Origin: Fidelibacterota bacterium
GTDB taxonomy: Bacteria > Fidelibacterota > UBA8477
NCBI GenBank assembly: GCA_021734045.1
Contig: JAIPJR010000030.1
Coordinates: 1-31,016, forward strand
DNA: 31,016 nucleotides
Direction of reading: 5' to 3'
Program-made: the position numbers and the translations under genes
Shown: in pieces, positions 1 through 31,016 of the stretch
Position numbering within the stretch: the first letter of the stretch is position 1
Layout: each line of letters begins with the position of its first letter
The notes under the pieces: generated by a model
The model's input: the letters and a program-made list of their open reading frames with translations, nothing else
What the model was told of the DNA's origin: nothing
Databases searched by the model: none

Positions 1-83
1 ACCTTTACGGCGTCTGCCAGAATGTCCACACCAATTTTTAGTTTTGAGCGGGCTTCCTGATCAAATTCAATGTACTTCGCCAT
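1..83 (-). CDS. groEL: GroEL chaperonin, N-terminal fragment (cut by window edge)
   Basis: Only the first 27 codons lie in the window. Reading the minus strand from 83, the protein begins MAKYIEFDQEARSKLK and continues through GVDILADAVKV, which is the diagnostic start of the 60 kDa chaperonin. GroEL is the ATP-driven cytoplasmic folding chamber that works with the GroES lid. A strong ribosome binding site (AAGGAGG, about 9 bases upstream) fixes the start. A CIRCE operator lies about 130 bases upstream, so HrcA heat-shock control is expected. There is no groES between operator and groEL; usually groES comes first in the operon. Recognition is certain; completeness of the gene cannot be judged. 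Confidence 0.95.
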   Translation of the reverse strand, partial: MAKYIEFDQEARSKLKIGVDILADAVK

Positions 84-213
84 CAGAGGATTCCTCCTTC
101 GTTTAAACTTGTACGATTAGGTTGGGTTGTGTTTTGTTGAGTTGAAAAAATTCTGTTTCCGAATGCGTTATTCTGCATACTGTTTTCTGGTCTTGGCAAC
201 TTCTGTTTATCAA

Positions 214-240
214 TTAGCACTCGTTCTCTTAGAGTGCTAA
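214..240 (-). promoter_or_regulatory. CIRCE operator (HrcA binding site)
   Basis: Perfect inverted repeat TTAGCACTC, 9-base spacer, GAGTGCTAA, matching the canonical CIRCE consensus. CIRCE is bound by the HrcA repressor and controls groE or dnaK operons. It lies upstream of groEL on the minus strand and just downstream of a plausible -10 box, the usual arrangement for repression. Confidence 0.96.
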
Positions 241-269
241 AACATATACGGGTTACACCCATCGCGCAA
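241..269 (-). promoter_or_regulatory. Probable groEL promoter
   Basis: On the minus strand TTGCGC (264-269) is separated by 17 bases from TATGTT (241-246), a sigma-70-like pair immediately upstream of the CIRCE element. The position relative to CIRCE supports it; the -10 box is imperfect. Confidence 0.5.
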
Positions 270-377
270 GGGGATTTTATGATTCAAAAGAGCTTGATAA
301 GTTATTGTAAATAAACGATAAGTATGGCGTAATGTCGGATGAGATAATGTCTCGTCTGATAAAAATCTGCGCCGGGA

Positions 378-815
378 TTAACGCCCCGTTGAGCCGAATC
401 CACCACTCCCGCGGGAGGTTTGGGAAAGGGTCTCAACCAGTTCAAAATCGATGGGAGATCCATCCATTGCGACGATCTGAAACAGACGATCACCCGGTTC
501 CACCGTGTAGGCTTCATCCTTAATATTGTCAACGACAGCGATAATCTCTCCGCGATAACCCCCATCAATCAAACCCACTGAGTTGGCCTGCCGCAACGGC
601 GTTTTGGAGACACTGGAACGGGGCATGAGGAAATAAGCCTTTCCATCCATCGGTTCACAGCTGATTCCCAGATGCAAGGCTACGGTCTCTCCGGCTTTAA
701 TCGTGACCCTTTCCACGATGAACAGATCCAATCCCGCGTCTCCGGGATGGTGATGACCATGATGCTCATATTGCGCGCGAATGTTGTCGTTGAACGGTTT
801 GATTTTAATTCTCAT
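378..815 (-). CDS. dut: dUTP diphosphatase (dUTPase)
   Basis: Hydrolyses dUTP to dUMP and pyrophosphate, keeping uracil out of DNA and feeding dTMP synthesis; a cytoplasmic homotrimer. All five trimeric dUTPase motifs are present in the 145-residue product: DAGLDL (26-31), PRSSVSKTPL (65-74), GLIDGGYRGEI (81-91, with catalytic Asp84 and Tyr87), GDRLFQIV (108-115) and the glycine-rich C-terminal arm RGSGGFGSTGR (135-145). The PRSS...KTPLR form of motif 2 is of the type I associate with Bacteroidetes and some viruses. Full length. It overlaps the upstream thioesterase gene by 11 bases, so it is probably the last gene of a yifB - thioesterase - dut operon. A His-rich patch at 18-23 is unusual but outside the active site. 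Confidence 0.95.
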   Translation of the reverse strand: MRIKIKPFNDNIRAQYEHHGHHHPGDAGLDLFIVERVTIKAGETVALHLGISCEPMDGKAYFLMPRSSVSKTPLRQANSVGLIDGGYRGEIIAVVDNIKDEAYTVEPGDRLFQIVAMDGSPIDFELVETLSQTSRGSGGFGSTGR

Positions 816-1209
816 GTGTTTCCTTAAACAGGGCGGGGAATGTTTTAACCGGCAGGGGAATGACCTGGCGTCGCTCGTTCAGCCAAACCACCGTGACCCG
901 GGCATCGGCATACAGTGTACCCTTATCATCAATAATCGTTTGGCTGAAGATTACTTTTCGCTCCGAGCGTTCCAATTCCTCTACTGTCACCATAATCTGC
1001 TGACCATCAGTGAGTTCACGCTTATAATTAATGTTAATATTCACCACAACCGGGTAGGTTTTTGTCCGCTGGAAATCAACCGCCGTGATACCGTGGGCAT
1101 ACAACCATTGCATACGGCAATGCTCCAGGTAGTTCAGGTAAACAGCGTTGTTTACATGCCCCAGAGAGTCCATTTCGTAACTACGGGTGGTAAGTTTAAC
1201 CTGAAACAT
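805..1209 (-). CDS. Acyl-CoA thioesterase, YbgC/FadM-type hot-dog fold
   Basis: A 134-residue single hot-dog (4HBT) protein. The N-terminal signature at 10-31 (YEMDSLGHVNNAVYLNYLEH) carries the Asp-x-x-Gly-His-Val-Asn-Asn pattern of the YbgC/FadM group, where Asp13 or Asp14 region supplies the catalytic acid. The family hydrolyses acyl-CoA thioesters in the cytoplasm; substrate range cannot be read from sequence. The 3' end overlaps dut by 11 bases and the start is 43 bases downstream of yifB, suggesting co-transcription. Length is normal for the family. Confidence 0.85.
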   Translation of the reverse strand: MFQVKLTTRSYEMDSLGHVNNAVYLNYLEHCRMQWLYAHGITAVDFQRTKTYPVVVNININYKRELTDGQQIMVTVEELERSERKVIFSQTIIDDKGTLYADARVTVVWLNERRQVIPLPVKTFPALFKETHEN

Positions 1210-1252
1210 GGGGCTTAAGTAAATGGGGAGCGTTGGTAATCCAAGTGAATTT

Positions 1253-2791
1253 TTAGGCCATCCACAGTTGCCGATCCAGACTCCGGTATTGAACCGCTTC
1301 GGAGATATGTTCCACCTGAATGTTTTCCGAGTCCGCCAGGTCTGCGATTGTTCGCGAAACCTTCAGGATTCGGTCATACGCCCGGGCACTTAATCCCAAC
1401 TGTTCCGTTGCAGTTTTAAGCAACGCTGATGAAGCCGAATCAAGCCTGCAAATGGTGCGAATGTCCTTTGGCGACATATCCGCATTGGCAAAGAGATTTT
1501 TGCGGTTTTTAAAACGCTGCTGCTGTCTGTCCCGGGCCGACTGTACCCGGTCCCGAATCGCTGTGGATGTCTCGCCCTGTTCCTTACCCGAAAGCTCCTC
1601 AAATGAAATCGCTGGTACCTCAATGTGAATGTCAATTCGATCCAGTAACGGTCCCGAGATCTTGCCCATATATTTTTGAATGACCGGTGAGGAACAGGTA
1701 CAATCGTGGTTGGGATCCGTGAGATACCCGCACGGACAGGGATTCATGGCAGCAATGAGTATGAAATTGGCAGGGTAGGTGAGTGACAGTGTGGCGCGGG
1801 AGATTGTCACTTCACCATTCTCCAGGGGCTGTCGCAGCACCTCCAGAACATTTTTCTGGAATTCGGGAAGTTCGTCCAGGAACAAGACCCCATGATGCGA
1901 CAGGCTCACCTCGCCCGGTCGCGGAATACGGCCACCACCCACTAATGCTGCATCCGAAATGGTATGGTGGGGCGAACGGTATGGACGCCGCGCAACGATT
2001 CCACTGCCGGCATCTGACGATCCGGCAACCGAATGGATTTTGGTGGTCTCCAGCGCCTCGTCTAAGGTTAATTGTGGCAAAATGGAGGCAAAGCGTTTGG
2101 CCAGCATCGTTTTTCCTGAACCAGGCGGACCGATCATTATCACATTATGCCCACCGGCAGCCGCCACCTCCAACGCTCGTTTCACATGTGTCTGACCTTT
2201 CACATCCTGGAAATCCAGCGGGTAATTCTGTTTTTCCGCGAAAATGGCGTCCACATCCACAGACAGTGGCTCGATCTCCTTTTGATGATTCAGAAACTGA
2301 ATCGCTTCCAATAAGTTGTTAACCGGAATCACTTCCACTTCATTTGTAATAGCGGCTTCCCGGGCATTTTGAGCAGGCAGTATGAGGCCGGAATGTGCCG
2401 ACTCCCGGACCCCCACCGAAATAGGCAGCGCACCCTTCACATCCCGCAGCGTACCATCCAGTGCCAATTCTCCCAGCATGACATAATCCTGTAATTTTTT
2501 CTGATCCACATATCCCAGTGCCGCCAGAATGCCCACCGCGATGGGCAGATCAAAGGCTGAGCCCTCCTTCTTCACATCCGCCGGTGCCAGATTGACCGTG
2601 TAATTTTTAGGCGGGAAGCGGAATCCCGAGTTCTTAATCGCTGAGATGACCCGCTCCTTGGATTCGCGCACCGCCGCTTCCGGCAAACCTACGGTTGTAT
2701 AACGGAAGGCCTGGTACTCGATATTCACCTCCACCTCAACGATATAGGGATCAATGCCTAATACAGAACTACTAAATACGCGTGCCAGCAT
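1253..2791 (-). CDS. yifB: YifB/ComM-family Mg-chelatase-like AAA ATPase
   Basis: A 512-residue protein with the full YifB/ComM architecture: an N-terminal Lon-like ChlI domain (about 1-180, beginning MLARVFSSSVLGI), a central Mg-chelatase-type AAA+ ATPase with Walker A GPPGSGKT (221-228) and a FLDELPEF Walker B, a cysteine cluster (CPCGY...DCTC) typical of the family, and a C-terminal helical domain with the SARAYDRILKVSRTIADL pattern. ComM is a hexameric helicase that promotes branch migration during natural transformation in Vibrio and Haemophilus; the role here is inferred from that. The start is supported by an AAGGA site upstream of the ATG. It heads the operon with the thioesterase and dut. 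Confidence 0.94.
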   Translation of the reverse strand: MLARVFSSSVLGIDPYIVEVEVNIEYQAFRYTTVGLPEAAVRESKERVISAIKNSGFRFPPKNYTVNLAPADVKKEGSAFDLPIAVGILAALGYVDQKKLQDYVMLGELALDGTLRDVKGALPISVGVRESAHSGLILPAQNAREAAITNEVEVIPVNNLLEAIQFLNHQKEIEPLSVDVDAIFAEKQNYPLDFQDVKGQTHVKRALEVAAAGGHNVIMIGPPGSGKTMLAKRFASILPQLTLDEALETTKIHSVAGSSDAGSGIVARRPYRSPHHTISDAALVGGGRIPRPGEVSLSHHGVLFLDELPEFQKNVLEVLRQPLENGEVTISRATLSLTYPANFILIAAMNPCPCGYLTDPNHDCTCSSPVIQKYMGKISGPLLDRIDIHIEVPAISFEELSGKEQGETSTAIRDRVQSARDRQQQRFKNRKNLFANADMSPKDIRTICRLDSASSALLKTATEQLGLSARAYDRILKVSRTIADLADSENIQVEHISEAVQYRSLDRQLWMA

Positions 2792-2869
2792 ATGGATTTC
2801 CTTGATTTTGATATTATCGCTGTGCTCAAATTAAGCGGTAAAAATATAGTTCAGATAACCAGAAAGGGT

Positions 2870-2890
2870 AGCAGAAAGTCTTTTTCTGCT
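2870..2890. terminator. Hairpin, possible weak terminator between putP and yifB
   Basis: Perfect 8-base inverted repeat AGCAGAAA / TTTCTGCT with a 5-base loop. It lies about 130 bases past the putP stop and just before yifB. There is no proper T-run after the stem on either strand, so the terminator reading is tentative. Confidence 0.3.
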
Positions 2891-3017
2891 TTGATGTCAG
2901 TCCAATCTTGGAAGGATATGCCGTGAAGTTTATGGGGAATAGCGCGTCATGTCATGCCAAAATCCTGCCCCCCCGATCCAATGTTTTACACCAGGAATGA
3001 TGCGAATCGAACGGATG

Positions 3018-4496
3018 CTACTCGCTTACAGCCGCCTGCTCATTTTCATCCGGCCAGAGCAGTGAGACCACCACCACAGCGATTAATGCAATCACAAAGG
3101 CACTCAGACGCGCCGTGATCCATTCACCAAACACGTCCACTACCGTGAAAAGTGTGCCCGTTACCATGCCGGCGATAATGCCCTTCCGGCTGATTTTCCG
3201 CCACCAAAGGCTCAGGACCAAAGCCGGACCAAATGAGGCACCCAATCCGCCCCAGGCATAAGAGACCAGTTCAAAAACCAGTTCGCTGGATTGCCAGGCC
3301 AGGTAAAAAGCGATTAACCCGATACAAATAGCCAGGTAGCGTCCGTAGCGTAACAATTGCTCACTTGATGCTTCTCGCTTGATATACCGCTTGGTCACAT
3401 CCTGAGTGAGCACAGTCGTGGTCACCAGCAATTGGCTGTCGGCGGTACTCATCATCGCCGCGATGGCGCCTGAAATCATTATTCCTGCGATCCACGGATT
3501 CAACAGATGTGCAGCCATCTCCGGCATGATTTTCTCAGAATCCACTACCCCGGCGGCCATGAGTTCCTTTAAATCTGCCAGAGACAGAATCTCCTGTCCC
3601 TGCAACTGCATTTGACCGGAGAATAATAATTGCCCGCCGATAATGCCGATGAAGAGAGAACCGAAAAAGGCTGGAATGGCCCATGAAATAGCAATGCGCC
3701 GACCGATTTTGATATTTTCCGGCTTATCAATAGCCATGTAGCGCGTGATGAGATGAGGCTGACCCATGTAGCCCAATCCCCAGCTCAATCCGCCAACCAC
3801 ACCGGCCACAGCGCCCCAGCCGATTTGCCCGCCGTATAGATTGGATGCGTCTAATGAAATGCCGTGACCAGTGAACTCACTGTATTCAATAAGACCCACA
3901 ATGGGCAATATCACCAGCGTGCCAATCATAATGATACCTTGGACCAAATCCGTCCAGGCCACCGCGAAAAAACCACCCATGATGGTGTAAAAAACGATAA
4001 TCAGTGCTCCTAAAATCATGCCCTGCATCTGGGTCATCCCAAAGGTCACATTGAGGACTTTCCCGGCTCCGGAAAATTGTGCCGCCACATAAAAGGTGAA
4101 AAAGAAGGTGATGATGATGGAGGCCAGGATTCGCATCAATCCAGACGGGTCTCCAAACCGGGTGGAGAAATACTCGGGCAAAGTGAGCACACTGTAGTCA
4201 GAAGTGGCCTGTCTTAACCGCTGAGCGACCACATACCAGGAAAAAATTATCCCAAGGATGCAGCCAACCGCCGTCCACAATTCAAACAATCCTGCCACCA
4301 AACCCACGCCCGGCAGTCCCAGAATAATCCAGGCGGATTCTCCGGAGGCTCGTTCTGAGAAAGCTATCACCCAGGGGCCCAGTTTGTGTCCGGCCAGGGC
4401 GAAATCATCCAAATTCCGCGTAATACGAACCGTGTAGAAGCCCACAAATAAAATCATTACCAGGTAGAGCGTAAAACCAATCATCACAGGTGTCAT
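3018..4496 (-). CDS. Sodium:solute symporter, PutP-like (SSS family)
   Basis: A 492-residue inner-membrane protein with about 12-13 hydrophobic segments, the length of the PutP/PanF/SglT sodium:solute symporter family. The family signature region is clear: ...FSERASGESAWIILGLPG (46-63) aligns with the ASDMSGW-LLMGLPG stretch of E. coli PutP, followed by the LTLPEYFSTRFGD segment and GGFFAVAWTDLVQGIIM. The sodium-site aspartate of PutP is replaced here (SGESAW instead of SDMSGW), so proline is likely but not assured as substrate. A delta-1-pyrroline-5-carboxylate dehydrogenase gene occurs 16 kb away, consistent with proline use. Monocistronic; it diverges from mobA across 127 bases that must hold both promoters. 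Confidence 0.85.
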   Translation of the reverse strand: MTPVMIGFTLYLVMILFVGFYTVRITRNLDDFALAGHKLGPWVIAFSERASGESAWIILGLPGVGLVAGLFELWTAVGCILGIIFSWYVVAQRLRQATSDYSVLTLPEYFSTRFGDPSGLMRILASIIITFFFTFYVAAQFSGAGKVLNVTFGMTQMQGMILGALIIVFYTIMGGFFAVAWTDLVQGIIMIGTLVILPIVGLIEYSEFTGHGISLDASNLYGGQIGWGAVAGVVGGLSWGLGYMGQPHLITRYMAIDKPENIKIGRRIAISWAIPAFFGSLFIGIIGGQLLFSGQMQLQGQEILSLADLKELMAAGVVDSEKIMPEMAAHLLNPWIAGIMISGAIAAMMSTADSQLLVTTTVLTQDVTKRYIKREASSEQLLRYGRYLAICIGLIAFYLAWQSSELVFELVSYAWGGLGASFGPALVLSLWWRKISRKGIIAGMVTGTLFTVVDVFGEWITARLSAFVIALIAVVVVSLLWPDENEQAAVSE

Positions 4497-4623
4497 CGGC
4501 TGACCTCGTTTCTTCCAAACTGTTTCAATTCATGATGGTGTAAGATACATTTGTATGATTTTCAGGAAACCATTTTCACCGGGAATTCGGTGGAATTAGC
4601 ATCGACAGGGAAAACGATTCACC

Positions 4624-5226
4624 ATGCCTTCAGACCAACCCCCATATACAGACCAATTGGCCAGCGCCGTCATTCTGGCCGGCGGGACCAGCTCGCGCAT
4701 GGGGGAGAACAAGGCGATGTTGCTCGTGAAAGGCATTCCACTGATACAACACATTCATTCTCAGCTTACAGCGCTGTTTGAATCAATCCTGATCAGCGGA
4801 CCGGATGACAAGCACTATGATTTCCTGCCTTGCGAGGTCATTCCTGATGAAATGCCGGATCAGGGGCCACTCATGGCGATTTACTCAGTTCTAAATGCCC
4901 TGCAGAAACCCATTTTTGTCGTGGCGACGGATATTCCGGAAATCCCCAGATCTGTTGTGGAAAATATACTGAATCTCGCCCGGACGAATCCCGGTGCTCA
5001 GGCGGTGGTACCGGTTACAACAGTCGGTGATTACGAACCACTATTCGCCCTCTACAGACCGGCGTTGTTATCCACCATTCAGGACGCATTGGCAGCAGGG
5101 AATCGCCATATTTACAAATTATTTTCCCAGGTTCCCCTGCAGCGCTATCAGTTGCAGCCGCATGAATCCCTGCTGAACTTGAATCATCCCAATGATTACG
5201 AGCGGTATGTCAAATCACACCGTTAA
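4624..5226 (+). CDS. mobA: Molybdenum cofactor guanylyltransferase MobA
   Basis: MobA attaches GMP to Mo-molybdopterin, the step that yields the (bis-)MGD cofactor of DMSO-reductase-family enzymes. The 200-residue product has the nucleotidyltransferase signature AVILAGGTSSRMGENKA (15-31), the PDQGPLMAIYSVL segment and the FVVATDIPEI metal/nucleotide-binding loop. Length is usual. An ATG start at 4624 is adopted; upstream there is no strong Shine-Dalgarno site. It converges with the EcfT-THEP1 gene with only 4 bases between stop codons. The obvious local client is the molybdopterin oxidoreductase of the sulfur operon at 10.4-12.6 kb; this link is an inference. Confidence 0.92.
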   Translation: MPSDQPPYTDQLASAVILAGGTSSRMGENKAMLLVKGIPLIQHIHSQLTALFESILISGPDDKHYDFLPCEVIPDEMPDQGPLMAIYSVLNALQKPIFVVATDIPEIPRSVVENILNLARTNPGAQAVVPVTTVGDYEPLFALYRPALLSTIQDALAAGNRHIYKLFSQVPLQRYQLQPHESLLNLNHPNDYERYVKSHR

Positions 5227-5230
5227 AAGT

Positions 5231-6355
5231 TTATACATCCACCCGGATAATAACACGGGGCCGGTCTTTCAGGTCTGGCAGGTAATCGGTAAGAAACGAA
5301 TCCATTTTCCCCACTAGTGACGGCCTGACCGTAAAAAGAACCTGATTTGGTCCTGTACCAGAGGCAAAAATCTCTGCCAAAGCGGGCGTGTACCCTTTGC
5401 CCTGCATCTCAAGTGGCCCAATTTCGTCCAAAATGAACCATTCCTGCCCGGTTGCAGCCTGTGACAACTGCTTACCTGCCCACTCGAACGCATCCGGGTA
5501 GAAGCTGAATTTACCCACCGTATTCGCTTCTGGAAGCGCTTCAGTTGTGTTCAATGCATGCTGTTCACCGGTGGCAATCCGCTGATTCATCTGTCGCCAC
5601 AGATTCTCACCACGGTTCTGTCGCAGGGATAATAACCCATCTACGGGAATACTGTTATCCAGCAGTACCGTAATCAGCTGCGTGAGCCAGGTGGTTTTCC
5701 CGGATCCCTGCTCACCGGTAATGATGATGAGTGACGGGACCGCACGAACTTGCTCAATTAATACAGCCGGGTCGGTGGATCCTGCCATCTGGGTTGGTGA
5801 TTGGGATAGATCGTCTGCCAGACGCACGAAATCGGCCAGAATATGGGTAAACAAATCAATGATCTGTCCCAAAATCCCTGCTCGCCTGCGATTCGTTTTG
5901 AATTCACCGTACCTGGCCTGGAGAATGCTTTTCGCTTTGGGAACCGTCTCTTTGGAAACCCCATAAATCCGGTCAAACTGGGGAATGCCCAGTCGCCGGA
6001 AAAATGCGGATAACTGGGACTGATGCAATTCCCAGGTGAGTACCTGGAAGAGTAAAAATACCAGAATTCCCCGAATCGCCATGAGGCTGGTTTGATGGAA
6101 TAACGGCTCATTGTAGGGGATTATCCAAAAACGGGCATCCGGCTCGCGACCAAAAATGGGAATCAGAACCACCAGCAGGACAATCGTAATCCAAAATTTC
6201 CAGTTTTTCAGCGGACGCAAGGTCTTTGGATAGGTTACAAACACGAGCCCAAAGCTGAGTAGGGGAATTAACCAGGGGTGGTAATTCAGTGTAAGAATGG
6301 CCAGGAAAAGGGCGAATGTCACTCTGGCGCGCCGGCTTTTGAGCCATTTAAACAT
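5231..6355 (-). CDS. EcfT-like membrane domain fused to THEP1-type NTPase
   Basis: A 374-residue two-part protein. Residues about 10-115 form several transmembrane helices, followed by a basic cytoplasmic stretch (FFRRLGIP ... KAKSILQARYGEF ... NRRRAGIL) resembling the coupling helices of EcfT/CbiQ energy-coupling-factor proteins. The C-terminal part (about 205-374) is a P-loop NTPase of the THEP1 (DUF265) family: Walker A GEQGSGKTT, GLLSLRQNR, and Walker B with the THEP1 signature FILDEIGPLEM. I chose the ATG at 6355, which overlaps the upstream membrane-protein gene by 8 bases; a longer reading from 6385 would overlap by 38. The upstream partner looks like an ECF S component, so the pair may be a small transporter in which the NTPase stands in for the usual A components. 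That is an inference; substrate unknown. Confidence 0.75.
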   Translation of the reverse strand: MFKWLKSRRARVTFALFLAILTLNYHPWLIPLLSFGLVFVTYPKTLRPLKNWKFWITIVLLVVLIPIFGREPDARFWIIPYNEPLFHQTSLMAIRGILVFLLFQVLTWELHQSQLSAFFRRLGIPQFDRIYGVSKETVPKAKSILQARYGEFKTNRRRAGILGQIIDLFTHILADFVRLADDLSQSPTQMAGSTDPAVLIEQVRAVPSLIIITGEQGSGKTTWLTQLITVLLDNSIPVDGLLSLRQNRGENLWRQMNQRIATGEQHALNTTEALPEANTVGKFSFYPDAFEWAGKQLSQAATGQEWFILDEIGPLEMQGKGYTPALAEIFASGTGPNQVLFTVRPSLVGKMDSFLTDYLPDLKDRPRVIIRVDV

Positions 6356-6947
6356 GATCACGCTGTTCCAGATGTATTTTGACACGCCGGTTCAGTCGCC
6401 AGGCCAGTTCAGCAGCCAAAAGACCAATGATGAGATGAATGGCAACATAGCCACCCACCAGCCACCAGCCCAGTGCATAGCCGAACCGTTCCGAAATACC
6501 TGCGACCATGTCCAGGAGCACCGGAACAAAACTCAGCCCAAACAGAATCGTTTTCGTTACCAGATTCTGCAAAATGGGGTAAATCCCCACAATCAACCCG
6601 GCAAGATAGAAGGCAAACCGGCCTTGGGTAAAAAGCGAAAGAATCACTTCCACGATAATACCCTCCATGAGAATGCCTGCAAACGGCCCCAGCTTGACCG
6701 TGGCGAAACTCATGATTTTAATAAATGCTGCAATAAGTGCCATCATGGCTGTGCTGCCGCGTACCGGATTATACACACGAGCAATAAGGATGATGATCAG
6801 TCCAATCCCGGAGAGGATGGATCCGGACAGCGGTACGCTTAACAGATGCAAAACATTGCCCAGCGTGGCTTCCGAAAGTCCCCACAAGGTGCCAAATACA
6901 CCGATGAAAATAATGCTGCGCTGGTTGAAGGGTTGTTGTGTCTTCAT
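6348..6947 (-). CDS. Membrane protein, ECF S-component-like
   Basis: A 199-residue, very hydrophobic protein with about six transmembrane helices and short Gly/Ala-rich loops (LWGLSEATLGNVLH near the N-terminus, KLGPFAGILMEGIIVEV, YLAGLIVGIYPILQNLV). Size, helix count and texture fit substrate-binding S components of energy-coupling-factor vitamin/metal importers, but I see no residues that name a substrate. It overlaps the downstream EcfT-THEP1 gene by 8 bases, indicating translational coupling and a joint function. First gene of this two-gene operon. Confidence 0.6.
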   Translation of the reverse strand: MKTQQPFNQRSIIFIGVFGTLWGLSEATLGNVLHLLSVPLSGSILSGIGLIIILIARVYNPVRGSTAMMALIAAFIKIMSFATVKLGPFAGILMEGIIVEVILSLFTQGRFAFYLAGLIVGIYPILQNLVTKTILFGLSFVPVLLDMVAGISERFGYALGWWLVGGYVAIHLIIGLLAAELAWRLNRRVKIHLEQRDHV

Positions 6948-7089
6948 GGCTGGTTAGTATGCAATCAGGGAAGCGGTTTTGGAAGTGAAAGCCGGCAGAA
7001 AGGACAATTTATATCAGGTGGCCAATACAGATTGAATATGAATACTATCATGCGGGTTGCGTGTGTTTTGAATTCATTCAGATGAAATG

Positions 7090-7129
7090 AAAAACTCCCG
7101 CTCATCTGCTTGGACGAACGGGAGTTTTT
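7090..7129. terminator. Bidirectional rho-independent terminator
   Basis: A perfect 11-base inverted repeat, AAAAACTCCCG (7090-7100) and CGGGAGTTTTT (7119-7129), with an 18-base loop. A-run and T-run make it functional in both directions. It lies just past the last gene of the sulfur operon (stop at 7151). Confidence 0.85.
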
Positions 7130-7150
7130 GCTGAGCCGATGTTGGCTAAT

Positions 7151-7774
7151 CTAACACCCGCCCTGGGGTGCTTTTTTCGCTTTCCGCGGGACGATTTTTG
7201 GTTTCTTAATTTCCGTGTCTGTGGTGGCGGTTTTGGTGGTAGCCGCACCGCCACCCAGTGCCTGACTGGCTCCTTTACGAAACTCATATTTGGCAATTTC
7301 GTCATTGGGGGAGGTGACCGGCGGTTCCTCAGGATTCATAATCACCTCAGTCCAGTAATTCAAGCCCCCCATGAGCACACCCAAGTTCTGGTAGCCCAAT
7401 TGGCGCAGAATCATCCAGGCTTCATTTGAGTCGGTGGAGCCGTTGGAATAGAGGACATTAAACTTCACCCCCTGATCCCATATAACCTGGTAATCGGGAT
7501 TGAGAATGTCGGCCAGCGGGATATTGATGGCATTGGGAAGATGGTACTTCTCAAAATCGTCCGGGGAGCGCACATCAACCAGTTGAATACTGGGATCCTT
7601 ATTGATGAGCCATTCAGCCAGATAATCGGGATGAATCATGTGCGTACCCGTGTTCACCGCACGCAGGAGTTGATCAGCCGTCAATTTGTAAGGCTTGGTG
7701 GTATTCTCCGGCACCATGGCGATAACCAGTCCCAAAAGCAGCATGATTCCCACCGTAATGTTTCGTGCACGCAT
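7151..7774 (-). CDS. Membrane-anchored rhodanese-like protein, catalytic Cys lost, C-terminal GGC
   Basis: A 207-residue protein. An N-terminal hydrophobic segment (residues 6-20) acts as signal or anchor, so the rest should be periplasmic. Residues about 45-145 form a rhodanese fold: LVDVRSPDDFEKYHLPNAIN (65-84) is the conserved structural motif and GVLMGGLNYW (132-141) closes the domain. The active-site loop reads LYSNGSTD (108-115), with Ser110 where rhodaneses have the sulfur-carrying Cys. A Lys/Thr/Ala/Pro-rich flexible tail (168-207) ends in QGGC; Cys207 is the only cysteine in the protein. Start at 7774 follows GGGAGGAG and lies 1 base after the upstream stop; a longer reading from 7816 is less likely. 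Last gene of the operon. The tail recalls the GGCGG swinging arm of SoxY, suggesting a sulfur-carrier role; that is inference. Confidence 0.85.
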   Translation of the reverse strand: MRARNITVGIMLLLGLVIAMVPENTTKPYKLTADQLLRAVNTGTHMIHPDYLAEWLINKDPSIQLVDVRSPDDFEKYHLPNAINIPLADILNPDYQVIWDQGVKFNVLYSNGSTDSNEAWMILRQLGYQNLGVLMGGLNYWTEVIMNPEEPPVTSPNDEIAKYEFRKGASQALGGGAATTKTATTDTEIKKPKIVPRKAKKAPQGGC

Positions 7775-7775
7775 A

Positions 7776-8366
7776 TTAATACTCCTCCCGGGGAAATTTT
7801 TTCTCAGCCCATTCACCGACCCAGAACATGATGGCGGCGGCTATGATGACCAGAAATGCGAAAAAACCACCGGAGATGCCCAGAACCTGATTCAACTTCG
7901 GAGCACCCAAATCCATGGCGTAATACAGTTTTTCCCAGAGCGGGAAACCTTCGCCAAAGATGAACACGCCCAGAAATATCCCACCGATGAAAATCATGGC
8001 ATCAATCTTTCCAATCGCAGCAGCACAAATGCTGGTACCGGGACAGAATCCTCCGGCGATAAATCCCACTCCCATGATTACACCACCAATGATGGCGGAC
8101 CAGAGGTAGGTGGGATTCACATAAACCAAATTCAGATTAATCCAGCCAAACAGGCTGAAAAACAGAAGACCCAGCATGGCGGTAATGGCACCGGTGAAGA
8201 ATACCTTTAATACGACTGTATCATACCCATAGAACATACCCGCCAATTTGCGGCTGCTGGAAAAACCGGCCTGCTCAAGGACAAACCCGAAGCCAATGCC
8301 AATAACAAATGCGATGAGGAAATTCCAGTTTGCACCAATCACCTCATTGGGCACTAATGGTCCCAT
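7776..8366 (-). CDS. YeeE/YedE-family sulfur transporter half (C-terminal type)
   Basis: A 196-residue inner-membrane protein of the YeeE/YedE (DUF395, sulphur transport) family. Five or so hydrophobic helices; key family motifs are LEQAGFSSSRKLAG (30-43) and GGFCPGTSICAAAIG (105-119) with Cys108 and Cys114. In the thiosulfate importer TsuA (YeeE), conserved cysteines line the substrate path; by analogy this protein with its neighbour could move thiosulfate or another reduced sulfur species across the membrane. It lies 9 bases after the other half and 1 base before the rhodanese-like gene, so the three are co-translated. Confidence 0.88.
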   Translation of the reverse strand: MGPLVPNEVIGANWNFLIAFVIGIGFGFVLEQAGFSSSRKLAGMFYGYDTVVLKVFFTGAITAMLGLLFFSLFGWINLNLVYVNPTYLWSAIIGGVIMGVGFIAGGFCPGTSICAAAIGKIDAMIFIGGIFLGVFIFGEGFPLWEKLYYAMDLGAPKLNQVLGISGGFFAFLVIIAAAIMFWVGEWAEKKFPREEY

Positions 8367-8375
8367 ATAACCCCC

Positions 8376-8888
8376 TTATCCAATCCAATTTTTTCTGAAA
8401 AAATAAGCACCCGCAAAGGCGGTTCCGAAAATGGCGGCCATGGTCACGAAACCGCCCACACTCAGCACCGCCATCCCTGTGAGCGCCGAACCACTGGTAC
8501 AACCGCGCCCCAACTGAGAGCCAAATCCAAACAACACGCCACCAATCAGTGCAAAAACCAGTCGGCGCTTTGATGAAATACCCGGGAAATGCTCGATTTT
8601 GAGTTTTAACCGCCGGGAGAGCGCCCCCGATAAAAACCCGCCCACAATGACGCCCAGAATTTCATACACCAGCCAGTTGTTTAGCGGGTTAGCATCATCG
8701 GCAACATAGTGACCAAAGTAGGCATTCTCCACCGTATGAGTCGGAGCAACCTTATCCATTCCATAAACAAGTGCGCTTTTTACCGCACCACTGGCGCCCA
8801 GACCACGGCCTGAAAAAAAGAACGCCATGAGCAGTACTATCCCCAGCAGAAATCCTGCAAGATAGGGATTCATGTACTTGTTGTTCAT
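8376..8888 (-). CDS. YeeE/YedE-family sulfur transporter half (N-terminal type)
   Basis: A 170-residue membrane protein of the same YeeE/YedE family as its downstream neighbour. It contains the two characteristic elements FSGRGLGASGAVKSA (25-39) and QLGRGCTSGSALTGMAV (125-141), with Cys130 in the GRGCTSG loop. Together the two half-size proteins equal one full-length TsuA-like transporter, and split pairs like this are common in the family. Direction and substrate (thiosulfate, sulfide, polysulfide) cannot be told from sequence. It follows the NrfD gene in the operon. Confidence 0.88.
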   Translation of the reverse strand: MNNKYMNPYLAGFLLGIVLLMAFFFSGRGLGASGAVKSALVYGMDKVAPTHTVENAYFGHYVADDANPLNNWLVYEILGVIVGGFLSGALSRRLKLKIEHFPGISSKRRLVFALIGGVLFGFGSQLGRGCTSGSALTGMAVLSVGGFVTMAAIFGTAFAGAYFFRKNWIG

Positions 8889-8924
8889 AACATTAGACCT
8901 TTCACTTCAAGTAATTAATTAAAT

Positions 8925-9866
8925 CTAATACAACCATCGGCTGGCTTGGCCCGCCTCCACCACGATGAAGCGAAGCATGAGACTTCCGCCAATGACCATC
9001 AACGCCGGAACGAAGGTGGGGACACCCCGTTTGCGCAGCTCTAAAATTTCCAGTAACGCGGGTACAGCCAGACCAATTCCAACCACCCATACCCAGAAAG
9101 GAACCGTGAACTCACCACCCAAAAACATTTCCGCTGCCTGAATGTGCACCTGCGTGCTGGCCAGAAATCCCATGAATAGATGAATGATGAAAAACAATTC
9201 CACCGCAATCAGGACCAGATCGATTTTTGTAAACATGCTGCGTTCAGCGTGATCCCGGGCCAATAGGGCAATAGCGGCCGCCGCTGTAGAGAGACCGGAG
9301 GTGAGGAAGAGGGGGCCCATGATGGCACTATTCCAAAAGGGTCGTGCGTTAAACGCGGAAAGCAGAATGCCGGTGTACATTCCCAGAATCACAGCCAGAA
9401 CAATCAGCGCCCATGCCATGGGTTTTTGGTAGTCCCGTATCATGTGAATCGCCTGTTTCAGCCAGTCATACCTTAGATCCAATTTTGGAAAAAGGTCTTC
9501 AATCCAACTGGCCGCCCAGACAATGGACAGGGGCGTCACAAGCAGGAGTGTCCAGGCGCCCCAGGACATGGGTGATTCCCAGCGGATGTTGGTGTACAAT
9601 TGCCAGAAGTAGCGTTTGTGGGAAAGGTCCAGAAACAATGCACCCAGACCCAGCGCCAACAGCACCGGTACAGCCAATGGTAGTACTTTTACCGCCATAC
9701 TGTACCGGTCCTCCTTATTCTGCAGGGTAAATAGAGCTGAGAAAAAGAGAATTCCTGCGGCAAAGCCCCCGAGGAATAGATACAACGGTATTTCCCAACC
9801 CCAAATGTGTAAAATGGGATCCACTTCCGGTGTCATGCGACCACTGGTAATGATTTCTTCTACCAT
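8925..9866 (-). CDS. nrfD: NrfD/PsrC-type quinone-linked membrane subunit
   Basis: A 313-residue membrane protein with eight predicted helices (about 29-49, 63-83, 101-121, 149-170, 180-200, 217-237, 247-267, 280-300), the size of NrfD/PsrC. This family anchors molybdo-iron-sulfur complexes and exchanges electrons with menaquinone. Characteristic stretches are WGWEIPLYLFLGGFAAGILFF near the N-terminus, DLSHKRYFWQ and WNSAIMGPLFLTSGL. The start at 9866 has a GAGGTG site and is 8 bases from the ferredoxin subunit stop. With the two upstream genes it forms a Psr/Phs-like CISM complex; the direction of electron flow is not determined. Confidence 0.92.
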   Translation of the reverse strand: MVEEIITSGRMTPEVDPILHIWGWEIPLYLFLGGFAAGILFFSALFTLQNKEDRYSMAVKVLPLAVPVLLALGLGALFLDLSHKRYFWQLYTNIRWESPMSWGAWTLLLVTPLSIVWAASWIEDLFPKLDLRYDWLKQAIHMIRDYQKPMAWALIVLAVILGMYTGILLSAFNARPFWNSAIMGPLFLTSGLSTAAAAIALLARDHAERSMFTKIDLVLIAVELFFIIHLFMGFLASTQVHIQAAEMFLGGEFTVPFWVWVVGIGLAVPALLEILELRKRGVPTFVPALMVIGGSLMLRFIVVEAGQASRWLY

Positions 9867-9874
9867 CAGTCACC

Positions 9875-10408
9875 TCATAGTAAGTAATAAATGTTAGGTT
9901 TGGTGCCCGCTTCCGGAATCAGTGTCTTCCACTTCCGCCGCGCCACCAATTTGGCAATGTCGCTATTGGGGTCATCCATATCGCCGAAGATCATGGCGTG
10001 GGTGGGACACACATCCACACAGGCGGGATTTTGACCTTTTTCTACCCGGTGAATACAGAATGTGCATTTATCCACATAGCCTTCGGGATGGACAAAGCGG
10101 GCATCATAAGGGCAGGAAGCGATACAGGCTTTACACCCGATGCATTCAGTTTCCTCCACCAGCACAATGCCGCCCTTGCCCACATGACTGGCCTGAGTGG
10201 GACAAGCCCGCACGCAAGGTGCGTCTGAACAATGATTGCAGCGTTCTGAGCGGATTTCCAGCTGTAATTCCGGATAGGTGCCGCTCATGGATTCCACAAT
10301 CCAGTCACGACAATATCCAATGGGAATATTGTTCTCCGTCTGACACGCCACCACACAATCGCTGCATCCCACGCAGCGTTTGGTATCAATTGCCATTGCG
10401 TATCTCAT
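9875..10408 (-). CDS. 4Fe-4S ferredoxin electron-transfer subunit (PsrB/PhsB/DmsB type)
   Basis: A 177-residue protein with sixteen cysteines in four clusters: 12, 15, 18, 22; 57, 60, 65, 69; 89, 92, 95, 99; and 115, 118, 130, 134. This is the four [4Fe-4S] arrangement of PsrB/DmsB/NrfC subunits, which pass electrons between the molybdenum subunit and the quinone subunit. There is no signal peptide of its own; such subunits ride out with the Tat-exported catalytic subunit. The ATG overlaps the catalytic-subunit stop as ATGA, so the two are translationally coupled. Met5 is an alternative start. Confidence 0.95.
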   Translation of the reverse strand: MRYAMAIDTKRCVGCSDCVVACQTENNIPIGYCRDWIVESMSGTYPELQLEIRSERCNHCSDAPCVRACPTQASHVGKGGIVLVEETECIGCKACIASCPYDARFVHPEGYVDKCTFCIHRVEKGQNPACVDVCPTHAMIFGDMDDPNSDIAKLVARRKWKTLIPEAGTKPNIYYLL

Positions 10409-12648
10409 GCTTCCACCTCTTCTGCCGGTTCAAATCGAAAGGTGACGAAGTTACCCCGCATGCCGGTGCCGCCCATTTCCGGATCCACATGCACCCGGGT
10501 GATGAGTTCCGAGTCGCTGGCGCCCCGATTGTATGAGCGGGTCAGTTTCTTATTGGTATGGCCGAAACCGTGAACCATATAAACCGAATCAAAGCGAATG
10601 CGCTCCGTGACACGTACTTTGATGGAAGACGAACTCACCACGCCATCCTGATTTTCAAGCCAGATCGCCTGACCATTCTTCAGACCCCATTCTTTGGCTA
10701 CTTTTGGGTTTACCCAAACTGTATTCTCATCCATCAGGTCATTGAGATTGGGATTGTTGGTGGTGCGGCTGAAGGTATGCATGGGTGCCCGACCGTAGAT
10801 CAGTCGATAAAAGCCGTAGGGTGGTTCCTCATGGGCTTTATAGCTGGGCAGGGGGTTATAACCTTCTAAAGCGAACTGGGTGGCGTAAAGCTCGATTTTG
10901 CCTGTATTGGTCCAGAATTCGTAATCAGGAAGACCCTCCAGCGGATAGAGATCATTGTACGGACGGGGAAACTTCTTCACACCGATCTTTTCCATTTCTG
11001 CCAGCGATGATCCCATCTGTTTCAGCTGCCAGTCCAGCTCTTCTGCCTGGGTTTTGAAAGGGAAATAATCTTTCAGATCAAGTTTAATGCCCAGTTCCCG
11101 CGCCATTTCCCAGGCTGACTTGGTGTTGTATTGCTTTTCGGCGGCCGGTACCCGCAGGGCGATGCTGCCTTCCCGGTGGGCGCTGACCCGCAAGTCATCA
11201 TAACGCTCCAGGTAGGTACATTCCGGGAGAATCACATCAGCGTAGCCGGTGATTTCCATGGGCATTGTATCAATGACAACCAACATCTCAAGCGCCTGGA
11301 TCGCCTCCAGCGTGTTTTTCTGGTTCGGTAGGGTGTGAATCAGATTGGTGCCGTTCACGATCCAACCCTTGATGGCGCAATCCCGCTCCACATTAGGGAC
11401 CGTGGCGTCACACAATCCGGAGGCTAAAGCCAGACCGGCTAATTTGAATTTATCCGGGAATGCCTCACGCCAGTTGCGTTTGACTTCAGGATAGGGTGGA
11501 TGCTTCACTTTGGGCACGGTGGGTTTGGCGGGATTGTAAAATCCCCCGCGGCGACCCCAACTGCCCAGCAGGGCATTGAGAATGGCCACTGCCCGCAGCC
11601 GTTGGGTGTCATCACCATACCAGGTCACGTGACGCCCCGGATGAATAATCACTGCCGGTGAGGCATTGGCCATTTCCCGGGCTGTCTCCCGGATCACATG
11701 CGGTTTAATCGTGGTAATGCCATAAGCCCATTCGGGTGTGAAATCCTTCACATGCGCTTTCAGCTCATCAAAGCCATAGGCATATTTTTCAACATATGTT
11801 TTATCGTAGCGGTCTTCGTAAATCAATACATGGATCCAGGCTAACAGCAGCGCCATATCGGTGGCCGGTTTGATGGGCAGCCAGTACTTGGATTTACTGG
11901 CCGCGGTGGAAAAACGCGGGTCCACCGTGATAACAGTACCGCCTTTGTCAACCAACTCACTGAATTCCTGAACCTGCCCATTGTGCATATTCTCGCCGAT
12001 ATGACTGCCAATCAGCACCAGACAACGGCTGTCCCGGATGTCGGTGCGCTCCGGTGAACCCACACCTTCACCAAATGTGCCGATAAATCCAACCTCACGC
12101 GGTCCACGACATTGAGCATAGGAAGGTGCGGCCACATTATCAGAGCCGTACGCTTTCAGAAGATGACCCAGATAGGACCCACCTGAACCGTGAGTAAAAA
12201 GCGCCATGCACTCGGGACCCCATTTCTCCTTAATCATCGCCATCTTCTCAGCGATGTAGGTGAATGCCTCGTCCCATGACGCTTCCCGGAAAACCTGTTT
12301 CCCACGCTCTTCGGTTCGGATTAATGGCGTCTTCAGACGATCTTCATCATAGTACATTCCCACCCCGCCCGTGCCACGGGGACAGAAGCGACCATTGCAA
12401 TGGGGATCCTCTTCGTTACCGGTAATTTTCCAGATCTTACCATCTTCATTGTGATGCACCCAGCCAGCACATTTCCAAAAGCACACCTCGCAGTAGGTGG
12501 GCGTTCGTTTGGAATACATCCCGGGCAGGGTGTCTCTGGTTAGGATTTCACCTTTGGCCCAGTCCAGGATAGGATTGGCTACAGTCAATCCCGCGGTTCC
12601 CAGTCCGGCCAGTCGGATAAATTCCCGGCGATTCAAATGTTTACTCAT
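10405..12648 (-). CDS. Tat-exported molybdopterin oxidoreductase, PsrA/PhsA-like
   Basis: A 747-residue catalytic subunit of the DMSO-reductase superfamily. It has a twin-arginine signal (NRREFIRLAG near the N-terminus), a [4Fe-4S] motif with cysteines at 53, 56, 60 and 89, and a candidate molybdenum-ligand Cys180 in YAQCRGPRE. Later segments (VIIHPGRHVTWYGDDTQR, INGTNL-like NGTNLIHTLPNQ, MHTFSRTTNNPNL) are typical of PsrA/PhsA/TtrA-like enzymes. Length fits polysulfide or thiosulfate reductases and is shorter than SoeA or TtrA. Likely reduces polysulfide, sulfur or thiosulfate in the periplasm with menaquinol, or runs in reverse; exact substrate is not determined. I prefer the start at 12648, which overlaps the MerR stop as ATGA, over the one at 12660. 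Confidence 0.92.
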   Translation of the reverse strand: MSKHLNRREFIRLAGLGTAGLTVANPILDWAKGEILTRDTLPGMYSKRTPTYCEVCFWKCAGWVHHNEDGKIWKITGNEEDPHCNGRFCPRGTGGVGMYYDEDRLKTPLIRTEERGKQVFREASWDEAFTYIAEKMAMIKEKWGPECMALFTHGSGGSYLGHLLKAYGSDNVAAPSYAQCRGPREVGFIGTFGEGVGSPERTDIRDSRCLVLIGSHIGENMHNGQVQEFSELVDKGGTVITVDPRFSTAASKSKYWLPIKPATDMALLLAWIHVLIYEDRYDKTYVEKYAYGFDELKAHVKDFTPEWAYGITTIKPHVIRETAREMANASPAVIIHPGRHVTWYGDDTQRLRAVAILNALLGSWGRRGGFYNPAKPTVPKVKHPPYPEVKRNWREAFPDKFKLAGLALASGLCDATVPNVERDCAIKGWIVNGTNLIHTLPNQKNTLEAIQALEMLVVIDTMPMEITGYADVILPECTYLERYDDLRVSAHREGSIALRVPAAEKQYNTKSAWEMARELGIKLDLKDYFPFKTQAEELDWQLKQMGSSLAEMEKIGVKKFPRPYNDLYPLEGLPDYEFWTNTGKIELYATQFALEGYNPLPSYKAHEEPPYGFYRLIYGRAPMHTFSRTTNNPNLNDLMDENTVWVNPKVAKEWGLKNGQAIWLENQDGVVSSSSIKVRVTERIRFDSVYMVHGFGHTNKKLTRSYNRGASDSELITRVHVDPEMGGTGMRGNFVTFRFEPAEEVEA

Positions 12649-13109
12649 ACCCGTTTCCAATGCCTTTTCAGATATAATTTCATATTACCGCAAAGCGTCA
12701 ATTCTGTATAAACCGGGCACTCACGACACTCTTCTTCGGAGCAAACCTGTGGTTTGTTTTCGATTAACCAGCACGGCGTGGTTGTTTCATGATACGCAGG
12801 ACAAGTCATCCTGTCTTCCTGAGGGCAATTTTTGATATCCCAGCAAGGCGCTAATGACATGATGGCCTTGATACCGGCAATGTTGAGCCCCTGCTCTTCC
12901 AGCATGACCCGAAGGCAGCGCAATCGATGGAGATCATTACGGGAATAAAGCCGGCGTGAGCTGGCCGTGCGGTGGGGAAAAACGAGGCCCTCCATCTCGT
13001 ACATTCTCAATGTATGGACCGAAACTCCGATCATGTCCGCTGCCACGCCAATTGAGAATACGGGGCGGTTTGTGTCGGTCATATTTTTGGTTATTTCGGC
13101 TATGCTCAC
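12645..13109 (-). CDS. MerR-family regulator with cysteine-rich CW-type C-terminal domain
   Basis: A 154-residue transcription factor. Residues about 16-85 form a MerR winged helix: VFSIGVAADMIGVSVHTLRMYEMEGL then RRLYSRNDLHRLRC, closest in feel to HspR/MerR regulators. The C-terminal half holds two related cysteine modules, CWDIKNC-x7-CPAY and CWLIENKPQVC-x4-C-x2-CPVY, which look able to bind Zn or an Fe-S cluster. The protein is the first gene of the sulfur operon and overlaps the catalytic subunit as ATGA, so it probably autoregulates the operon in response to a redox or sulfur signal (inference). The GTG at 13109 has AGGA 8 bases upstream; the ATG at 13082 is an alternative that fits usual MerR length. 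Confidence 0.85.
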   Translation of the reverse strand: MSIAEITKNMTDTNRPVFSIGVAADMIGVSVHTLRMYEMEGLVFPHRTASSRRLYSRNDLHRLRCLRVMLEEQGLNIAGIKAIMSLAPCWDIKNCPQEDRMTCPAYHETTTPCWLIENKPQVCSEEECRECPVYTELTLCGNMKLYLKRHWKRV

Positions 13110-13118
13110 CTTAGCAAT

Positions 13119-13138
13119 CCTATATTCGCCGCTATAGG
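13119..13138. promoter_or_regulatory. Palindrome, candidate MerR operator
   Basis: CCTATA (13119-13124) and TATAGG (13133-13138) form a perfect 6-base inverted repeat around 8 bases, with near-matching CAA/TTG flanks. It lies 10-29 bases upstream of the GTG of the MerR gene. MerR proteins bind such dyads between promoter elements, but the promoter boxes here are not clear. Confidence 0.4.
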
Positions 13139-13273
13139 TTGCAAGGCATGTGCCAATATCATTAGTAATGACAATTAATTGCTAAATGGCATGGAAATAA
13201 GAGGTTATATATCGTATATATTTACAGGGCTTTACAGGGAAATATGGTCTGCGGCGGCTGCCTGAAAAAACCC

Positions 13274-13334
13274 TAATTGAGAAAAGATCTTACCTGGATT
13301 TCGCCGAATTACGACGATAAATCATTCTCAATTA
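13274..13334. repeat. Long-range 10-base inverted repeat
   Basis: TAATTGAGAA (13274-13283) and TTCTCAATTA (13325-13334) are perfect inverted copies separated by 41 bases, just past the stop of the TPR histidine kinase gene. It could fold in RNA or be a protein-binding dyad. No T-run follows, so it is not a normal terminator. Confidence 0.5.
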
Positions 13335-13383
13335 AGAAATGTGAATCGAAAATGGGAAGGCTGATTCTCCTGGCGGAAGGGGA

Positions 13384-15585
13384 TTATGCCAGGGGAAGTG
13401 TAAATCGGAAAGTACTGCCCTTATTGGGTGTGGAATCGGCGGAAATGGTGCCGCCATGTTTTTCAACCAATTCTTTGCACAATATCAATCCCAAGCCCGT
13501 TCCCTGCTCGTTCTCAGTTCCGGTTTGGCGTTTGGGCTTCCCGATGTCGAACAGACTGGCGAGCGTGGCACGATCCATTCCCACGCCATTATCTGAGATG
13601 GTTACCCGGGCGAATTTTTCATCCGCCTGGTCAATGGAAATATCCACTTCACCGCCGCGAGGTGTGAACTTTATAGCGTTGGATACCAGATTTCGGATAA
13701 TGGTGCCCAGCATGTTGGCGTCAGCGGTCACACGAAGAAGGGTATCGGGTAAATGCAGATCAAGGTGAATATTCTTCACACTGGCCTGGGTTTTCATCAT
13801 TTCCAGTGTGCTGGTTACGGTATCAGCTAAATCGAAGCTCTCTTTATGGAGTTCTACTTTTCCCAATTGAAGTCGGGACCACTCCAGTAAATTTTCCAGC
13901 AGCTTGTACATGTGCTCGGCTGACTGATGAACGCCAGCCATGGCCTCTTTAATTTCGCCCTGACTCAGATTGTCAATCTCCCTTACCATGGTTTCCGTCA
14001 GCCGATAAAATCCACCTAACGGTCCCCGCAGATCGTGGGAGACGATGGAGAAAAATCGATCCTTGGTCGCATTTAATTCTTCCAACTCCTCTTCCCGTTG
14101 GCGCAGTTGCTCCAGCGTTTTGGTGAGCTGATCCTTCTGTTCCTGTAATCGGGCAGTCATTTTTTTGCCAGAACGATATCTGATGAAGAGGAATAGCAGG
14201 AAGATCAGAACCACAACGATTACCAGACTCAATACATAGCGCTGATAGTTGGCTTTTATCAGCATGAGTTCCTGGATCTCATTATCCTTGCGCAGCACTT
14301 CGTTTTCCCGGCGGCTGCGCTCGGTCTGATATTTCACCTGCAGGTCTGAGATGCGGGATGTGACGCGGGAGCTGAACAGACTGTCTTTAATGTCGGTGAA
14401 TTCACGGTAGAATTCATAAGCGGTTTTGAAATCTTCCTGGGCGGCGTAAACTCTGGCCATTCCCTCATAGTTGATTTCCATCGTGGAAAGCATATCCGCT
14501 TTGCGAGCAAGCTCCTGGGCCTGCTGATAATTTGTGAGTGCCAGATCATACCGACCCAGGGCGAAGTTCGTTTTAGCGATTGCCTGCAATGTCTGAATAC
14601 GTCCCAGTGAATCGTTTATATCGCGTCGCAGGGAGTAGGATTTGTCGAAATACTCGAGCGCTTTTCGGTGGTCCCCATGGGAAAAATAAAAATTACCAAT
14701 ATCCGTGTAGGTCCGTGCAATGCCATAGGAATCGTGATGGTTGCGGTAAATCGTCAATGCCCGTTGATGGTAATTCAGCGATTTTTCACTCTCACCTTTG
14801 GCATTGTAAATGGCGCCAAATTCATTCAGACAAAGCGCAACACCCTTCAAATTCTCCGGGAGTTTTTCATAAATAGTCATGGCTTGCTGATTGTATTCAA
14901 GCGCCCGGTCAAATTCCTGCATTGTTTTGTACAATACTGCTACATTGTAGTATGTCCAGGCTTCACCTTCCAGGAATCCAATAGTATCAGCGATGGTAAT
15001 GGCCTGCAGATACATGTCCAGAGCCATATCGAAATTACCCTGAACCTTGTACACACTGCCCAGGTTGATAAGCGTGGTGGCAATTCCGCGCTGGTCATTT
15101 ATCTCTTTCCGTAGATCCAATACTTTGTAGTACTGATCAGTTGCTTCGTAATACTTACCCCAGAAATTGTTGATATTGGCGATACTGGCCAGGGCATTGC
15201 CATAACCACGCAGATCGCCGATAGAATCGCGAATGGCAGCCGCCTGTTTGAAGTATTCTATCGCATCCTGATAGTCACTGCGTAGATAGTACACCATCCC
15301 TAAACGGTGGAGTGTACTTCCCACCAGGGCAGCATCGTCCAGCTCCCGGGCAATTCTTAGCGCTCGGTTGCCATACGCAATCGCCAACTGAGGATTTATC
15401 ACCCGGTAACTATTGGTGAGATCACTCAGGAACTGCGCCCGATCGCTCCCTGATTTTTCCGTAATCATCTGCTCCAGACTATCTAATTCGACTGAGTCTG
15501 GTTGGGCAAATAACGGTGTGATGACCACCAGCAGAAATGTGGATAAGAAAGTAAATATTTTACCAAAGCGGTGACGTGCAATCAT
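13384..15585 (-). CDS. TPR-repeat periplasmic-sensor histidine kinase
   Basis: A 733-residue sensor kinase of the type common in Bacteroidetes and relatives. Signal peptide at 1-27; about eight tetratricopeptide repeats between residues 60 and 400 in the periplasm; coiled coil about 410-445; transmembrane helix 450-468; coiled coil 472-508; HisKA domain with phosphoacceptor His517 in SHDLRGPL; HATPase_c domain with N-box NLVSNAIKF (632-640), G1 DNGVGM (665-670) and G2 GTGLGL (695-700). All catalytic boxes look intact. There is no response regulator in the window, so it is an orphan kinase and its partner is unknown. It is monocistronic and diverges from the aldehyde dehydrogenase gene across 224 bases. 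Confidence 0.94.
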   Translation of the reverse strand: MIARHRFGKIFTFLSTFLLVVITPLFAQPDSVELDSLEQMITEKSGSDRAQFLSDLTNSYRVINPQLAIAYGNRALRIARELDDAALVGSTLHRLGMVYYLRSDYQDAIEYFKQAAAIRDSIGDLRGYGNALASIANINNFWGKYYEATDQYYKVLDLRKEINDQRGIATTLINLGSVYKVQGNFDMALDMYLQAITIADTIGFLEGEAWTYYNVAVLYKTMQEFDRALEYNQQAMTIYEKLPENLKGVALCLNEFGAIYNAKGESEKSLNYHQRALTIYRNHHDSYGIARTYTDIGNFYFSHGDHRKALEYFDKSYSLRRDINDSLGRIQTLQAIAKTNFALGRYDLALTNYQQAQELARKADMLSTMEINYEGMARVYAAQEDFKTAYEFYREFTDIKDSLFSSRVTSRISDLQVKYQTERSRRENEVLRKDNEIQELMLIKANYQRYVLSLVIVVVLIFLLFLFIRYRSGKKMTARLQEQKDQLTKTLEQLRQREEELEELNATKDRFFSIVSHDLRGPLGGFYRLTETMVREIDNLSQGEIKEAMAGVHQSAEHMYKLLENLLEWSRLQLGKVELHKESFDLADTVTSTLEMMKTQASVKNIHLDLHLPDTLLRVTADANMLGTIIRNLVSNAIKFTPRGGEVDISIDQADEKFARVTISDNGVGMDRATLASLFDIGKPKRQTGTENEQGTGLGLILCKELVEKHGGTISADSTPNKGSTFRFTLPLA

Positions 15586-15616
15586 ATTAAGTATTGGTTA
15601 TTTGTCCCTGAAGGTG

Positions 15617-15636
15617 TTCTTTCAAAATTGAAAGAA
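15617..15636. promoter_or_regulatory. Palindrome in the divergent promoter region
   Basis: TTCTTTCAA, AA, TTGAAAGAA: a perfect 9-base inverted repeat 32 bases upstream of the histidine kinase start and in the shared intergenic region with the aldehyde dehydrogenase. Plausible operator or hairpin in the kinase 5' leader; the binding protein is unknown. Confidence 0.4.
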
Positions 15637-15754
15637 TGTCATTTGTGTCCCCATCGTTCGATATTAACACAACCAAGCTTTCCTGCAAATGTCTTTCAGT
15701 TAGGTTCAAGTTCTATTAGTAGCCCTGTGATATTTGTCATGGATTGGATGCATG

Positions 15755-15783
15755 TTGCGAACATCACGCCAAACGCTTAAACT
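15755..15783 (+). promoter_or_regulatory. Possible promoter of the aldehyde dehydrogenase gene
   Basis: TTGCGA (15755-15760), 17-base spacer, TAAACT (15778-15783), 26 bases before the start codon. The -35 resembles the TTGCGC seen in front of groEL. Imperfect -10, so tentative. Confidence 0.35.
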
Positions 15784-15809
15784 TTCGGATACCAATACAA
15801 GGGTGACGA

Positions 15810-17363
15810 ATGGATAAAGATTTACAGTCGATACAGGAAGTGAGAGAGCTGGTTACTCAGGCGAAGAAAGCCCAGCAGGAATTTCAGAATTTCACACAAG
15901 CGCAAGTGGATCAGGTTGCCAGAGCCATGGCTGATGCGGGATTCCGTGCTGCTGAATCGCTGGCCAAAGCAGCAGTAGATGATACGGGATTTGGACATTA
16001 TGATGATAAGATTATCAAGAATCAATTCGCGACCCGGGATCTCTGGAACGCCATAAAAGACGAAAAAACTGTGGGTGTGATTCACCGGGATCACCGGAAA
16101 CGCACGATGCAGATTGCCGAACCTATGGGCATCGTGGCCGCCATTATCCCCACCACTAATCCTACTTCAACCGTATTGAATAACCTCATTATCTCAGTAA
16201 AAGCCGGGAACGGGGTCGTTGCTTCGCCCCATCCGTCTGCTGCAAAATGTACCCTGGCTGCAGTGGAAGTGTTGGTGCGGGCGGCTGAAAAAGCCGGTGC
16301 TCCTGAAGGCTTAATCGGGTGTATTCGAACGCCCAGTATTGCCGGAGCACAACACCTCATGACCCATGATGATGTGAATGTCATAATCGCCACCGGTGGA
16401 CGGGGTATTGTGAAAGCCGCCTATTCCTCCGGGAAACCGGCTTATGGTGTGGGACCGGGGAATGTACCGGCCATCATCGAACGATCCGCTGATGTATCCA
16501 AGGCAGTCAAAGACATTATCGCCGGAAAAACATTCGACAACGGGGTCATCTGTTCATCAGAGCAGGCTATGATTTACGAACGTTCCATTGAGCGTCAGGT
16601 CATGTTGGCGTTGAAAAATTTACCCGTCCATATCGTGAATGATTCGGAGAAGGAGAAGCTCCGTGCATGGATGTTCACCCACGAAGGCAAGTTGAATGGA
16701 AAGGTTGTGGGCTTGTACCCCTGGCAAATCGGCGAAAATAGTGGATTCAAAGTTGACCCGAAAGTCAGGGCTCTGCTTGTTCCCATTGAGTCAGTAGGTC
16801 CGGATGAACCCTTCTCAAAAGAAAAATTATCACCGGTTCTGGCGATGCTGCCGGCAAACACCATTAAGCAGGCATTTCAGTTCGGAATGACCATGGTGAC
16901 AATGGCCGGAATCGGGCACACGGCGGCACTGCATACACGAGACGATGATGTGGTCATGGAATTTGCGCATAAATTCCCAGTCGGAAGATTGGTCGTCAAT
17001 TCACCCTCTGTACATGGATCGGTGGGATACACCACTGAATTGCCGCCGGCTCTGACGCTTGGCTCGGGAACCCGATCTGGCTCCATTACCATGGAAAATA
17101 TCTCTGCAAAACATTTGGTGAATGTGAAATCCCTGGCCTATGAGACCAAACCTTTGGATAAAACCGGACCCAGGGACAGTGCCATTGATCGGCCTTTCCA
17201 GAGTCGCAAAGGCAGCAGCACGGCGACCGAAGAGTTGCCACCACCAAAACCAAAGTCCACGATTATTTCCAATCCCACACCGGCAACCGAAAAAATCCTT
17301 TATGGAAGCTCCGGCTTAACCGATGAAGAGGTGGAAAAAATCATCCGCGACCTCAACTCCTAA
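15810..17363 (+). CDS. CoA-acylating aldehyde dehydrogenase (EutE/PduP/SauS-like) with C-terminal tail
   Basis: A 517-residue member of the acylating aldehyde dehydrogenases, which convert an aldehyde, CoA and NAD(P) to acyl-CoA. The catalytic Cys248 lies in TFDNGVICSSEQAM (241-254), the EutE/AdhE form of the motif; GGRGIVKAAYSSGKPAYGVG and GPGNVPAIIE complete the nucleotide and active-site loops. Acetaldehyde, propionaldehyde or sulfoacetaldehyde are possible substrates. After the catalytic core there is a Pro/Ser/Thr-rich linker (about 455-500) and a short amphipathic helix (GLTDEEVEKIIRDLNS) that resembles a microcompartment encapsulation peptide. No shell-protein genes occur nearby. Start supported by AAGGG 8 bases upstream. 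Confidence 0.88.
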   Translation: MDKDLQSIQEVRELVTQAKKAQQEFQNFTQAQVDQVARAMADAGFRAAESLAKAAVDDTGFGHYDDKIIKNQFATRDLWNAIKDEKTVGVIHRDHRKRTMQIAEPMGIVAAIIPTTNPTSTVLNNLIISVKAGNGVVASPHPSAAKCTLAAVEVLVRAAEKAGAPEGLIGCIRTPSIAGAQHLMTHDDVNVIIATGGRGIVKAAYSSGKPAYGVGPGNVPAIIERSADVSKAVKDIIAGKTFDNGVICSSEQAMIYERSIERQVMLALKNLPVHIVNDSEKEKLRAWMFTHEGKLNGKVVGLYPWQIGENSGFKVDPKVRALLVPIESVGPDEPFSKEKLSPVLAMLPANTIKQAFQFGMTMVTMAGIGHTAALHTRDDDVVMEFAHKFPVGRLVVNSPSVHGSVGYTTELPPALTLGSGTRSGSITMENISAKHLVNVKSLAYETKPLDKTGPRDSAIDRPFQSRKGSSTATEELPPPKPKSTIISNPTPATEKILYGSSGLTDEEVEKIIRDLNS

Positions 17364-17399
17364 TTCCGTTTGTATGGTAACGGATTTCAGGTAAACCCA

Positions 17400-17981
17400 T
17401 TGAATTCCTTCCGGCGAGTAATCATTTCCAGTAACAAAATGACCATTCTACTGGCACTGTGCCTCTCCGGAGCTCTTTTAGGGCAGGATGAAACAGTGTT
17501 AAGTCGGCATGTTCCCAGTGAGTTTGCACGCACCAAATTAACCCTGGTTACGCAGGACGGATTACCGGTTCTTTACCGCGGTAATCGTGAACTGACGACT
17601 CACGAATTGTTCGAAACCATTGGTGAGCCCCAATGCTTTGACGAATACAACCAGCTGCATTACGCCGCCCAAAAGTACCAAACCCGGTCACGCTGGCTCC
17701 ACACGCTGGGTCGATTTAGTGCGTTTGGTAGTCTGTTTTTTAGTGCAAGCAGGTGGGATAAGCAATCAACCACATTGCAAGAATGGCTGCCCGCTATAGA
17801 AATGGCCACTTTCGGTAGCTATGCGTATTTCATGGCACGGCGGTACGATTATCGTGCTGCCATGATTCAAAAAAAGCAGCTTGCGTTATTAAGCGATCTG
17901 AATCTGGATCAGTGGGTGAGCGCGTATAATCATCAATTGTACCAGCGATTAATCGACAGCGGGCTAACCTTCAATGAATAA
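17400..17981 (+). CDS. Secreted protein of unknown function
   Basis: I do not recognise this family. From the proposed TTG start at 17400 (AGGT about 8 bases upstream) the product is 193 residues: a signal peptide with two early arginines and core ILLALCLSGALLG, then a soluble or peripheral region with aromatic and basic residues and a mildly hydrophobic stretch (FSAFGSLFFSA; LPAIEMATFGSYAYFM). Other possible starts are the TTG at 17370 and the ATG at 17439; all share the same reading frame and the signal-like core. It starts within about 40 bases of the aldehyde dehydrogenase stop and overlaps the next secreted protein by 8 bases, so the three may be one transcript. Confidence 0.6.
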   Translation: MNSFRRVIISSNKMTILLALCLSGALLGQDETVLSRHVPSEFARTKLTLVTQDGLPVLYRGNRELTTHELFETIGEPQCFDEYNQLHYAAQKYQTRSRWLHTLGRFSAFGSLFFSASRWDKQSTTLQEWLPAIEMATFGSYAYFMARRYDYRAAMIQKKQLALLSDLNLDQWVSAYNHQLYQRLIDSGLTFNE

Positions 17982-18744
17982 ACGGCTGCCCCTTCTGATA
18001 TTACCGGTCCTCCTTTGGTGCCAATCACCGGCGATTTATCACAGACCACCAGCAGAATTGTTGGAAAATACGCCCTTCACAGTAGAGGTGATCGCGGAAC
18101 CCGATTTTGAATTGCCCCGGGATATCCATGTGTATTATCGGGTGCCCGGTGGTCAACACTATAACGAAATCCGGGCTGAGGGAAAGGGACATGCCTACCG
18201 GGCAGTCATACCTGTGGATGCTGTTGCAGGGGATACGTTGTACTATTTCATAATTGGCGACTACGCCTCCTCCGGATTGGCTGGCTTACCGCAGCGGAAT
18301 CCAAAACAAACGCCCTACACCGTGCCCATTCTCAAGTTGAAAGATCTTATCCGTGGTGCTGATACGCTTACTATTCACGAGCCCGAACAGGTGAGGGGTG
18401 AATTAACATTTTTAACTGCTCCCAAAGTGATTGTGCACCAAAAAATTACACCCTGGCGCAACATTTCGGTCCGTTACACACCATCCACCAGCACGCCTGC
18501 CTACCATGTGGAGCTGCCGGATGGAGCTGTCGAATGCGGTATGATCAGGGCTGTGGGTAATGTGTACACCGGGTACGTGGCACTCTATGCGGCGATTCGG
18601 CACATGGCGGCACAGCAACGCGCCGATGGATTTACAGAACTTCGGTATCTAACCTACACCCATGGTGTGGGCGAATCGGGGGCGGCCAGTCTGCCGGTCA
18701 TGGAAGCAGTCTACTTTAGTTTTGGCCCTACGCATCAGTATTAA
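17974..18744 (+). CDS. Secreted protein with beta-sandwich-like N-terminal domain, unknown function
   Basis: A 256-residue protein with an N-terminal signal peptide (MNKRLPLLILPVLLWCQSPA). Residues about 30-110 read like an Ig/fibronectin-type sheet domain (FTVEVIAEPDFELPRDIHVYYR; YRAVIPVDAVAGDTLYYFI), similar in style to bacterial domains that describe pressure/strain sensing, but no firm family is recognised. The C-terminal part is Ala/Tyr-rich with a GVGESGAASLP loop. The gene overlaps the preceding secreted-protein gene by 8 bases, so they are likely co-translated and may work together at the cell envelope. A lipobox is possible at LLWC but not convincing. Confidence 0.65.
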   Translation: MNKRLPLLILPVLLWCQSPAIYHRPPAELLENTPFTVEVIAEPDFELPRDIHVYYRVPGGQHYNEIRAEGKGHAYRAVIPVDAVAGDTLYYFIIGDYASSGLAGLPQRNPKQTPYTVPILKLKDLIRGADTLTIHEPEQVRGELTFLTAPKVIVHQKITPWRNISVRYTPSTSTPAYHVELPDGAVECGMIRAVGNVYTGYVALYAAIRHMAAQQRADGFTELRYLTYTHGVGESGAASLPVMEAVYFSFGPTHQY

Positions 18745-18759
18745 GTACCCATTGGCCTG

Positions 18760-18787
18760 TTGCGAAAATGGAAAAATATCGTAATTT
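18760..18787 (+). promoter_or_regulatory. Possible promoter of the small-protein operon
   Basis: TTGCGA (18760-18765), 16-base spacer, TAATTT (18782-18787), upstream of the gene at 18880. Resembles the other TTGCG-type -35 boxes in this window. Tentative. Confidence 0.35.
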
Positions 18788-18879
18788 GATATCCGACTCC
18801 CGCTGACCTGTTTTAACAAACCAGAACGCGTCTGTAATGTGGGAGCAACACCAAAAATTTAGCATGATTGGAGCCAACC

Positions 18880-19296
18880 ATGCCTGAGAAAAAGACAAAA
18901 GCAGCCCCCGAATCCCAAGCAGATGGCGTGATTAATTTTGAAAATGAGGAGAGCCGGTACGCTTTCCTGAAAGCCCATCTGGGGTCATTAATGGATGGGA
19001 TTAATGATCAGTATGGTACCGAAATCATGGAGGAGCTGTTAAAACGACTGGAGCACACGGTGGATGATTTCAACCGGCAGCTCTCCGGTCTGCTGGATCA
19101 ACTCCAGAACGGTAAAATGCGGGATTATCTGGAAGGCGATGTGGCGGCTGATGAATTTATCCTCAATTCCAACGGCGACACGCCGGAGGGCGAAGAACCC
19201 ATGGAAAAGGAAGTAGAAGTGCCACCGGATACTGAGGATAATGAAATTATCAAACGACTGGAAGCCCGTCTGCGCGGTCGTAAGTCCAAGCGTTGA
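18880..19296 (+). CDS. Small acidic protein of unknown function
   Basis: A 138-residue, strongly charged protein. The N-terminus (MPEKKTKAAPESQ) is basic and probably disordered; the middle (FLKAHLGSLMDGINDQYGTEIMEELLKRLEHTVDDF) is helical with heptad-like leucines; the C-terminal third is a run of Asp/Glu ending in a basic RLRGRKSKR. The ATG at 18880 follows GGAG by 6 bases and is preferred to a TTG at 18868. No family is recognised. It opens a tight cluster of four plus-strand genes, with 12 bases to the next. Confidence 0.7.
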   Translation: MPEKKTKAAPESQADGVINFENEESRYAFLKAHLGSLMDGINDQYGTEIMEELLKRLEHTVDDFNRQLSGLLDQLQNGKMRDYLEGDVAADEFILNSNGDTPEGEEPMEKEVEVPPDTEDNEIIKRLEARLRGRKSKR

Positions 19297-19308
19297 GATT
19301 GGGTAATA

Positions 19309-19560
19309 ATGTCTGACACCAATGGAATTCTCCCCAAGTTGGAAAAATTAGAAGCCATGGCGGGCCAGTTGCAAAAAAACTTCAAGCGCCTTGAGAATCA
19401 GTTGGCCGTTCTGGAAGAAGAAATCAACGACCAATCGCTGGAAACACCCCACGACGACCGGGAGATCTGGGAGCAGGCCGTGAAGGAATTAAGCGCCCGG
19501 GTGGTGGACCTGGAGAAGTCGGTGACCAAACTTATCCGCCATGCCCATACCCATGAATAA
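19309..19560 (+). CDS. Small coiled-coil protein of unknown function
   Basis: An 83-residue protein with leucine-rich heptads from residue 8 to 40 (LPKLEKLEAMAGQL; LENQLAVLEEEI) and a second helix from 52 to 78, ending HAHTHE. It looks like a dimeric helical hairpin. Not recognisable as exonuclease VII small subunit or ZapB/SlyX, though SlyX-like proteins are similar in size. It sits 12 bases after the acidic-protein gene and 15 bases before the next gene, so it is operonic. Confidence 0.7.
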   Translation: MSDTNGILPKLEKLEAMAGQLQKNFKRLENQLAVLEEEINDQSLETPHDDREIWEQAVKELSARVVDLEKSVTKLIRHAHTHE

Positions 19561-19575
19561 CGAGCAGGTTTGATC

Positions 19576-19785
19576 ATGGAAGAAATCGCAAAATTGATCC
19601 TGCAATACGATGCTGAACTCCGGAAAGGTCTGAAAACCGGTCGTACCGGACTGTTTCGTCGCGCCGATGGTGGATGCTATGTCCGTTCGCAGGTTCCATT
19701 GGGTGGAAAATATCAGGACGAAACCATTATGATATTTGCGGATGAAGCGGACCTGGACCTGTTTTACAAATCCTATCTGCCATGA
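19576..19785 (+). CDS. Small protein of unknown function
   Basis: A 69-residue product from the ATG at 19576 (a TTG two codons upstream is the longer reading). It begins with an amphipathic helix (MEEIAKLILQYDAELRKGL) and continues as a likely small alpha/beta fold (RTGLFRRADGGCYVRSQVPL; ETIMIFADEADLDLFYKSYL) with a single cysteine. I recognise no family. It lies in the small-protein cluster, 27 bases before the lipoprotein gene. Confidence 0.6.
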   Translation: MEEIAKLILQYDAELRKGLKTGRTGLFRRADGGCYVRSQVPLGGKYQDETIMIFADEADLDLFYKSYLP

Positions 19786-19812
19786 TTGCCGGCTATGAAT
19801 AGGAGAGCATGC

Positions 19813-20286
19813 ATGTACCGCGTAAATCGTTTCCGTAACTTGCTCATTCTTGTCTTTGTTGCCACATTTATGGGATGTCATTCCGAACCTGGACAGCCCT
19901 ATACGACCATCACAGCTAAGTATCCCAACGGCCAGAAGAAGGTTGTGGAAATCCACGCTACCAGCAGCCCTGACAGTAAATTGCTCCGCCGGGAAATCTA
20001 CAGTCCCAAAAGTGAACTCATCAGCGTGGAAGACGTTACCAATAACACCCTGATCGAGTATCGCTATTTCCCAAACGGGAAAAAACAAGCCGTCCAGGTT
20101 TTACGCGACAAAAAGCCTGATGGCACATGGAAGCGCTGGTATCCCAACGGTGTTTTGGCGGTGGAGATGAATTATCGTAACGGCAAGAACCACGGAACCT
20201 GGAAATACTGGGATGCCCAGGGCAAGTTAACGCGCCAGATTGAATATTGGGACGGGAAAATTCGCTGGGAAAAGTCTGACCAGTAA
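19813..20286 (+). CDS. Lipoprotein with MORN/YwqK-like repeats
   Basis: A 157-residue lipoprotein: signal peptide with hydrophobic core LLILVFVATFMG and lipobox Cys22. The mature part contains repeated Y-x-NG-K/x-x motifs (YPNGQKKVVEI; YFPNGKKQAV; YPNGVLAVEMNYRNGKNHG; WKYWDAQGKL), typical of MORN-variant/YwqK-like beta-hairpin repeats, in which each unit forms a short hairpin. The repeats are often seen in surface or toxin-immunity lipoproteins, but no toxin gene is adjacent here. The start has AGGAGA 6-7 bases upstream; longer readings from 19786 or 19795 have worse signals. Probably the last gene of the small-protein cluster. Confidence 0.8.
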   Translation: MYRVNRFRNLLILVFVATFMGCHSEPGQPYTTITAKYPNGQKKVVEIHATSSPDSKLLRREIYSPKSELISVEDVTNNTLIEYRYFPNGKKQAVQVLRDKKPDGTWKRWYPNGVLAVEMNYRNGKNHGTWKYWDAQGKLTRQIEYWDGKIRWEKSDQ

Positions 20287-20387
20287 CCATTCACTGGTTA
20301 GGTTTTTGCTATTCATCGCGCTGATGGTTCGACGGTCTTTCAACACAATTTTCAGTATGATTCAAACTAGCATTGAGGAGTATCTAT

Positions 20388-22019
20388 ATGTTTAATGCAC
20401 GTGTCAAGTTGCCGGCTGCTGTGAATGAGCCGATTAAAAACTATGCCCCCGGATCCCCGGAGCGCGCTTCGTTAAAATCAAAATTGGCAGAACTCAAGCG
20501 TCAGACGATTGAAATTCCCCTGATTATCGGCGGGAAAGAGATTAAGACCGGTAAACTTGGTGAATGCCGAATGCCCCACGATCACCAGCATCTGTTGGCT
20601 ACTTACCATCAGGCCACAGCGAAAGAGATTGAAATGGCCATCGAAGCATCGCAAAATGCTTGGGAAACCTGGTCCAATATGGCCTGGGAGGCCCGGGCAG
20701 CCATTTTCCAACGCGCCGCTGTTCTGTTGAGTGGACCCTATCGTGATATCATCAATGCCACCACCATGCTGGGACAGAGTAAATCAGCATTCCAGGCGGA
20801 AATAGACTCAGCCTGTGAATTAATTGACTTCTTCAATTTCAATGTGGATTACATGTGGAAGCTCTATGAAGAGCAGCCACCATTGAATCCCAAAGGGATT
20901 TGGAACTATGTCCAGTACCGGCCCTTGGAGGGATTCGTCTTCGCTGTTACACCCTTTAATTTTACCTCTATTGCCGGTAATCTGCCTGCCGCGCCGGCCA
21001 CCATGGGGAATGTGGTCTTGTGGAAACCCGCTTCATCCGCAGTCTATTCTGCCTGGTTCATTATGCAATTGTTCAAAGAAGCCGGATTACCGGATGGCGT
21101 TATCAATTTCATTCCCGGTGCCGGTTCTGTTGTGGGACCCACCGTGATGAAAAGTCGTCATTTGGCCGGCATTCATTTCACCGGCTCTACTGCTGTTTTT
21201 CAAAGCATGTGGCGAACTGTGGGTGAGAATATCGCCAATTATGCCACCTATCCCCGGATTGTGGGTGAGACCGGCGGGAAAGACTTTATCGTGGCCCATG
21301 AATCGGCAGAAATTGAAGCCCTGGCCACCGCCATGGTGCGCGGCGGATTCGAATACCAGGGACAGAAATGCTCAGCCGTTTCCCGGGTATACATTCCCAA
21401 ATCCATCTGGCCGAAGGTCAAAGAAAAATACCTGTCGCAGGTGAATGAGATTTCCATGGGAGATGTGGAGGATTTTGGAAATTTCATGAATGCAGTAATT
21501 GATAAAGCCGCCTTTACCAGTATTGTGGATTATATCGAATATGCGAAGACATCTGATGATGCTGAAATTATCACTGGTGGCGAATATGATGACTCGGTTG
21601 GTTACTTTATCCAGCCCACGACCATTGTGACAACAAATCCCCGCTTCAAGACCATGGAAGAGGAAATATTTGGTCCGGTGGTGACCATCTATGTTTATGA
21701 CAGCAGCTTTGCTGAGGTATTGGAATTGTGTGACAAAACCAGCCCGTATGCCCTGACAGGTGCTGTTTTCGCCAAAGATCAGCAGGCCGTACTTGAAGCT
21801 ATGGATGCTTTGAAACACAGCGCCGGGAATTTCTACATCAATGACAAACCCACCGGTGCCGTGGTGGGGCAGCAGCCCTTCGGTGGCAGCCGTGCTTCCG
21901 GCACAAACGATAAAGCTGGCTCTATTTTTAACCTCACTCGTTGGGTTTCGGTGCGAACGATTAAAGAAAATTTCCTCCCGCCAACCGATTTCAAATACCC
22001 CTTCATGGAGAAAGAATAA
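20388..22019 (+). CDS. pruA: L-glutamate gamma-semialdehyde dehydrogenase (P5C dehydrogenase)
   Basis: A 543-residue stand-alone aldehyde dehydrogenase of the ALDH4A1 type that oxidises L-glutamate-5-semialdehyde (delta-1-pyrroline-5-carboxylate) to glutamate with NAD+, the second step of proline breakdown. Catalytic Cys328 lies in GGFEYQGQKCSAVSRV, general-base Glu294 in RIVGETGGKDF, and the oxyanion/NAD loop TPFNFTSIAGNLP is present; these motifs match P5CDH rather than generic aldehyde dehydrogenases. The N-terminal NAPVKNYAPGSPER-like segment (EPIKNYAPGSPER) is also typical. Start fixed by GAGGAG upstream of the ATG at 20388. No proline dehydrogenase is in the window; a PutP-like transporter is at 3.0-4.5 kb. 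Confidence 0.93.
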   Translation: MFNARVKLPAAVNEPIKNYAPGSPERASLKSKLAELKRQTIEIPLIIGGKEIKTGKLGECRMPHDHQHLLATYHQATAKEIEMAIEASQNAWETWSNMAWEARAAIFQRAAVLLSGPYRDIINATTMLGQSKSAFQAEIDSACELIDFFNFNVDYMWKLYEEQPPLNPKGIWNYVQYRPLEGFVFAVTPFNFTSIAGNLPAAPATMGNVVLWKPASSAVYSAWFIMQLFKEAGLPDGVINFIPGAGSVVGPTVMKSRHLAGIHFTGSTAVFQSMWRTVGENIANYATYPRIVGETGGKDFIVAHESAEIEALATAMVRGGFEYQGQKCSAVSRVYIPKSIWPKVKEKYLSQVNEISMGDVEDFGNFMNAVIDKAAFTSIVDYIEYAKTSDDAEIITGGEYDDSVGYFIQPTTIVTTNPRFKTMEEEIFGPVVTIYVYDSSFAEVLELCDKTSPYALTGAVFAKDQQAVLEAMDALKHSAGNFYINDKPTGAVVGQQPFGGSRASGTNDKAGSIFNLTRWVSVRTIKENFLPPTDFKYPFMEKE

Positions 22020-22032
22020 AGGTTTCGACATG

Positions 22033-22060
22033 CCGTAAGCGCTCGACGCGTTCACTACGG
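22033..22060. repeat. Imperfect hairpin between P5CDH and carboxylesterase genes
   Basis: CCGTA (22033-22037) pairs with TACGG (22056-22060), with an inner GCG/CGC pair. No T-run. In style it resembles the degenerate GC-rich repeats of the 25-29 kb region. Confidence 0.3.
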
Positions 22061-22105
22061 AGAGCTGATTACGTGTAGGTATGAGAAAGACTTCAGGATA
22101 GGGAT

Positions 22106-22810
22106 ATGCCGCATCAATTTACCAAGAGACCGGTAAACATCCATGGAATGGATGGCATTCATTTAGCACCGACTAACGCCAACTCGGCGGAGAAATTACC
22201 GCTATTGGTTCTTTTTCATGGATATGGTGCGGATATGCATGACTTGGCTGGTCTGGCGCCCTTTTTTCAGATTCCTTTGGAAATTGTTTGTTTCCAGGGC
22301 AGCCGAGCAACCCCTTTCGGTGGGCGTGCCTGGTTTGATTTGGGATACCTGCCGTCCGGTGAAATGCAATTTGATGAAAAGCAGGTCCTGGATGCGGCTA
22401 AAACAGCCGCCAAATCGGTAACAGCATCCTTATCAGATCAGAATTTCCATGCGAAACAGCTTATAGTGGGCGGATTCAGTCAGGGGGCGGCAATTGCCAT
22501 GCTGGTCGGACTCATCATGCCGGAAAAAACCGACAGCTTACTCCTTTTAAGTGGCAGAAGACCCGATAAAATGGCACAACTGATTCAGAATGAAGCCGCC
22601 CTGGCACATTTATCGGTTTTTGTCGGGCACGGTCTGAATGATCCCGTTTTACCCATAATGAATGGTCGTAATCTACGGGAGTTTTGGCGGCAGCTACCGG
22701 CTGACCTCACTTACCATGAATACGCCATGGGCCATGAAATTAATCAAGAGGAGTTGGCAGATATCAATCAATGGCTGCGCCAGGTTACACAACCAGGGGA
22801 AGTTTCCTGA
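22106..22810 (+). CDS. Phospholipase/carboxylesterase family alpha/beta hydrolase
   Basis: A 234-residue cytoplasmic esterase of the YpfH/acyl-protein-thioesterase group. The catalytic triad is readable: Ser125 in GGFSQGAA, Asp179 in HGLNDPV and His210 in MGHEI. The oxyanion loop is LVLFHGYGAD (34-43). Family members hydrolyse short-chain esters or lysophospholipids; the natural substrate here is unknown. Start at 22106 follows AGGATAGGG. The stop codon overlaps the start of the next gene by one base (TGATG), suggesting coupled translation. Confidence 0.88.
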   Translation: MPHQFTKRPVNIHGMDGIHLAPTNANSAEKLPLLVLFHGYGADMHDLAGLAPFFQIPLEIVCFQGSRATPFGGRAWFDLGYLPSGEMQFDEKQVLDAAKTAAKSVTASLSDQNFHAKQLIVGGFSQGAAIAMLVGLIMPEKTDSLLLLSGRRPDKMAQLIQNEAALAHLSVFVGHGLNDPVLPIMNGRNLREFWRQLPADLTYHEYAMGHEINQEELADINQWLRQVTQPGEVS

Positions 22811-23925
22811 TGAGACGGTTCCTGGGTTTTCTGCTTGTGGGTCTGGTCACAACCCTCCCGGCGCAGCAATTGATGGAAAACCGGGTTCCCGCAGCAGGAT
22901 TGGAATTGTTGCATTATGTGCACGAAACCCCCTGGTCGATTTATGTGCTAAAAATCGATCTGCAGTCCCCGGGACTGACATTAAAAGCCGCCAAAGCCAA
23001 CCGCCATCTGTTCAGCCTGGCTACCACATCCGCCATTGCCGAATTCAATCACGAGCGGGAAAGACCGGTTCTGGCTGCCATAAATGCTGATTATTTCCAC
23101 AGTTCCGGTGTACCTACCGGAGGAATGGCCAGCGATGGTGTGGTGGTTAAAGCACCTATCTCCCACAGTGTTTTTGGAATGACCACGACCGGTAAGCCAT
23201 TTATTGATATTATTGATTTAGAGAGCCGGATTGCTGGTAAAAAGGGGACGGTGAGTATTGATGCGTATAACACACCCCGGGGGGAGAATCAGACCATACT
23301 CTACAATCCCTTTTATGGTCGCTCCACCCGTACCAATTCCTGGGGAAATGAATATTTTTTGCGCTATGTGGACTGGCCATATAGCCTGAATGACACCCTT
23401 CGCATGGTCGTCCAAGCTGCCCAGTACGGTGTGGGGGATATGCCGATCCCGGATGATGGAATGATTTTGTCTGCGCATGGTTCGGCGGCCACTGATTTCT
23501 CTCAAGCCGTGAGTTTATTGGATACTATTCAATACATAACCCAGGTAAAGCCGGTTCGGGAAAAAATCGCCTTTTTCATCACGGGATTGCCGCGGATCGT
23601 GCGGGACGGGCGGGTATCCGTTGAAGCTGACGAGGGTCCCAACCGGCATGTGGAACCGCGACATCCCCGGTCAGCAGTTGGATATGATGCCTCCGGCCGG
23701 TTCGTCTATTTTATCGTGGTGGACGGCCGCCAGACCGGATACAGCGTGGGTATGAGTCTGGCAGAATTGGCTGAATTCATGGTGAAAATCGGTGTTCACC
23801 AGGGACTCAATCTGGATGGCGGTGGTTCGACTGCCCTCGTGGTGAATCGGGAAATTGTGAATCGCCCCTCCGACACCACCGGTGAACGCGCCGTGAGTAA
23901 TGCGCTTTTGGTGATCCGGGAATAA
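22810..23925 (+). CDS. NAGPA-type phosphodiester glycosidase, secreted
   Basis: A 371-residue exported protein of the phosphodiester glycosidase family (DUF2233, NAGPA domain), known for removing GlcNAc from mannose-6-phosphate diesters in animals and for exopolysaccharide or wall-related roles in bacteria. A signal peptide (MRRFLGFLLVGLVTTLPAQ) is followed by the domain with its hallmark stretches AAINADYFHSSGVPTGGM (about 88-105), VVDGRQTGYSVGMSLAEL and GLNLDGGGSTALVV, and the closing ERAVSNALLV. The ATG at 22810 has an AGGGGAAG site and overlaps the esterase stop. Likely periplasmic or outer-surface. Confidence 0.88.
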   Translation: MRRFLGFLLVGLVTTLPAQQLMENRVPAAGLELLHYVHETPWSIYVLKIDLQSPGLTLKAAKANRHLFSLATTSAIAEFNHERERPVLAAINADYFHSSGVPTGGMASDGVVVKAPISHSVFGMTTTGKPFIDIIDLESRIAGKKGTVSIDAYNTPRGENQTILYNPFYGRSTRTNSWGNEYFLRYVDWPYSLNDTLRMVVQAAQYGVGDMPIPDDGMILSAHGSAATDFSQAVSLLDTIQYITQVKPVREKIAFFITGLPRIVRDGRVSVEADEGPNRHVEPRHPRSAVGYDASGRFVYFIVVDGRQTGYSVGMSLAELAEFMVKIGVHQGLNLDGGGSTALVVNREIVNRPSDTTGERAVSNALLVIRE

Positions 23926-23966
23926 GTTGATCTGAAATGTTCTCAGAATAATTGGGAGTGGACCGC

Positions 23967-24422
23967 ATGATTTCCAGAGAAATTCGGCAAACCCTTACCA
24001 TCAATGCGCCGGTTGAGAAAGTCTGGGAAGCGTGGACCACGGAATCCGGTATTCAGTCCTTTTTCGCCCGGAATTGTCATGTGGAAGCACGCATTGGCGG
24101 TCCCCTGGAATGTTATTTTGATATGGAAAAACCGGCGGGTGAGCGCGGCTCGGAAGGCTGTGTATTTCTGGCATTACAGCCGAATCGTCTTATTTCATTC
24201 ACCTGGAATGCGCCGCCCCATTTACCTGCTGTCCGGGCGCAGCGCACCCATGTGGCGATTTATCTCAAGGCATTATCAGAGGTAAAGACTGAATTGGAAT
24301 TCGTCAATGCCGGCTACGGTGCTGGCGGCGAATGGGACGCAGCTTTTGACTACTTTCACCACGCCTGGCTGGACATGGTGCTTCCCAACCTGAAGAAGAT
24401 GCTGGAATCACAAGCCGGTTAG
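23967..24422 (+). CDS. SRPBCC/AHSA1-type START-like protein
   Basis: A 151-residue protein of the activator-of-Hsp90 ATPase homology (AHSA1/SRPBCC) group: IRQTLTINAPVEKVWEAWTT at the N-terminus, GGPLECYF and RLISFTWNAP in the middle sheet, and a C-terminal helix (WLDMVLPNLKKML). The fold is a cavity that binds hydrophobic ligands; function cannot be assigned. I prefer the ATG at 23967, preceded by GGGAG, to the TTG at 23952. It follows the glycosidase gene by 41 bases. Confidence 0.85.
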   Translation: MISREIRQTLTINAPVEKVWEAWTTESGIQSFFARNCHVEARIGGPLECYFDMEKPAGERGSEGCVFLALQPNRLISFTWNAPPHLPAVRAQRTHVAIYLKALSEVKTELEFVNAGYGAGGEWDAAFDYFHHAWLDMVLPNLKKMLESQAG

Positions 24423-24491
24423 GTCACAACAACAGACGCATCCACCGCCAACCATTTTATTGTCTTGGAAGAATCTAGACGGATCAATCCC

Positions 24492-24782
24492 TTAATGGTG
24501 ATGACCGATTTCACCTTCAGTAAACAGATTCTCGTTCAGCTCCTTGGCGAACATTTCATCACGCCGGCGGATCCATTCCATGAGCATTGCAGCATGTTCT
24601 TTTTCTTCATCCCGATTGTGAATCAGTATATTTTTTAACTCAGTGTTTTTACAGGCGTCGGCGCGCTGATTATACCAATCCACCGCTTCCAGTTCTTCCA
24701 TGAGGGATTGAATCGCCCGATGCATGTCCCGGGTTTCATCACTGAGATCTTCGTAGCGTTCATGGAATCCTTCATTGGCCAT
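24492..24782 (-). CDS. Encapsulated-ferritin (EncFtn)-like iron protein
   Basis: A 96-residue helical protein of the EncFtn family, which forms ring-shaped decamers with a di-iron ferroxidase site at the dimer interface. The diagnostic motifs are LMEELEAVDWYNQRADACK (27-45) and HNRDEEKEHAAMLMEWIRRR (55-74), giving the Glu/Glu/His ferroxidase ligands (Glu30, Glu32, Glu60, His63 region). EncFtn oxidises iron inside encapsulin shells. Here the protein stops after FTEGEIGHHH and lacks the C-terminal encapsulin-targeting extension, and no encapsulin gene adjoins it in the window. Start fixed by GGAGGAT before the ATG. Free-standing minus-strand gene, convergent with the SRPBCC gene. Confidence 0.9.
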   Translation of the reverse strand: MANEGFHERYEDLSDETRDMHRAIQSLMEELEAVDWYNQRADACKNTELKNILIHNRDEEKEHAAMLMEWIRRRDEMFAKELNENLFTEGEIGHHH

Positions 24783-24874
24783 AATATCCTCCGTTGTTTC
24801 TCAATTGCATTTGCATTCGCATTCACCATGGGAACTACAAGATAAGTGCCAAGCAGGTAGTTGGACGGAAAATC

Positions 24875-24930
24875 GGGGAGACGGAAGAGGGAGGAAAGGA
24901 GAATGGAGGAAGGGAAAAGAGAAGGAAAAA
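24875..24930 (+). repeat. Polypurine tract
   Basis: A 56-base stretch of almost only A and G with one C and one T, in the spacer before the helicase. Such tracts can adopt non-B structure or arise by slippage. Confidence 0.7.
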
Positions 24931-25000
24931 TTCAGGTGCCAGAATAAAATACTAACATCGAATCCGTCTTCGTCAAAGCACTTCGACGCGACAGGCGAAT

Positions 25001-25026
25001 CGAATGAACCGAATGGGTAGGTTCAG
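25001..25026 (+). repeat. Direct repeat A, copy 1
   Basis: 26 bases beginning CGAATGAACCGAATGGGTAG; the second copy at 25187-25212 differs at one base. Confidence 0.85.
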
Positions 25027-25049
25027 AAATCACAAATCGCAAGCATCAA
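25027..25049 (+). repeat. Direct repeat B, copy 1
   Basis: 23 bases beginning AAATCACAAATCGCAAGC, directly after repeat A copy 1; the second copy at 25144-25166 differs at two bases. In the second block the A and B order is reversed. Confidence 0.8.
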
Positions 25050-25143
25050 AGCTCAAACAAATCTCAAATCGAAAATCTCAATTCTCAAAACGGAAATCCG
25101 CCAAATCCGCATCATCCGCGGCTAAAGAATAAGCCGGTAAGGG

Positions 25144-25166
25144 AAATCACAAATAACAAGCATCAA
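25144..25166 (+). repeat. Direct repeat B, copy 2
   Basis: Matches repeat B copy 1 (25027-25049) with two mismatches. Confidence 0.8.
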
Positions 25167-25186
25167 GACACTAACATCGAATGAAT

Positions 25187-25212
25187 CGAATAAACCGAAT
25201 GGGTAGGTTCAG
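25187..25212 (+). repeat. Direct repeat A, copy 2
   Basis: Matches repeat A copy 1 (25001-25026) with one mismatch. Confidence 0.85.
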
Positions 25213-25386
25213 GAATCCCTAATTGGAGTGCCCGTCATGCCCCGTAGGGATCTCTACGAGGCTGAATTTATTTCAGCATCTTACATCGCACCGCAGACTC
25301 TGAAGCCAGCCTTCGCAGGGCTTCGACCCGGCAAGCCCAGTGAAATTATCTTAGGGCAAGCGAGCAGATTGACTTTATCACGGTAA

Positions 25387-28300
25387 TTAACTGTGGCTTT
25401 TACAGTGTGCCATAAGTTCGCCAAGTAGACCTCCGGTTTTGGTGCATAGTTTTTCATTTGTCACTACATGTAACTCATGACGCGCTCTTGTAATTGCCAC
25501 GTTTAAGAGATTTTTTGAATCAGTTGTAATGTCGTGTACCCACTGTATGGTGCCCTTAGGCATGTTGTCAGCCACGACCAGTGAAAAAATCATTATGTCT
25601 CTCTCGTCCCCTTGGAAGCCGTGAGCGGTTGATACAGTTATAAAACCGGAATCACCTGCAAAGAGCTTTTTGGTTCGCAATCGGTTGATTATTGCTTCTG
25701 CCTGTTGCCGAAACGGTGTGACAACGCCAATCTGAGTGTTATCGTACCCCGCCTTTATTGCCTGGACGACAAGGTCCTCGACTGCATCGATCTCAGTAGG
25801 ATTTCGCCAGCGTTGATGAGCCTCTCCTTCGCATGAATGTAAAAAGATGCCTTGATTGCCATTCCGCGACGTGCGAATTCTCAAGCTACCATTGTAAAAG
25901 CAACGATTACTGAAATCGATGATGTCGGGATGACAACGATAATGATCTTTCAGTAGGAGGCGACGACCGCCAGCTGCAGTAAACCGGTCATTTGCAAGGT
26001 CAAGCATACTGGAAACGCAGAAATCGTAGCGCCGATATGACTCACCATCCAATCCGTAGGCTTTCAGTAGTTGAGCGTTCTTGGCGTCCGATAGTGTTAC
26101 GACCGGACGGAGCTGCATTTCATCACCGATGATGACAGCCCGACGAGCACGATAGAGAACGGGGAGGCAAGAGGCTACATCTGCTTGCGACGCCTCATCG
26201 ATAACTGCTAGGTCAAAGAGACCGGACGACATGGGAATCTTGTTGCCAACTGAAAGAGTTGTTGTAGCGCAGCATGGAAACACTTTCAGCACGTCTTCAA
26301 ATGGTGTCTGGCTGCGCCAGTCTTCCAAGAGATTGGTAACGGAATGGATTATGGTATCGTTGCGTCGCTTATGCCAATCAAGAGTGAGCATTTTCTTGGA
26401 AGGTTCAATTCGGGTGAGTTCGATTTCGTTCCACTCTTTCAAGATGCGTGACTCGTCATACTTCTTGAGTATTTCCTGCCCATCAGAATAGCGTTGGCTC
26501 AGTTCGTTTAACTTTTCGAGAATGGGTAGCACACTTTGAGATGCAGCAATCAGGTTTTCACGGCCAACTGTGAGGATGAGTTCTTGGGGGAGACGGTTGT
26601 TGAGTTGTCGAATGAACTCTTTCTCTAGCAGGTCATTGTAGTTTCGACGACTAATCGCCAGCCCCATCCCAATTCCTCTTCTGTAGCTCTGAACCAATCG
26701 GTTAAATAGGCCAGCACCTGCTAATACTTCTCGCTCGTGCTCGGTTGTGAGATCACGCCAGATACTTACTCCCAAGTCCTGCTCCTGTCTCTCATACCAG
26801 TTGGTAAGTGCGAACAAGGATTCATTCTGATCGCGCAAAGACTCCATTTCCTGATCCGTTTCCTCCATGTCACGGTGTGCTTTTTGTGCTTCCAGCAGTC
26901 CTTGGTGAAGTTGCTGCAACTTGCCGCTTAATTGCCTGAGCTCACCACGGATGGCATGCTCCTGACTTTTGAGTTCGAGAAATTGATCCGTGTTAAGTGG
27001 ATCAAGCTTGTTTAAAAAAGTAGCGAATTTCTGATTTTGGTGGTTGCTTCCAGTCCGAAATACAAATGGAAAGGTCAAGATTCCACCGTTCATCCGGTCC
27101 ACAACCACGTCGACAGCCTTATTGTTCCGACTAGCGAAAATTAACTTCCAGCCCATGTCAGTAGCATTAACAATGATGTTTTGGATGACCTGTGTCTTAC
27201 CGGTACCTGGAGGGCCGGATATGACTTGGAGGAGGCTTTCTTCTTCAATGGCCAAACCTACGCTTTTGGTCTGCTCATAATTTGACGGTATGACACAGAG
27301 CCGAGCCGGTTTCCAGGCAGAGGTGACATGCTCGGGAGCGAAATTGTCGAGCATTCTCCATGCCAGATTATTGCGGGTTTTTGGTTGTGTGCTCCATGCA
27401 TCACGCATCTTGCCCATGTCCTTCAACAGGCGGTTGTATACACCGGAAGTAGACTGAAACAATACCCCAAGAGGGAGTAATCCCTCATTCAGTGCCGAAT
27501 AGTCGTAACTGCCCATATCCTTGAAAGTTGTTTTCCAATCGATACCAAGGGCATCCAGCAAAAATCTAATTTGATCTTCAATCGATCCGGCGGTTTCAAC
27601 CTCACGCAGCAAATTCTCCACTTCCTCAGTAGAGAGATCATGTATAGCTTTGAAGTGGCGAAGGGCAGAGCGGTTCACAGTAACTTCATCCTCGCTCAGC
27701 GACTGGCAGAAGTACTCGCCCTTCTCGCGAACGATTCGCATATCCCGCATGAAGAGGGGGTCAGCGTTGAATGTTGGGGTATCTCTCCATGCCTGCTTTG
27801 CTATGACAGGCAGGTACCCGTAAGTGAATCTGGCATCAGGTGTCAGAAACCGATCGGGTATGTGCTCACTGTTAAGCATGAACCGTCCCTCGCCAAAGAA
27901 AACAGGCTCGGGACAGTTTTGGATGAAATGGTATCGGTCGGACTTAGAAAGATCGATACTAGACCCCTGTTTTGCCAACTCCTGGACACAGTCGATGTAG
28001 TATCTCAAGACCCGCATTGGGACAGGTTCCCTGAGAACACTCTCGGGAATCTCGACTTGCGACTCCTCTCTCTTGGAGGTAACGACCATGCGGGTTCCAA
28101 GAGCAATAATTGGCTGTATTCCATATTCTGGGAACACGATCTGCTCCGTGGAAGGCTCGGCTGAAGCAAGAGAGAAAGCTTCGGCACCCAGAATGTCGAC
28201 AAGGTTGTTAATGGCTTTGTGTGTAAGATGAATCTGTGGGCGAGGATCGGTTTTGTAGTGAATGGGGGCAGAGGTAAGGTCAGATAAGTACTTCGTAATG

Positions 28301-28872
28301 TCGTATTCAGCAGCTGCCTCAGAATCCAGTGATGCAATTGTGGTTCCCCGCCAACAGTCTGGCGGTGGTGATTTAAATCGTACGTTAGCTGCAGAGAACA
28401 GGATGACTTTTTGCAGTTTGTACCATAAGGAGTCCTTGGATTCATCGTCAGCGAATTGCTGTTCATAGCTTTTCAGAAATGCAATCACTGCCTGGGCATT
28501 GTTTTTTACTTGCTGGTATGGTGATGCACCACTCTCATTGATGACACCTTGTAAGCCATCATATTCGTAAGTCCATGGATCCCAGATACGGTGCTTTTCT
28601 ACGGGAAAGGTGATTAACCCCGGGTAGGCTTTAAGTTCGAGGACAGCAATAGCATCCTTCTTCAAGAAAATGATATCTGGCGAGACTCCCCTATAGGTGC
28701 GCGACCTGAGCCATCCAGGAGGTCTGTATTCCACGTCAGGCAGGGTCACGTTAGCAATAAGGTACACTTCCTGATCAGCAGGGTTAGCGACCAACCGTTC
28801 ACATAGCTTGCGAAACGCTTGACGCTCATGGGTATGCGCGTAATCACCAACCTTGAATGCATGAACTTTCAT
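25387..28872 (-). CDS. NERD nuclease-SF1 (UPF1/Dna2-like) helicase, candidate defence protein
   Basis: A 1161-residue fusion. N-terminal NERD/PD-(D/E)xK-type nuclease domain (about 1-135): Asp66 in GVSPDIIF, Glu79 and Lys81 in VLELKAYPG, and Gln120 in SPYQQVKNN. A middle region (240-520) of no recognised family follows. The SF1B helicase core has Walker A GPPGTGKT (553-560), a coiled-coil insertion (about 630-690), Walker B VIDEASQAD (890-898), GDEMQLRP (916-923), DHYRCHPDIIDFSN (976-989), STAHGFQGDERDI and the closing NVAITRARHELHVV. All catalytic motifs appear intact. Nuclease-helicase fusions of this layout are known among phage-defence genes such as Nhi; a defence role is inferred also from its isolated place between repeat-filled spacers. 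Codon use is visibly more AT-rich than the operons to its left. Start has GGAG 7 bases upstream. Confidence 0.88.
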   Translation of the reverse strand: MKVHAFKVGDYAHTHERQAFRKLCERLVANPADQEVYLIANVTLPDVEYRPPGWLRSRTYRGVSPDIIFLKKDAIAVLELKAYPGLITFPVEKHRIWDPWTYEYDGLQGVINESGASPYQQVKNNAQAVIAFLKSYEQQFADDESKDSLWYKLQKVILFSAANVRFKSPPPDCWRGTTIASLDSEAAAEYDITKYLSDLTSAPIHYKTDPRPQIHLTHKAINNLVDILGAEAFSLASAEPSTEQIVFPEYGIQPIIALGTRMVVTSKREESQVEIPESVLREPVPMRVLRYYIDCVQELAKQGSSIDLSKSDRYHFIQNCPEPVFFGEGRFMLNSEHIPDRFLTPDARFTYGYLPVIAKQAWRDTPTFNADPLFMRDMRIVREKGEYFCQSLSEDEVTVNRSALRHFKAIHDLSTEEVENLLREVETAGSIEDQIRFLLDALGIDWKTTFKDMGSYDYSALNEGLLPLGVLFQSTSGVYNRLLKDMGKMRDAWSTQPKTRNNLAWRMLDNFAPEHVTSAWKPARLCVIPSNYEQTKSVGLAIEEESLLQVISGPPGTGKTQVIQNIIVNATDMGWKLIFASRNNKAVDVVVDRMNGGILTFPFVFRTGSNHQNQKFATFLNKLDPLNTDQFLELKSQEHAIRGELRQLSGKLQQLHQGLLEAQKAHRDMEETDQEMESLRDQNESLFALTNWYERQEQDLGVSIWRDLTTEHEREVLAGAGLFNRLVQSYRRGIGMGLAISRRNYNDLLEKEFIRQLNNRLPQELILTVGRENLIAASQSVLPILEKLNELSQRYSDGQEILKKYDESRILKEWNEIELTRIEPSKKMLTLDWHKRRNDTIIHSVTNLLEDWRSQTPFEDVLKVFPCCATTTLSVGNKIPMSSGLFDLAVIDEASQADVASCLPVLYRARRAVIIGDEMQLRPVVTLSDAKNAQLLKAYGLDGESYRRYDFCVSSMLDLANDRFTAAGGRRLLLKDHYRCHPDIIDFSNRCFYNGSLRIRTSRNGNQGIFLHSCEGEAHQRWRNPTEIDAVEDLVVQAIKAGYDNTQIGVVTPFRQQAEAIINRLRTKKLFAGDSGFITVSTAHGFQGDERDIMIFSLVVADNMPKGTIQWVHDITTDSKNLLNVAITRARHELHVVTNEKLCTKTGGLLGELMAHCKSHS

Positions 28873-28899
28873 CCGGCCACTCCATCTTTTTATCTAAAA

Positions 28900-29085
28900 T
28901 TATTTATCTGGATTCACCAAAAAACTCCGGGATGCGTAAATCACGGTATTGCACACTGGTACAAACAAAGCACTGATTAGGGTAAATGAGTTCTTTTCAG
29001 CTAAAATTAATAGTTGCACTGGAATGACCCCGACCTGTCCATCATATCCGGCTCCCATCTCAGCGTATGGAATATCCTTTGTCAT
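28900..29085 (-). CDS. Doubtful small ORF upstream of the helicase
   Basis: A 61-codon open frame beginning MTKDIPYAEMGAGYDGQVGV, 27 bases upstream of the helicase start on the same strand. There is no good ribosome binding site and no family is recognised. It has one hydrophobic segment (SFTLISALFVPVCNTVIYA). It may be a leader peptide, a remnant, or chance; I lean to chance or remnant. Confidence 0.2.
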   Translation of the reverse strand: MTKDIPYAEMGAGYDGQVGVIPVQLLILAEKNSFTLISALFVPVCNTVIYASRSFLVNPDK

Positions 29086-29246
29086 ATTTCAGATTTTCAA
29101 TAGGATTGAACAGTAAAAAATTAACCTTCCCGTCCGGATTACCCAAGCGGTAATCACCTCATTTAATTTTCTATCATACTATATTCGGGGGGGGCTAGAG
29201 TATGTCCGAGCCTCCAAGAGCATCCGTGTTCAATTGCCTTAAGAAC

Positions 29247-29284
29247 GAGATCCCTCCGCTCCGCTTCGCTACGGTCGGGATGAC
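29247..29284 (-). repeat. Dispersed-repeat-like GC-rich segment
   Basis: The minus strand reads GTCATCCCGACCGTAGCGAA... to GGGATCTC. A shorter relative in the opposite orientation lies at 25234-25254 (GTCATGCCCCGTAGGGATCTC-like). The text resembles intergenic repeats widespread in bacterial genomes. Confidence 0.5.
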
Positions 29285-29334
29285 ATGACTGGACGCTTGG
29301 TTCGTACTCGTATGTGATAATTCGAACCCGGCTG

Positions 29335-29370
29335 CCCTTTGATACGCTCTACGAGCTACTCAGGGAGACC
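29335..29370. repeat. Imperfect palindromic intergenic repeat
   Basis: CCCT...AGGG outer arms and GCTC-TAC-GAGC inner arms. The text (CCCTTTGATACGCTC ... CTACTCAGGGAGACC) is like the CCCTTCGA...TCAGGG intergenic elements found in many genomes. Confidence 0.5.
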
Positions 29371-29470
29371 GCCGGGGGTGCTCCAACTCATCACGCGTCA
29401 CGCGTTACTCATCACTAATTTTCGTTGTCCCTAACAAAGAATGGCACTCCCCAGGCTATTTTTTGATTTC

Positions 29471-29690
29471 CCGGGAAGCTTTTGAGAAGTCCCAACACAC
29501 GAGAAGCACTCAATTGATACCAGGGAGGTTAAAATTTTGCCGGGGAGGGGTCATTTTCTCCCGGGGAGGTAAAAAAGCCCCCGGGAAGCGCTCAATTATT
29601 GCCGGGGAGGCAAAAATATTGCCGGGGAGTAGTCGTTTGCCCCCGGGAAGGTAAAAAAAACCCCGGGAAAGTGGGTATTCTCCCCGGGGA
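29471..29690 (+). repeat. Phased array of CCCGGGGA cores, about 20.5-base period
   Basis: At least ten GGGA/GAGA cores with the final A at 29476, 29504, 29526, 29546, 29567, 29586, 29608, 29628, 29648, 29668 and 29690. From the second core on, the steps are 22, 20, 21, 19, 22, 20, 20, 20 and 22 bases. Two unit types alternate: one followed by GG(T/C)AAAAA, the other by (A/G)GNGCTCATTTT-like text, giving a 40-42-base higher-order repeat. Units are degenerate and not a multiple of three, so this is not a protein repeat. Confidence 0.75.
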
Positions 29691-29735
29691 ATAGCCTGCC
29701 AGGATCATGCGTTCCGGACAGGTATGGATCAACGC

Positions 29736-29924
29736 CTAGACCTCAGGCGGCGCGGGCTCGTCCGAACGCTTGCGGGATGGTCTCCGGTGATATTGGCTCA
29801 CATAGCCTTTGGCACGCTCCGGGTCGCGCCAGAACACGAATTGACCACACACCCGGATTTCATCCAGCGCCTGCTTGGCATGGGTGTAGGCTTTGTCCCG
29901 GATGATGCGTTCTGCGGTGGGTGC
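29736..29924 (-). pseudogene. In-frame continuation beyond the amber codon of the next gene
   Basis: Past the TAG at 29925-29927 the same frame stays open for 62 more codons, starting APTAERIIRDKAYTHAK, running through CGQFVFWRDPERAKGYVSQY and a basic tail RRPSRKR, and ending at a second TAG (29736-29738). It reads like a genuine conserved C-terminal segment, so the upstream protein is probably a full-length family member interrupted by a stop. Confidence 0.7.
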
Positions 29925-30479
29925 CTAGCGATCCACCGTGGCCTGGGAGAGTAACTCTGCCAGCTCATCGGAGAGGGTGGCGGCCGTGGCCAATTGGGTC
30001 ACATCAAACCCAATGGCGGTGAGGAGGTCGGTATTGGCATTTCCCAGAATGGCCAGGTCATTCAGATCCTGGAGCATGTCCGCATGACCACCACCCTCGG
30101 CGATCCGACTCACCTGGGTGAGCAGGGATTCGTCATTGCGGAAGGCAAAGCGGAAGGTATGGAGCAGGGTATCCCGTAAATCATAGCCCGCCGGAGACTG
30201 CTCCTTCCACTGCTTCTGGGCTTCCTCCTGTGAAAACCGAACCGTGTTCCATAGGGATTCGGCCTCCCGCAGGGCACCGGCGCGCAAAGGCAGGTCCTCC
30301 ACCAGCGTCCAGTCCAGACCGGCAGCGGTGAGCTTGTCCTGGTCAGGGATGACCCATTTCACCGTATTCTCAACCTCCTGCAGGAAGGCATCCACCGGCA
30401 TGTTGGGGGTTTTCACCTGATCCAGGGGAATTGCCTCGATCTCAGCGAGTTTTGCGGCATAATCTTCTGCATTCGACAT
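29925..30479 (-). CDS. Conserved protein of unknown function, probably cut short by an amber stop
   Basis: A 184-residue, largely helical, acidic protein beginning MSNAEDYAAKLAEIEAIPLD and containing TPNMPVDAFLQE, AAGLDWTLVEDLPLRAGALR and IAEGGGHADMLQDLNDLAIL. I know this style from hypothetical proteins of Bacteroidetes/Ignavibacteria-type genomes but no function. The start at 30479 has a strong AAAGGAGG site; a longer reading from 30533 lacks one. The frame remains open after its TAG stop and encodes what looks like the rest of the family (247 sense codons plus the amber in total). Alternatives: a recent nonsense mutation, read-through, or a base error. Confidence 0.75.
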   Translation of the reverse strand: MSNAEDYAAKLAEIEAIPLDQVKTPNMPVDAFLQEVENTVKWVIPDQDKLTAAGLDWTLVEDLPLRAGALREAESLWNTVRFSQEEAQKQWKEQSPAGYDLRDTLLHTFRFAFRNDESLLTQVSRIAEGGGHADMLQDLNDLAILGNANTDLLTAIGFDVTQLATAATLSDELAELLSQATVDR

Positions 30480-30646
30480 ATTTCCTCCTTTGTCGAAATG
30501 GTGATGAATGAACCCGACGCTGAAACAGGTCAAAACCTGACGAAAACATAAATGTCGGCATTGAACCTGGTTACAAGATCATGGATGGTGAGCCATCCGC
30601 TGCTTTCATTCATTCATCAGTTGTTAAAACGATACTTGTTATAAAA

Positions 30647-30710
30647 CCGGGAGGAATTTAGGACAGATCACCGGGAGAGGAAAGGATTTGTTTGCCCGGG
30701 AGAGCGGGGA
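30647..30710 (+). repeat. Second cluster of CCGGGAG cores
   Basis: CCGGGAG at 30647, 30671 and 30696 (steps 24 and 25 bases) and a CGGGGA at about 30705, each followed by A-rich text. Same core as the 29.5 kb array, on the other side of the amber-interrupted gene. Confidence 0.5.
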
Positions 30711-30952
30711 AGAACCATTTACCACAGCGATCGCCGAGGCGGCACAGAGAACACAGACTATTGATTGGAACTTGAAACTTGAGGCGGATAGGAGGGTGCA
30801 AGAACGGCGGGTTATCCCGGGGGTTTCATTGTTTCAGATTTTCAACGGGATTGAGATGCCCGAATTAACCCACCATTCCGACGCGATTTTTCAATAATGT
30901 CGCGAATCAGAATTTAATAAGCTACGAACCATGTCCTGATTTTCACTTAATT

Positions 30953-30990
30953 GAGACTGATTTATCCAAAAGGATCTCCGTTCCAGTCTC
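30953..30990. repeat. Inverted repeat with nested hairpin
   Basis: GAGACTG (30953-30959) and CAGTCTC (30984-30990) are perfect inverted copies; the loop holds a smaller ATCC-AAAA-GGAT hairpin. A TGTCTTTT follows, so a terminator on the plus strand is possible. Confidence 0.4.
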
Positions 30991-31016
30991 TGTCTTTTAA
31001 AATTCTCTTTTCGTAT

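Follow-up and report, generated by a model that had tools for sequence, protein, structure and literature searches.

A rhodanese-like protein without loop cysteine carries a conserved terminal Gly-Gly-Cys arm in a psr-yeeE operon: a candidate periplasmic sulfur carrier

Sud of Wolinella is a periplasmic rhodanese that feeds polysulfide reductase. Other proteins carry sulfur on a cysteine near the C-terminus: in SoxY it is bound to the Cys of a C-terminal GGCGG, and a Gly-neighboured C-terminal Cys has also been noted in LbpA (PMC6067878), while in DsrC the penultimate Cys binds sulfur (PMC3397948). It has been proposed, though only as a proposal, that SoxY hands its sulfur to the pore cysteines of the YeeE-like SoxT (PMC11582611). 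YeeE proteins of half size, PmpA and PmpB, are known as well; PmpB corresponds to the N-terminal part of TsuA, which bears Cys91, and PmpA to its C-terminal half, which bears Cys293, and transport by TsuA requires the positions that match the invariant Cys of each YeeE half described below (PMC11582611). Rhodanese genes have been reported near PmpAB or YedE1E2 half-transporters (PMC10812762). A polysulfide reductase cluster of Marinimicrobia has been described in a paper that nowhere mentions a rhodanese (PMC5688066). For most anaerobes, the route that sulfane sulfur takes in the periplasm between reductases of polysulfide/thiosulfate and importers of the YeeE type is a gap in knowledge, on which the locus analyzed here bears.

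The window, i.e. the whole stretch of DNA that was analyzed, comprises 31,016 nucleotides of a Fidelibacterota bacterium. On its (-) strand the genes for a MerR regulator, PsrA/PhsA, PsrB, PsrC/NrfD and two PF04143 halves follow one another, with a rhodanese gene last. The features, each with the evidence for it, are:

7151..7774, (-): membrane-anchored rhodanese-like protein, 207 aa, with Ser110 loop and terminal GGC (translation, Pfam, homologues, AlphaFold)
7154..7255, (-): flexible basic arm of this protein, residues about 174-207, ending KKAPQGGC (low pLDDT; GGC end conserved in the 80-locus set)
7439..7450, (-): rhodanese loop codons Tyr109-Ser110-Asn111-Gly112, position of the catalytic Cys (alignments)
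7776..8366, (-): YeeE/YedE half-transporter YeeE2, PmpB-like, N-terminal half (Pfam; Cys108 conservation)
8376..8888, (-): YeeE/YedE half-transporter YeeE1, PmpA-like, C-terminal half (Pfam; 6LEO alignment; Cys130)
8925..9866, (-): PsrC/NrfD membrane subunit (Pfam/NCBIfam)
9875..10408, (-): PsrB-type iron-sulfur subunit (Pfam/NCBIfam)
10405..12660, (-): PsrA/PhsA-type molybdopterin catalytic subunit (Pfam/NCBIfam; Cys184 conservation)
12645..13109, (-): MerR-family regulator, cysteine-rich towards its C-terminus (Pfam/NCBIfam)

The rhodanese gene starts with an ATG at 7774, a start that is backed by the homologues; a longer version starting with GTG at 7816 is possible. PF00581 (residues 51-143, E 1.4e-15) was the sole Pfam match of the protein, without any SoxY domain, and neither Pfam nor NCBIfam gave a match to the DsrC/TusE fold. 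In the AlphaFold model an N-terminal membrane helix (residues 3-20) precedes a rhodanese fold, where pLDDT is about 70-90 for most residues from 50 to 135, and the tail is modelled as disordered (pLDDT <50 across most of 174-207). Foldseek comparison of the model with the PDB returned rhodaneses. By profile match and fold the protein belongs to the rhodanese-domain superfamily. In the profile alignment its fysng stands opposite FYCGG of the solved rhodanese 6mxv, and the position taken by the catalytic Cys in solved rhodaneses is Ser110 here; the preliminary description had placed Ser110 at this site, which the alignment and the structure matches confirm. Lacking the catalytic loop Cys, the protein falls outside the active sulfurtransferases (rhodanese/Sud/PspE). 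Its sole cysteine is the final residue, Cys207, at the end of a Lys/Thr/Ala/Pro-rich tail that is translated as ...KAKKAPQGGC*. Positive residues precede the membrane helix, which suggests that the C-terminus lies outside, and we infer a periplasmic location for it.

A Gly-flanked Cys ending a flexible C-terminal arm is a SoxY-like trait, and the periplasmic setting, predicted for the window protein, adds to the likeness with SoxY/SoxYZ. Unlike SoxY, however, the window protein has a rhodanese fold, is membrane-anchored, has no SoxZ and is encoded with Psr/Phs instead of Sox proteins. With DsrC/TusE it shares the flexible arm and an ultimate or penultimate Cys, and homologues ending in GGCS, GGCE or GGCG have their Cys in the penultimate place as well, whereas DsrC is cytoplasmic, has another fold and has DsrAB as partner. 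By analogy, the likeness to SoxY and DsrC would concern the working mode and not family membership. Sud, whose structure 1QXN was found when profiles were compared with solved structures, is likewise a rhodanese fold associated with PsrABC, but it works via its loop Cys, whereas the only Cys of the window protein sits on the tail.

The partner genes agree with a molybdenum sulfur reductase and a transporter pair, as had been supposed at the outset: a PsrABC-type enzyme and two PF04143 halves are encoded in the operon. The catalytic subunit has the molybdopterin domains, the [4Fe-4S] Cys and the Cys Mo ligand of PhsA/PsrA proteins. Cys184, presumably the Mo ligand, was invariant in 67/67 sequences. 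At 462 bits the subunit did not reach the PhsA equivalog cut-off of 694, and the substrate is thus not fixed by this comparison. YeeE1 and YeeE2 belong to PmpAB-type YeeE/YedE proteins, each being a PF04143 half that has a single conserved Cys (Cys130 of YeeE1 invariant in 76/76 sequences, Cys108 of YeeE2 in 78/78). The YeeE1 segment with Cys130 aligns to TsuA 6LEO; the alignment to this structure covered YeeE1 only, and the assignment of YeeE2 follows from its motif and from the part of PF04143 that it matches, the N-terminal half. In having two such halves with one invariant Cys each, the locus resembles PmpAB / YedE1E2, but for the rhodaneses linked to those transporters no C-terminal Cys arm is described in the accessible part of the source (PMC10812762). 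With the Marinimicrobia polysulfide reductase cluster the locus shares the psrABC enzyme and the phylum (PMC5688066).

A scan of 84,980 species yielded 80 loci from Neomarinimicrobiota and Bacteroidota; a few records are named otherwise, e.g. FCB group or Chlorobiota, but the sample represents essentially two phyla and includes numerous metagenome bins. The window gene and 19 orthologues of its order (56-86% identity) all combine a YSNG loop with a GGC end (20/20). Across the loci, 78/80 proteins end in GGC (73), GGCS (3) or GSC (2), and exactly one Cys is present in 76/80. The early remark on a sole cysteine placed last after two glycines is borne out by the translation, and the terminal Cys is a trait of the whole family. 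One of the two exceptions (L110) is a gene cut by a contig end. The other (L074, which is L356 in the second search below) was rejected as a true tail loss: a frameshift, probably an assembly error, lies just before the tail, and the other frame reads ...KKAVQGGCS (3900-4200). In a diverse set of 32 sequences G205 and C207 are invariant and the linker is mostly variable. The last three codons vary synonymously across the 80 loci (GGA/GGC/GGT/GGG, TGT/TGC); thus conservation acts on the peptide, and a chance occurrence or a misread stop codon is ruled out. The order psrABC-yeeE1-yeeE2-rhd is well kept, with PsrA found in 71/80 and YeeE2 in 79/80 loci, many contigs being short.

A second search started from YeeE2, which answers the bias arising when hits are picked by rhodanese similarity. 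YeeE2 was present in 37/245 Neomarinimicrobiota genomes and in 61/149 sampled genomes of one Bacteroidota order (that of Mariniphaga). Counting the Bacteroidota order set and two further Neomarinimicrobiota loci, L380 and L381, a linked or fused rhodanese was present at 66 loci. L380 has an N-masked stretch and is unreadable; among the 65 readable proteins, 63 have a Cys within the final three residues. L356 is again the frameshift mentioned above, and the sole real absence is a Bacteroidota fusion (L365) with the end GGVKR. The catalytic position, as read from pairwise alignments, is occupied by Ser (47), Ala (11), Gly (3) or Thr (2), with one gap, and a loop Cys was found in 0/63 YeeE-linked homologues. 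The preliminary description had expected loss of the loop Cys and the terminal Cys to occur together and to follow the psr-yeeE operon; the loop residues (Ser/Ala/Gly/Thr) and the synteny in 71-79 of 80 loci agree with this. Operon homologues that keep the loop Cys and have variable, Cys-less tails were sought as counter-examples and not found.

The tail is not confined to such proteins. It ends 31/34 single-domain rhodaneses encoded in tandem downstream in psr-yeeE operons, some of these having no Cys end, and 6/7 double-rhodanese proteins of the same operons, some of which keep the Cys of their last domain. Natural YeeE2-rhodanese fusions with a GGC end were found as well. A lipoprotein rhodanese family with the tail is encoded beside PF11783 multihaem cytochromes or beside a separate psr cluster, and usually retains the loop Cys (CKKxxR); in one member (L284) the loop Cys is replaced by Asp and the tail GGC is kept. 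Since rhodaneses with an active loop are also tailed, the tail is not a simple replacement of the loop Cys. The original picture of a dead rhodanese with an arm therefore holds within the YeeE-linked set, where the loop residue is never Cys, but not for the arm as such, which is also found on Cys-active rhodaneses. Likewise, its link to Psr/YeeE is upheld by operon synteny but is not exclusive, as tailed proteins are encoded next to clusters for multihaem cytochrome/cytochrome b, too. In a tree of 91 rhodanese domains, tailed proteins fall into three separate lineages and the tail label changes six times; the alignment is short with many forks unresolved, and at least two changes are required by branches with strong support.

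Several individual loci may be listed here. The lipoprotein rhodaneses of L178 (1414-1950, (-)), L179 (1417-1983, (-)) and L281-L283 have an intact CKKxxR loop and a GGC end, with an acidic linker (EEEDSGGC) in L178 and L179. YeeE-rhodanese fusions of three Neomarinimicrobiota genomes (L034, L035, L036) end in ...KMKVKKA[ST]GGG, i.e. the arm is kept without the terminal Cys; these GGG fusions and L365 are the only orthologous Cys-less tails. L120 encodes a 196-residue protein (16078-16668) ending ...KTQGGCS that has no Pfam match and is probably a very degenerate rhodanese.

Two genomes, those of Marinifilum flexuosum and of the window, were scanned whole for GGN-GGN-TGY-stop, a pattern that leaves ends like GGCS outside. 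M. flexuosum has two GGC-ended genes, both rhodaneses. In the window's genome the window gene is the sole credible one; C112:8056 and C59:47565 (contig edge) were left out, and in three other open frames Met is absent or only a short one is available. From these two genomes the GGC tail looks rhodanese-specific.

Two or three adjacent rhodanese-type genes with near-identical tails were observed in L120 (13127-16668) and in L372-L376, and in L373 the tail KKKKQAAAGGCE occurs three times. In 42 pairs of tails from the same operon, identity over the ten residues that precede the final Cys is 67%, compared with 37% for shuffled partners (largest value of 2000 shuffles, 46%). Identity of the rhodanese domains is only 26% within operons vs. 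39% when first rhodaneses from different loci are compared. That tails are alike within an operon though the domains differ suggests a shared docking partner. Different codons encode 147/323 identical residues of the paired tails, which makes recent gene conversion unlikely; older gene conversion may have contributed to the match. From the sequences, selection by a shared partner appears the likeliest explanation, ahead of recent copying.

Architecture, conservation, linkage by operon and fusion, loss of the loop Cys, restriction of the tail to rhodaneses and matching operon tails are observed features, and on them we base the proposal, which we hold to be moderately probable, that the window protein carries sulfur in the periplasm on its arm, in the manner of SoxY or DsrC but built on a rhodanese scaffold. 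The rhodanese fold without catalytic Cys would serve as a membrane-tethered docking body, from which the disordered arm of about 34 residues would present the Gly-Gly-Cys thiol. This thiol would take up sulfane sulfur as persulfide or polysulfide and shuttle it between two sites, the catalytic center of the Psr/Phs molybdoenzyme and the YeeE1/YeeE2 pore with its lining of cysteines; in other clusters a multihaem cytochrome would replace Psr/Phs as sulfur partner. With two glycines in front of it, the thiol would be able to enter narrow clefts, a parallel to SoxY and LbpA. Sulfur could flow from PsrA or the cytochrome via the arm to the YeeE pore, or in reverse. Periplasmic location, sulfur loading of Cys207, transfer partners and direction of flow are thus predicted parts of the proposal. 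At the level of sequence comparison, the proposal is favored by the terminal Cys in 78/80 loci of two phyla while the linker varies, by the 63/65 result of the transporter-first search, by the psrABC-yeeE1-yeeE2-rhd order and the YeeE2-rhodanese fusions ending in GGC, by the invariant single Cys of each YeeE half, by tailed rhodaneses beside PF11783 multihaem cytochromes and by the likeness of tails within operons despite divergent domains; precedents for a sulfur-binding C-terminal Cys are SoxY, LbpA and DsrC. The GGG fusions, the GGVKR end of L365, the second rhodaneses without Cys end and the tailed rhodaneses with an active loop speak against it.

Other roles for the terminal thiol were weighed. 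It is unlikely, but the best of these alternatives, that the arm exchanges disulfides or electrons with cysteines of PsrA, a cytochrome or YeeE and carries no sulfur. Thioredoxin reductase has a C-terminal arm that offers a parallel, and a lone thiol exposed on a flexible arm, with redox enzymes as neighbors, would suit such a role; however, a single thiol cannot form an internal disulfide, 76/80 proteins have no other Cys, and both fold and operon are of the sulfur-handling kind. Rather improbable is an assembly function, in which mixed disulfides of the terminal Cys would join rhodaneses, transporter and reductase in one complex. Near-identical tails on two or three proteins of one operon would suit it, but many operons have one tailed protein only, and the terminal Gly-Gly and its near-invariance favor insertion into a cleft. 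A sorting, anchoring or modification signal, comparable to other C-terminal tags, is very improbable: the tail stands at the very end of several gene products, but the tailed membrane proteins and apparent lipoproteins are already anchored, and the GGC-stop scan of two whole genomes, with rhodaneses as the only credible hits, does not support a general signal. QbsE-type sulfur carriers have a Gly-Gly end that is activated to a thiocarboxylate, and trimming of the Cys would expose such an end here, as the GG before the Cys and the GGG of some fusions recall; this is hardly credible, however, as GSC, EGC and GLC ends keep the Cys and lose the GG, the ubiquitin-like fold is absent and the predicted periplasmic location is without ATP. 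Delivery or buffering of copper, mercury or iron-sulfur precursors by the arm, in parallel to mercuric reductase, which shuttles metal by Cys arms, is equally remote, given one thiol per arm and a conserved operon without metal-handling genes.

The carrier proposal has a broader form, which we regard as tentative and a little short of evenly balanced: the GGC arm may be a transferable sulfur-handling tag, so that the arm and not the loop works in a previously unrecognized periplasmic sulfur relay in Bacteroidota and Neomarinimicrobiota. If so, several different rhodaneses of one operon, dead and active, would use the same arm at a docking site common to them all. A rhodanese that lost the loop Cys and retained the tail Cys is an unusual case in which the catalytic group has apparently left the fold for a flexible arm. 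No published account of a rhodanese GGC motif was found in the literature covered, which was part of the whole, and the family of tailed rhodaneses seems to be widespread and has apparently gone undescribed. Its hosts are uncultured marine bacteria and many Bacteroidota, including the cultured genera Marinifilum, Labilibaculum, Ancylomarina and Mariniphaga. The conserved arm, fused to the transporter in some genomes, offers a single residue, Cys207, for probing sulfur transfer.

Next to the psr-yeeE operon, overlapping genes encode an NTPase_1 (PF03266) protein and a multi-helix membrane protein (5231-6385 and 6348-6947, both (-)), the latter without a good Pfam match. Also close to it lies a gene for a MobA-like nucleotidyltransferase (4624-5226, (+)), which fits the idea that the molybdenum cofactor of PsrA is supplied locally. 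The MerR regulator (12645-13109, (-)) has an HspR-like N-terminus, and its Cys-rich C-terminal part weakly matches a two-CW domain model. The regulator possibly senses sulfur, redox state or metal for the operon, and a relative is found near the operon in 18/80 loci. The MobA-like and MerR genes fit a regulated, molybdenum-dependent setting.
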